DNA from: a bacterium
GTDB taxonomy: Bacteria; Patescibacteriota; Minisyncoccia; Moranbacterales; UBA9337
DNA length: 42,162 nucleotides
Direction of reading: 5' to 3'
NCBI GenBank assembly: GCA_021159185.1
Contig: JAGGSH010000007.1
Location: 1-42,162 of the forward strand
A program made the translations under genes and the position numbers. Under the pieces are notes generated by a model. It ran no database searches. It worked only from the letters and a program-made list of their open reading frames with translations, and was not told the DNA's origin. Numbering within the stretch: position 1 is the first letter of the stretch; every line of letters starts with the position of its first letter. Positions 1 to 42,162 of the stretch are shown piece after piece.

Positions 1-2101
1 TGACAATTACATTAAGATTTGGACTGATCCGAGTTTGGGAAATAGGCATAATGGGAAGTGGGATGGTAATAAATATGTAGTTGAGTATACAACTACAGAT
101 GGTATCCGTTCTCTAGAACCTTATACAAGAATTGATGGTTTACAATTCGATCACACGGTAACAGCAGATGGCACGGCAGGAGTCTATTTAGAGCATCCAA
201 CGGGCTGCAGAATATCCAATTCAATCTTTAGGGGAGATGGTGCTTCAAACTATACTGATAAAGGTATTAGTTTGGGTCAAAATCAGTCTTATACTAATTT
301 AATAATTTATAATAATATTTTTTATGGGGTATTATACGAAGCAATTTATATAAACAGCGTAAATGATTCGCAAACAGCATATATTTACAATAATACGATT
401 AGTGGATGTGTTTTTGGTCTTAGAGTTTATTGGGGCACAGTTACTTGCACTAACAATGCCATATTTAATAATACGGATGATATTTATCATTCAGGTGGGA
501 ATGTTTCCCCAATAGTTACTTATTCCGCTGGTGATGATGATGATTTTGCTTCTGGCACAGGCAATATTCAATGGACAGGTGGGGCAACCGACTGGGCTAA
601 TGTCTTCACAGATTACGCCAATGGAGATTTTCATTTAAAGAATTTCACGGGTACAGGATCTATAATTAATCAAGGAACTGACTTATCTAGTGAAGGTTTC
701 TCCGACGACATAGACGGCCAAACCCGAGACCAGAATGGTAATGGCTGGGACATTGGGGCTGACGAGGCGGCCGAGAAGATTTACCGTTCCGTCGGGCCAT
801 CAGCTGCCACAGCTCTAGAAACAGGAACTTCTAATTCTCTGACCATATCGGGAACCACGGCTACTTTTGCCTCCGCCTTAGGCGACGATGTAGGCGTAGG
901 AGATGTTATTCAATATGATTCGGACGATAATGGAATTATAGACTCGGTTTGCTTTATCCACGGAAGGACAGATTCTACCCATTATACGATAAAAAATTCC
1001 ACGGGAGGAACTCCAACGGCCACATCGGCGGCTGACAATGACTGGTCTATTTACAGAGCTTATACTTCTTTGTATAACGCTGAATCGGGAAATGAAAATG
1101 ATTCTTTGGACGATGGCTTAGAAAATTTTGACACTTGGTCGGGAGGAAAAGACATAGAAGCTTCCAACGAACAATGGAATATCGCTTGTTATAACGGAGA
1201 AGGAGGCGCGGCGGATGAAACCGCTGTTGACATAGACGGCTGGACAACTTCAGCTGATAATTATATTAAGGTTTATACTCCCACGGAAGCTACAGAAGTA
1301 GGAACTAGTCAAAGGCATAGCGGGGTTTGGGATGAGGGGAAGTATAGGTTGGAAATAAGTGCTGTATCAAATATCAATGCTGTCATCATTAAAGAAAGTT
1401 ATGTACGACTTGAGGGAATTCAAATTGAACAGCAAGGTGATGAAGCAGGAATTGTTTTTTCTCTGCCAGGTAATGGCATTGGACATGTAACCAATAGCAT
1501 CATAAAAAATACATATAGTGAGTCTGCTACTGATTTAGAGGGAATAGTAGCAATTGAATATGCTTCAGATGCTTTTTCTCTCTATGCTATCAATAATATT
1601 GTTTATGGATTTAATCAGTCTAGCAGTGCAAGGGGAATATTTGCCTGGGGTGATGGAGTTACTCTTTATGTGTACAATAATACTGTGAGTGATTGTTATA
1701 GAGGCATCGCATTTGGTAGTGGTTCGGTTTTAACTGTGAAAAATTCTACTGTTTTTAATAATACAGATGATTTTTACGGAACAATGACAATTGACTATTG
1801 TGCTTCTGATGATGTGGATGGTAACCATGCGGTTGATTTAAATGAAAATGCTGGGGATGAATGGACAGATAATTTCGTTGATTACGCCAATGGTGATTTT
1901 CACTTAAAGTCTACTGCTCCTGATTTGATAGACGCCGGAACGGATTTATCCAGCGATTCTGATTTAAGTTTCTCCGACGACATAGACGGCGACAGCCGCC
2001 CCAGCCCGTATTGGGACATCGGCGCGGATGAATATCCGGCGACGGTGAAAGTGGAATTTAAGGGAATTACGGAGTTTCTTGGAAACATAGAAGTGAGATG
2101 A
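1..2101 (+). CDS. Modular right-handed beta-helix surface protein, 5'-truncated by the window edge
   Basis: The frame is open from base 2, and the residues before the first possible start (DNYIKIW...) match an internal segment (DNYIKVY...), so the true start lies outside the window. The visible ~700 residues hold two similar modules. Each has a short DNYIKV-type lead-in, a parallel beta-helix stretch rich in N-N-T/S and I-Y-N-N turns, a D-F-H-L-K strand, and a closing F-S-D-D-I-D-G ... D-I-G-A-D-E motif. A linker of about 130 residues (IYRSVGPSAAT..., DVGVGDVIQYDSD) separates them. Such proteins are usually secreted adhesin- or carbohydrate-lyase-like repeat proteins, but no catalytic residues are recognisable here. 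The C-terminus (EFKGITEFLGNIEVR) has no sorting signal. The last 87 bases recur downstream at 3460-3546. Function is unknown; the fold call is fairly secure. Confidence 0.8.
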   Translation, partial: DNYIKIWTDPSLGNRHNGKWDGNKYVVEYTTTDGIRSLEPYTRIDGLQFDHTVTADGTAGVYLEHPTGCRISNSIFRGDGASNYTDKGISLGQNQSYTNLIIYNNIFYGVLYEAIYINSVNDSQTAYIYNNTISGCVFGLRVYWGTVTCTNNAIFNNTDDIYHSGGNVSPIVTYSAGDDDDFASGTGNIQWTGGATDWANVFTDYANGDFHLKNFTGTGSIINQGTDLSSEGFSDDIDGQTRDQNGNGWDIGADEAAEKIYRSVGPSAATALETGTSNSLTISGTTATFASALGDDVGVGDVIQYDSDDNGIIDSVCFIHGRTDSTHYTIKNSTGGTPTATSAADNDWSIYRAYTSLYNAESGNENDSLDDGLENFDTWSGGKDIEASNEQWNIACYNGEGGAADETAVDIDGWTTSADNYIKVYTPTEATEVGTSQRHSGVWDEGKYRLEISAVSNINAVIIKESYVRLEGIQIEQQGDEAGIVFSLPGNGIGHVTNSIIKNTYSESATDLEGIVAIEYASDAFSLYAINNIVYGFNQSSSARGIFAWGDGVTLYVYNNTVSDCYRGIAFGSGSVLTVKNSTVFNNTDDFYGTMTIDYCASDDVDGNHAVDLNENAGDEWTDNFVDYANGDFHLKSTAPDLIDAGTDLSSDSDLSFSDDIDGDSRPSPYWDIGADEYPATVKVEFKGITEFLGNIEVR

Positions 2102-2139
2102 ACGGATAAGCACGGATTTGCAAACGGATAAGCACGGAT
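2101..2139 (+). repeat. Short direct repeat after the beta-helix gene
   Basis: A 17-base unit beginning AACGGATAAGC occurs twice (2101-2117 and 2123-2139), directly after the stop codon. Further on, CGCTGATAAGTCGCGAG (about 2150) resembles the bases that follow the downstream copy of the gene end (3541-3556). This suggests local duplication and decay of the 3' end of this gene family. Confidence 0.5.
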
Positions 2140-2181
2140 ATTTTGAAGACGCTGATAAGTCGCGAGCGGATTTTCACAGAA

Positions 2182-2210
2182 TTGACACAGGTTGGAAAAT
2201 AGTGTAATAA
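2182..2210 (+). promoter_or_regulatory. Sigma70-type promoter for the DUF4143 ATPase gene
   Basis: TTGACA at 2182-2187, a 17-base spacer, then TAATAA at 2205-2210 preceded by TG. Predicted transcription start near 2217, giving a leader of about 35 bases. A second box, TATAAA at 2241-2246, ends 5 bases before the ATG and could give a leaderless transcript instead. Confidence 0.5.
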
Positions 2211-2251
2211 TATAATTACATATTAGCGTAAATTTGTAATTATAAAAAAGT

Positions 2252-3454
2252 ATGAAAATGAAAAAAAGACTTATTTTCAGCGATTTGGTTAAATATTTGA
2301 ATAGAAAAGAAGCGCTTGTAATCACCGGAATGAGACAAGTCGGAAAGACCACTTTAATGCGTCAGATATTTGAATATGCCGGAAGCGAGTCAGTGAACAA
2401 AAGATGGTTTGATTTTGAAAATCCGTTGGATGTGAAAGTTTTTGAAGATATTGATTACGAAAATATATATAAAAGGATTAAAGAAGGAGTTGGGAAAGAG
2501 CAAAATAAAAAGCTTATGATTTTTATTGACGAAATTCAAATATTTCCAGAAGTTACCAAAATTATCAAATATCTCATTGATCACCACCAAGTGAAATTTA
2601 TTGTTACCGGCTCGTCAAATTATTATTTGAAAAATCTTTTCCCGGAGTCTCTTTCTGGAAGGAAATTTCTTTTTCAACTTGATCCTTTGAGCTTTGGGGA
2701 ATGTTTGTATTTTTCAGGCAAAGCGCCGGAAGATGAAATTAAAACTTTGAAGTTGAGGGATTGCTTGAAGAAGAGCGATATTTTTAGGCACAAAAAATTT
2801 GAAACTGATTATGAAAATTATTTGCGATTCGGCGGATTTCCGGCTGCAGTGTTGGAGAAAAACAAAAAAACAAAAAAAATAATTTTGAAAAATATTTTCG
2901 CTTCATTTTTTGAGAAGGACTTGAAAATTCTTTCCGATTACAAAGATATACAAGAGCTTCGGGATTTGCTTTTGCTTTTGGTTCCGAGAATAGGTTCTAT
3001 GCTGGATGTGAGCCGGCTTTCAATTGAGTTGGGAGTGAGCCGTCCGAAGATATACCAATATCTGGAATTTTTGCAAGGAACTTTTATGATCAAACTTTTG
3101 CCGCGTTACGCCAAGGGCGCAGACAGATCAGTTGCCGGAGGAAAAAAAGTATATTTCAGCGATACGGGACTTTTAAATATTATTGGAAATGTCAATGATG
3201 CCCAACTTTTTGAAAACGCCGTAATAAATCAACTGGGCGGTTTTGGAGATGTCAGTTTTTACAACAAAAGAAATACGGCGGAGATAGACGCAATCGTTGG
3301 CAAAAAATTCGCTTTTGAAATTAAGCTTAAAGGAACAAGTAAAGACTATTTGAAACTGAAAAAAATTTCTTCCGGTCTCGGTTTGAAAAAAAACAGAGTC
3401 ATTTCCAAAAGTTTTGTTGATAAAAAAGAATTTATTTCTCCGATTGTGTTGTGA
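2252..3454 (+). CDS. AAA-family ATPase with DUF4143 C-terminal domain
   Basis: The N-terminal P-loop ATPase has Walker A GMRQVGKTT (about residues 26-34), Walker B LMIFIDEIQ (about 89-97) and a sensor strand FIVTGSSNYYL (about 116-126). The C-terminal half has the typical DUF4143 pattern: a winged-helix-like stretch (LDVSRLSIELGVSRPKIYQYLEF in outline), VYFSDTGLLN, then FENAVINQL, and finally a PD-(D/E)XK-like ending (AEIDAIVG ... FAFEIKLK). The length, 400 residues, is normal. These ATPases are very common in archaea, CPR and anaerobes; their cellular role is undefined and they often sit in mobile or defence contexts. Its own promoter precedes it. The gene lies between two copies of the end of a beta-helix gene, suggesting insertion or duplication at this site. 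Confidence 0.88.
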   Translation: MKMKKRLIFSDLVKYLNRKEALVITGMRQVGKTTLMRQIFEYAGSESVNKRWFDFENPLDVKVFEDIDYENIYKRIKEGVGKEQNKKLMIFIDEIQIFPEVTKIIKYLIDHHQVKFIVTGSSNYYLKNLFPESLSGRKFLFQLDPLSFGECLYFSGKAPEDEIKTLKLRDCLKKSDIFRHKKFETDYENYLRFGGFPAAVLEKNKKTKKIILKNIFASFFEKDLKILSDYKDIQELRDLLLLLVPRIGSMLDVSRLSIELGVSRPKIYQYLEFLQGTFMIKLLPRYAKGADRSVAGGKKVYFSDTGLLNIIGNVNDAQLFENAVINQLGGFGDVSFYNKRNTAEIDAIVGKKFAFEIKLKGTSKDYLKLKKISSGLGLKKNRVISKSFVDKKEFISPIVL

Positions 3455-3459
3455 TTGCG

Positions 3460-3546
3460 GACATCGGCGCGGATGAATATCCGGCGGCGGTGAAAGCGGA
3501 ATTTAAAGGGATTACGGAGTTTTTAGGGAATGTGGAAATACGCTGA
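3460..3546 (+). pseudogene. Remnant of a beta-helix protein gene (C-terminal 28 codons)
   Basis: Bases 3460-3546 read D-I-G-A-D-E-Y-P-A-A-V-K-A-E-F-K-G... to a TGA stop. This is the same 28-residue ending as the gene at 1-2101 (bases 2015-2101), with identical length and roughly 83% base identity by eye. It has no start and begins 5 bases after the ATPase stop, so it is the leftover 3' end of a paralogue or duplicated copy. Confidence 0.85.
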
Positions 3547-3712
3547 TGAGTCGCGAATGAGAAAACGAATCCAGTGAAGCATGAATGGGAAAGCATAAAG
3601 AACAGTTGACACTATTGCAGGAATCTCGGTCGCGGCTTTGAACTTATAAATGATTCGCCATATGTCGCTGAATTTGAGGATCGCGATGAGTAATTGGAGG
3701 GAGTAAATATTG

Positions 3713-3721
3713 TGCTATAAT
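3713..3721 (+). promoter_or_regulatory. Extended -10 (TGCTATAAT), probable leaderless promoter
   Basis: TGC precedes TATAAT (3716-3721), and the ATG follows 7 bases after the box. A weak -35 (TTGGAG, 3694-3699) lies 16 bases upstream. The predicted transcription start is at or next to the start codon. There is no Shine-Dalgarno sequence. Confidence 0.6.
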
Positions 3722-3728
3722 AAAAACA

Positions 3729-4769
3729 ATGAATAAAATTATTTTGCCATTTTTAATTCTGCCGCTTGTTTTTTTGGCGGGATGTTCCGCGGATAAATCC
3801 TCAAATTTAATGGGAGGCGTTTTGAAGTCAGCGGACAAGGGAGAAAATTGGGAAGTAAAAGCGGACGCCGGCGAAGGCAAAAGCATAGCCTCACTGGATA
3901 TTTTGTCAATGATTATTAACTCGCAGAACAATCAAGTTATTTATATCGGAACAAAGAAGAATGGGATATTCAAAACAGAAAACGGCGCGGAAAGCTGGGA
4001 AAAAATGGATTTTCCCCCGATAAAAGTTTACGCCGCGGCTTTAGATCCTTCCAATCCGGACATTCTTTACGCTTCGGGAGTTTGGCGGGAGCGGGGAAAA
4101 ATTTATAAAAGCGAAAACCAAGGAGCGGAGTGGAAAGAAATATACACCGAGCCGGCCGATGGAACGGTGATTACTTCATTGAATATAAACAAAAGCCAGG
4201 TTCAAATTCTTTACGCCGGAACAAGCGAGGGAATGATATTTAAAACAGCGGATGGAGGAAGCAGTTGGAAAAATATTTTTAAAGCGCCGGGAGCGGTGAC
4301 GGAGATTGAATTTGATTCTTCCGACAGCCAAACGGTTTATTTCGGAATTTTCAACAAGGGAATTCTAAGAACGCGGGACGGGGGAGAAAATTTGGAAGAT
4401 CTGGCGAAAAATTTTAAAAGCGCGGGTGTTAATAGCGGAGTTTTTTCTATCGCAGCCGATCCCAATAATTCCGGAACATTATATGCAGGGCTGAAAGGAG
4501 GAATAATTAAAAGCGCTAATTTCGGCGACAGCTGGGAGGAGCTTAATATCTTGGAAAGCTCCAAAAAATTTCCCGTCCGCGCTATAGCGGTCAATCCCGA
4601 AAATTCCCGCCAAATAATTTACAGCGCCGCGCAAGCGGTGTATAATTCAACTGATGGCGGAGAACAATGGTCAACTTTTCAGCTGGAAACAAAGGGCGTG
4701 ATAGGGGTTATAAAATTTAATCCTTTAAATCCGGATATTTTATACGCCGGAGTGAGGAAGGTTAAGTAA
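3729..4769 (+). CDS. BNR/sialidase-like repeat lipoprotein (Ycf48-like propeller)
   Basis: The N-terminus is a lipoprotein signal: Lys at 3, a hydrophobic stretch, then L-A-G-C with the lipobox cysteine near residue 19. The mature part is a set of about six beta-propeller blades with recurrent K-S/T-x-D-x-G-x-x-W and N-P-x-x-x-x-I-L-Y-A-G motifs (for example TADGGSSWKN, DPSNPDILYASG). This is the BNR/Asp-box signature seen in sialidase-fold and Ycf48-type photosystem II assembly proteins. No sialidase catalytic residues are evident, so an enzymatic role is not supported. It is probably a cell-surface scaffold or binding propeller anchored in the membrane. A TGCTATAAT box 7 bases upstream of the ATG supports this start. 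Confidence 0.82.
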   Translation: MNKIILPFLILPLVFLAGCSADKSSNLMGGVLKSADKGENWEVKADAGEGKSIASLDILSMIINSQNNQVIYIGTKKNGIFKTENGAESWEKMDFPPIKVYAAALDPSNPDILYASGVWRERGKIYKSENQGAEWKEIYTEPADGTVITSLNINKSQVQILYAGTSEGMIFKTADGGSSWKNIFKAPGAVTEIEFDSSDSQTVYFGIFNKGILRTRDGGENLEDLAKNFKSAGVNSGVFSIAADPNNSGTLYAGLKGGIIKSANFGDSWEELNILESSKKFPVRAIAVNPENSRQIIYSAAQAVYNSTDGGEQWSTFQLETKGVIGVIKFNPLNPDILYAGVRKVK

Positions 4770-4778
4770 TAAAATCTT

Positions 4779-5257
4779 CCTCCCCTCTTTGAGGGGAGGT
4801 GTCCCGCTTGGCGGGACGGAGGGGTGTATGAGGCAGTGACTATGAGAAAATTCTCAAACTTAAAAAGAGAAAAACCTTTAAGAAAAAAACTAAGAAATTC
4901 AGCCACGCCCCAAGAAATAATCCTTTGGTCAAGACTAAGAAGAAACCAATTAGAATACAAATTCAGAAGACAACATTCCATAGGGAAATATATTGTAGAT
5001 TTCTATTGCCCGGAAAAGAATCTGATTATAGAACTGGACGGTTGGCAGCATAGAGAAGAAAAACAAGAAAGATACGATAAAGAAAGAACTAAATTTATGG
5101 AAAGCTTAGGTTTTAAAATACTAAGATTCTGGAATAATGATATTAATAATAATCTAGAGGGAGTTATTCTTAAGATTGAAGAATATTTGTGAAGTTGGCG
5201 ATATTACGCACCCCCTCTCCGCCAAAGGCGGATCTCCCCCTCAAAGAGGGGGAGAGG
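4779..5257. mobile_element. Repeat-bounded unit carrying a DUF559 endonuclease gene
   Basis: The left end (4779-4826) is a 48-base block: an inner palindrome CCTCCCCTCTTTGAGGGGAGG-type, a small GTCCCGC/GCGGGAC hairpin, then GGAGGGGTG. The right end (5209-5257) is the rough reverse complement: CACCCCCTCT, a small CCGCC/GGCGG hairpin, then CTCCCCCTCAAAGAGG-type palindrome and GGGAGAGG. The left block recurs base-for-base at 5876-5923. The only gene between the ends is the DUF559 CDS. The organisation is that of a small transposon-like unit with terminal inverted repeats; mobility is inferred, not shown. Confidence 0.6.
4842..5192 (+). CDS. DUF559 / Vsr-like PD-(D/E)XK endonuclease domain protein
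   Basis: A 116-residue protein with the DUF559 pattern: basic N-terminus, ATPQE-I-I-L-W-x-x-L-R, then Y-K-F-R-R-Q-H-S-I-G-x-Y-I-V-D-F-Y-C, the catalytic-type strand L-I-I-E-L-D-G-W-Q-H, and G-F-x-I-L-R-F-W-N-N-D-I. The D of VDF and the E-x-D of ELDG fit a PD-(D/E)XK/Vsr-like nuclease core. The GTG at 4824 lies inside the left terminal repeat, so the ATG at 4842 (MRKFSN) is preferred. The family is annotated as an endonuclease of unknown biological role. Here it is enclosed by terminal repeats that also occur without the gene, so it may be what moves or maintains those repeats (inference). Confidence 0.85.
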   Translation: MRKFSNLKREKPLRKKLRNSATPQEIILWSRLRRNQLEYKFRRQHSIGKYIVDFYCPEKNLIIELDGWQHREEKQERYDKERTKFMESLGFKILRFWNNDINNNLEGVILKIEEYL

Positions 5258-5290
5258 ATTGAGAAATAAATATTTTATTCAAGTAAATTT

Positions 5291-5848
5291 ATGCATCAAG
5301 AAATTATTAAAAACAAAGAAGGCGAGTTTGAAAAAGCGGTGGAATATTTTAAAACGGAAACCGGCAAGTTGAGGACCGGCCGGGCCAGCGCGGCTTTGGT
5401 TGAAAATTTGCCGGTGGATTATTATGGAAACAAGACTCCCCTTAAACAAGTAGCCAGTATAAATATTCCCGAGCCGCGGCTAATTGTTATCCAGCCTTGG
5501 GATACGGACAGCTTGGCTAATATTGAAGCGGCCATTAAAATGTCGGATCTTAACCTTAATCCCAACAACGACGGGAAAGTCATCCGCATAAATATTCCTC
5601 CTTTGAATGAGGAGCGGCGGGCGGAATTGGTGAAAGTTTTAAACCAAAAAGCGGAAGAGGCCAGAATTTCCATTCGCGGCATCAGAGAAGAGATATGGGA
5701 AGAAATTCAAGAACTGGAAAAAGCGGGAAAAATTACCGAAGATGACAAATTTCAAGGCAAAGAAAGGTTGCAGGAAGCGGTTGACGAGTATAATAAAAAG
5801 GTAGAGGATATTAGGAAGAGAAAGGAAGAGGAAATAAAGACGGTATGA
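5291..5848 (+). CDS. frr: Ribosome recycling factor
   Basis: 185 residues, the normal length of RRF. Hallmarks: E-Y-F-K-T-E-T-G-K-L-R-T-G-R-A-S near residue 20-35, the V-D-Y-Y-G-x-x-T-P-L-K-Q-V-A-S segment, I-N-I-P-P-L-N-E-E-R-R, and the long C-terminal helix (ITEDDKFQGKERLQ...). It splits post-termination 70S ribosomes together with EF-G in the cytoplasm. No Shine-Dalgarno is visible before the ATG. It is followed by a gene-less repeat unit and then rseP, an order (frr near the site-2 protease gene) common in bacteria. Confidence 0.97.
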   Translation: MHQEIIKNKEGEFEKAVEYFKTETGKLRTGRASAALVENLPVDYYGNKTPLKQVASINIPEPRLIVIQPWDTDSLANIEAAIKMSDLNLNPNNDGKVIRINIPPLNEERRAELVKVLNQKAEEARISIRGIREEIWEEIQELEKAGKITEDDKFQGKERLQEAVDEYNKKVEDIRKRKEEEIKTV

Positions 5849-5875
5849 TTCGCGAATGATAAATAAAAAAAACCT

Positions 5876-6017
5876 CCTCCCCTCTTTGAGGGGAGGTGTC
5901 CCGCTTGGCGGGACGGAGGGGTGCGCATAAAGCAGTGGCAAGAAAGACAAGGAAAATAATTGTAAGGTCGGAAGCGTTTTACACCCCCTCTCAATCTCCC
6001 CCTCAAAGAGGGGGAGA
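5876..6017. repeat. Gene-less copy of the DUF559-type terminal repeats (MITE-like)
   Basis: The left block 5876-5923 is identical over 48 bases to 4779-4826. The right block 5982-6017 matches the right end of the DUF559 unit (CACCCCCTCT ... CTCCCCCTCAAAGAGG-type palindrome) but lacks its small inner hairpin. Only about 58 bases lie between the ends. It fits a non-autonomous derivative of the 4779-5257 unit and fills the frr-rseP gap. Confidence 0.75.
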
Positions 6018-6032
6018 AGAAAAGGAAATTTT

Positions 6033-7196
6033 ATGGCAACAATTATAATTTTCATTTTAATTTTAGGCGTTTTAATTTTTGTCCACGAAGCGGGGCATTT
6101 TTTGGCGGCCGTTCGCAATGGAATTAAAGCGGACGAATTCGGCTTTGGCTTTCCGCCCAGGATTTGCGGCTTATTTAAAGATGAAAAAAGCGGAAAGTAT
6201 AGGTTTGTTTTGGGGAATCGGGAAATTAAATCTAAAAATACCGTTTATTCGCTTAACTGGATTCCTTTGGGAGGATTCGTGAAAATCAAAGGTGAAAACG
6301 GGGAAGGCGCGAGTGAATCGGACAGTTTTTCCGCCCAGCCGGCTTGGACAAGAATAAAGGTGTTGGCGGCGGGAGTGGCAATGAATTTTTTTCTGGCCTG
6401 GATTTTATTGTCAATTGTTTTAATGATCGGCGCGCCCCAAGCTATAGACGATAACGCGGACGCGCCAAACGCCAAAGTGCAAATTTCTCAAATTGTTCCC
6501 GGCGCGCCGGCGGAAAAAATGGGATTGAAAATAGGCGATGAAATCTGTGCGGCCGGTGTCGCTGGGCAAGAAGTTTGGAGTGAAATTAAAACTACCAAAG
6601 AGATACAAATTTTAGCAAGTGAAAATAAAGGGCGGGAAATAATTCTGAAAATAAGAAGAGGTCAAGAGACTTTGGAGTTAAGAGGAACGCCCCGAATTGA
6701 ATATCCTGAAGGGCAAGGGCCGTTGGGAATATCTTTGGCGCGGACCGCTATTGTCAACTATCCTTGGTACGAATCAATCTGGAGAGGGTTATTGGCGGTG
6801 TTTGATTTGACCCTGGCGATTTTCATTGCTTTGGGAGGAATTATCAAAAACTTGTTTTTAGGAGAAGGGATGGCAATGGATATAGCCGGCCCGGTGGGAA
6901 TCGCTGTTATGACTAAACAAGCCGCTGCTTTGGGATTGGTTTATGTCTTGCAGTTTGCCGCCATTTTAAGCGTTAATCTGGGAATTATCAACGGACTGCC
7001 GTTTCCTGCTTTGGACGGCGGCAGAATTTTATTTATTTTAATTGAGAAAATAAAAGGTTCGCGGGTAAGCCAGAAAGTGGAGCAGGCGCTCCATACCGCC
7101 GGGTTTTTTCTGCTTATCGCCCTTATGGTTGTAGTTACTTTCCGCGACTTTATCCGATTTGAAATCGTGGATAAAATAAGGGGGCTATTCGGTTGA
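6033..7196 (+). CDS. rseP: Site-2 (M50) intramembrane zinc metalloprotease, RseP family
   Basis: 387 residues. H-E-A-G-H at residues 18-22 in the first membrane segment gives the zinc ligands and catalytic Glu. A PDZ domain follows (IVPGAPAEKMGLKIGDEI). Near the C-terminus N-G-L-P-F-P-A-L-D-G-G-R supplies the third zinc ligand in the second conserved membrane segment. At least three more hydrophobic segments are visible. The family cleaves membrane-spanning anti-sigma factors or signal-peptide remnants; the substrate here is unknown. The gene sits after frr and upstream of proS and murA on the same strand. The ATG is 13 bases beyond the end of a repeat unit. Confidence 0.94.
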   Translation: MATIIIFILILGVLIFVHEAGHFLAAVRNGIKADEFGFGFPPRICGLFKDEKSGKYRFVLGNREIKSKNTVYSLNWIPLGGFVKIKGENGEGASESDSFSAQPAWTRIKVLAAGVAMNFFLAWILLSIVLMIGAPQAIDDNADAPNAKVQISQIVPGAPAEKMGLKIGDEICAAGVAGQEVWSEIKTTKEIQILASENKGREIILKIRRGQETLELRGTPRIEYPEGQGPLGISLARTAIVNYPWYESIWRGLLAVFDLTLAIFIALGGIIKNLFLGEGMAMDIAGPVGIAVMTKQAAALGLVYVLQFAAILSVNLGIINGLPFPALDGGRILFILIEKIKGSRVSQKVEQALHTAGFFLLIALMVVVTFRDFIRFEIVDKIRGLFG

Positions 7197-7256
7197 TTTG
7201 TTTTAGAAATTAAATTAAAAGACCAGATGGGAAAGTAGTCGGAGAATAAAAAGATA

Positions 7257-7324
7257 TGTCATTCCCGCATTCTCCCATGTCATTCCCGCCTTCGCGGGAA
7301 TGACAAAAAGGGGTCGGGAATGAC
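7257..7324. repeat. TCATTCCCG...CGGGAATGA palindromic repeat
   Basis: Two TGTCATTCCCGC starts and an inner CCCGCC-TTCG-CGGG hairpin end in GGGAATGACA. It lies between rseP and proS and belongs to the dispersed TCATTCC/GGAATGA family found in at least seven other gaps of this window. Confidence 0.75.
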
Positions 7325-7339
7325 ATAAAGTATAACTCT

Positions 7340-8572
7340 ATGAAACAGTCAAAACTTTTTACGAAAACGGTGAAAGAACTGCCTAGGGACGAGGTTAGTT
7401 TTAACGCTAAAATTTTAATTAAAGCCGGTTTCATCAATAAAACAGCCGCTGGCGCGCACACTTTTTTGCCGTTAGGATTGAGAGCGCATAATAAAATTTG
7501 CGGCATAATCAGGGAAGAAATGGACGCTATTGGCGGGCAGGAAATTTTGATGCCGGCGCTAACGCCTAAAAGTGTTTGGGAAACTACCGGTCGCTGGAAA
7601 AATTTTGACGCCCTATTCAAATTAGCGGGCGCGGACGGAAAAGAATACGCCTTGGGAGCTACCCATGAGGAAGTCATCACTCCTTTAGCCGGAAATTATA
7701 TTTTTTCCCACAAAGATCTTCCCGCCTATATCTACCAGATCCAAACTAAATTTAGAAACGAGCCGCGCGCGAAATCCGGTTTATTAAGGGGGCGCGAGTT
7801 TTCTATGAAAGATCTTTATTCTTTTCATAAGGATAGAAAAGATTTGGATGAATATTACGAAAAAGTTGAGGAAGCTTATTTTAAAATTTTCAAGCGGTGC
7901 GGTTTGGGAAACATCACTTATTTAACTTACGCTTCCGGCGGAGCTTTTTCAAAATATTCCCACGAATTCCAGACATTGTCCGCGGCGGGCGAAGATGTTA
8001 TTTATATCTGCGATAAGTGCGGGGTAGCCATAAACGAGGAAATTTTAGCCGACCAGAAAAATAAATGTCCGCAGTGCGGCGGCGGTAAATTGAGAAAAGA
8101 GAAAGCTATTGAAATCGGCAATATTTTCAAATTAGGCACTCGCTTTTCCCGCCCGTTTAAATTGCGGTATATGGACGAAAAAGAAAAGGCGAGAGATGTC
8201 ATAATGGGTTGTTACGGGATTGGGCCCAGCCGGATAATGGGAACAATCGTTGAAGTTCACCACGACGACAAAGGAATTATTTGGCCGGAAGAGGTAGCGC
8301 CGTTTAAAATTCATCTGTTAAGTTTGAGGCAAGACGAGGAAGCGGAGGAAATTTATAAAAATTTGGAAAAGAGCGGCGCGGAAGTTTTGTACGACGATCG
8401 GGATATAAGCGCGGGAGAAAAATTCGCCGACGCGGATCTTATCGGCATTCCCTGCCGCGCGGTGGTAAGCCAGAAATCGCTGGCGGCGGGCGGAATAGAA
8501 TTGAAAAGAAGGGATAGCCGGAAGAGCGAGATTTTAAGCGCTGAAGAATTGCTGAAAAAATTAAAGTCGTAA
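7340..8572 (+). CDS. proS: Proline-tRNA ligase, short form without the INS editing domain
   Basis: Class II synthetase: motif 1 region (PLGLRAHNKICGIIREEM in outline), T-H-E-E (109-111), motif 2 F-R-N-E-P-R-A-K-S-G-L-L-R-G-R-E-F (about 138-154), motif 3 G-C-Y-G-I-G-P-S-R, and a C-terminal anticodon-binding domain. At 410 residues it is much shorter than the usual bacterial ProRS (~570). The ~180-residue INS editing domain that normally follows S-G-G-A-F-S-K-Y-S-H-E-F is replaced by about 45 residues with a Cys4 zinc-ribbon-like pair (C224/C227, C243/C246). Misacylated Ala-tRNAPro would then need a trans-acting editor or go uncorrected. ATG start; no Shine-Dalgarno. Confidence 0.95.
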   Translation: MKQSKLFTKTVKELPRDEVSFNAKILIKAGFINKTAAGAHTFLPLGLRAHNKICGIIREEMDAIGGQEILMPALTPKSVWETTGRWKNFDALFKLAGADGKEYALGATHEEVITPLAGNYIFSHKDLPAYIYQIQTKFRNEPRAKSGLLRGREFSMKDLYSFHKDRKDLDEYYEKVEEAYFKIFKRCGLGNITYLTYASGGAFSKYSHEFQTLSAAGEDVIYICDKCGVAINEEILADQKNKCPQCGGGKLRKEKAIEIGNIFKLGTRFSRPFKLRYMDEKEKARDVIMGCYGIGPSRIMGTIVEVHHDDKGIIWPEEVAPFKIHLLSLRQDEEAEEIYKNLEKSGAEVLYDDRDISAGEKFADADLIGIPCRAVVSQKSLAAGGIELKRRDSRKSEILSAEELLKKLKS

Positions 8573-8618
8573 GTTAAAAGTTTATTTAATCTTGAATTAA
8601 AGCGAGAAAACAAGAAAG

Positions 8619-8721
8619 GCACTTCTTCTCACGATTGCATGAAGATGTTCCGCTTGTTTTTTAAAAAAGCAAAGAAATGAAAAAGCACTTCTTCTCACGG
8701 TCGTATGAAGATGTTCCACTT
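8619..8721. repeat. Tandem pair of imperfect hairpins upstream of murA
   Basis: Two 37-base copies (8619-8655 and 8685-8721, 66 bases apart) share GCACTTCTTCTCACG ... ATGAAGATGTTCC. Each can fold: ACTTCTTC pairs with GAAGATGT apart from one mismatch, around a CACGRTYG core. T-rich tracts follow both, so they could act as weak terminators or as leader structure of murA. The core resembles hairpins at 34860 and 40561. Confidence 0.6.
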
Positions 8722-8757
8722 ATTTTTCAAATTGTTTATTTTTCAAATTGTTAAATT

Positions 8758-10017
8758 ATGCCATACTTTGAAATTATTGGAGGAAAAAAATTAAAAGGGG
8801 AGATTGAAGTCAGAGGGTCAAAAAACGCCGCCACGCCTATCTTGGCGGCGACTCTTTTAACTAAAAAAAAGTGCGTCTTGGATAACGTTCCTCTCATTGA
8901 AGATGTTTTGAAAATGATAAAAATAATCAAGGGAATGGGAGCGGAAGTTGAATGGCTGGGAAAAAGAAAAATAAGCGTTGCCGCCAAAAACATAGATCCT
9001 GAAAAAATGGATTTTGAGGAAGTCGGAAAGATGCGGTCTTCCATTTTGCTGCTGGGCTCTTTAAGCGCCCGCTTTCCGAAATTTAAAATGTCCTGTCCGG
9101 GAGGATGCTTGATCGGTTCCCGCCCGATCGGGACTCATTTTCGCGCGCTGGAAAAAATGGGAGTAAAAATAAAACAAGATAATGATTTTTACCGCATTGA
9201 TTCCAGCCGCCGTCGCGCGGCTAAAGTGGTTTTGGGCGAGTTCTCCGTTACGGCTACGGAAAATGCTTTAATGCTGGCAAGCGCCATTTCCCAAAAAACG
9301 ATTATTAAAATAGCGGCGGCGGAGCCCCATGTCCAAGATTTGGCTGGATTTTTGGCAAAATTAGGCGTTAAAGTCAAAGGCGCTGGCACGCACACTTTGG
9401 AGATAATAGGAAGAAATAATTTAAAAGGAGCGGAACACAGGATAATTCCCGACGCTAACGAAGCGGCCACTTTTCTGATAATGGGAGCGGCAACCAAAAG
9501 CCGCGTCACGGTTAAAAACGCGGTTGAAGATAATTTAGATTTAGTTCTGGAAAAACTGCGCGAATTCGGAGTGGAATTTGAAATTAAAAAAAGCAGCATT
9601 ACGGTGCTGCCTAAAAGCAGTTTAAAAGCGGTAGCTAAAATTGACGCTAGAATTTACCCCGGAATTCCTACCGATATTCAAGCTCCGCTGGGAGTGCTGG
9701 CGACCCAAGCGGAAGGAACTACCCTAATTCACGACACTTTATATGAAGGAAGATTTAAGTATATCCAGGAACTTAGGAAAATGGGAGCCGTTGCCGTTGT
9801 AAGCGATCCGCACAGCGCTTTGATAACCGGACCGACCCAGCTTTACGGCAAAGAAATAATCAGCTTTGACCTTAGGGCGGGGGCTTCCATGATTATTGCC
9901 GCTCTTTTGGCGCGGGGGGAAAGCGTTATTAAAAACATAGAGCAAGTGGACAGGGGCTATGAGAAGATAGAGAAAAGGCTCCAAAAACTGGGAGCGGATA
10001 TTAAAAGGGTGGAATGA
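8758..10017 (+). CDS. murA: UDP-N-acetylglucosamine 1-carboxyvinyltransferase
   Basis: 419 residues, the standard length. K22-N23 (RGSKNAATP) bind substrate, and the PEP-reactive cysteine is present at C117 in C-P-G-G-C-L-I-G-S-R-P-I. The conserved late segment Y-P-G-I-P-T-D-I-Q-A-P-L and a final R-G-Y-E-K-I-E are also present. It transfers enolpyruvate from PEP to UDP-GlcNAc, the first committed step of peptidoglycan precursor synthesis in the cytoplasm. Presence of Cys rather than Asp predicts fosfomycin sensitivity at the target level. It shares a strand with rseP and proS but has a 185-base leader region containing a repeat pair, so it may be transcribed separately. Confidence 0.97.
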   Translation: MPYFEIIGGKKLKGEIEVRGSKNAATPILAATLLTKKKCVLDNVPLIEDVLKMIKIIKGMGAEVEWLGKRKISVAAKNIDPEKMDFEEVGKMRSSILLLGSLSARFPKFKMSCPGGCLIGSRPIGTHFRALEKMGVKIKQDNDFYRIDSSRRRAAKVVLGEFSVTATENALMLASAISQKTIIKIAAAEPHVQDLAGFLAKLGVKVKGAGTHTLEIIGRNNLKGAEHRIIPDANEAATFLIMGAATKSRVTVKNAVEDNLDLVLEKLREFGVEFEIKKSSITVLPKSSLKAVAKIDARIYPGIPTDIQAPLGVLATQAEGTTLIHDTLYEGRFKYIQELRKMGAVAVVSDPHSALITGPTQLYGKEIISFDLRAGASMIIAALLARGESVIKNIEQVDRGYEKIEKRLQKLGADIKRVE

Positions 10018-10061
10018 TTAAAAAATTATAAGAGCCGCGCGTTTAATCCGATTAAAAATTA

Positions 10062-10097
10062 TATACCACTAGGTTGCGACCGCGCCGTAATGGTATA
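10062..10097 (+). repeat. 36-nt palindromic repeat R1 (TATACC...GGTATA family)
   Basis: 36 bases with arms TATACC and GGTATA and core TTGCGACCGC. It belongs with R4 and R5 in a subfamily sharing ACC-R-CTA and CGTAAYGG. It lies 44 bases before R2 in the murA to PaaX-like gap. Confidence 0.85.
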
Positions 10098-10141
10098 TAG
10101 ATTTAAGAAGATAGAACAAGACCAAAAACAAATTAAAAAAA

Positions 10142-10177
10142 TATACCATTATTTTGCGGTCGCAACAAAATGGTATA
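10142..10177 (-). repeat. 36-nt palindromic repeat R2, overlapping the promoter of the PaaX/Cas2-like gene
   Basis: Same length and arms as R1, but the core reads GCGGTCGC on this strand, so it is in the opposite orientation to R3. It matches the reverse complement of R3 (10765-10800) at about 33 of 36 positions. Its right end supplies the first bases of the TATAAT box (10176-10181) of the following gene, so a protein bound here would block that promoter. Confidence 0.85.
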
Positions 10178-10181
10178 TAAT
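10176..10181 (+). promoter_or_regulatory. -10 box of the PaaX/Cas2-like gene, partly inside R2
   Basis: TATAAT at 10176-10181 ends 6 bases before the ATG at 10188. This predicts a leaderless or near-leaderless transcript. The first two bases of the box are the last two of palindrome R2. Confidence 0.55.
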
Positions 10182-10187
10182 CTGAGT

Positions 10188-10742
10188 ATGGCTATAAGCA
10201 GCAACACAAAAAAGAAAATAATTTTATTATTAATGGCTGGTGTGGCTTTAGGATTGTCTACTTCTCCGCGGGCGCAGAAGAGGGTTTTTCGCGCGCTTAA
10301 GAGAGAATGGAAATTTGTTGATAAACAAAAACTTTACAGGAATGTTAAAAAGCTAGAGGAGCAAAAAATGATTTATTATAGAAATAAAGGAGAGTGGTGG
10401 AATATTGAGCTTACCAAAAAAGGAAAGAAGCAGGCTCAAAAAATTGGTTTTAATAAGCTGGAAATATCTAAGCCCAAAAAATGGGATAAAAAATGGAGAG
10501 TAGTTATTTTTGATATCCCAGAAAATAAAAAAATAGTTCGCGAAGCACTAAGAAAAAAGATACAAAAATTAGGTTTTCAAGAACTTCAAAAGTCAGTTTT
10601 TATTTATCCTTATCCTTGCAATAAAGAGATTGAGATGGTAATAAACTTTTTCAAAGCAGAAAAATTTGCCAAACAATTCATCGCAACCGATTTTAACAAA
10701 AGCACTGAAAAGAAATTAAGAAAAAAGTTCAAATTATCCTAA
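10188..10742 (+). CDS. PaaX-like winged-helix protein with Cas2-like ferredoxin domain
   Basis: 184 residues from the ATG at 10188; an earlier ATG at 10170 lies inside palindrome R2 and upstream of the predicted transcription start. Residues ~1-85 form a basic winged-helix region (KLYRNVKKLEEQKMI ... WWNIELTKKGKK). Residues ~100-184 match the Cas2-like domain of the PaaX family: W-R-V-V-I-F-D-I-P-E, then L-R-K-K-I-Q-K-L-G-F and S-V-F-I-Y-P-Y-P. D109, at the end of the first strand, corresponds to the Cas2 active-site Asp. Such stand-alone proteins in CPR are often annotated as Cas2, but there is no cas1 or CRISPR array here. It could be an autoregulator acting on R2, or a nuclease handling these palindromes (both inferences). 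Confidence 0.85.
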   Translation: MAISSNTKKKIILLLMAGVALGLSTSPRAQKRVFRALKREWKFVDKQKLYRNVKKLEEQKMIYYRNKGEWWNIELTKKGKKQAQKIGFNKLEISKPKKWDKKWRVVIFDIPENKKIVREALRKKIQKLGFQELQKSVFIYPYPCNKEIEMVINFFKAEKFAKQFIATDFNKSTEKKLRKKFKLS

Positions 10743-10764
10743 TAGAGAAAATGAAAAAATTGAT

Positions 10765-10800
10765 TATACCATTTTATTGCGACCGCAACAAAATGGTATA
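10765..10800 (+). repeat. 36-nt palindromic repeat R3, downstream of the PaaX/Cas2-like gene
   Basis: Near-perfect palindrome with arms TATACCATTTT and AAAATGGTATA around TTGCGACCGCAA. It begins 22 bases after the stop codon and forms an inverted pair with R2. Confidence 0.85.
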
Positions 10801-10853
10801 TAAGTGAAGTTTTAAATTGTAAATAAAAACGGGAAATAATTTGATTATCTAAT

Positions 10854-10885
10854 GAGTATCTTTTAATGGGATGCTCGCTTTTTTT
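10854..10885 (+). terminator. Possible terminator after the PaaX/Cas2-like gene
   Basis: GAGTATC (10854-10860) pairs with GATGCTC (10870-10876) allowing one G-T pair. A run of seven T follows 2 bases later. It overlaps the 3' end of the convergent thrS gene. Confidence 0.4.
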
Positions 10886-12698
10886 ATTTCTTGCTTTCCA
10901 CTTCTTCCAAAATCTTTTTTACAAACTCTTCAGTTTTCAAAATTTGCTGCTTGCCCGCCGTAGCTTTAGCGGAGGCGGGTTCTTTATTATCTCGGCGGCG
11001 AACGGATAAGGTTTTAGATTCCATTTCTTTTTCTCCCACTATAGCTATATAAGGAATTTTTTGCTTTTCCGCTTCGCTGATTCGTTTGCCTAAAGATTCT
11101 GATTCGCCGCTGATTTTGGAGCGAATATCATTTTCTAACAATTGCGAATGAATTTTCTGGGCGTAAGAATTAAATTTTTCGCTGACGGGAATAATCATAA
11201 CCTGAACGGGAGAAAGCCAAAGAGGAAAAGCGCCGGCGGTCTGTTCCAGCAGAAAAGCGAAGAAACGCTCAAACGATCCCATTATCGCCCGATGAAGAAT
11301 AACCGGCCTTTCCCGCTTTCCTTTTTTATTGACAAATTCCAAACCAAATCTTTCCGGCATATAAAAATCAATCTGCATAGTGGCGATAGTGTCTTCCTTG
11401 CCTAGGACATTTTTAACTTGGACATCAATTTTGGGCCCGTAAAAAGCCGCTTCTCCTTCTTCTTCAACATATTTTTCCCCGGATTTTTTAAGGGCTTGGC
11501 GGGCAATTTCAGCGGACGCTTCCCATAAGCTTTTTTTCTCTATGCCGCCGTATTTTTCTTTGTTATTAAAGTCGGGCAAAGCCAACCGGAACCAGTAGTC
11601 TTTAATATTAAAATCGGCGTAAACTTTTTTAAAAAGTTCTATTACTTTCAACAATTCCCTTTCCAATTGCTTTTGGGCGCAGTAAATATGGGCGTCGTTT
11701 TGGGAAAAAGAACGGGCGCGTATCAGGCCGGTTAAAACTCCTGATCGTTCAAAGCGGTGAATGACGCTAAAATCAGACAGGCGCATCGGCAAATCCCGAT
11801 AACTTCTCATTTTACTTTTATAAATGATATGGTGGTGAGGGCAGTTCATCGGTTTCAGGTAATAATTTTCCCCTTCAATTTCAACCGGGTTATACATATC
11901 ATTTTCATAATGGGCGAGATGCCCGGACTTTTTGTAGAGATTTTCACGAGCGAGAATGGGTGTGTAAACGAAATCGTATCCATTTTTCTTTTCCAGTTCG
12001 TACATATAATCTTCTATCTTTTTTCTAATGAAAGCGCCTTTAGGGAGCCAAAGGGGCAGGCCCTTGCCGACTTCGCTGGAAATGATAAACAGTTCCAGCT
12101 GTTTTGCCAGCTTGCGATGGTCTCTTTTTTTAGCTTCCTCCCGCCGGCTTAAATATTTTTTCAGTTCTTTTTCAGTTTCAAAAACCATGCCGTAAATTCT
12201 TTGCAGCTGCTTATTTTTCTCGTCGCCCTTCCAATAAGCGCCGGAAATTTTAGTAAGTTTAAAAGCGTTAGGATTTATTTCGCCGGTGGAATCAATATGC
12301 GGTCCGGAGCAGAGGTCAATAAAGCTTCCTGTTTTATAACTCGTAACTTGTAACTCGTAACTTGGGACTTGGGATTTATTTTTAATATCATTAATTAATT
12401 CAACTTTATAATTCTGGCCTGCTTTCTCAAAATGTTTTATTGCTTCATCAGCTAACATTTCAGCTTTTTCAAAAGGATAATTGGCTTTGATTATTTTTTT
12501 CATTTTTTCTTCCAGAATGGGCAGATCTTCGGGGATTAAAGCGCGGGGCAGTTCAAAGTCGTAATAGAAGCCGTCTTCAATAGCCGGTCCCGTTCCGAAT
12601 TTAGCTTCGGGAAACATTTCTAAAACGGCCGCTGCCAAAACATGGGCGGCGGAATGGCGCAGAATTTCTTGTCTGGTCGGATTTTTTTTGCTTGACAT
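10884..12698 (-). CDS. thrS: Threonine-tRNA ligase lacking the TGS domain, with two repeat-derived insertions
   Basis: The protein opens directly with the editing domain (H15-S-A-A-H19), so the usual N-terminal TGS domain (~60 residues) is absent. The catalytic core is complete: M-N-C-P-H-H (zinc Cys), R-F-E-R-S-G motif 2, D-A-H-I-Y and L-H-R-A-I-M-G-S-F-E-R-F (zinc His residues), then the anticodon-binding domain. Two segments look inserted. Residues ~109-123 (SQVPSYELQVTSY) come from a CAAGTTACGAGTTA-type repeat at 12337-12374. Residues ~573-582 (PASAKATAGK) come from a CCCGCC...GGCGGG palindrome at 10953-10980. Both keep the frame and fall in loops. The gene is last in a minus-strand series after dnaE, MNT and HEPN, 15 bases from the HEPN stop. 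Confidence 0.96.
   Translation of the reverse strand: MSSKKNPTRQEILRHSAAHVLAAAVLEMFPEAKFGTGPAIEDGFYYDFELPRALIPEDLPILEEKMKKIIKANYPFEKAEMLADEAIKHFEKAGQNYKVELINDIKNKSQVPSYELQVTSYKTGSFIDLCSGPHIDSTGEINPNAFKLTKISGAYWKGDEKNKQLQRIYGMVFETEKELKKYLSRREEAKKRDHRKLAKQLELFIISSEVGKGLPLWLPKGAFIRKKIEDYMYELEKKNGYDFVYTPILARENLYKKSGHLAHYENDMYNPVEIEGENYYLKPMNCPHHHIIYKSKMRSYRDLPMRLSDFSVIHRFERSGVLTGLIRARSFSQNDAHIYCAQKQLERELLKVIELFKKVYADFNIKDYWFRLALPDFNNKEKYGGIEKKSLWEASAEIARQALKKSGEKYVEEEGEAAFYGPKIDVQVKNVLGKEDTIATMQIDFYMPERFGLEFVNKKGKRERPVILHRAIMGSFERFFAFLLEQTAGAFPLWLSPVQVMIIPVSEKFNSYAQKIHSQLLENDIRSKISGESESLGKRISEAEKQKIPYIAIVGEKEMESKTLSVRRRDNKEPASAKATAGKQQILKTEEFVKKILEEVESKK
10953..10980. repeat. Palindrome inserted in frame in thrS (encodes PASAKATAG on the minus strand)
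   Basis: GCCCGCC (10953-10959) and GGCGGGT (10974-10980) form a stem around a CTTTAGC-containing loop. It falls in a surface loop of the anticodon-binding domain, between R-R-R-D-N-K-E and the final helix. Confidence 0.75.
12337..12374. repeat. TAACTCGTAACTTG-type repeat inserted in frame in thrS
   Basis: The units TAACTCGTAACTTG and TAACTCGTAACTTGG stand in tandem and are followed by GACTTGGGA. They encode residues ~109-123, just before the conserved F-I-D-L-C-S-G-P-H editing/linker motif. Similar ACTTGTAAC and AGTTACTAAT runs lie between genes at about 23780 and 36810. Confidence 0.65.
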
Positions 12699-12713
12699 AA
12701 TTTTTAATAAATT

Positions 12714-13094
12714 TTATTCCCCGCTTGATAATTTTTCCAGCAGTTTTTCAAATAGCTTTAAATAACCTGGCAGGTGGCTGTAAATGTCATTGGCGGCTTC
12801 TTCTTTGTAAGCATGGGAAGCGACATTGCGGTCATCTACCATCATCATCCATTGTTCATCATATTCAATGAGCTTCAACTGAAAAGCGGTGCGAAAACAG
12901 GATTTAGGGGAACGGCATTCCACTCCTTCTTGGGCGGAATATTTTTTTATGGATTTCCAAGCCAGTTCAAAACAGAACTCAAATCTTTTAATGGCCGAAT
13001 CTCTGTTAATCATAGTCTTTTCCAATTCTAAAATTTCTTTCAACCGCGAAACGGCTTTTTGAAAATCTTTAATGATAAGTTTTAATTCTTCCAT
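12714..13094 (-). CDS. HEPN-fold protein, HI0074-type partner of a minimal nucleotidyltransferase
   Basis: 126 residues, all-helical, matching the nucleotidyltransferase substrate-binding (HI0074) family: R-F-E-F-C-F-E-L-A-W-K-S-I-K, S-P-K-S-C-F-R-x-A-F, and D-D-R-N-V-A-S-H-A-Y. The R-N-V-A-S-H segment gives the R-x4-H motif of HEPN ribonuclease toxins. The gene begins 2 bases after the stop of the MNT gene, so the two are surely co-translated. In the MntA/HepT systems of this type the MNT partner silences the HEPN toxin by adding AMP to it. Toxicity here is inferred from the family and not visible in sequence. Confidence 0.88.
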   Translation of the reverse strand: MEELKLIIKDFQKAVSRLKEILELEKTMINRDSAIKRFEFCFELAWKSIKKYSAQEGVECRSPKSCFRTAFQLKLIEYDEQWMMMVDDRNVASHAYKEEAANDIYSHLPGYLKLFEKLLEKLSSGE

Positions 13095-13096
13095 AA

Positions 13097-13414
13097 TTAT
13101 TTTGATTTGTTTATTGGCTCAATGTATTTGAGAGCGACTTTTTTAAAATCTTTAGAAACATCGTTAAAATCTACCAAATCAATTTTATAAAGCGTTGGCA
13201 GGTTTTCCAGATCTTCTTCAATTCGCATCTTGGCGGTTAAAGGAAGTTTTTGTTTTCCTTGAATACCGACATCAATATCTGATCTTTCAAAACTTTTCCC
13301 GCTTACCCGCGAACCGAAAAAGAAAAGCCGGTATTCATTTAAATCAAGGTATTTTCCGGCGATTCGGAGAATTTCTTTTTTGAGTTCTTTTTCTGATTTA
13401 TGTTCCAGTCTCAT
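13097..13414 (-). CDS. Minimal nucleotidyltransferase (MNT antitoxin-like)
   Basis: 105 residues with the pol-beta nucleotidyltransferase core: F-F-F-G-S-R-V-S-G-K (GS motif), then S-D-I-D-V-G-I (catalytic DxD) and Y-K-I-D-L-V-D-F with a third acidic residue. It is the HI0073/MntA-type partner of the adjacent HEPN gene. It starts 21 bases after the dnaE stop on the same strand. A GATAAG box 8 bases before its ATG could give the pair its own near-leaderless promoter, besides read-through from dnaE. Confidence 0.88.
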   Translation of the reverse strand: MRLEHKSEKELKKEILRIAGKYLDLNEYRLFFFGSRVSGKSFERSDIDVGIQGKQKLPLTAKMRIEEDLENLPTLYKIDLVDFNDVSKDFKKVALKYIEPINKSK

Positions 13415-13435
13415 ATTTTTAACTTATCACAAAAT

Positions 13436-16400
13436 TCATAAAACTTCAACTTTTCCGCCCCTAGCGGCTTTTTTTATTTTCTCCAAAATATCCCGATTGA
13501 CTTGAATGCTAAAGGAAGTTTCTATTTTGGATCCGCTAATGATTAAATAAACTTTGGTTTTTCCGAATTGGCAGGAATTGAAAATTTTGGATAATTTTTG
13601 AATAGTGGACTGGTTGGCGGCGGGAGGAAGGATTATAGTCAATGTTCTAAATGTTCTATTTGCTGAAATTGTTTTACCGCTGGCGCTTGTTGGAGTTGGC
13701 GGGGGCGCTGGATTGTATTGTTGAGCGGGGGAATCGCGCAAGATATTTTTTTCTGGGATAATACCCTCATCCGCCCTTCGGGCACCTTCTCCCAAAGAGA
13801 GAAGGGGAGATTTTTTGTTAGCGGCTGAATATCCGTTTTTTTTCTGGGTGGCTAGAACTCTTTTGAAATTTTCCAGCTCTGATTGGTTTATTTCCTTGGC
13901 GCTGTCTGCCAATAGTTTAAAAACCCCGTCTTTGTCGGAAAGCTTGCCGCTTGCCAGAATTATTTTGTCTTCTTCCCAAAGCGCTCCGGTTTCCTCTAGG
14001 ATATTAGGGAAAACCAAAAGCTCAATTTTTCCGCGCAAATCTTCAATGGTAACGAACGCCATATTCTGTCCTCTCTTGGTGACAATTTTTTTCGCCGTGG
14101 TAATTATTCCTCCTACTTTAATGGGCTGTCCCACTAATTTTTTATCAAGCGAGCTTATAGGCACGGCCATTTTTTCAAGGTATTCCTTAAAATCGGAAAC
14201 CGGATGGCCGCTGATATAGAGTCCCAACAGTTCCTTTTCCCACTGCAGTTTTTGTTTTTTGGAAGCGGGCGGAGCTTCAGCCATGGCTATGGAAGGAGTT
14301 TCCAGCATTTCTTCGCCGAACAAGCTGTTTTGGCTGGAATTTTTTATTTTCTGCGCGTTTTTGGAAAAACTTAAAATACTTTCCATATTTTCCAATATCT
14401 GGTTCCTTTCTCCCAGTTCGTCCAAGGCGCCCACTTTCGCCAGCGCCTGTATGGATTTTTTATTCAAATCTTTTGAGATAACCCGCTCCATAAGGTCGGC
14501 GATATTTTTGTATTTTCCGCCAATTTTTCTTTCTTTGACTATTTCATGGGCGACAGTGTGGCCCACATTTTTTACGGCGTTCAGTCCGAATCTGATGTTT
14601 TCTTTTCCATCTTTGCTTTTTATTACGGCGAACTCTTCAAAACTTTCATTAACATTGGGCGGCAAAACTTCAATTCCCATATCTTTAGTCTCATCCACTT
14701 CAATGGCGATGCGGTCAATATTATCCTGGTCGGATGTCATTAAAGCCGCCATAAATTCAGCCGGGAAGTGAGCTTTAAGATAAGCGGTCTGGTATCCGAC
14801 AAGCGCGTAGCAGGCTGCGTGGCTTCGGTTAAATCCATAGCCGGCAAAGGGTTCAATGAAAGCGAAAATTTTCTCAGCTATTTTTTCACTTACTCCATTT
14901 TTTACCGCGCCTTCAATAAATTTAATCCGCTGTTCCTTAATTAACTTAAAAATTTTCTTGCCCATGGCTTTCCGCAAAACATCAGCTTCGCCCAGAGTAA
15001 ATCCGGCCAAGCGCTGGGCGATTTGCATAACCTGTTCCTGATAAACGGCTATACCGTAAGTTTTTTTCAAAATGGATTCCAGTTTGGGATGAAGATATTC
15101 CGTTTTTTTACGCCCGTGTTTGCGGGCAATAAAGTCCGGTATCCAATCCATAGGTCCGGGGCGGTAAAGCGCGACCATAGCGATAACATCTTCAAGAACA
15201 GAAGGCTTAAGTTGTTTTAAATATCTTTTCATTCCCGAACTTTCCAGCTGGAATACTCCGGTAGTCTGGGCTTTCTGAAGCAGAGCATAAGTTTTTTTAT
15301 CGTTCAAAGGAATTTCGTCAATAACAATATTAACGCCTTTAGTTCTTTGAATAATATTTAAAGCGTTTTGAATAATGGTCAGGTTTTTCAATCCCAGAAA
15401 ATCCATTTTCAAAAGCCCGATTTTTTCCACGAAGCTGGATTTAGTGGAGGAAGAATACTGAGTTACCACGCCTTTTTTATGTCCAGTTATATTTTGCAGG
15501 GGAGTGTAATCCGTCACTGGATTTTTAGTGATCACTACTCCGCAGGCGTGCATAGAAGCGTGCCGCGCTACTCCTTCCAGTTTTTTGGCGCTGTCAATAA
15601 GTTTTTTGGCGGCCGGATCGCTTCCATAAAGTTGTTTAAATTCAGTCACATTTTCCAAGGCATCTTCCATTGTAGAAAACATCGGAATCATTTTAGCGGT
15701 TTTATCGCAGAAGTCGTAAGGATATCCTAGCGCTCTTCCCGCGTCCCGCACGGCGGCTCGAGCCGCCATAGTTCCGAAAGTAATTATCTGCGCCACATGG
15801 TCATGCCCGTATTTTTCTCTCACATAATCCAGCACTTCGTCTCGGCGGTCATCGGCAAAATCCATATCCACATCAGGCATAGAAATTCTTTCCGGATTTA
15901 AAAATCTTTCAAAAAGAAGATCGTATTCAAGCGGGTCAATATTGGTAATTCCCGTAAGATAGGAAACAAAACTGCCGGCGGCCGAGCCTCTTCCCGGACC
16001 CACGATTATGCCTTGCTCTTTAGCCCAGTTGGTGAAATCTTGAACAATTAAAAAGTATGACGGAAAACCCGTTTTTTCTATAATAGACAATTCATATTCC
16101 ATTCTTTCGCGATGCTTGTCCGTTATTTTATCTCCGTATTTTTCCTTAAGTCCTTTTTCTGCTAAGTGGCGGAGGTAACTTTTAGCAGTATGTCCCCTAG
16201 GAACTTCAAAATAGGGCAGTTGAGTTTCTCCCAGTTTTATTTCAAAATTGCATCGATTAGCAATTTTTTGAGTATTGGTTATGGCTTCCGGCGTATCCTT
16301 AAAATTTTTTGCCATTTCTTCCGGGGATTTCATAGAAAGATCAAAATCCATCAAGTTCATCCGATCTTTGTCTTGAACCTTACGGTTAGTTTGGATGCAG

Positions 16401-17068
16401 AGCAGAATATCCTGGATGGAAGCATCCTCTTTGCGGATGTAATGGACGTCTCCGGTAGCCACGATGGGGATGCCGCTTTCCCGTGAAATTTTAATCATTC
16501 CCTCATTAGCGATTTTTTGGTTTTGGTAGTCAGGGTGGTGCTGCAGCTCCATATAGAAATTTCCCCGCCCGAAAATTTCTTCGTATTCCCGCGCCGCTTC
16601 TTTAGCTTTTTCGCAGTTTCCCGCCACTATGTTAGCCGGCACCTCGCCTTGAATGCAGGCGCTCATTCCGATAAGCCCCTGGCTGTGCTTTCGCAGAATT
16701 TCTTTGTCAATTCTGGGTTTGTAATAAAATCCTTCTAAATGCGAAAGGGAAACCAGCTTCATTAAATTTTTATAGCCGGTTTCGTTTTTTACCAGCAATG
16801 TAAGATGGTAGCGCGTTTTGTCTAAATCGGTGTTGTTTTTGTTTTTCATTCCGCCGGGCGCCAAATACATTTCGCAGCCGATAATAGGTTTTATTCCCCG
16901 CTCTTTGGCTTTAATGAAAAACTCCACCGCGCCGTACATAACGCCGTGATCAGTAAGCGCCAGTGAATCCATATCCAATTCTTCGACGCGGTCAAGCAGA
17001 TCGTCTATTTTAGCCAGACCGTCCAGTAATGAGTAATGACTGTGTACGTGTAGATGGGTGAATTTCAT
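13436..17068 (-). CDS. dnaE: DNA polymerase III alpha subunit (replicative polymerase)
   Basis: The start is the ATG at 17068 ([13 protein letters not shown]); the 10 upstream residues in the same frame are not conserved. About 1,210 residues. PHP domain at ~1-210 with H-V-H-S and T-D-H-G; palm motif [10 protein letters not shown] at ~357-366; catalytic acids in P-D-V-D-M-D-F (D401, D403, same numbering as E. coli); fingers and helix-hairpin-helix ([11 protein letters not shown]); OB fold ([13 protein letters not shown]...VTIEDL) at ~980-1070. The C-terminal linker contains an in-frame repeat-derived insertion (residues ~1087-1103) and a Pro/Ser/Thr-rich stretch. Divergent from rnhB; followed by the MNT/HEPN pair and thrS. 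Confidence 0.97.
13762..13810. repeat. Palindromic repeat inserted in frame in dnaE
   Basis: CCCTCATCCGCCC-TTCG-GGCACCTTCTCCC ... GAGAAGGGGAGA on the plus strand encodes [17 protein letters not shown] on the minus strand. The architecture (a hairpin with TTCG loop next to a CTCCC/GGGAG stem) matches intergenic repeats known in many bacteria. It falls in the poorly conserved linker after the OB fold. Confidence 0.75.
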
Positions 17069-17195
17069 GAAAGTAATTTTTAATTTTGTAATTTCCAATT
17101 TTCAAATAATTTTTAATGAAGAGTTTTTAAAATTCAAAATTCAAAATCGGAAATTACCAATAGTGTATCATATTTTGGAAAAAGAAAAAGAAAAA

Positions 17196-17204
17196 TGCTA
17201 TAAT
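17196..17204 (+). promoter_or_regulatory. Extended -10 (TGCTATAAT) of rnhB, probable leaderless promoter
   Basis: TGC followed by TATAAT (17199-17204), then 6 bases to the ATG at 17211. There is no Shine-Dalgarno. The upstream in-frame residues are encoded by AT-rich repeat DNA and are not conserved, which supports this start. Confidence 0.65.
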
Positions 17205-17210
17205 GATCTT

Positions 17211-18152
17211 ATGCAGAAGTCAAATTTTGAATTGGAAAAAGAGTTATATGGCCGGGGATATGATTTCGTGATTGGCGTTGACGAAGCGGGAAGAGGGCCG
17301 CTTGCCGGACCTGTCGTAGCTGTCGCTGCGACAATCCGGAATTTTGAATTTAGAATTTCGAATTTTGAATCAAATCCTAATGACAAAATTTTGAATGGCG
17401 ATAAGAATAATAACAAAAACATAAAGAAGAATTTGCTTAAGAATTCAAAATTAAAAAATTCAAAATTTAATCAAAATTCAAAATTGGAAATTCAAAATTG
17501 GAATTTAATTCGTGATTCCAAGACTCTTTCGGAAAAACAGAGAGAAAATATTTATGATTTTATAACGGAGAACTTTTTCGTGGGTGTGGGGATGTGTGAC
17601 CATAAAACGATAGACCGGATGAATATTTTGCAAGCCAGTTTTTTGGCGATGAAAAAAGCATTGACCAATTTACAATTTACAATTCACAATTTACAATCAA
17701 TTTCCAATGATCAAATTTCAAATACTAAAACTAGCGGAAAAACAAATGCCGAAAAAAAAATAAACGATTCAGAATTAAAAAATTCAAAATTCAATCAAAA
17801 TTCAAAATTTCAAATTCAAAATTTCAAACGAATAATATTGATTGATGGGGACAAGAAGATTCCCAATTTTTCCGGGGAGCAGATAGCTGTTCCGCGAGGG
17901 GATCAAAAAATAAAATCAATCTCGGCCGCTTCCATTATCGCCAAAGTGACCAGAGACAGAATGATGCGGGAGGCGCATAAAAAATATCCGCGATACGGTT
18001 TTAACCGGCACAAAGGATACGGGACTAAGCTGCATATGGAAGCGCTGCGGAAGTTCGGGCCTTGCGAGATCCACCGCCGAAGCTTTAAGCCGGTAGGGAA
18101 ATTTTTTGACCCGCCTTCACATTTGCTTCGGCGGGCAAGAAGCCGAGTTTAA
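17211..18152 (+). CDS. rnhB: Ribonuclease HII with two large low-complexity insertions
   Basis: 313 residues from the ATG at 17211, against ~200 for typical RNase HII. The core is intact: [13 protein letters not shown] (D24, E25), [10 protein letters not shown] (~102-111), [16 protein letters not shown] (D212) and [10 protein letters not shown] (D249), ending H-R-R-S-F-K-P-V. Two in-frame insertions (residues ~43-98 and ~154-206) are Asn/Lys-rich and both contain [10 protein letters not shown]; they derive from repeats of the form AATTCAAAATT. The last ~15 residues ([13 protein letters not shown]) come from a CCGCC/GGCGG palindrome that overruns the normal end. Role: removal of RNA from RNA-DNA hybrids and of misincorporated ribonucleotides. 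Confidence 0.93.
17338..17510 (+). repeat. AT-rich AATTCAAAATT repeat tract inserted in rnhB (first)
   Basis: Repeated variants of GAATTTNGAATTT and AATTCAAAATT encode residues ~43-98 between the T-I strand and D-S-K-T-L. The same kind of tract lies just upstream in the dnaE-rnhB gap (17085-17155). Confidence 0.8.
17668..17828 (+). repeat. AT-rich repeat tract inserted in rnhB (second)
   Basis: It starts with TTTACAATTTACAATTCACA-type units, then returns to AATTCAAAATT units. It encodes residues ~154-206 between the A-M-K-K-A-L helix and the R-I-I-L-I-D-G strand. It shares a ~45-base segment with the first tract, which suggests duplication or copying between sites. Confidence 0.8.
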
Positions 18153-18212
18153 TTCCTCGCGGTTTGTCGTGAAAGATGTCCATAACTTGCCTTGAGGGTT
18201 AAGATCTTTGAT

Positions 18213-18240
18213 TTGACAATCTTTAAATTGAGTGTAAAAT
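18213..18240 (+). promoter_or_regulatory. Sigma70-type promoter for the TPR polysaccharide gene
   Basis: TTGACA at 18213-18218, a 16-base spacer, TAAAAT at 18235-18240 preceded by TG. It implies a leader of about 70-75 bases before the ATG at 18320. Confidence 0.6.
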
Positions 18241-18319
18241 AATAAGCGCGATGCGTTCGTTACTTATGACTTATGTTTGTATTGTGTATAGTTATAGTAA
18301 ATTAAGCTAACATAAAAAA

Positions 18320-20899
18320 ATGGAAAAAATATTATTAAAACCCGGCGCTAAGTTTAATTTTAAAGAGAAGCTTTCAAAAGAACAAGATGCTTTTCCGCCA
18401 AGCAAAAAAAACGACAATCCTAAAATGATCGTAAAAGTGTTTGACAAAGTGATCACTTTCAGCCTTTTTATGATTTTTTTGGGCGTTCCGTTATTTTTCA
18501 CCGGATTAAGTTTTCAAGGCGTGGTTTTTGAAAAGCAAATTTATTTCTACTTCTGGGTGCTTTTAGCCTTGATAGCCTGGGCCGCTAAAGGAGTGGTGGC
18601 GGGAAAAATGAAAATCAGAAAAACTCCTTTAGATATTCCCATTGCTTTTTTCTGGACCGCTTATCTTTTAGCTACTGTTTTTTCAGTGGATCGCTGGCAC
18701 AGTTTTTGGGGATTTTTCGGAGATCCTTCGCGGGGCTTGATGAGTGTTACTGCCGCTGTTATTGCTTATTATCTTATTCTTAGCAATTTTAATTTAACGA
18801 GATTTAAGTGGATGCTGGGAGCGCTGATTTCTTCCAGCGCTATAATTTCCATTTGGACAACGCTGGGAATTTTGGGAATCCAATTTTTGCCCGGTCGGAT
18901 GGCGTCAATTGCTCCCCTAAGCCTGATAGGATCTGTGTCCGGACTGGGAACTTTTTTCGGTTTGATGATTCCTATTTTGGCGACAGCTGTTTTTAAAATC
19001 AATGAAGGAGACGGAGTTAAAAAAATAGCCAGAATTACAATTTCATTTTTACTCATATTTATTTTAGCTGTTAATTTATTCCTGCTTTTGTCATTATACG
19101 GATTTATTTCCTGGGCGAGCATTTTAGCGGGGGTAAGCTTTTTTGTCATTTACATTCTTTCCCGCATCGTGCGCCCGAAAGAAAATTTATTCTGGATTCC
19201 TCTATTGGCTTTCGTTTTAATTATGACAATTTTAATGGTTGGAAAGGTTGATATAGCGCGGGTAAACTTTCCCGTTGAAGTGAGTCCTTCTCGCGGACTT
19301 TCTTGGGAAATTGCCAAAGACAGCCTTAAAAATAATTTTCTTTTGGGATCCGGTCCGGCTACTTACGGCTATGATTTTTCCGCTTTCAGCCCCCAAGAAT
19401 TTAATTTGAATTCGTTCTATCAGTTGCGATTTTACCAAGGCACGGGAGTATTTTTTGAATCTCTTTCCACACTGGGAGCAGTGGGAACTATCGCCTTAGT
19501 AATATTGATATTGTCATTTATAAGCGTGGCTGTTTATTTGGTTTCAAAGGATAAGGAGAAAAATAAAATATATTCCCTGGGATTACTGTCAGCTACGCTT
19601 GTTATAATAGTAAGCTCTTTTATGATAAGAACTGAAGGGACTATTCTTTTTCTGGGAGTTTTAATCGGCATCTTGACCATAGGTATTCTTCTTGAAGAAA
19701 GCGATTTAAAAAGCTCTTATGTTAACTTATCTTTGAAAGCCTCTCCAAAGTTCGCTCTCGCTCTCGCTTTTATTTTTGTGGTCGTGAGCGCCGGGGCGGC
19801 TTTCCTATTTGCTTTTATTGGAAAAGCTTATGTGGCGGACATTTACGCCGGTTTAGCCGTTGGGGAAAAACAGATTTCTGAAGAAGGATCCATTAAAAAA
19901 TTAGGCGAAGCTATTCGGCTTTATGGCAATGAGGGGAGATATTATTTGAGGATAGGGCAGGAATACATGGTTTTGGCCAATAGTGAAATTTTAAAAAGCG
20001 AGGAAGAAAGAGATATGAATAAAATTCAGAAATATCTCAATGATTCAATCAGGTTTTCCAAAAAAGGCGCGGAATTGATGAGTAATGATGTCTTAGCAAT
20101 AGAAACACTGGCTCAAGTATATGAAAATGCCGGTTTCTATGTGTCAGACTCTTTGAGTCTGTCTGAAGAGCAATATGGCCGAGCGCGGGACCTAGAGCCG
20201 CGCAATCCGAATTTCTATTTTAAATTGGGTCAAATTAAAACAAGACTGGCGGCCGGCAAGTCTGAAGAGGAAATAAAGCAGCTGTTCGCGGAGGCCAAGG
20301 ATTTATTCCAGCAATCGGTTGACAAAAAAAGTAATTTCGCGCCGGGGCATTATCAGTTGGCGCTGACTAAAGAAGTTTTAGGCGAAACAGATGGAGCGAT
20401 TGACAGTATGACTGTGGCGGCCAGGCTTAATCCCAAAGACATTAACTATATTTTCGGGCTAGGAAGATTATATCAGGCGAGAGGCAATGAAGACGACGCT
20501 AAAATAATAGAAGGGCTTTTCAAAAAAGCGTTGGAAATTAACAGCGAAGATATAAATGCGCGGTTCAATTTAGGGTTATTTTACGACAAAGCGAAAAGAG
20601 GAGATGAAGCAATTGAACAATATGAAAAGGTTATTGAACTTTTGCCGGCCGGGCGCGAAGAATCAAGAAGGCAGCTGGAAAAAATGATCAGTAATATCAA
20701 AAGCGGGATTGAAAATACGACTGAAACTATTAATCCTCAAGCAGTAGAACAAACTCAAAATATTCCGACTGAAACGCCAGTGGAAGAAAGCCCTCAATTA
20801 GTTGAACCAGAGCCAGCCCAGTCTTCCATGGGAGAATTGCAAAATTCGCCAAATTTACCGGCTGAAGAAGCGAGTGAGCCACAGCCGTCTAATCAATAA
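18320..20899 (+). CDS. O-antigen ligase/polymerase-like membrane protein with C-terminal TPR repeats
   Basis: 859 residues. Residues ~40-500 contain about 11-13 hydrophobic segments. A large extracytoplasmic region centred near residue 320-375 contains S-R-G-L-S-W-E-I-A and L-G-S-G-P-A-T-Y-G, the Wzy/WaaL-like signature (compare the R...GxGxGxY pattern of that superfamily). Residues ~510-790 are TPR-like helical pairs (for example FAPGHYQLALTKEVLGETDGAI). The end is a Pro/Glu/Gln-rich tail. This domain order is frequent in CPR and suggests a polymerase or ligase for surface glycans with a protein-binding tail. The exact reaction cannot be told from sequence. The following 353 bases hold only repeats. 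Confidence 0.82.
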   Translation: MEKILLKPGAKFNFKEKLSKEQDAFPPSKKNDNPKMIVKVFDKVITFSLFMIFLGVPLFFTGLSFQGVVFEKQIYFYFWVLLALIAWAAKGVVAGKMKIRKTPLDIPIAFFWTAYLLATVFSVDRWHSFWGFFGDPSRGLMSVTAAVIAYYLILSNFNLTRFKWMLGALISSSAIISIWTTLGILGIQFLPGRMASIAPLSLIGSVSGLGTFFGLMIPILATAVFKINEGDGVKKIARITISFLLIFILAVNLFLLLSLYGFISWASILAGVSFFVIYILSRIVRPKENLFWIPLLAFVLIMTILMVGKVDIARVNFPVEVSPSRGLSWEIAKDSLKNNFLLGSGPATYGYDFSAFSPQEFNLNSFYQLRFYQGTGVFFESLSTLGAVGTIALVILILSFISVAVYLVSKDKEKNKIYSLGLLSATLVIIVSSFMIRTEGTILFLGVLIGILTIGILLEESDLKSSYVNLSLKASPKFALALAFIFVVVSAGAAFLFAFIGKAYVADIYAGLAVGEKQISEEGSIKKLGEAIRLYGNEGRYYLRIGQEYMVLANSEILKSEEERDMNKIQKYLNDSIRFSKKGAELMSNDVLAIETLAQVYENAGFYVSDSLSLSEEQYGRARDLEPRNPNFYFKLGQIKTRLAAGKSEEEIKQLFAEAKDLFQQSVDKKSNFAPGHYQLALTKEVLGETDGAIDSMTVAARLNPKDINYIFGLGRLYQARGNEDDAKIIEGLFKKALEINSEDINARFNLGLFYDKAKRGDEAIEQYEKVIELLPAGREESRRQLEKMISNIKSGIENTTETINPQAVEQTQNIPTETPVEESPQLVEPEPAQSSMGELQNSPNLPAEEASEPQPSNQ

Positions 20900-20952
20900 T
20901 TAAATTGCAAGAAATTTCTAATATTGTTTATATTTTTCATTGTCTACTTTTA

Positions 20953-21202
20953 TATGTCATTTCGGGATTTTTTATGAAACGCAGTGAAGTAAAAAATATC
21001 CGGAATCCATAGTTAAATAAAACTTTTTTAAGCGTGAGATAATTGAAAGCGTAGATTCCGGATATTTTCTCTGTTGCTACTCCGAAAATTCCGGAATGAC
21101 AATAGGTTAAGATTCCGGATATTTTCTCCGCATTCGCTCTTCCCGCTCAGCGGGACGGAATGACAAAATAATTTCGCTCCAAAATTTTCCGGAGTGACAT
21201 AA
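20953..21202. repeat. Cluster of TCATTCCGG/CCGGAATGA repeats between two genes
   Basis: The gap 20900-21252 has no credible gene. It holds at least three overlapping units: TGTCATTTCGGGAT ... ATCCGGAATCC, GATTCCGGATATTTTCTC ... CCGGAATGACA, and another GATTCCGGATATTTTC copy with a CCCGC-TCAG-CGGGA hairpin. The outer arms are constant and the inner palindrome varies. Confidence 0.75.
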
Positions 21203-21252
21203 AGGAAAAACCGCGGACAACACTTTTAATTTTAATGCCAAGATAATAAAAT

Positions 21253-21885
21253 ATGCCAGATGATTTTGAAGAAAATAATAAAAATTATTATGGAATAGGC
21301 AATTTCTTGATGGAAATTGTTAAAATATTTTTTTTGGCGCTGCTCATTATAGCGCCTATAAGAATTTTTCTTTTTCAGCCGTTTTTTGTTCAGGGGGCCA
21401 GCATGGAACCTAATTTTGAAGACAGGGAATATTTAATTGTTAATGAGCTGGGATATAAAATTACGGATGTTGGATTTAATAATATTAAATTTTTTTCTAT
21501 TAAATCTTTCAAAAGTCTTGAACGAGGAGATGTAATAGTGTTTCGCTATCCCAAAAATCCGAGCCAGTATTTTATTAAAAGAGCAATTGCTCTTCCCGGA
21601 GAAAAAATAGAAATACGAAACGGCCAAGTTATCATTAGCAAAGAAGGACACAATCCAATTATTTTGGACGAGAGCGATTATCTTGCGGAAAATGAAGAAA
21701 CAGGCGGCGAGTTGACGATGGTTTTAAAAGACAATGAATATTTTGTGATGGGAGACAATCGTTCTTTTAGTTCGGATTCTCGGTCTTGGGGAACTGTCAA
21801 GAAAAAAGATATAATCGGCAAGGTTTTAATTCGCGCTTGGCCATTTAACAAAGCCAGGCTGTATTTACAGAGTGAGTCTTATTAA
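21253..21885 (+). CDS. lepB: Signal peptidase I
   Basis: 210 residues. One N-terminal membrane segment (~20-42) is followed by the catalytic serine S50 in G-A-S-M-E-P-N-F, the general-base lysine K109 in Y-F-I-K-R-A-I-A-L-P-G-E, and box E G-D-N-R-S-F-S-S-D-S-R-S-W-G. It is an inner-membrane Ser/Lys protease releasing exported proteins. GATAAT ends 5 bases before the ATG, and there is no Shine-Dalgarno. hisS follows 11 bases after the stop, so the two are probably co-transcribed. Confidence 0.96.
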   Translation: MPDDFEENNKNYYGIGNFLMEIVKIFFLALLIIAPIRIFLFQPFFVQGASMEPNFEDREYLIVNELGYKITDVGFNNIKFFSIKSFKSLERGDVIVFRYPKNPSQYFIKRAIALPGEKIEIRNGQVIISKEGHNPIILDESDYLAENEETGGELTMVLKDNEYFVMGDNRSFSSDSRSWGTVKKKDIIGKVLIRAWPFNKARLYLQSESY

Positions 21886-21896
21886 ATTAAAAATAT

Positions 21897-23357
21897 ATGG
21901 CAAAAGGGAAAGCAAAAACTAAAGCTAAAAAAACAAAGAAGGTGAAAACCGTTTCTAAAAGAAAGCCAAAGAAAATAAAGGTGGCGAAAAAAAATTCTAA
22001 AAAAATTTCTGTGATTTCTGTTTCCGCAAACGAAAAGAAGAAAATCCAAACAGAAGATCCGATTCTCATGCAGTCTCCCAGAGGAATGCATGATATTTTG
22101 CCGGGAGAACAGCTTTATTGGAATCAAATAAGAAAATCATTAAACCATGCTTTTTTGGAATACGGTTTTCAAAGAATAGATGTTCCTATTCTAGAGTATT
22201 CAAATTTATTTGTCCGCTCAATCGGGAAAGGCACGGACATTATTGACAAAGAAATGTACACTTTTGTTACTAAAGGAAGAGACAATGTGGCTCTTCGCCC
22301 TGAATTTACCGCCAGTATTGCTCGTGCGTATATCCAGCACGGAATGAATATTCTTCCCAAGCCGATTAAACTTTTTTCCACGGGAACTGTTTATCGCTAT
22401 GATCGTCCCCAAGAAGGAAGGTATCGAGAACATCGCCAGGCTAATTTTGATATATTGGGCGAACAAGATCCGGTTTTAGACGCTCAATTGATTCAATTGG
22501 CCAGCAGGATTATTGACGGATTGAAAATAAAAAATGTTCAATTCCAAATTAACAGTATTGGGTGTCCTAAGTGCCGGGAGGAATATCTGGAGCTATTGAC
22601 AAGTTATTTTGAATCTAAGCGGCATAAATTGTGCCATAATTGCAAAAAAAGATTAGAAAGCAATCCATTGAGAATTTTAGATTGCAAAGAGGATAAATGC
22701 GCGCAAGTTTCCGCAGGAGCTCCCCAATCCATTGATCATTTATGTGATGAATGCAGAACTCATTTTAAATATTTACTGGAATATTTAGATGAATTGGAAG
22801 TGCCTTATATTATAAATCCCCGCTTGGTTAGAGGTTTAAATTACTACACTAAAACGGTTTTTGAAATTTGGTCTGTTGAAGAAGGAAAGAAACATTCTTT
22901 AGGCGGAGGAGGAAGATATGATGAATTGATTGAGACATTAGGAGGAGAAAGCACGCCGGCAATTGGTTTCGCTTTGGGTTTGGATAGGCTGATTATGGAA
23001 ATGAAAAGAACTAAAGTTAAATTATATAAGGAGTCTAAACCCAGGATTTTTTTGGCGCAGCTGGGAGAGCTGGCTAAAAAGAAAAGCCTGAAATTATTTT
23101 CAGATTTGGAAAAAGGCGGAATCTTAACGGCGGAAAGTTTTGGAAGAGGAAGTCTGAGATCGCAATTGCGAACAGCTAATCGGCTGGGAGTGGAAATGGC
23201 GTTAATAATGGGACAAAAAGAAGCTTTGGATGGAACGGTGATAATCAAAAATATGTCAAGTGGCGCTCAAGAAACAGTGCCCAGAGAAAAATTAACGGCC
23301 TTGATAAAAAAGATTTTGAAAAAAAATAATGTTGTAAGCGTAAGACCAAAAAAGTAA
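21897..23357 (+). CDS. hisS: Histidine-tRNA ligase with a Lys-rich N-terminal extension
   Basis: 486 residues. The catalytic domain starts near residue 59 at Q-S-P-R-G-M-H-D-I-L-P-G. Motif 2 is Y-R-Y-D-R-P-Q-E-G-R-Y-R-E-H-R-Q-A-N-F. The HisRS signature is L-V-R-G-L-N-Y-Y-T, motif 3 is around G-F-A-L-G-L-D-R, and an HGTP anticodon-binding domain closes the protein. An insertion with four C-x-x-C-like pairs (~222-285) suggests a zinc site. The first ~58 residues are extremely basic (KAKTKAKKTKKVK...) and not part of normal HisRS; they could bind tRNA or rRNA. The first ATG directly follows lepB, so the extension is probably translated, but a later start cannot be excluded. Confidence 0.95.
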   Translation: MAKGKAKTKAKKTKKVKTVSKRKPKKIKVAKKNSKKISVISVSANEKKKIQTEDPILMQSPRGMHDILPGEQLYWNQIRKSLNHAFLEYGFQRIDVPILEYSNLFVRSIGKGTDIIDKEMYTFVTKGRDNVALRPEFTASIARAYIQHGMNILPKPIKLFSTGTVYRYDRPQEGRYREHRQANFDILGEQDPVLDAQLIQLASRIIDGLKIKNVQFQINSIGCPKCREEYLELLTSYFESKRHKLCHNCKKRLESNPLRILDCKEDKCAQVSAGAPQSIDHLCDECRTHFKYLLEYLDELEVPYIINPRLVRGLNYYTKTVFEIWSVEEGKKHSLGGGGRYDELIETLGGESTPAIGFALGLDRLIMEMKRTKVKLYKESKPRIFLAQLGELAKKKSLKLFSDLEKGGILTAESFGRGSLRSQLRTANRLGVEMALIMGQKEALDGTVIIKNMSSGAQETVPREKLTALIKKILKKNNVVSVRPKK

Positions 23358-23422
23358 CTTACAACATATGACTTTCAATATAGTTGATTTGTATATGAGT
23401 TATTAGTTGCAGGTTAAGAACT

Positions 23423-23767
23423 ATGTGTGTTTTCTGTAAAATTATTAAAAAAGAAATACCAGCCAATATAGTTTATGAAGATGTTGAAATATTGGCTATT
23501 AAAGATGTTCATCCCATAGCGCCGATTCATATTTTAATTATTCCCAAAAGGCATATTGAAACAATCAATGATTTAATTGAAAGTGATGCAGGTTTAACGG
23601 GAAAGTTGATTTTAACCGCCAAAAAAATCGCCCAAGATTTAAAAATATCAGAGGGCGGTTATAAATTATTGTTCCGCGTGGGAAAAAATGGCGGGCAAGA
23701 AGTTCCGCACATACATCTGCATCTCATCGGGGGAGCGAAATTGTATGAGGAGATAAGGCCAGCTTAG
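23423..23767 (+). CDS. HIT-family nucleotide hydrolase (HinT-like)
   Basis: 114 residues, typical of the Hint branch. C-x-F-C near the N-terminus (C2, C5), the P-I-A-P-I-H-I-L-I-I-P-K-R-H segment, and the H-I-H-L-H triad (H96, H98, H100) followed by G-G. Hint proteins hydrolyse purine nucleoside phosphoramidates and aminoacyl-adenylates. It lies downstream of hisS, a neighbourhood consistent with aminoacyl-AMP clearance, though that is only suggestive. Confidence 0.93.
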   Translation: MCVFCKIIKKEIPANIVYEDVEILAIKDVHPIAPIHILIIPKRHIETINDLIESDAGLTGKLILTAKKIAQDLKISEGGYKLLFRVGKNGGQEVPHIHLHLIGGAKLYEEIRPA

Positions 23768-23802
23768 TCTCGCAGCTTGAATCTTGTAACTTAAAACTTT
23801 TT

Positions 23803-23888
23803 TCTGTCGTTCCCGCGTAGGCGGGAATCTAGGATGCAATCACTAATCTTGCAAAATTCTTTGGATTCCCGTTTTCACGGGAATGATA
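23803..23888. repeat. TCGTTCCCGC...GGGAATGA repeat
   Basis: TCGTTCCCGCG-TAG-GCGGGAATCTAGGAT, then ATTCTTTGGATTCCCGT-TTTC-ACGGGAATGAT. It lies in the hinT-rpsU gap and belongs to the dispersed TCATTCC family. Confidence 0.7.
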
Positions 23889-23941
23889 TAGGGAAGATTT
23901 GGGTTACAAGTTACACGCCTTGAATTATAAGTTAGCTAGAG

Positions 23942-23949
23942 AAAGGAGG
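23942..23949 (+). promoter_or_regulatory. Strong Shine-Dalgarno site of rpsU
   Basis: AAAGGAGG ends 7 bases before the ATG at 23957. It stands out because most genes in this window have no such site. Confidence 0.85.
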
Positions 23950-23956
23950 TTTTAAA

Positions 23957-24208
23957 ATGATTAATGTAAGAAAAAAAGACAAGGAAACTTCAGAAAGTTT
24001 AATCAGGAGATTTTCCCGGCGAGTACAACAAAGTCGGATTTTAATGCAAGCCAGAAAATCGCGCTTTCAAGGGGAGGAAAAAAGCAAAACAAAAAAAAGA
24101 GAAGAAGCTTTGTATAAAATTAAAATAAGAAAGGAGATAGATAAGTTGAAAAAAATGGGCAAATTTGACGATGAAGCTTTGAAAAATATTAAGAAAAAAA
24201 TGAATTAA
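23957..24208 (+). CDS. rpsU: Small ribosomal subunit protein bS21
   Basis: 83 residues, very basic. It shows the bS21 pattern E-S-L-I-R-R-F-S-R-R-V-Q-Q-S-R-I-L near residues 13-29, followed by R-K-S-R-F. The C-terminal part is a longer Lys-rich helix than in E. coli bS21 (71 residues). bS21 sits on the 30S platform near the anti-Shine-Dalgarno sequence and helps initiation, so its unusually strong AAAGGAGG site is notable. It is followed by repeats, then yqeY, a common gene neighbour of rpsU. Confidence 0.88.
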   Translation: MINVRKKDKETSESLIRRFSRRVQQSRILMQARKSRFQGEEKSKTKKREEALYKIKIRKEIDKLKKMGKFDDEALKNIKKKMN

Positions 24209-24250
24209 AATATAGGAAATTCTGGCACTATCTGCATTTTCCCAAACTAT

Positions 24251-24275
24251 AATTTTTTAAGAAAACTGCTCGGAT
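24251..24275. repeat. Partial copy of the long inverted repeat at 36247-36411
   Basis: ATTTTTTAAGAAAACTGCTCGG here matches ATTTTTTAAGAAAACAGCTCGG at 36261-36282 apart from one base. Only one arm is present, abutting the CCTCC...GGAGG unit at 24287. Confidence 0.6.
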
Positions 24276-24286
24276 GGAATTTCTTT

Positions 24287-24400
24287 CCTCCTTCCCTCTT
24301 TGAAGGGAGGATTGAGGAGGGGTGCGTAAATTAGAAAAGCTAGCGGTATTACACACCCCCTCTGTCCTACGGACATCTCCCCCTCAAAAAGGGGGAGAGG
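24287..24400. repeat. Gene-less copy of the DUF559-type terminal repeats
   Basis: The left block (24287-24324) is CCTCCTTCCCTCTTTGAAGG-like and ends GGAGGGGTG. The right block (24354-24400) is CACCCCCTCT, a GTCC-TAC-GGAC hairpin, CTCCCCCTCAAAAAGG-like and GGGAGAGG. About 29 bases separate them. The right block matches the segment inside comEC (37970-38016) at about 45 of 47 bases. Confidence 0.75.
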
Positions 24401-24438
24401 AAAAAAGAACAACATTCTAAAATTTAGCATTTAAAATT

Positions 24439-24900
24439 ATGAAAATCAAAGAAAAAATTCAAGCTGATCTTAAAGAAGCTATGAAAGCTAACGATACGAT
24501 CAAGCGAGATACTCTGCGTATTTTAAGCAGTATGATTAAAAACGCTGAAATTGGAAAAGGAAAAGAAGGCGGAGAAATTGATGACGACGGGATGATTAAA
24601 ATTATCAGCCAGTCTGTTAAACAACGACGGGAAAGCGCTAAGCAATACAAAAAAGGAGGGAGAAATGATTTGGCGGAAAAAGAAGAACAAGAACTAAAAG
24701 TCATCTTAGATTATTTGCCGCGGCAATTAAGCGCTGAGGAAATTAAAAAAATTGTGGACGAAGTTATTGTTAAAACGAAATCCCGGTCAGAATCAGATAT
24801 GGGGAAAGTTATGGGCGCGGTTATGCGGCAGGCGGCTGGAAAAGCGGATGGAAATTTAGTGAAAAAAATTGTTGAAAAATCTTTGAAGATAAAAGAGTGA
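24439..24900 (+). CDS. yqeY: GatB/YqeY domain protein
   Basis: 153 residues matching the YqeY family: an N-terminal helical part (I-Q-A-D-L-K-E-A-M-K-A-N-D ... R-D-T-L-R-I-L-S-S-M-I-K-N-A-E), the central Q-R-R-E-S-A-K-Q-Y-K-K-G-G-R-x-D-L-A-E-K-E, I-L-D-Y-L-P-R-Q-L-S, and G-K-V-M-G-A-V-M. The family shares the C-terminal tRNA-binding fold of GatB and may modulate tRNA amidation; the precise role is not established. Its stop overlaps the GTG of ybeY (GTGA), implying translational coupling. Confidence 0.94.
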   Translation: MKIKEKIQADLKEAMKANDTIKRDTLRILSSMIKNAEIGKGKEGGEIDDDGMIKIISQSVKQRRESAKQYKKGGRNDLAEKEEQELKVILDYLPRQLSAEEIKKIVDEVIVKTKSRSESDMGKVMGAVMRQAAGKADGNLVKKIVEKSLKIKE

Positions 24901-25349
24901 AAGTATTTTTAGAAATCAACAGAAAAAAACCGGGCTTCCCCCCAAAAAAATTTTTGGAGGAAGTTGTTTTTAATACAATTAAATATTCCGAATATTCTTT
25001 TTTAGAATCAAAGGAAATAACTATAAGCATGGCTTCAGTGTCAGAAGAAGAAATAAGAAAAATTAACAAAAAATACCGCGGACAGGACGCGGTCACTAAT
25101 ATTCTTTCCATATCCAATTATGAAAATAAAAAGGATCTCTTGAGAGAAACCGAAACAACGGTTTTTTTGGGCGAACTGATAATTTGCTGTGATTATATTA
25201 AAAAATCTGTTAGTATTGGCAATACAGCGAGCGCGTTATTTAAAAGCGAGCTAGCTGAAATAGTTTCTCACGGAGTACTGCATCTTTTGGCGTTTTATCA
25301 CGGTCCGAAAATGTTTTCCATACAAGATAAAGCGAGTTGCTACAATTAA
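24897..25349 (+). CDS. ybeY: Endoribonuclease YbeY (rRNA maturation factor)
   Basis: 150 residues from a GTG overlapping the yqeY stop. The zinc motif is H125-G-V-L-H129-L-L-A-F-Y-H135, fitting the family H-x3-H-x5-H pattern. The upstream Y-R-G-Q-D-A-V-T-N-I-L-S-I-S corresponds to the conserved YRGKD.PTDVLSF box but has Asn where Asp is usual, and S-I-S for S-F-P. The C-terminus after the third His (GPKMFSIQDKASCYN) is atypical, since the usual acidic-rich continuation is weak. It is a zinc-dependent RNase in 16S rRNA 3'-end processing and 70S quality control. Confidence 0.92.
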   Translation: MKVFLEINRKKPGFPPKKFLEEVVFNTIKYSEYSFLESKEITISMASVSEEEIRKINKKYRGQDAVTNILSISNYENKKDLLRETETTVFLGELIICCDYIKKSVSIGNTASALFKSELAEIVSHGVLHLLAFYHGPKMFSIQDKASCYN

Positions 25350-25365
25350 AGTTTAAAATAAAAAA

Positions 25366-25728
25366 ATGAAAGAATTTAAAAAAAGTTTAGTGTGCGCTTG
25401 CAGAGGATTCAGATATATGGTTAAAAGCGAGCGCAATTTTAGAATAGAGCTGGCAATAGCATTTTTGGTGCTGTTCTTGATGTTTATTTTTCAAGTAAAA
25501 AGTTGGGAAGCGGTCATTTTGACGCTGGTAATAATGTGGGTTATAGCCGCCGAAATTATTAACACTGTTTTGGAAAGAGTAGTTGATATTTTGAAACCCA
25601 GAATTCATCCATACGCGCGCCTGATTAAAGATATGATGGCTGCAGTGGTTTTAGTGTCTTCCTTGGCGGCTGTAATCGTAGGCATTATTATTTTTCTTTC
25701 CTATTTTCGCGGCCTTTTCGGGGGATAA
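25366..25728 (+). CDS. dgkA: Diacylglycerol/undecaprenol kinase (DgkA family)
   Basis: 120 residues with three membrane helices. Conserved residues: E28 in the first segment (F-R-I-E), A-A-E-I-I-N-T-V-L-E (E63, N66, E70) and A-R-L-I-K-D-M-M-A-A (K88, D89). In Gram-positive-type organisms this small kinase phosphorylates undecaprenol for cell-wall lipid carrier recycling; in E. coli it acts on diacylglycerol. The neighbourhood (ybeY before, ftsA after) is the one often seen for the undecaprenol kinase type. Starts 16 bases after ybeY. Confidence 0.93.
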   Translation: MKEFKKSLVCACRGFRYMVKSERNFRIELAIAFLVLFLMFIFQVKSWEAVILTLVIMWVIAAEIINTVLERVVDILKPRIHPYARLIKDMMAAVVLVSSLAAVIVGIIIFLSYFRGLFGG

Positions 25729-25771
25729 TTTTTTCAAGCAAGCTTAAGATTTTTAGCTTTTAAATTTTCTT

Positions 25772-27013
25772 ATGACTAAAGACAATGTAATTATAGGATT
25801 AGATATCGGATCGTCCAACATTCGCGCCGTAATTGCCCAGGATTTTTCAGAAGAAGAAATTTTGCGTGTGGTGGGCGCGGGAACAATTGCTTCCGCTGGA
25901 ATAAGGCAGGGGATGGTGGTTGATATTGAGGAAGCGGCTGAAGCTGTTAATAATGCGGTAGAAATGGCTGAAAAAACGGCGAGAACATCTGCGGAAACGG
26001 CGGTTATCAGTGTTGGAGGAATAGAAATAAATCTCCAGGAATCTAAGGGCGTGGTGGCTGTTGGCAGGGCAGACGGGGAAGTGACAGACGATGATATAAA
26101 TAGATCTATTGAGGCAGCCCAAGCTATTTCCATGCCTCCCAATAAAGAGATCATTCATGTCATTTCCAAAAACTATCGTTTGGATGAGCAGGAAAGAATA
26201 AAAGATCCATTAGGAATGAATGGGGTGCGTTTAGAATCAAACACATTGATTATAGAGGGATCTTCCAACCATATTAAAAATTTAACCAAATGTGTTCACC
26301 AAGCAGGAATTAAAATTGATGATATGATTTTAGGATCTTTAGCGGCGACTAAGGCAGTTTTGAATAAAAAACAGAAAGAGCTGGGAGTGGTCCTTATTGA
26401 TATCGGAGGCGGAACAACTTCTTTGGCGGTTTTTGAAGAAGGTGAATTGGCGCATGTGTCTGTTATTCCTGTGGGCGCCAGCCATATTACTAATGATATT
26501 GCAATCGGGCTCCGTACTTCAATAGAAACAGCCGAAAAAGTAAAATTGAAATATGGAAGCATTTTTCCCGAAGAGATTGGCAAAAAAGAAGAAATTGATC
26601 TGTTTAAGTTGGATTCTCAAGAAGAAGGAACTGTTCTGCGCCACCATGTGGTGGAAATCATTGAAGCGAGAATGGAGGAAATATTTGATTTAGTAAATAA
26701 GGAATTAAAAAGTATCGGAAAGGCGGGACTTCTTCCGGCAGGAGCGGTAATAACAGGAGGGGGCGCGAAACTTCCCCAAATGGTGGAATTTGCCAAAGAA
26801 TCTTTAGGCCTTCCGGCTCAAATCGGTTTCCCCGCAAGGCTGGGAGGAATTCTGGATAAGGTTGACGATCCTTCTTTTGCCACGGCCATAGGATTAATTT
26901 TGTGGGAAAAAGAACAAAATTTTTCCAAAGCGGGAAATTTTCCCATGGTTAAAATAAACATGGAAAATGTGAAAGGAAAAGTCATGAAGTGGATAGAAAA
27001 ATTTTTGCCTTAG
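25772..27013 (+). CDS. ftsA: Cell division protein FtsA
   Basis: 413 residues, actin-like ATPase. Phosphate-1 loop G-L-D-I-G-S-S-N-I-R-A (~9-19), the SHS2 1C subdomain region, phosphate-2 D-I-G-G-G-T-T-S-L-A-V-F (~211-222), and adenosine motif I-T-G-G-G-A-K-L-P. The extreme C-terminus (GKVMKWIEKFLP) is an amphipathic helix, the FtsA membrane-targeting sequence. It tethers FtsZ filaments to the membrane. It is followed by ftsZ after 134 bases with a separate promoter, so FtsZ can be made independently. Confidence 0.97.
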   Translation: MTKDNVIIGLDIGSSNIRAVIAQDFSEEEILRVVGAGTIASAGIRQGMVVDIEEAAEAVNNAVEMAEKTARTSAETAVISVGGIEINLQESKGVVAVGRADGEVTDDDINRSIEAAQAISMPPNKEIIHVISKNYRLDEQERIKDPLGMNGVRLESNTLIIEGSSNHIKNLTKCVHQAGIKIDDMILGSLAATKAVLNKKQKELGVVLIDIGGGTTSLAVFEEGELAHVSVIPVGASHITNDIAIGLRTSIETAEKVKLKYGSIFPEEIGKKEEIDLFKLDSQEEGTVLRHHVVEIIEARMEEIFDLVNKELKSIGKAGLLPAGAVITGGGAKLPQMVEFAKESLGLPAQIGFPARLGGILDKVDDPSFATAIGLILWEKEQNFSKAGNFPMVKINMENVKGKVMKWIEKFLP

Positions 27014-27029
27014 TCTGTGAATTATTCTC

Positions 27030-27059
27030 TTGACACAATATAAGCGAATGTGATAAGTT
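27030..27059 (+). promoter_or_regulatory. Promoter between ftsA and ftsZ
   Basis: TTGACA at 27030-27035, then 18 bases to TAAGTT at 27054-27059 with TG 1 base upstream (extended -10). It would give a ~80-base ftsZ leader. A second box, TATAAT at 27132-27137, sits 10 bases before the ftsZ ATG, and GAGGAG at 27118-27123 lies too far upstream to act as a ribosome-binding site. Confidence 0.5.
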
Positions 27060-27147
27060 GATATATCAAGGATATATAGACGCAAGAATGTTCTTGTTTC
27101 AATTCAAACTATTATTTGAGGAGTAAAAGAATATAATAAAAAATATT

Positions 27148-28347
27148 ATGGCAGAAATAAAGCCGAACATAGAAACTTTCGCAAGAATTAAAGTGGTGGG
27201 AGTAGGCGGTTCAGGAGGAAGCGTAATTGGCCGGATGATAGACTCCAATATAAAGGGAGTGGAATTTGTGGCGATTAATACCGACTCTCAAGCTTTGCAC
27301 CATTCTAACGCGGAAGAAAAAATCCATATTGGAAAAAATTTAACCAAAGGATTGGGCGCGGGAATGAATCCGGAAATCGGACGCCAAGCGGCGGAAGAAA
27401 ACCGGGACGAAATTCAGGATATTCTTAAAGGCGCTGATATGGTTTTCGTAACTTGCGGCATGGGCGGAGGAACGGGAACAGGCGCGGCTCCCATCGTGGC
27501 GGAAACGGCCAAAGAGCTGGGCGCTTTAACCGTGGCGGTGGTTACCAAGCCTTTTTCTTTTGAAGGCGCGCAAAGAAAGGCTATTGGCGAGGAGGGTTTG
27601 GAAAATTTAAAGGACAGAGTGGATACGCTCATTACTATTCCCAATGATAAGTTGCTTTCTATTATTGACCGAAAAACTTCCCTTATCAGCGCTTTTAAAA
27701 TAGTGGATGATGTTTTGCGGCAGGGAGTTCAAGGAATTTCAGATTTGATTACCAAACCAGGAATTGTTAATGTGGACTTTGCTGATGTAAAAGCTATTAT
27801 GGAAGACAGTGGCAGCGCGCTGATGGGAATCGGAATTGCCAGTGGCGAGAATCGAGCGGAAGAAGCGGCTAAATCGGCTATCAACAGTCCTCTTCTGGAG
27901 CTTTCTATTGACGGCGCTAAGGGCGTTCTATTTAATGTTTCCGGCTCTACTGACTTAACTATGTTGGAAATTAACGAAGCGGCTAATATTATTACCGAGA
28001 ATGTTGACCCTAATGCTAAGGTTATTTTTGGCGCAGTGGCTGATGATCAAATAAGAAAAGGCGATATTCATATTACGGTTGTGGCTACCGGGTTTGACGC
28101 GGAAAAAGTTAAAGAGTCTCCGGCGGATATGATCTCCAGAGTTTCTTCAATACGAAATGAATCCAAAAATAAAAATAAAGAAGATGCTGAAAGCAGGATG
28201 ACTTTTCCTTCCAAGAAAATAGAATCCAAAATGATTGTTGAAGAAAAAATACAACCCAAGAGTCCCTTAGAAAAGGATTCTGGGGAGTTGGAAGAAGATG
28301 ACGAGTTAGAAATCCCGGCCTTTATCAGGAAGAAGATGAAAAAGTAG
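27148..28347 (+). CDS. ftsZ: Cell division protein FtsZ
   Basis: 399 residues. Tubulin signature [12 protein letters not shown] (~109-120), N-terminal G-V-G-G-S-G-G-S and V-A-I-N-T-D (T3 region), and synergy loop N-V-D-F-A-D-V (~206-212). A variable charged linker follows, and the C-terminal peptide is [10 protein letters not shown], which binds FtsA. GTP-dependent filaments form the Z ring. The Lys-rich end after the peptide is typical of membrane- or partner-binding extensions. The transcript probably ends at the hairpin at 28433. Confidence 0.98.
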
Positions 28348-28432
28348 TGCGCGAACAGCGCGCAACGAACGCTTAATTTTTCGTGTCGTTCGCGTATGTT
28401 CGTGAGTTGGTATCGGGATATAGATATTTAAA

Positions 28433-28457
28433 AAAAGCGGGCATTAAGTCCGCTTTT
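28433..28457 (+). terminator. Terminator after ftsZ
   Basis: AAAAGCGG and CCGCTTTT form an 8-bp stem around a 9-base loop, with TTTT in the descending arm. It lies 86 bases after the ftsZ stop. Confidence 0.65.
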
Positions 28458-28749
28458 GTGATTGTCTGACTACTTTAAATTGTAAAAATCCAGAGTAAAA
28501 TTGCTAGCTTAAAAGAATACTCTGGATTTCAAACCTAGATTCCCAACCGAGTTGGGAATGACATAGAGAAATTTGGGAATAACATAAAAAATAGATACCA
28601 CTAGATTGCGACCGCACCGTAACGGTATATAAATTTTTTTGTTAAATTTTATAAAATTATTTTCATTTATCATTTCAGAGTTTTTTTGGAGCGCTCGCCT
28701 TTGGCAGGCCTGTCTGCCTTTGGCAGGAAGTTGAGAATGGCACATTAAA
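28458..28749. repeat. Repeat-filled gap between convergent ftsZ and kinase-like genes
   Basis: No gene is seen. It contains ACTCTGGATTTC ... GATTCCCAACC-GAG-TTGGGAATGACA (28525-28565), the 36-nt repeat R4, and a TTTGGCAGGCCTGTCTGCC-type palindrome near 28700-28728. All belong to families seen elsewhere in the window. Confidence 0.7.
28594..28629 (+). repeat. 36-nt palindromic repeat R4 (solo)
   Basis: GATACCACTAG ... TTGCGACCGCA ... CGGTATA. It differs from R1 mainly in the first base and the right arm. It lies between the 3' ends of two convergent genes, so it cannot be an operator of either start. Confidence 0.82.
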
Positions 28750-29751
28750 CTAATACTCTCTCTTGATAAATTTCAACATCAATTGCTTTTTCTCTTCCAT
28801 ATTCCCATGAGTGTATTCCACTTTATGAAAAAGGGCATCCCATCCTAATGTGCCGATATTTCTAAAGGCGAAAACCAGTTTAACTTCCTCCCAATCTTCA
28901 TCAGAAAGATATTCTTTGGTCCATCTCGGGATAGCTTTAAAGATTTTCTGATTATCTTCAGACTTGAGAAACATAAAGTCAAGAGCGCGGAGAAAATCGT
29001 AATAATTTTTTCCAGCGCGGGGAACGATGTGCAGATCTAAAAGATAAAGATTACCATCGTTGGCAATTTTTATGTGGTCGCCGATAATATTGCCGTGGAA
29101 CCATCCGAAGAATTTTTCATCCTTTTGCTTAATGGCTGTTTCAAATTCCTTTTCTAGTTTTTCAACTTGCCGAAAGTCAATAAACCCTGCTTCAATAATA
29201 GGGCCGCTCCACATGCAAAGTCTGGAAAATAGCCATTTTTTTCCGTCTTCCAAAAGATTTCCCGCGCTTTCTCCTTTGAGAAATTCAGCCAGCACTTTTT
29301 GGTAATCGTCGGAAATTTTTTTGCTTATTTCCACTGCTCGGTTAGACTGGCAATCATAATAATCGTTTAGGAATTTTCCGCTGATTTCCTCCATAAGAAT
29401 CCAGCCCGCGCCTTTTTTTATAATACCAGGAACTTTAAAGCACAATTCGCTTTCTATTTCTTTAGCTGTTTGCATCAGCTTAATTTGATGAGTCTCTATT
29501 CCTCCCGTCTTAAGAATAAATCTTTCCTTTTTCTTATTCTCAACCAAAGAAATAGTTTTTTTATTTCTGAAAAATCCTGTTTCAACAAGAGTTAAATTAT
29601 TTTGTTCAAGGATCGGGTTAATGTCAACGGATTGTTCTTTTTTTGTTTTCATAAATTTATTTACCCCCATTGAAAGTTTGTAGAAAAGTTTAAATAGGAA
29701 TTCATTGTTGAATGACATTTTGATCATAACAGATAATAGGCTCATATTCAA
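28750..29751 (-). CDS. Kinase-fold (APH/lipopolysaccharide-kinase-like) protein of unknown substrate
   Basis: Up to 333 residues. The start is uncertain: several Met codons lie in the first 35 residues, and a TATTAT box 5 bases before the ATG at 29727 would favour that one. The N-lobe has an R-F-I-L-K-T-G Lys strand; the hinge region is W-I-L-M-E-E-I-S-G-K-F. The C-lobe has W-F-H-G-N-I-I-G-D-H-I-K (Brenner-like catalytic loop) and L-Y-L-L-D-L-H (metal-binding Asp), as in aminoglycoside phosphotransferase and small-molecule kinases. No resistance or LPS context is present, so the substrate is unknown. It is the only minus-strand gene between 17.2 and 34.9 kb. Confidence 0.72.
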   Translation of the reverse strand: MNMSLLSVMIKMSFNNEFLFKLFYKLSMGVNKFMKTKKEQSVDINPILEQNNLTLVETGFFRNKKTISLVENKKKERFILKTGGIETHQIKLMQTAKEIESELCFKVPGIIKKGAGWILMEEISGKFLNDYYDCQSNRAVEISKKISDDYQKVLAEFLKGESAGNLLEDGKKWLFSRLCMWSGPIIEAGFIDFRQVEKLEKEFETAIKQKDEKFFGWFHGNIIGDHIKIANDGNLYLLDLHIVPRAGKNYYDFLRALDFMFLKSEDNQKIFKAIPRWTKEYLSDEDWEEVKLVFAFRNIGTLGWDALFHKVEYTHGNMEEKKQLMLKFIKREY

Positions 29752-29967
29752 GATCTCCTTTTGGAAATTATTGCCGTATAATTTTCTTTGCGGCTTCAGA
29801 AAAAATACCCCACTTATTTTTCAAGTTTCTTATCTGCCACTATTACACGATCGTAAATTAGCGGCATCTTCTTTTTTGATTAAAATTTTTTCAAAAAGAT
29901 TTAATGAACAGATTTATTAAACAGAGAAATGAATGTAAGTATGAAGCGGTAAAGATTAAATCCGTCC

Positions 29968-29976
29968 TGTGGATAA
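29968..29976 (-). promoter_or_regulatory. Perfect DnaA box upstream of nrdR
   Basis: TGTGGATAA is the reverse complement of TTATCCACA, the strongest E. coli DnaA box. It lies 30 bases upstream of the TATAAT of the nrd promoter. DnaA regulation of ribonucleotide reductase operons is established in E. coli; here it is inferred from position. A single 9-mer can occur by chance. Confidence 0.45.
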
Positions 29977-30000
29977 CTGGGCTGGCGATGTTTTTTGCCT

Positions 30001-30038
30001 TGTAGTATAATTATTCCGTGGCATACAATATGTAGTAT
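30001..30038 (+). promoter_or_regulatory. NrdR box plus half-site overlapping the nrd promoter
   Basis: ATACAATATGTAGTAT at 30023-30038 fits the NrdR box consensus (acaCwAtATaTwGtgt) at 13 of 16 positions, including every strongly conserved one. Its right half TGTAGTAT recurs exactly 30 bases upstream at 30001-30008, close to the ~31-base spacing of paired NrdR boxes. A TATAAT (30006-30011) overlaps this half-site. Bound repressor would cover the -10 and the first transcribed bases. Confidence 0.6.
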
Positions 30039-30113
30039 ATTTTTGGAGCTAGGTTATAGTTTTTAAAATATCGCAGAATAACTTAGTCGTTTAATAATTT
30101 AACAATTCAATTT

Positions 30114-30563
30114 ATGATTTGCCCATTTTGCGGTTTTAGCGAAACAAGAGTTATTGATTCTCGGGACACTAATGACGGGAAAGCCACCAGAAGAAGAAGG
30201 GAGTGCGAAAAATGCCAAGCGCGTTTTAGCACTTATGAAGAAGTGGAAATAATGCGTTTGGCGGTTGTTAAGCGAAACGGCGATAAGCAAGAATACGACC
30301 AAGAAAAAATTAAAGCGGGAATTAAAAAGGCGCTGGAAAAAAGGCCGGTGAGCGAGGAAAAAATTGAAAAGTTGCTGGGCTGTATTGAGTATGCTATCCA
30401 TACTAAAAAATCAAATGAAATAACCAGTAAAGAAATAGGAAAAATTGTACTGAGCGAACTGAAAAAAATTGATGATGTGGCTTACTTAAGATTTGCCAGC
30501 GTGTATAAATCTTTCGGAAGCGCTGATAGTTTTAAGAAAGAGATGAAGAAGTTGAAGAAATAA
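30114..30563 (+). CDS. nrdR: Transcriptional repressor NrdR
   Basis: 149 residues. The N-terminal zinc ribbon is C3-P-F-C6-G and C-E-K-C near 31-34, with R-R-R-R-E-C-x-x-C. The ATP-cone runs from ~48 to 138 (V-V-K-R-N-G ... Q-E-K-I-K-A-G-I-K-K-A-L). It represses ribonucleotide reductase genes when dATP is bound. Probable NrdR sites lie in front of its own gene, so it is likely autoregulated, and nrdD and nrdG follow on the same strand. Confidence 0.97.
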   Translation: MICPFCGFSETRVIDSRDTNDGKATRRRRECEKCQARFSTYEEVEIMRLAVVKRNGDKQEYDQEKIKAGIKKALEKRPVSEEKIEKLLGCIEYAIHTKKSNEITSKEIGKIVLSELKKIDDVAYLRFASVYKSFGSADSFKKEMKKLKK

Positions 30564-30570
30564 CTTAAGG

Positions 30571-30701
30571 CTCCCCCTTTAGAAAAGGGGGGTTAGGGGG
30601 GGGATTTGAAAGTTATCATTATTTTGAATGCTTTCTTTTTTCTCACGCTTTTCAAATCCCCCTACTCGCTACGCTTACTTCCCCCTTTTCCAAAGGGGGA
30701 G
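30571..30701. repeat. CTCCCCCTTT/AAAGGGGGAG inverted repeat unit between nrdR and nrdD
   Basis: Left: CTCCCCCTTT-AG-AAAAGGGGGG then TTAGGGGG and GGGATTTGAAA. Right: TTTCAAATCCCCCT, a TCGCTACGC stretch, then TTCCCCCTTTTCCAAAGGGGGA-like palindrome. The architecture is the same as the DUF559-type units but the sequence differs, so it is a sister family. No gene is inside. Confidence 0.7.
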
Positions 30702-30774
30702 AAGAGAATATGAGTCTTCCCGGCGTTAATTAATTCCAATATTCAAAAATAATTAATAAATAAAAAACAAAACA

Positions 30775-32946
30775 ATGGAAAAACAGACAAAGAAAAAAGT
30801 TAGGGGAAATCGGGGGGCGGCGCGCAAAAGAAATAAAGTTACGAAGGTGGTAAAAAGGAGCGGGCAAACAGTTTCTTTTAAGCGGGAAAAAATAAAAATC
30901 GCGGTGGCCAGGGCGTTGAAAGAAACAAGTGAGGGAAATGGAAAAAACGCCGAGAAAGTGACTGACAAAGTTGTTCAGCTTCTTAACAAAAATTATAAAA
31001 AAAATTACATTCCCGAAATTGAAGAAATTCAAGACATAGTGGAAAGAGTGCTAATGGTTTTGGATTTTGAAGAAACGGCCAAAGCCTATATTCTCTACCG
31101 CGAGCAGCGTCGAAAAGTTCGCGAAACTGAAGGAGCGCTGGAGGAAGCGGTTGATTTGGTGGATAAATATATTAAAGAAATAGACTGGAAAGTGAAAGAA
31201 AACGCCAATATGTCCTATTCTTTACAGGGACTTAATAATTATATTGCTTCCGCCGTGAGTTCAAAGTATTGGATGAACAGGATTTATTCCAAAAAAATAA
31301 GAGACGCCCATGAACGGGGAGATTTTCACATTCATGACTTGCAGTCAATTTCAGCTTATTGTTGCGGATGGGATTTGCAAGATTTATTGCGGCGGGGATT
31401 TACCGGGGTTTCCGGAAAAGTGGCTTGTAATCCGGCCAAACATTTCGGTTCAATTTTGGGGCAGATGGTGAATTTTACTTACACTCTTCAAGGAGAGGTG
31501 GCGGGCGCGCAGGCTTTTTCCAATTTTGACACGCTGCTGGCTCCATTCGTGAGATATGACAAATTAAATTACGGGCAAGTCAAGCAAGAAATTCAGTCTT
31601 TTGTTTTCAATATGAATGTTTCCACCCGAGTGGGATTTCAAACGCCTTTTTCCAATATTACTTTAGATATCATGCCTCCAAAAATTTTAGCCAAAGAAGC
31701 GGCGATTATCGGGGGAAAACCTCAGAAGGAAACTTACGGCGAGTTTCAGGAAGAGATGAATATGATAAATAAAGTTTTCGCGGAAGTGATGATGGAAGGT
31801 GACGCTGGCGGAAGAGTTTTCACTTTTCCCATTCCGACTTACAATATTGACAAAAAATTTAACTGGAATGACGATCGCTTTAATCCGATTTGGGAAATGA
31901 CCGCCAAGTACGGAATTCCTTATTTTGCCAATTTTGTCAATTCCGATATGGATCCGGAAGACGCGAGGAGTATGTGTTGCCGTTTGCGATTGGATAATAG
32001 GGAATTGCTTAAGCGAGGCGGAGGGCTTTTCGGCGCTAATCCGCTGACGGGATCAATCGGAGTAGTGACTATAAATTTGCCGCGATTGGGATATGTTTCC
32101 AAAAACAAAACAGAATTTTTCAAAAAGCTGGAAGGGCTTATGGATTTGGCTAAGCAAAGTTTGGAAGTAAAAAGAGAGCTGATAGAAGATTTGTCGGAAA
32201 AAGGACTTTATCCGTATTCAAAGTTTTATCTGGAAGCCATGAAAAAACGGCGCGGGCAGTATTGGGCCAATCACTTTTCTACTATTGGTTTAGTGGGAAT
32301 GAATGAAGCTTTGTTGAATTTGATAAAAAAAGATATTACCACCAAAGAAGGACAAAAACTGGCGGAGAGAATTTTGGCGCATATGAGAAAAAGAATAATC
32401 GGCTATCAAAAAGAAACGGATAATCTCTATAATTTAGAAGCTACTCCGGCGGAAGGAACAGCTTACAGACTGGCTCGGCTGGATATGGAAAAATATCCCA
32501 AGATAATATTTGCCAACAGCGAAGCTGTTGAAAATAAAAAAGCGAAACCCTATTACACTAATTCTTCCCAACTTCCGGTGTCTTTTACAGAGGATATTTT
32601 TGAAGCGCTAGATATTCAAGATAAGCTTCAAACTAAATATACCGGCGGCACGGTTTTGCACGGATTTTTGGGAGAGCGTATCAATAGTGTTGAAACAACT
32701 AAAAAGCTAGTTAGGAAAATCGCCGAGAATTACGCTTTGCCTTATTTTACTATTTCTCCCACTTTCAGCATTTGTCCCGTGCATGGCTATATAGAGGGGG
32801 AGCATTACATTTGTCCCAAGTGCGTGGTGAAGCAAAGATGCGAAGTTTATTCTCGGGTAGTGGGCTATATCCGCCCGGTTCAACAATGGAATGAAGGAAA
32901 ACAGGCCGAATTTGAAGACAGGAAAGAGTTTGTGGTGAGCAATTAG
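30775..32946 (+). CDS. nrdD: Anaerobic (class III) ribonucleoside-triphosphate reductase
   Basis: 723 residues. A basic N-terminal tail of ~25 residues precedes an ATP-cone (~25-110, V-V-K-R-S-G-Q-T-V-S-F-K). The glycyl-radical core contains R-G-D-F-H-I-H-D-L, C-C-G-W-D-L-Q-D-L-L, N-V-S-T-R-V-G-F-Q-T-P-F-S-N-I-T. Near the C-terminus lie a Cys4 zinc site (C-P-V-H-G ... C-P-K-C ... C) and the radical-glycine loop R-V-V-G-Y-I-R-P-V-Q-Q-W-N. It reduces NTPs to dNTPs under anoxia after activation by the NrdG-type radical SAM enzyme encoded next. No aerobic reductase is in the window. Confidence 0.97.
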   Translation: MEKQTKKKVRGNRGAARKRNKVTKVVKRSGQTVSFKREKIKIAVARALKETSEGNGKNAEKVTDKVVQLLNKNYKKNYIPEIEEIQDIVERVLMVLDFEETAKAYILYREQRRKVRETEGALEEAVDLVDKYIKEIDWKVKENANMSYSLQGLNNYIASAVSSKYWMNRIYSKKIRDAHERGDFHIHDLQSISAYCCGWDLQDLLRRGFTGVSGKVACNPAKHFGSILGQMVNFTYTLQGEVAGAQAFSNFDTLLAPFVRYDKLNYGQVKQEIQSFVFNMNVSTRVGFQTPFSNITLDIMPPKILAKEAAIIGGKPQKETYGEFQEEMNMINKVFAEVMMEGDAGGRVFTFPIPTYNIDKKFNWNDDRFNPIWEMTAKYGIPYFANFVNSDMDPEDARSMCCRLRLDNRELLKRGGGLFGANPLTGSIGVVTINLPRLGYVSKNKTEFFKKLEGLMDLAKQSLEVKRELIEDLSEKGLYPYSKFYLEAMKKRRGQYWANHFSTIGLVGMNEALLNLIKKDITTKEGQKLAERILAHMRKRIIGYQKETDNLYNLEATPAEGTAYRLARLDMEKYPKIIFANSEAVENKKAKPYYTNSSQLPVSFTEDIFEALDIQDKLQTKYTGGTVLHGFLGERINSVETTKKLVRKIAENYALPYFTISPTFSICPVHGYIEGEHYICPKCVVKQRCEVYSRVVGYIRPVQQWNEGKQAEFEDRKEFVVSN

Positions 32947-33051
32947 TTTTATGGTTGCTACGCTTCCCCGCAAAACCGCGATTTTTGGAAGAGATATTTT
33001 GAATTTTATTTGAATATCCTTTAATTTTATATTTCTTACAGTTTACTGCGA

Positions 33052-33115
33052 TGTCATTCCCGCGAAAGCGGGAATCTAGATTCCGGATAAACCCTTCGGG
33101 TTTTCCGGAATGACA
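33052..33115. repeat. TCATTCCCGCGAAAGCGGGAATCTAGATTCCGG... composite repeat
   Basis: TGTCATTCCCGC-GAAA-GCGGGAATCTAG abuts ATTCCGGATAAACCC-TTCG-GGGTTTTCCGGAATGACA. Two palindromes sit inside one outer TGTCATTCC/GGAATGACA pair. It lies in the nrdD-nrdG gap. Confidence 0.8.
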
Positions 33116-33153
33116 ATAAGATATCTTGCGATTTGCTGCGAGAGTAATTTTAT

Positions 33154-33855
33154 ATGAAAATTGCCGCTTACCAAAAACTTACTCTTATAGATTATCCGGG
33201 AAAATTGGCGGCCACTGTTTTTACGGTGGGTTGTAATTTTCGTTGCCCGTTTTGCCATAATCCCGAGTTAGTTATCAGTTCACAGTTCACGGTTCACAAT
33301 GATGATGAAATGGAAAAAGAATTTTTTGATTTTCTAAAAAAGCGCCGGGGAATATTGGAAGGTCTCTGTATTACCGGCGGGGAGCCGACTGTTCAGCCGG
33401 ATATAATAAATTTTATTGAAAAAATAAAAAAGCTGAGGTATTTAGTGAAACTGGACACCAACGGCGCGCGCCCGGATGTTTTAAAAAAGATTATAGACGG
33501 AAAAATCGCGGACTTTATTTCAATGGATATAAAAAGTTCTCGGGAAAACTACGACAAACTGGCGGGAGTAAAGGTGGATATGGATAGAATTAATTTAAGC
33601 GTTGATTTAATTAGGAACAGCCGAATAGATTATGAATTTCGCACCACGGCTGTGCCGGGAATGCACACGGAAGATGATTTCAAAAAAATTGCTGATTGGC
33701 TGAAGGGCGCCAAAAAGTATTGCCTGCAGGAATATCGCGACATTAAAATTTTAGATCCGAAACTGAAAAAAGTAACCAAAGGAAAATCATTGGACTTGAA
33801 AAAAATCAAGAAAAAAATTGAGAAGAGTTTTGGAGAAGTGGAAGTGAGAGAGTAA
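33154..33855 (+). CDS. nrdG: Anaerobic ribonucleotide reductase activating radical SAM protein
   Basis: 233 residues. The radical SAM cluster motif is C27-N-F-R-C31-P-F-C34, preceded by L-T-L-I-D-Y-P-G-K, the hallmark of the NrdG/PflA-like activase subgroup; C-I-T-G-G-E-P-T is the SAM-binding G-G-E motif. It generates the glycyl radical on NrdD with SAM and a 4Fe-4S cluster. Residues ~41-50 (ISSQFTVHND) are encoded by CAGTTCACAGTTCAC-type repeats, apparently a small in-frame insertion after C-H-N-P-E-L-V. A TAATTT box near the ATG suggests an optional leaderless start. Confidence 0.93.
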   Translation: MKIAAYQKLTLIDYPGKLAATVFTVGCNFRCPFCHNPELVISSQFTVHNDDEMEKEFFDFLKKRRGILEGLCITGGEPTVQPDIINFIEKIKKLRYLVKLDTNGARPDVLKKIIDGKIADFISMDIKSSRENYDKLAGVKVDMDRINLSVDLIRNSRIDYEFRTTAVPGMHTEDDFKKIADWLKGAKKYCLQEYRDIKILDPKLKKVTKGKSLDLKKIKKKIEKSFGEVEVRE

Positions 33856-33865
33856 AACTTTTTCA

Positions 33866-33993
33866 TGTCATCCCCGACTTCCTGTCTGCCGCCAGGCAGG
33901 GATCGGGAATCTAGGATGAAATTGCTAGTGTTATAAATTACTCTGGATTCCCGTTCCCCAATCAGGTTGAGGACAAGTTTCACGGGAATGACA
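33866..33993. repeat. TCATCCCCG...GGGAATGA composite repeat
   Basis: It starts TGTCATCCCCGACTTCC, carries a CCTGTCTGCC-GCC-like GGCAGG palindrome, continues GGGAATCTAGGAT ... TTACTCTGGATTCCCGT, and ends ACGGGAATGACA. It fills part of the nrdG to 34127 gap. Confidence 0.75.
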
Positions 33994-34126
33994 AATGAAA
34001 AATCAAGACTAAAATAGAATTTTGGGACTTTTATTTGACAAATTTCTCGTGATATGCCAAGCTGGAGCGTTAAGAAAGAAATGGGATTGTTGACTTAAAA
34101 ACTAAAAATTTAGGGGGGGAAGTGAA

Positions 34127-34747
34127 ATGGACGGAACTATTTTTGGTGTTGAAATTAGAACTCTTATTGCTGGATTAGTAGTTAGCTGGAGCATATTAAT
34201 TAGCCTAGTTGCTATTTTTTTCAAGCTTTGGAGAAAAGAAATGTATTGGCGAAAAGTGGAAATGGACAAGTTATTAAAAGAGGCTAGAAATTTGCTGGAT
34301 GATATTGAATCTTCTTTTAGCCAAGAAATTTTCTTGGCGGTAGGTCAGATAGTGGAAACTATGGATGGCATTATTCCTGATTTTGAAAGAGGCAGATATT
34401 CTATAATTTTGAGTAATCTTACCTCGGAACTTCTAAAAGGATTTTCAGATAGCATACTTTTTGAGCTATGTGGTCACCTAAATAAGTTGAGCGCGGAGAT
34501 TAATAAGGGGACGGGAATAAAAAATATCCACAGTGAAAGCGAAAACGCAAAAATTGGAAATTTTATTTCCTCAATTTCAGATTTAATAGAAAGTACGAGA
34601 GCCTTAATAAGCGACTATAAAGTTGAAAGCATTTATAGTGCTATAGCCCAATGCGCTAAGAGAGATATGCTTATTAACGGGTTCCGAAATAATAAGGAGG
34701 AGTTGCGGAAGTGCGTGAGTGAGCTCAATAAATCCAAGGAGGAATAA
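34127..34747 (+). CDS. Hypothetical protein with one N-terminal membrane helix and a helical cytoplasmic domain
   Basis: 206 residues. One membrane segment (~10-32, L-I-A-G-L-V-V-S-W-S-I-L-I-S-L-V in part) is followed by a charged boundary (K-L-W-R-K-E) and an otherwise helical, acidic/lysine-rich region that probably forms coiled coils or a helical bundle. No known family is recognised. The start is supported by a G-rich Shine-Dalgarno-like GGGGGAAG 5 bases upstream, unlike most neighbours. A clear terminator follows 31 bases after the stop, so it is a single-gene transcription unit. Confidence 0.7.
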   Translation: MDGTIFGVEIRTLIAGLVVSWSILISLVAIFFKLWRKEMYWRKVEMDKLLKEARNLLDDIESSFSQEIFLAVGQIVETMDGIIPDFERGRYSIILSNLTSELLKGFSDSILFELCGHLNKLSAEINKGTGIKNIHSESENAKIGNFISSISDLIESTRALISDYKVESIYSAIAQCAKRDMLINGFRNNKEELRKCVSELNKSKEE

Positions 34748-34778
34748 CGAGCATTCTCTTATCTATTAGAAACAAACC

Positions 34779-34808
34779 AAGCCTTGCGGAATTTCCGCGA
34801 GGCTTTTT
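34779..34808 (+). terminator. Rho-independent terminator after the 34127 gene
   Basis: AAGCC-TT-GCGGAA pairs with TTCCGC-GA-GGCTT, followed directly by TTT. Strong GC stem and U-tract. Confidence 0.8.
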
Positions 34809-34859
34809 CTATTTCCAAATTTTCCATCAAACTGCGCTAAACTATATTTTAATTATGCC

Positions 34860-34883
34860 ATTCCGTCACGATCGTGAGCGAAT
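34860..34883. repeat. Hairpin with TCACGATCGTGA core (arms ATTC/GAAT)
   Basis: The perfect 12-base palindrome TCACGATCGTGA is flanked by ATTC and GAAT. The same core with different matching arms occurs at 40561-40598, and a degenerate version twice at 8619-8721. Confidence 0.65.
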
Positions 34884-34920
34884 GATATATAATTGTATAT
34901 AATTATAAGATAACGCCATA

Positions 34921-34954
34921 AAAAATAGAGGCATCTATAGATGTCTCTATTTTT
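34921..34954. terminator. Bidirectional terminator at the end of the TreT-like gene
   Basis: AAAAATAGAG..CATCTATAGATG..CTCTATTTTT is a near-perfect palindrome with A- and T-runs at both ends. The stop codon of the minus-strand gene (34947-34949) lies within the stem. Confidence 0.7.
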
Positions 34955-36206
34955 CCATAATCTCGTTGGCTACTTTCAAATGGTCTCGCAATAATCGGGG
35001 GATGAGGAAATTTTTGGCTACGGATTTTTTGGCGCGGCGGCCGAGAGTTTCACGCAAGGATTTGTCTTTCAATAATTCTTCAACGCGGGAAGCGCAGTGT
35101 TCAATGGTGGAAACTAAATAGCCGTTGTAACCGTCGCGGATTTGTATTTTAATTCCGCCCACTCTTCCGGCTATTACCGCTTTGCTTTTCCACATTGCTT
35201 CGGTGACGCTTAAGCCGAACCCCTCCTTAACAGATTTTTGAATAATTATATCAGAAGCGGTTTGGACCGCGTTAACTAAAGTATCATTGTCGCACTTAAT
35301 TTTTTTGGGATCGTAAAATAGAAATATATCCGGGTCTCCTTGAGTATATTTTTTTACCTCTTGAAATATTTTTTCGGAATAAGGATTATCTTTAGCCAGG
35401 TCCTCTGCCAGAAGGATTAACTGAAGATCGGGAATATTTTTTTTGGCTAAGTAAAAAGCTTTAATAACTCCAACAGGGTCCTTAAAAGGATCCAGCCGGG
35501 AAACTTGGGAAATAATCGGCAGGGAAGGATTGATTCCCAGATTTTCCAAAATCAGGCGGGCATATTCTTTTTTGAGAGGAGAATTTTTAGAAGATAGAGG
35601 GTTAATGGCAGGAGGGAAAATAATTACTTTCTCTTTGGGAAAATTGCTATTTATAAATTCATGAGTGCTTAAGATTATTTTTTTGTAAGGCTTAAAATAA
35701 GGAAGCAAAAAATTCCAAGTATCCGGATTAGGGGACGATAAGTCAATGTGAATTCTGGAAATAGCTGGATGTATTTTTTTAGAAAAATAAGGAATTAAAA
35801 GAGGCTGAGGGTCGTGAATAATATAAAGTTTAGCGTTTAATTTTTCTATTTCAGCGGACATTTTTTTAGATTGCTCAATATATAATTCTTTTTCAGCTTT
35901 AGCTAGTTCAACTTTTTTGCCTTGAAGGCCGTTATGAATTTTATTGGTTATACTGAAAAAATCTTCGGGGGGATTGATGGTGTGCCATTCAGCGCCAATT
36001 TTTAAATCTTGCATAAGGGGAATGAGGCTGTGCAAAATTTCAGCCACGCCTCCGCCTCCTGGCTGGGAAGTGGCATTTATATGGATAATTTTTTTGTCAC
36101 GCAAAGTTTCGGAAAGTTTTTTAATTTCCAACATCAAATCATCGGAAATAAATTCCCGATAATCGTTAATATTTTTTTCTTGAACTTGAACTTTTTTTAA
36201 CATCAT
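34947..36206 (-). CDS. GT4 glycosyltransferase, trehalose synthase TreT-like
   Basis: 419 residues. N-terminal Rossmann domain with H-I-N-A-T-S-Q-P-G-G-G-G-V-A-E-I-L, the pattern that characterises TreT/trehalose phosphorylase-type GT4 enzymes, followed by A-E-W-H-T-I-N and I-I-H-D-P-Q-P-L. C-terminal domain has I-S-Q-V-S-R-L-D-P-F-K-D-P and the donor-binding K-E-G-F-G-L-S-V-T-E-A-M-W-K (E-x7-E). TreT makes trehalose from NDP-glucose and glucose in one step; acceptor specificity cannot be told by eye. It stands alone on the minus strand with a terminator at its end. TATTCT 10 bases before the ATG is a candidate -10. Confidence 0.82.
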   Translation of the reverse strand: MMLKKVQVQEKNINDYREFISDDLMLEIKKLSETLRDKKIIHINATSQPGGGGVAEILHSLIPLMQDLKIGAEWHTINPPEDFFSITNKIHNGLQGKKVELAKAEKELYIEQSKKMSAEIEKLNAKLYIIHDPQPLLIPYFSKKIHPAISRIHIDLSSPNPDTWNFLLPYFKPYKKIILSTHEFINSNFPKEKVIIFPPAINPLSSKNSPLKKEYARLILENLGINPSLPIISQVSRLDPFKDPVGVIKAFYLAKKNIPDLQLILLAEDLAKDNPYSEKIFQEVKKYTQGDPDIFLFYDPKKIKCDNDTLVNAVQTASDIIIQKSVKEGFGLSVTEAMWKSKAVIAGRVGGIKIQIRDGYNGYLVSTIEHCASRVEELLKDKSLRETLGRRAKKSVAKNFLIPRLLRDHLKVANEIMEK

Positions 36207-36246
36207 CTTTATTTGTAGAATAGAAAAATTAGAACATTGCTTGAGT

Positions 36247-36411
36247 TTTTCCAGACTGTTATTTTTTAAGAAAACAGCTCGGGCGCGATTTTCTAGCCAA
36301 AATTACTTAGCCTTCGCTCTATGCAGGCAAAGCTTCTGCTGAAAAAGCGTAATTTTGGAGAAAATCTGCTCTCCCTCAAATATTTTTCTTAAAAAATAAC
36401 AGTCTGGAAAA
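36247..36411. repeat. 165-base nested inverted-repeat element
   Basis: A perfect 28-base inverted repeat (36247-36274 with 36384-36411; TTTTCCAGACTG ... CAGTCTGGAAAA) encloses 109 bases. Inside is a second inverted repeat, ATTTTCTAGCCAAAATTAC (36288-36306) against GTAATTTTGGAGAAAAT (36349-36365). It has no gene. It can fold into a long hairpin as RNA or a cruciform as DNA. One arm recurs at 24251. It occupies most of the treT to 36523 gap (36207-36522), in which no gene is seen. Confidence 0.85.
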
Positions 36412-36522
36412 GTAATGTTTTGAAAGTCACTGAATAATACTAAAAATTTCTATGTTTAATCTAACATATTTCTGACTTGAAAGGTAGCAAAAGAGGTGAT
36501 AACATTCAGGGAAGAATATTAA

Positions 36523-36795
36523 ATGATTAAAAAACTGATAATAACCATCATTATTTTATTGTTTATCGTTTCGCTTTTGCTGGGCGGAGCTTTGTTTGTG
36601 TTCAATAAATCCCAAGATTTTTCGCCGGCTTCTTTTTTAGGAAAAATAGCCAGACAGGAAATCGTAAAGAAAACCGCCAGAAAAATTAAAAGTTTTATTT
36701 ACCGCGAGGCGACTATTCATAATCCCGAAGGCGATATACTGCCGGATGAAATTGACGACGAAATATTAAATGAAATAAAAGAAAAATTAAAATAA
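36523..36795 (+). CDS. Small single-pass membrane protein of unknown function
   Basis: 90 residues. A strong membrane helix at residues ~4-27 (I-I-T-I-I-I-L-L-F-I-V-S-L-L-L-G-G in part) is followed by a basic stretch and an acidic C-terminus (PDEIDDEILNEIKEKLK). No family is recognised. It lies 52 bases before the DUF167 gene on the same strand. The start codon choice rests on the membrane helix beginning right after M-I-K-K. Confidence 0.6.
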   Translation: MIKKLIITIIILLFIVSLLLGGALFVFNKSQDFSPASFLGKIARQEIVKKTARKIKSFIYREATIHNPEGDILPDEIDDEILNEIKEKLK

Positions 36796-36847
36796 ACTTG
36801 ATTTCTAATTTCTAGTTACTAATTTCTAGTTACTAATCACTGAACAT

Positions 36848-37069
36848 ATGCGTATTTATGTCAGAGTAACTCCCCGGGCATCCAAAAACGAAGTGATAAA
36901 AATATCCGACGGAGAGTATAAAGTGAAACTGACCGCTCCGCCGGTTGACGGAAAAGCTAATAGTATGCTATTAAAAGTATTGGCGGGTTATTTCAATGTT
37001 TCAAGAAGTTCCTTACAAATCATCGGGGGCAAAAGCTCCCGAATAAAAATCGTGGAAATAGGAGGTTGA
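36848..37069 (+). CDS. DUF167 / YggU-family protein
   Basis: 73 residues matching the DUF167 pattern from end to end: V-R-V-T-P-R-A-S-K-N-E-V, the K-V-K-L-T-A-P-P-V-D-G-K-A-N motif and the closing I-I-G-G-K-S-S-R-I-K. The family is conserved but has no established biochemical role. Its last codons contain the AGGAGG site for the next gene, which starts 1 base after the stop, so the two are translationally coupled. Confidence 0.9.
   Translation: MRIYVRVTPRASKNEVIKISDGEYKVKLTAPPVDGKANSMLLKVLAGYFNVSRSSLQIIGGKSSRIKIVEIGG
37060..37065 (+). promoter_or_regulatory. Shine-Dalgarno site inside the DUF167 gene end
   Basis: AGGAGG, 5 bases before the ATG at 37071. It is one of the few consensus sites in the window. 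Confidence 0.8.
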
Positions 37070-37070
37070 G

Positions 37071-37298
37071 ATGTTAATTATTGTAAGAGATGAAATAATA
37101 AATGGAACATTTTTATCTTATGATGAGAATGTAATAATGGAGGCAGAACTAAAAAAGGGTTGGCAGGAGAAAATGTTAGCCGTCGGAACTTTTTATTCTA
37201 AAGATAACAATTATATTTGCTCTATAGAACAAATAAAACAACGGCTTAAAAGTGAAGGATCTATCAAGTGGCTTGCAGTGAAGCAAAGAGGCTTGTAA
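37071..37298 (+). CDS. Hypothetical small protein (75 aa)
   Basis: 75 residues, mixed alpha/beta in character (LIIVRDEIINGTFLSY...; QRLKSEGSIKWLAVK). No family is recognised and there is no signal peptide or membrane segment. A consensus AGGAGG precedes the ATG by 5 bases, strong evidence that it is translated. A second small gene with the same type of site follows after 25 bases. Confidence 0.72.
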   Translation: MLIIVRDEIINGTFLSYDENVIMEAELKKGWQEKMLAVGTFYSKDNNYICSIEQIKQRLKSEGSIKWLAVKQRGL

Positions 37299-37323
37299 AA
37301 AACGGTGAAGCTAGGAGGCTTGC

Positions 37324-37500
37324 ATGGATTATCCAGGAGTTTCTAGAAAAAAAGAACCGAAAAAAATATCTACTGACAAAGTTGTTTCCGAAGAAAAATC
37401 TAGAGAAGTAGATTGTATACGCAAGGATATTCATCCCAAAAAAGACGGCAGTGAAAAGGAAGAGATAGGAATTATCTCAAGAGGTGTTTCAATACATTAA
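37324..37500 (+). CDS. Hypothetical small protein (58 aa)
   Basis: An ATG at 37324 with AGGAGG at 37313-37318 (5-base spacing) opens 58 codons to a TAA at 37498. The product is highly charged (MDYPGVSRKKEPKK..., then KKDGSEKEE) and ends GIISRGVSIH, probably disordered. No family is recognised. A strong terminator begins 6 bases after the stop, which, with the Shine-Dalgarno, supports a real gene. Confidence 0.65.
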   Translation: MDYPGVSRKKEPKKISTDKVVSEEKSREVDCIRKDIHPKKDGSEKEEIGIISRGVSIH

Positions 37501-37505
37501 GCATA

Positions 37506-37540
37506 GGATTGGCCAGCGCGCCAATCCTTTTTTATTTTTT
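37506..37540 (+). terminator. Rho-independent terminator of the small-gene operon
   Basis: GGATTGGC and GCCAATCC form an 8-bp stem around CAGCGC, followed by TTTTTTATTTTTT. Confidence 0.9.
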
Positions 37541-37631
37541 AAACTTTATTAAAAACTTCACCAAATTTAGCACTTATAAGCGATAGCATATAAGTGCTAA
37601 AAAGGAGAAAGAGGCGCAGATTTAATTGAAT

Positions 37632-37640
37632 TGCTATAAT
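37632..37640 (+). promoter_or_regulatory. Extended -10 (TGCTATAAT) of comEC, probable leaderless promoter
   Basis: TGC then TATAAT (37635-37640), followed by 6 bases and the ATG at 37647. The layout is identical to the rnhB promoter. Confidence 0.65.
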
Positions 37641-37646
37641 CAACTT

Positions 37647-39227
37647 ATGACCAAATCCAAAATTTTTTTAATTTTATCATTAAGTTTTACGGCGGGAGTT
37701 TTCGCGAGATCGTTTTTTGATATTGGTTTAACTCTGATTTATTTTTCACTGGTCCTAATAATAATATTTTTTGTTCTGGGATATAAAAACAAAATCGCTT
37801 GGGTTGCTATCTTGGCGGTTTTATTTTTTATCGTGGGAATTTGGCGGACCGAGATTGATTTAAAAAAGCTGGAAGATTTAAATCTTGGCGAAAAAAATAT
37901 TTCCGCGGAAGTGGCGGTGATCAAAGAGCCGGAGCAGAAAGAAAAATATCAGAAGCTGATTGTAGAATTCACCCCCTCTGTCCTCCGGACATCTCCCCCT
38001 CAAAGAGGGGGAGAGGAAAAAGTAGAGATTTCCTCTCCGCCCGAGGCGGATTCTCCTCTTTTAACAAAGGGAGAGGACTTAAGATTATTAATTAACGCTG
38101 ATCCTTATTTGGAAATAAATTATGGTGATAAATTAAAAATAGACTGTTCTTTGGAAATTCCGGAAAACTTTTCCGATGATTTTGATTACAGAATGTATTT
38201 AGCCAAGGACAAAATTTATTATCTCTGCCGCAATGCTCAAATTGAAAAAATGGAAAGCGGTGAGGCCGGCAAGCCCGGCACTTTTTTATCTAAAAAAGTG
38301 CCGGGTAAACTCTATGGCGCTATTTTGAAAACAAAAAATAAAATGGAGGAAAAAATAAACCAGGTTATTCCCCAGCCTCAGGCGGCGCTGGCTGATGGAT
38401 TATTATTCGGAGGAAGCAGCCGGCTTTCTAAAGAGGTGAACGATAATTTTTCCAAAACCGGAATGACCCATATTGTGGCGGTTTCCGGATATAATGTTTC
38501 CATTATAGCGGAATACTTGATTTTGGCGGGAATATTTTTAGGGTTTTGGCGGAAGCAGGCTTTTTGGTTCGCGTTGGCGGGAATAATTATTTTTGTGGTT
38601 ATGATCGGGCTTCCCGCTTCAGCGGCGCGGGCGGGAGTAATGGGGACGCTTCTTATCTGGGCGATGAAAAACGGACGATTGGCTAATTCTCAAAACGCCA
38701 TTATTTTTGCCGGAGCGGTAATGCTAATAATAAATCCTTTGATTTTGCGCTGGGATATTGGATTTCAATTATCCTTTATGGCGACATTGGGAATTATAAT
38801 GTTGGCTCCTTTTTGGGAAAAATATTTTATTAAAAAACACAAAGTGTTGGGACTGGCGGAGATATTATTTTTAACGGTCAGCGCGCAAATATTCGTCTTG
38901 CCGATTATTTTGCATAATTTTCATAATTTGTCATTTGTTTCCATTCCGGCTAATCTTTTAATTTTAACCATTGTTCCCATAACTATGCTGTTGGTTTTTC
39001 TAACGGCAGTCAGCGGATTTATTTTTTATCCCTTGTCGCTGGCATTTGCCTGGCTGGCCTATCTTCCGCTAAAATATGAAATAGAAATCGTGAACGCGCT
39101 GGCAAATCTAAGTTGGGCGAATAAAGAAGTAGAAAATTTCGGGTGGCGGCAGGCGGTGGTTTGGTATTTGGTTTTGTTTCTAATAATTTTTTTCTTAAAA
39201 GAAAAACGGAGATTGAAAGAGAAATAA
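37647..39227 (+). CDS. comEC: ComEC/Rec2 competence channel protein (membrane part only), with repeat-derived insertion
   Basis: 526 residues from the ATG at 37647; the in-frame TTG at 37626 lies upstream of the predicted transcription start. N-terminal hydrophobic segments and an OB-like DUF4131 region are followed by the competence domain: G-L-L-F-G-G-S-S, M-T-H-I-V-A-V-S-G-Y-N-V-S-I-I, and A-S-A-A-R-A-G-V-M. About ten membrane helices. The C-terminal metallo-beta-lactamase domain of full-length ComEC is missing here and is encoded by the gene at 39671. Residues ~108-144 (TPSVLRTSPPQRGGEE ... SPPEADSPLLTKGED) are encoded by two palindromic repeats of the DUF559-associated family. It conducts single-stranded DNA across the membrane during uptake. 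Confidence 0.92.
   Translation: MTKSKIFLILSLSFTAGVFARSFFDIGLTLIYFSLVLIIIFFVLGYKNKIAWVAILAVLFFIVGIWRTEIDLKKLEDLNLGEKNISAEVAVIKEPEQKEKYQKLIVEFTPSVLRTSPPQRGGEEKVEISSPPEADSPLLTKGEDLRLLINADPYLEINYGDKLKIDCSLEIPENFSDDFDYRMYLAKDKIYYLCRNAQIEKMESGEAGKPGTFLSKKVPGKLYGAILKTKNKMEEKINQVIPQPQAALADGLLFGGSSRLSKEVNDNFSKTGMTHIVAVSGYNVSIIAEYLILAGIFLGFWRKQAFWFALAGIIIFVVMIGLPASAARAGVMGTLLIWAMKNGRLANSQNAIIFAGAVMLIINPLILRWDIGFQLSFMATLGIIMLAPFWEKYFIKKHKVLGLAEILFLTVSAQIFVLPIILHNFHNLSFVSIPANLLILTIVPITMLLVFLTAVSGFIFYPLSLAFAWLAYLPLKYEIEIVNALANLSWANKEVENFGWRQAVVWYLVLFLIIFFLKEKRRLKEK
37970..38076 (+). repeat. Two DUF559-type terminal repeats inserted in frame in comEC
   Basis: The first (37970-38016) matches the right end of the intergenic unit at 24354-24400 at about 45 of 47 bases. 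The second (38030-38076) is CCTCTCCGCC-CGA-GGCGGATTCTCC... GGGAGAGG, closest in layout to 5209-5257. Both are read through without stops and add about 36 residues. Confidence 0.85.
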
Positions 39228-39299
39228 GACACTATAATTTGACTTACAAATTTGGCTTACATCAATATATCAATATATTGATGTAGAGAAATCATAATT

Positions 39300-39592
39300 T
39301 GTAAGAAACCCTGGCGTTGTTTGCATTTTCTCTTTTATGCCATTCCGTCCCGCTTAGCGGGAGGAGAGAAACGGAAAAATTTATCCGGAATCTACGCATA
39401 TAAAATGAGGAAGAGATTCCCGATCCCTGCCTGGCGGCAGACAGGGATAAAATCGCTGGCTTAAAAAATTACTCTGGATTCCCGCTTTCGCGGGAATGAC
39501 ACTTCGACGGTTTCGTTCTGGATTCCAGGCATTTTTTCTTCCACTCTCCGCCAAAGGCGGACAAGCGTTACAGAAAAAATTCTGGAATGACA
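39300..39592. repeat. Composite repeat, copy 1 (TGTAAGAA...GGAATGACA)
   Basis: It begins TGTAAGAAACCCTGGCGTTG and ends AAAAATTCTGGAATGACA. It contains a CCCGC-TTA-GCGGG hairpin, a CCTGCC-TGGC-GGCAG palindrome, CCCGC-TTTC-GCGGG, and a CCGCC-AAA-GGCGG hairpin. Copy 2 (41908-42135) shares both ends and the TTCCAGGCATTTTTTCTTCC segment but carries different inner palindromes. Confidence 0.8.
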
Positions 39593-39604
39593 CAAAAAAA
39601 TTTA

Positions 39605-39640
39605 TATACCGCTATGGTGCGACCGCAACGTAACGGTATA
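39605..39640 (+). repeat. 36-nt palindromic repeat R5 upstream of the MBL gene
   Basis: TATACCGCTATGG ... GCGACCGCAACG ... TAACGGTATA, in the R1/R4 subfamily. It ends 30 bases before the ATG of the metallo-beta-lactamase gene and continues into TATAAA, a possible -10. Confidence 0.82.
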
Positions 39641-39670
39641 TAAATTCAGTGCTTGCTAATTATTATACTT

Positions 39671-40537
39671 ATGCAAAATAGAAAATTAATCTACGGAATT
39701 TTACTTTCGCTTTTTATCCTCTGCTTAATTTTGGGAGGCGTTATTTTTTATTCCAGAAATTCCCAAGAACTCAAAGTCGTTTTTCTTAACATCGGGCAAG
39801 GCGACGCGATTTTAATTATTCAGGGAAAAAATCAAGTTTTAGTTGACGGCGGAAAAAGCGGAAAATTATTATTGGAAAGACTGGGAAAATTTATTCCTTT
39901 TTGGGATAGGCAGATTGAGGCGGTAGTAGCCACTCATCCCGACCAAGATCATATCGGAGGGCTGGCAAGCGTGTTGCGGAATTATAAAGTGGAAACGGTT
40001 ATGGAAACCAAGGCCAAAAGCAAAACGCAAGTTTATAAAAGGTGGGAGGACGAAATAGAGAAAGAGCAGGCGCAACGCGCGGAAGCGGTTAGGGGCGCGC
40101 GGATTAAATTTCCCAACGGCGCGCTGGCTGAAATTATTTATCCTTTTTGTTCGCTGGCCGATTCCCAATCAAAAGATAATAACGCGAACAGTATTGTGAT
40201 AAAACTTACTTTCGGGGAAGAGAGTTTTTTATTAACGGGAGACTTGCCGAGCAAGCAAGAGAAAATATTAATTGACAGCGGGCTGGATTTGCAATCGCGT
40301 ATTTTAAAAGCCGGGCATCACGGATCCAAACATTCCACCAGCGCGGAATTTCTGAAATCCGTTAAATCGGAAGAAGCCATTATTTCCGTGGGCAAAAACA
40401 GTTACGGACATCCCCATTCGGCCGTTTTGGGAAGATTGCGGGAACAGGGAATTAAATTTTGGCGCACCGATGAAAAGGGGAATATAGTTTATAAATGTAA
40501 AAGCCAAAATGAAAAATGCGAAAGATATTTTGACTGA
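39671..40537 (+). CDS. Metallo-beta-lactamase-fold protein, separate C-terminal domain of ComEC
   Basis: 288 residues from the ATG at 39671. One N-terminal membrane helix (~5-25) is followed by an extracytoplasmic MBL domain: V-F-L-N-I-G-Q-G-D-A-I-L, V-D-G-G, and T-H-P-D-Q-D-H-I-G-G (the H-x-D-x-D-H zinc and catalytic motif). L-L-T-G-D-L and G-H-H-G-S-K-H-S-T follow. This is the standard ComEC C-terminal domain signature, here as its own gene 443 bases after comEC. In the family it is thought to degrade the non-transported strand. The membrane anchor would place it beside the channel. TTG at 39653 is a less likely start. Confidence 0.92.
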   Translation: MQNRKLIYGILLSLFILCLILGGVIFYSRNSQELKVVFLNIGQGDAILIIQGKNQVLVDGGKSGKLLLERLGKFIPFWDRQIEAVVATHPDQDHIGGLASVLRNYKVETVMETKAKSKTQVYKRWEDEIEKEQAQRAEAVRGARIKFPNGALAEIIYPFCSLADSQSKDNNANSIVIKLTFGEESFLLTGDLPSKQEKILIDSGLDLQSRILKAGHHGSKHSTSAEFLKSVKSEEAIISVGKNSYGHPHSAVLGRLREQGIKFWRTDEKGNIVYKCKSQNEKCERYFD

Positions 40538-40560
40538 CGCAGATACAGGAGAATTTTTAA

Positions 40561-40598
40561 AAGTCACATCTATTCACGATCGTGAGCAGATGTAACTT
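40561..40598. repeat. Long hairpin with CACGATCGTG core (arms AAGTCACATCT/AGATGTAACTT)
   Basis: Arms of 11 bases pair with one mismatch around ATT-CACGATCGTG-AGC. It has no T-run, so it is probably not a terminator. It shares its core with 34860-34883. Confidence 0.65.
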
Positions 40599-40757
40599 AA
40601 TGAATTAGCGCAATAATGTTTTTGTCTGCCGCTAACGCGCGATTACGCGTTCGCAGCAACTGTTTAAAATTTTAAGTTAGCCGGTCGGTTTGCCAAAGGC
40701 GGAAGGTTGTGGTAAATTTAATCTCAGATTATTTAATTGTTAGCGTTATAAAAAACT

Positions 40758-41372
40758 ATGGACAAACATCCTAAAAAAGAAAGAACATTGGTAATTATTA
40801 AACCCGACGGAGTTCAGAGAAGCTTGATCGGGGAGATTATAAAGCGTTATGAAAGAACGGGGCTGAAACTTATAGCTATGAAAATGTTAATTCCCACTGA
40901 AGAAATGGCTACAAAACATTATTATGAAGTCGGCGGTGACGCATGGTTGGAAGAAGTTGGAAGAAAAGCTCGGGAAAATTATGAAAAAAAAGGACTCAAA
41001 AGCCCCTTTGCCACCAATATGGAAAATGGAAAAGCGATTATGAAATCAAACGCCAAATATCTTAGCGCCGGTCCGGTGGTGGCTATGATTTGGCAGGGAA
41101 ATCAGGCGACAGGATTGGTCAGAAAAATTACCGGAGGGACGGAGCCGCTTTCTTCAGATGTGGGAACTATTCGCGGCGATTTCACTTTGGATACATATCA
41201 GATGGCTGATGCTGGCGAAAGAAGTATTAGAAATTTAATTCACGCCTCGGGAAATACGGAAGAAGCGGAAAAAGAAATTCCAATTTGGTTCAGTGAAAAA
41301 GAAATTTTGAAATATAATCATATCCAGGAAAAGATTTTATATGATGTGAATTTGGACGGAATTTTGGAATAA
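40758..41372 (+). CDS. ndk: Nucleoside diphosphate kinase, enlarged form
   Basis: 204 residues against ~140-150 for most bacterial NDKs. Conserved: T-L-V-I-I-K-P-D-G-V-Q-R, S-A-G-P-V-V-A-M, G-T-I-R-G-D-F and the phosphohistidine H162 in R-N-L-I-H-A-S-G-N. The extra length is an insertion of roughly 20-25 residues between the early helix and the Kpn-loop region (about 58-100, ALEEVGRKARENYEKK-like) and a longer C-terminus. NDK balances NTP and dNTP pools using ATP. TATAAA ends 5 bases before the ATG; there is no Shine-Dalgarno. Confidence 0.95.
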   Translation: MDKHPKKERTLVIIKPDGVQRSLIGEIIKRYERTGLKLIAMKMLIPTEEMATKHYYEVGGDAWLEEVGRKARENYEKKGLKSPFATNMENGKAIMKSNAKYLSAGPVVAMIWQGNQATGLVRKITGGTEPLSSDVGTIRGDFTLDTYQMADAGERSIRNLIHASGNTEEAEKEIPIWFSEKEILKYNHIQEKILYDVNLDGILE

Positions 41373-41394
41373 CATTTTTTTATTAGCAGTATAT

Positions 41395-41426
41395 AAAGAA
41401 AGAACGGCAGTAACCGTTCTTTCTTT
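41395..41426 (+). terminator. Rho-independent terminator after ndk
   Basis: AAAGAAAGAACGG and CCGTTCTTTCTTT form a 13-bp stem around a 6-base loop; TTTT lies within and after the descending arm. Confidence 0.85.
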
Positions 41427-41488
41427 TGTTTTCAAAGCGGATGTGCTATTTTTAATTCAAGAAACTGGGGCATAGTATGATAATACAC

Positions 41489-41912
41489 ATGAAAAATTTT
41501 ATAACAAACGGAAAAACAGACAATCTGAAAAAGCGTTTAGTGGAACTTATTTCCAAAAGCGAGGAGCTGAAATTTTTGGTCGGCTTTTTTATTTTTCCGG
41601 AGTTGCTGAATTATACTCGTCTTTAAAGGAGAAAAAAGGAGATGTGAAATTGAGAATATTAGCCGGTCTTGTTTCATTGATCTTGATAAGCTAAAACAGG
41701 ATTTTCCCAAGAGATGAAAAGAAGAGAAAATAAAATTAGAAAAGCAATATTCTGAATTTAAAATTATTTGGCAAATAGAAAATCTTGAAGATGAGTTTAA
41801 AAAAGTTTTAGGCGGTCAATGTAAAAATAAATATAGACTGAATAGAATAGCAAGAAAAAAAACAGATGAGTTTATAAATTCTGACTTTTGGAAAAAAATA
41901 CTTAATCTGTAA
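41489..41912 (+). pseudogene. Decayed gene: N-terminal fragment of a PLD-like/helicase protein plus an unassigned tail
   Basis: From the ATG at 41489 the frame reads M-K-N-F-I-T-N-G-K-T-D-N-L-K-K-R-L ... E-L-K-F-L-V-G-F-F, the start of the PLD-like domain of large SNF2/DEAD helicase-related proteins. It shifts at the T-run near 41585; the next frame continues F-Y-F-S-G-V-A-E-L-Y-S-S-L-K-E. A second shift leads to D-L-D-K-L-K-Q-D-F-P-K-R, a TGA at 41715, and an open stretch to a TAA at 41910. The parent protein would be near 1,000 residues, so most is deleted. A TATGAT box 7 bases before the ATG survives. Confidence 0.75.
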
Positions 41913-42135
41913 GAATCACTAGCGTTGTTTACATTTTCTTTCTCTGTCATTCCGGAAAATTTCGGAGCAGCAACGGAGAAATTTATCCGGAATCTAGGAC
42001 GAGAAATCGCAAATGCAATAAAATAAACAGTTAATTTAAAGGCTCTTGCAATCTAACTCTGGATTCCAGGCATTTTTTCTTCCACTGCCTGCCTGCCGGC
42101 GAGGCAGGCGTTACAGAAAAAATTCTGGAATGACA
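41908..42135. repeat. Composite repeat, copy 2
   Basis: It begins TGTAAGAATCACTAGCGTTG, contains GTCATTCCGG ... ATCCGGAATCTAGGA, ACTCTGGATTCCAGGCATTT and a GCCTGCC-TGCCGGC-like palindrome, and ends AAAAATTCTGGAATGACA. It starts on the stop codon of the pseudogene and pairs with copy 1 at 39300-39592. Confidence 0.8.
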
Positions 42136-42162
42136 AGTGAAAATAATTAACAAAAAATGTAA

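Follow-up and report, generated by a model that had tools for sequence, protein, structure and literature searches.

DUF559 nuclease genes lie between inverted, triplex-capable ends in distant bacteria and are a likely partner of orphan triplex repeats

In the excerpts of Holder et al. (2015, PMC4666352), the bacterial intrastrand triplex motif (TM or TMECO, earlier PIT elements) is described as a hairpin combined with a purine third strand. Its repeats in E. coli are intergenic, polymorphic and arranged in inverted pairs of two types. The E. coli motif forms a triplex in vitro, triplex formation in vivo could not be demonstrated by these authors, and they found no mobility gene close to the motif. 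In REP/REPIN-RAYT systems (REPtrons), according to excerpts of PMC3116915 and PMC3733652, inverted palindromic repeats enclose a nuclease gene, doublets of two types that lack the gene are dispersed in the genome, and the repeats sometimes lie inside genes. MITEs and autonomous insertion sequences likewise form gene-less and gene-bearing units with common ends. Rickettsia palindromic elements and intragenic REPs are read in frame inside genes, and for the CGTC repeats, which include RPE-4 and RPE-6, the excerpt of PMC3733652 reports no transposase.

We analysed a stretch of 42,162 nt (the window), which is one contig (C6) of a 0.94-Mb genome that is 96% complete. It holds the sole DUF559 gene of that genome, a forward-strand ORF of 116 aa (4842–5192) upstream of the ribosome recycling factor gene. 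In a profile search, this ORF matched PF04480 (DUF559) with E=1.2e-36 and 125.3 bits against a cut-off of 20.6. The DUF559 and MTES_1575 nuclease models were its only matches, and the unit contains no DDE or other transposase. As the preliminary description had reported, the gene is enclosed by two ends, 4779–4826 (forward strand) and 5209–5257 (reverse strand), which are inverted relative to each other. In the left end, a perfect pyrimidine/purine hairpin, CCTCCCCTC-TTT-GAGGGGAGG, is combined with another, small one and with a purine strand, GGAGGGGTG, that mirrors the purine arm of the first hairpin except that T replaces one A. The right end has the same architecture, inverted, and belongs to a second type; the two types are 74% complementary over 42 nt, being related and of different sequence. 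Exact matches to the hairpin cores number 2 and 3 in the window and 0 in 100 shuffles. Judged by sequence, these ends are the intrastrand triplex motif or lineage variants of it: in each, the pyrimidine/purine hairpin precedes a purine strand that mirrors the purine arm, and, like the repeats of Holder et al. (PMC4666352, excerpts), they form inverted two-type pairs. However, the excerpts report no link of those repeats to a mobility gene, whereas the motif here is tied to DUF559 genes.

Gene-less copies of these ends are present in the same window. A 49-nt stretch is identical between 4778–4826 and 5875–5923, and the copy sits in a 141-nt gene-less pair (5876–6016) with its left end at 5876–5923 (forward strand) and its right end at 5982–6016 (reverse strand). 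A second gene-less pair, at 24287–24402, has left and right types matching those of the gene-bearing unit, and a pair of a sister family, with arms CCCCCTTT/AAAGGGGG, lies at 30571–30701. The units at 4779, 5876 and 24287 all show two distinct end types in constant left/right order. The identical recurrence of the left end, the gene-less pairs and the sister family had been noted in the preliminary description, and all of them were borne out. It had overlooked the ends inside a comEC-like gene and those on another contig (C24) of this genome. The former are a solo right-type end at 37971–38013 (reverse strand), read in frame, and a second, degenerate solo end ~20 nt beyond it (~38033–38078, reverse strand); within the comEC-like ORF (37626–39227) the two in-frame right-type triplex ends (37971–38078) contribute ~35 residues. 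On C24, two triplex ends ~590 nt apart (L009:920–975 and 1500–1540) lie in or near an opposite-strand gene that is tRNA-synthetase-like by eye.

The DUF559 protein is predicted to have a Vsr-like PD-(D/E)XK fold. Its AlphaFold model (mean pLDDT 89.8, pTM 0.82) is closest to 3hrl from Neisseria gonorrhoeae and then to 3r3p, the catalytic domain of the homing endonuclease I-Bth0305I, with Vsr further down. The sequence profiles agree with this structural ranking: 3r3p is matched with E=2.8e-5 by sequence (E=3.6e-5 with Foldseek), and the Vsr mismatch endonuclease model TIGR00632 scores 19.5 bits, below its cut-off of 97.85. We observed that D53, E64, D66, Q69 and H70 are kept across 72 homologues, in an alignment of the window's protein with 71 of the 73 stop-free proteins from the 80 loci described below (L116 and L117 were left out). 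The preliminary description had likewise called DUF559 Vsr/PD-(D/E)XK-like, and membership of YcjD in PD-(D/E)XK is an old assignment (PMC1189080, excerpt). The accompanying statement that DUF559 has no defined role needs correction, since a role is proposed for the Caulobacter DUF559 protein VsrA, which an excerpt of PMC12907096 links to a solitary cytosine methyltransferase and the DNA damage response. A search of the open-access literature found no work tying DUF559 or Vsr-like nucleases to inverted repeats, MITEs or mobility, the papers that mention DUF559 being judged for mobility by title or the opening of the abstract.

PF04480 was found in 37 of 93 relatives. In a scan of species genomes, one peptide pattern, drawn from a Patescibacteria-weighted alignment, gave at least 572 confirmed matches; the best 80 of these, the named loci, come, judging by record titles, from Patescibacteria, Chloroflexota, Cyanobacteriota, Pseudomonadota, Omnitrophota and other groups. 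Ends were detected as a hairpin plus a mirrored third strand, and 78 of the 80 named loci and 29 of 30 relatives had enough flank. An upstream end facing the gene was observed at 66 of 78 named loci (from the best 80 of at least 572) and 25 of 29 relatives, compared with 9 of 244 other ORFs. Both ends were present at 47 of these 78 named loci and 22 of 29 relatives, and at 0 of 244 other ORFs. We then assigned the nearest ends without overlap at 110 DUF559 loci, a set that includes the window. Judged from coordinates and flanks, L030/L066 and L020/L047 are apparently duplicate entries of a single locus each, and L116/L117 form a near-identical pair. Third strands faced the gene on both sides in 59, different two-end arrangements were seen in 21, one end in 23 and none in 7. 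Among 260 control ORFs from these loci, treated by the same procedure, two ends occurred at 0 and one end at 13; for facing pairs, 59/110 versus 0/260 corresponds to a Fisher p=4e-38 with loci treated as independent. The reversed sequence of the 80 named loci (best 80 of at least 572) yielded 3 ends in total. These data support the conclusion that the DUF559 gene and the triplex ends belong together. The preliminary description had let the link stand or fall with other genomes, where it survived; it had also suggested CCTCCCC/GGGGAGG ends in other phyla, and here the triplex architecture is general and those letters are not universal.

End sequences vary widely among loci, and the third strand still follows the hairpin of its own end. 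Over 82 ends, the mean best identity of the third strand with the mirror of its own arm was 0.729, compared with 0.664 (sd 0.009) for shuffled partners. With 52 asymmetric arms, the mirror was better than the direct repeat in 25, the direct repeat was better in 3, and 24 were ties. Solo ends in the 4-kb flanks resemble the gene ends of their own locus at 11 of 13 loci (28 of 30 far ends were scored, and one locus had no near end).

Some DUF559 genes are on plasmids. On viral contigs, where 12 of 43 loci were examined, the facing layout was observed in 4, plus 1 as an inner pair. In cyanobacterial and Deinococcus plasmid units it is the hairpins, not the third strands, that face the gene, and from those of Synechocystis it follows that end pairs exist in both orientations. 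The unit on Deinococcus proteolyticus plasmid pDEIPR03 (L268) lies between two genes, and outside its triplex ends it has extended inverted repeats around GCCAGCGTTGCTG. In Chloroflexi bacterium CFX11 (L269; G099:C1:962500–980500), a stretch of ~14 kb has at least 17 DUF559 pieces in alternation with small ORFs; by eye, toxin-antitoxin- or nucleotidyltransferase-like genes are among these ORFs, and the cluster resembles a cassette array. The E. coli DUF559 gene is ycjD (MG1655 1,351,407–1,351,760), and a degenerate end lies at the 3' terminus of this gene; motif copy no. 9 is at 1,351,204–1,351,239 (PMC4666352, excerpts).

Next, we counted the motif in 175 Acinetobacter genomes, using a pattern with a near-zero reversed control. 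At least 3 motifs were present in 77 of 103 genomes with DUF559 (E<=1e-11) and in 17 of 72 without it (p=1.6e-11, shared ancestry ignored); 10 of the 103 had no motif by the pattern used. Gene-less copies are dispersed through these genomes. At several Acinetobacter loci (L206, L214, L220, L228) the gene-adjacent end often has a divergent second end ~80 nt away, and these divergent ends form mosaic clusters resembling REP BIMEs.

The best evidence for mobility comes from units inside methyltransferase genes of Synechocystis, compared with their Planktothrix and Pseudanabaena homologues. In plasmid unnamed3 of Synechocystis sp. B12, a DUF1156 DNA methyltransferase gene is interrupted by a 504-nt DUF559 unit. 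The Planktothrix homologue is continuous, aligning to residue 190 and again from residue 220 with 67–91% identity, and has a 29-residue unrelated linker where Synechocystis B12 has the unit; because these 29 residues are of other sequence, the empty site is not base-exact. In pAQ6, the corresponding linker carries several in-frame copies of such repeats. Plasmid unnamed7 of strain B12 has a 446-nt DUF559 unit in another methyltransferase gene, and at the same site in the Pseudanabaena homologue lies a gene-less unit of 95 nt that has both ends and is read in frame; gene-bearing and gene-less units can occupy one homologous site. The Pseudanabaena homologue has another gene-less unit, of 98 nt, where Synechocystis has none. 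A search with the two Synechocystis B12 plasmid loci for a near-identical plasmid without the unit found none.

Pairs in E. coli also vary. At hrpB-mrcB, fepB-entC, alx-sstT and lldD-trmL the size differs among strains and the alleles are not clean insertions, the variation in the records listed being mostly collapse to one hairpin, or loss; the ygfF-gcvP pair is lost along with ygfF in the short records listed (40, 40, 40, 30 and 30 records listed of ~5,380 each). In E. coli BL21, a short palindrome replaces the middle of the lldD-trmL triplex pair in the alignment (L276); we take this palindrome to resemble the inside end of IS50. No clean target-site duplication was found at the first four pair loci or in the cyanobacterial genes, the best candidate being a 3-nt TAA at fepB-entC, and no clean excision or empty site was found in the E. 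coli and Acinetobacter loci. The best Acinetobacter candidate (G193) is not empty and keeps a collapsed hairpin remnant, and when the flanks of the Acinetobacter DUF559 loci were clustered, the matches were one-sided and did not yield a clear number of insertion sites. From the Synechocystis, Pseudanabaena and Planktothrix sites and the pair variation in E. coli and Acinetobacter, gain and loss of units are visible; the mechanism is not. The earlier picture of a transposon-like unit with MITE-like derivatives holds for the gene–end link, the gene-less copies and the shared sites, whereas the target-site duplications and clean empty sites that it called for did not turn up in the E. coli, Acinetobacter and cyanobacterial genes.

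Based on these observations, we consider it probable that the units form a mobile system resembling REP/RAYT and driven by a Vsr-like PD-(D/E)XK nuclease. The minimal element of ~450–500 nt would consist of one DUF559 gene between two inverted ends, each of which could form, on one strand, a hairpin along which the third strand lies. The nuclease might recognise the ends in single-stranded or extruded form, for example behind a replication fork, and cut at or near them, which would lead to movement or copying of its own unit. It may also act in trans on gene-less pairs with matching ends, and collapse of pairs would leave solo ends. Recognition, cutting and route of movement are what we infer. 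As the gene is found between matching folded ends in many distant bacteria, DUF559 is likely to be the missing partner of widespread orphan repeats that seem to move around genomes. A wider proposal, to which we give an even chance, is that such elements occur across many phyla with the Vsr-like nuclease in place of a transposase reading triplex-capable ends, that the orphan triplex repeats of >260 genomes are their gene-less copies, and that E. coli ycjD is a settled relative. Against the mobile-element model count the 30 of 110 DUF559 loci with one end or none, the 21 of 110 with another two-end arrangement, and the 17 of 72 Acinetobacter genomes that lack DUF559 (E<=1e-11) and still have at least 3 motifs. 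The 10 of 103 DUF559-bearing Acinetobacter genomes with no motif by the pattern used, the plasmid units whose hairpins face the gene, the negative outcome for target-site duplications and clean excision, the inexact Planktothrix empty site and the in vivo result of Holder et al. also weigh against it.

The plan of palindromic repeats on both sides of a gene, together with doublets that lack it, is already known, and the DUF559 unit works like REP-RAYT in both respects. However, the gene between the repeats is a PD-(D/E)XK and not an HUH/Y1 enzyme, no GTAG tag of the REP kind was seen by eye in the ends, and the mirrored third strand is a feature of the DUF559 units, unlike REP. In contrast to insertion sequences and MITEs, there is no DDE or other transposase, and no target-site duplication was found at the E. 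coli and cyanobacterial loci. As the enzyme class differs from both, the unit is a member of neither. The in-frame ends of the comEC-like gene and of the cyanobacterial methyltransferase genes (L282, L284) recall the Rickettsia palindromic elements, whose sequence is other than that of the triplex ends.

The proposed system provides an enzyme candidate for one of the most widespread orphan bacterial repeat families and suggests what a nuclease family whose very name stands for unknown function may do. The evidence, drawn from gene flanks, is of the type by which REP repeats were connected with RAYTs. The spread of triplex repeats and the cause of the instability of their sites become directly testable in laboratory strains of E. 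coli and Acinetobacter. Should the nuclease read folded ends, a restriction/repair nuclease fold would underlie a transposition-like process.

The strongest rival is that old triplex repeats spread by other means, while a homing-like DUF559 nuclease cuts gene-less pairs and repair copies the gene in. The second-nearest solved fold is indeed that of a homing endonuclease, I-Bth0305I, whose catalytic fold, like that of Vsr, is common with the DUF559 protein, and the site shared by Synechocystis and Pseudanabaena has the pair with and without the gene. However, the DUF559 gene has no surrounding intron; matching ends flank it instead, and gene-less copies exist. If DUF559 were purely a passenger of repeats already in place, motif numbers would not need to follow its presence, nor would solo ends need to resemble those of the local gene. 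The DUF1156 site in Planktothrix has no pair. We regard homing into existing pairs as rather unlikely, and it may belong to one process with the favoured model.

It is less probable still that nothing moves, DUF559 being a repair nuclease for hairpins or mismatches and the motifs serving its own gene as regulatory structures or as substrates. Such a housekeeping role would suit the excess of upstream ends (66/78) over both ends (47/78) among the best 80 of at least 572 loci, the methyltransferase-linked DNA damage response of Caulobacter VsrA (PMC12907096, excerpt) and the tendency of the listed E. coli pairs to collapse or be lost. It does not suit units inside coding genes and in varied contexts, gene-less copies dispersed through genomes, or DUF559 genes on plasmids and, with matching layout, on viral contigs.

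That RAYT or IS200-type HUH transposases move the ends with DUF559 as a passenger is very improbable, even if REP repeats of similar size go with RAYTs (PMC3116915, PMC3733652, excerpts). A Y1_Tnp profile search of the window's genome gave no match. In Acinetobacter, motif abundance showed no association with a Y1/HUH transposase (22/35 vs 72/140, p=0.26, shared ancestry ignored), and 37 of 50 genomes with at least 10 motifs had no Y1 match. The DUF559 link persisted in Acinetobacter genomes without Y1 transposase (60/81 vs 12/59, p=2.6e-10, shared ancestry ignored). We rejected this reading for these genomes. G+C-rich hairpins are common near small genes, and yet coincidence or ordinary transcription terminators are barely conceivable and were rejected, the former by the control ORFs (0/260 vs 59/110) and the reversed named loci, the latter by the mirrored third strand, which has no terminator role, and by the finding, cited in the excerpts of Holder et al. 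(PMC4666352), that the motif has no promoter or terminator activity.

The nuclease-run mobile system is our preferred reading of the triplex ends. An Rfam search of the window gave no match at gathering scores. Two other palindromic families were observed in the window. One, unrelated to the triplex ends, comprises 56-nt palindromic repeats (TATACCA...GCGACCGCAAC...TGGTATA), 66–79% alike, at 10045–10180, 10748–10803, 28577–28632 and 39588–39643. The other is a third dispersed family with CCCGCNTTCGCGGGAAT-like core arms, found at 7272, 23799, 33046 and 39468 and at further positions.

Follow-up and report, generated by a model that had tools for sequence, protein, structure and literature searches.

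A family of PaaX/Cas2-like genes bracketed by their own dispersed palindromes in very small Parcubacteria-type genomes

Results

A PaaX/Cas2-like gene lies between paired palindromes

The window analyzed here is a stretch of 42,162 nucleotides from a genome (G000) of 936,727 bases in 42 contigs, whose nearest named relatives are Moranbacteria; gene calls throughout are simple ORF calls. At 10188..10742 on the plus strand it carries a gene for a PaaX/Cas2-like protein, P1, flanked by murA on the upstream side and by a convergent thrS downstream. The ORF opens at 10170, giving a product of 190 residues, but the real start is likely the ATG at 10188, from which 184 residues are counted. Orthologs of P1 adjoin thrS in G001, the one congener, and in G002, and the thrS neighborhood of P1 is kept across three genera.

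The first-pass annotation of the window had read the product as a winged helix joined to a Cas2-like domain, and Pfam gives the same domain order, with PaaX_M matched at 2.4e-22 and CRISPR_Cas2, at 6.7e-5, slightly under the Pfam cut-off. There is no Pfam match to PaaX_C, the chain stopping after the Cas2-like domain, and TIGR02277 scores 35.7 bits against a cut-off of 264.6. The AlphaFold model has a pLDDT of about 87-96 in the Cas2-like half and lower values in the winged helix; when compared with the PDB by Foldseek, its top match was E. coli PaaX (8a39; E 2.6e-4, TM 0.40 on query), followed by Cas2 and then VapD. P1 is a PaaX minus the C-terminal effector domain, i.e. a winged helix plus a Cas2-like fold. 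The aspartate singled out as an active-site residue is indeed conserved in the P1 family (D109 counted from the ATG at 10188, D115 from 10170), but it gives no sign of catalysis, since PaaX repressors keep the same residue, and P1 has no catalytic motif apart from it.

Five 36-mers had been reported around this gene and further along the window, at 10062, 10142, 10765, 28594, and 39605, and all five exist; their arms are generally TATACC/GGTATA, although the copy at 28594 starts GATACC and the one at 39605 has GTGCGACCGC. Two of them form an inverted pair around P1, namely R2 upstream (10140..10179; the 36-mer at 10142, with its core on the other strand) and R3 (10763..10802; the 36-mer at 10765) between P1 and thrS, R3 being 92% complementary to R2. 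The copy at 10062 (R1, 10060..10099), between murA and P1, is an extra upstream copy, of P1 type and of the solo subfamily. DNA homology between G001 and the window stops at the outer edge of R3. The right arm of R2 enters a perfect TATAAT at 10176-10181, 6 bp ahead of the ATG at 10188, where the promoter scan made no full sigma-70 call because there is no good -35, and R3 received a terminator score on the minus strand. The repeats in the window are isolated, with no CRISPR array of regular spacing around P1.

Related palindromes in the window and in the genome

A scan of the window for TATACC-N24-GGTATA with up to two mismatches gave 7 matches against 0.75 expected, a count far beyond chance and reached by no shuffle, and the related palindromes in the window number about ten. 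Solo palindromes of P1 type lie at 28592..28631, between convergent genes, and at 39603..39642, between two genes for parts of ComEC and in the same place in G001. The first-pass census was right for its five copies but missed six others. Two are of P2 type, one with a ACGATCGT core at 34852..34891, between convergent genes and shared in position with G001, where the sequence is of P1 type, and one at 29831..29870 in a divergent intergenic region; a further solo palindrome with a ACGATCGT core lies at 40560..40599. Two are of P3 type, at 8615..8654, with a degenerate core and a cognate gene at 23712-24239 of contig C11, and at 8681..8720. The last, at 37564..37603, has a core of another class, GCGATAGC, and was matched by the covariance model of non-CG cores described below (E = 7.3e-6); its arms resemble the family of locus L138, and no cognate gene for this palindrome was seen in G000. 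The proposed division of the P1-type copies into a gene-flanking and a solo subfamily holds, the solos sharing an oriented asymmetric CTAGATTGCGACCGCACCGTA that is absent from R2 and R3, and it is plausible to read the former as autonomous and the latter as derived.

Some other features of the window were recorded. ComEC is apparently divided between two proteins, one with a Competence domain and the other a metallo-beta-lactamase (37626-39227 and 39653-40537), and this layout, including the P1-type palindrome in the middle, is conserved in G001. A second type of dispersed repeat, ATCTCCCCCTCAAAGAGGGGGAGAGG with CACCCCCTCTGTCC on its left, is unrelated to the palindromes (5183-5267, 5994-6029, 24328-24410, 30677-30708, and 37944-38026), and a further one, GGAATCTAGGATG...ACTCTGGATTCCCG...GGGAATGA, is often close to them (23820-23886, 28487-28528, 33902-33968, and 39433-39499).

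The genome as a whole encodes five PaaX/Cas2-like homologs, each adjoined by its own palindrome family: P1, the window gene (TATACCAYTA..GCGACCGC), P2 on contig C21 (TTACCACTA..ACGATCGT), P3 on C11 (AAGGAACATCTT..ACGATCGT), P4 on C9 (CATCATTTAGAAACGATCGTTTCTAAATGATG), and P5 on C2 (AATACATTATCTCGCGATCGC). Exact P1 and P2 arms were found solely in this genome and its congener. Fifty palindromes were counted, 47 of them intergenic by simple ORF calls over the 924 kb read; the other three were scored inside ORFs, at least one of which is probably spurious. Eleven are placed between convergent genes, 6 between divergent, and 26 between tandem ones, and the convergent share (11/50) exceeds the 14% of intergenic DNA that convergent gaps make up. 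The palindromes do not favor promoters, and the solo copies, several of which lie between convergent genes, do not sit at conserved promoter positions, so that the objection to a mobile element foreseen in the first-pass annotation does not arise. Orphan palindromes, with no cognate gene found in the genome, were also seen at C16:22197 and C17:14034.

Bracketing and co-occurrence across the family

Homologs are present in 47 of 96 relatives, with up to 11 in one genome, and on at least hundreds of GTDB contigs among the matches listed, which include Moranbacteria, Giovannonibacteria, Vogelbacteria, Staskawiczbacteria, Sungbacteria, and others. The GTDB and relatives sets overlap, and 138 distinct loci were left after removing duplicates. 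When the 260 bp before each gene were compared with the 300 bp after it, a matching repeat was found on both sides at 125 of these loci (median score 26, nearly all palindromes), as against 5 of 138 mismatched locus pairs and 10 of 160 control ORFs; at GTDB loci outside the set in which the pattern was found, the count was 58 of 65. The pairing of gene and palindrome suggested by the window is therefore real, specific, and family-wide. The palindrome cores are clade-specific, and the arms vary with the protein. For example, a CGNNCG core characterizes the clade of P1 and a distant one to which P5 belongs; palindromes were present in most of the 15 loci checked there and flanked the gene on both sides in nearly every case. 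Other clades have GCTATAGC, GCATATGC, GCTATCGC, GCAATTGC, or CCATATGG. A sister clade considered as palindrome-free turned out to have a different core. Palindrome distance tracks protein distance (Mantel r = 0.28, p = 0.002), a test that is not fully independent, and neither are the sign tests, because the families are related.

The repeats were also expected to co-vary with the gene, and they do. A covariance model of CG-core palindromes, run on the 96 genomes, matched 31 of the 33 relatives with the gene clade and 11 of the 63 without it (p = 1e-13), a co-occurrence that is partly expected because gene-flanking copies are counted; genomes lacking the gene mostly lack the palindromes. A second model, of palindromes with other, non-CG cores, matched 11 of 15 gene-bearing genomes searched and none of 9 without a detected gene. 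Good CG-core palindromes with no detected homolog were seen in G046 (L278, L279), G015 (L280, L281), and G029 (L282), where they are possibly remnants, or the gene is possibly too divergent for detection. Among 2.9 million viral contigs searched there was a single weak homolog, and a phage origin of the family was rejected on this ground. Two contigs of G001, C50 (L059, 2423) and C45 (L252, 12), bear the same P1 palindrome; C45 starts at it and C50 ends just beyond the gene, and the assembly therefore seems broken at the repeat.

Solo palindromes arise by copying and many are kept

The four P4 palindromes are identical over 32 bases, including positions free to vary between families, and their flanks are unrelated. 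When the P1 solos are oriented by the core, their arms have asymmetric bases in common more often than under random flips (p = 0.008), and these solos therefore descend from an oriented parent. Together, these two observations require copying. In G011, homology between the in-genome paralogs L023 and L065 is confined between the outer edges of their palindromes. These comparisons indicate that the palindrome, and at times the entire palindrome-gene-palindrome unit, is copied. An orphan family for which no cognate gene was found in G000 (C4:15963 and C17:11249; L197, L219) shares non-palindromic positions between its two members, which therefore also arose by copying.

Comparison with relatives bore out the expected presence and absence of elements in part. 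At the orthologous locus in G001, and apparently in G004 as well, the P4 gene region of about 1.6 kb is lacking, and both solo P4 sites are absent from their orthologous loci in G001, a pattern that is compatible with loss in G001 rather than gain in G000. Neither a target-site duplication nor a base-exact empty site was seen, because intergenic DNA is saturated between the species compared. An insertion by a palindrome on contig C54 of G001 was rejected as a clean empty site, the insert carrying an unrelated ORF and no family gene.

On the other hand, many solo copies stay where they are. The G001 assembly is 89% complete and the comparison covers parts of it; of its palindromes with alignable flanks, 8 of about 14 match a G000 palindrome at the same intergenic spot, and around the shared positions most intergenic DNA is no longer alignable. 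Across the pairs, 81 base pairs are unchanged, 19 show compensatory changes (both sides changed, still paired), and 35 are paired in one species, and a shared position often carries P1 type in one species and P2 type in the other. Because 8 of about 14 share their position with the congener, these solos are maintained rather than freely hopping. Their neighbors include the ComEC parts, a trehalose-synthase-like glycosyltransferase, phosphoglucomutase, a class I tRNA synthetase, a PP-loop protein, guanylate kinase, RNase P, FeoB, and RecG, housekeeping genes that share no functional theme; a regulon with such a theme was rejected, as these neighbors are unrelated. No Cas1-like match was found among 20 palindrome-neighbor proteins scanned.

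A two-fold symmetric, bipartite site

A profile of 61 non-redundant palindromes, in which the CGNNCG requirement of several scans fixes +-2,3 by construction, has its information peaks at +-1-4 and +-12-14. The core shows a purine/pyrimidine bias at +-1 and +-4, and a second block, (Y)CA at +-12-14, lies one helical turn outward from it; base pairing is 72-93% in the outer block, with a minimum of 52% at +-6,7. The profile contains no GTAG or CGTC tag, and the palindromes have no Rfam match. In this profile, the two-fold symmetric 36-40 bp bipartite site has the form that a dimer with two domains would leave when lying along one face of the B-DNA. The PaaX repressor of E. coli binds TGATTC-N27-GAATCA, 39 bp overall, and represses its own promoter (PMC9493321), and this operator is, like the palindromes described here, large and two-fold.

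Discussion

The reading that we favor, and regard as reasonably probable, is that PaaX-type dimers bind private palindromes and autoregulate, with their sites dispersed in the manner of REPs; binding is predicted here, and any catalysis would be putative. This reading is supported by the bracketing across the family, the co-occurrence of gene and palindrome, the five paralogs with a palindrome family each in one genome, the relation of palindrome distance to protein distance, the bipartite site and its likeness to the E. coli PaaX operator, the fold of the protein, the copying of solos, and the shared positions with compensatory changes. Each protein would act as a PaaX-type dimer devoid of the effector-binding C-terminal domain and would recognize its cognate palindrome of 36-40 bp in double-stranded form, with the pair of winged helices reading the outer arms, about 12-16 bp off center, and the Cas2-like dimer being placed over the conserved core. 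The upstream copy, which overlaps or abuts the promoter, may then mediate autorepression. The palindrome would be copied to other intergenic places, as REPs are, where the cognate protein may bind and many copies would then be kept. Against this reading stand the lack of a catalytic motif beyond the aspartate of PaaX repressors, the lack of a target-site duplication or base-exact empty site, the age and retention of many solo positions, which pure dispersal does not predict, the palindromes in G015, G029, and G046 despite no detected gene, and the solo neighbors that share no functional theme. A stronger proposal, that the Cas2-fold protein itself copies or moves palindromes, each paralog founding and rewriting its own site population, is possible but doubtful.

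Plain regulons, in which ordinary repressors use solo palindromes as operators of target genes and nothing moves, would account for the PaaX architecture and fold, the operator-like site, the upstream copy abutting the promoter, and the position and symmetry of sites kept between species. We nevertheless find them unlikely: the effector domain is missing, the copy downstream of the gene recurs just as regularly as that upstream of it (125/138), sites between convergent genes (11/50) exceed their 14% intergenic share, the neighbors are unrelated housekeeping genes, and the P4 identity in unrelated flanks and the asymmetry of the P1 solos need copying. The first-pass annotation had leaned the other way, toward a REPtron-like system that copies or moves its own palindromes. 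The solos do descend by copying, and orthologous loci may carry the element or lack it, but many solos are maintained. An autonomous mobile element, whose Cas2-like nuclease or recombinase would excise or copy units and solos as RAYT does REPs, is in our judgment improbable. The ends of the unit at the palindromes in the G011 paralogs, the presence or absence of P4 at its locus together with its new solos, and the palindrome families without a resident gene are in its favor, whereas it is opposed by the lack of a catalytic signature past the shared aspartate, the place of P1 beside thrS in three genera, the many old solos, the lack of any target-site duplication seen, and the one weak viral homolog. 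A function at the RNA level, in which the Cas2/VapD-like fold would bind or cut hairpins in the transcript, or the palindromes would act as bidirectional terminators, is most improbable. In its favor are the excess of sense-strand G-T over A-C mismatches in the CG-core set (32 vs 11 arm families, p = 0.002), the T enrichment immediately outside the palindromes, and the minus-strand terminator score of R3. Against it, the mismatch excess was not repeated in the independent non-CG set (44 vs 43), so that an RNA or single-stranded DNA hairpin was rejected, the would-be loop is the most conserved part, and Rfam gives no match.

Cas2 folds are known from CRISPR adaptation, VapD toxins, and PaaX repressors. 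PaaX repressors (8a39, PaaX_M) likewise combine a winged helix with a Cas2-like dimerization domain, but they have a C-terminal effector domain that is missing here (190 residues vs 305 in the 8a39 chain), and the genes described here lie outside a phenylacetate operon, are bracketed on both sides, and occur in several paralogous copies per genome, with private sites for each that are dispersed as repeats. Cas2 and VapD share with P1 the ferredoxin-like fold and the strand-1 aspartate, whereas P1 is fused to a winged helix, its match to them spans just about 40-60 residues, no CRISPR array accompanies it, and a nuclease role through the aspartate is putative. REPtrons (REPIN-RAYT, TnpA-REP) have a single gene with flanking palindromes, intergenic solos, and several families per genome, and REP repeats are commoner where the gene is present and lie mostly in unidirectional and convergent gaps (PMC3733652, PMC8049555). 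The system described here is REPtron-like in that the gene is flanked by repeat copies (125/138 loci) and dispersed intergenic copies derive by copying; its palindromes, too, form several families per genome, are commoner with the gene, and lie mostly in tandem and convergent gaps. However, its partner is PaaX_M/Cas2-like and not an HUH tyrosine transposase, its repeats lack a GTAG or CGTC tag and are palindromic through the core, with no loop, and copies number in the tens, not hundreds, at positions kept between species. In open-access full text, no paper was found that joins PaaX with Cas2, PaaX with Patescibacteria, or REP with Parcubacteria.

Together, these data describe a widespread self-bracketed family in very small Parcubacteria-type genomes, which is REP-like but has another kind of partner protein. 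The Paceibacteria contigs listed, at least hundreds, offer a ready set of cognate protein-site pairs, and the family likely explains some solo "Cas2" annotations in CPR genomes. It is relevant to the spread of repeats in very small genomes and to the way in which PaaX/Cas2 dimers read DNA, and may have a bearing on how palindromic repeats became targets of Cas2-type proteins. To our knowledge, the dispersal of palindromes is known mainly with HUH transposases; if it is true that a Cas2-fold protein moves palindromes, this would be a new, non-HUH route of palindromic repeat spread in ultra-small genomes.
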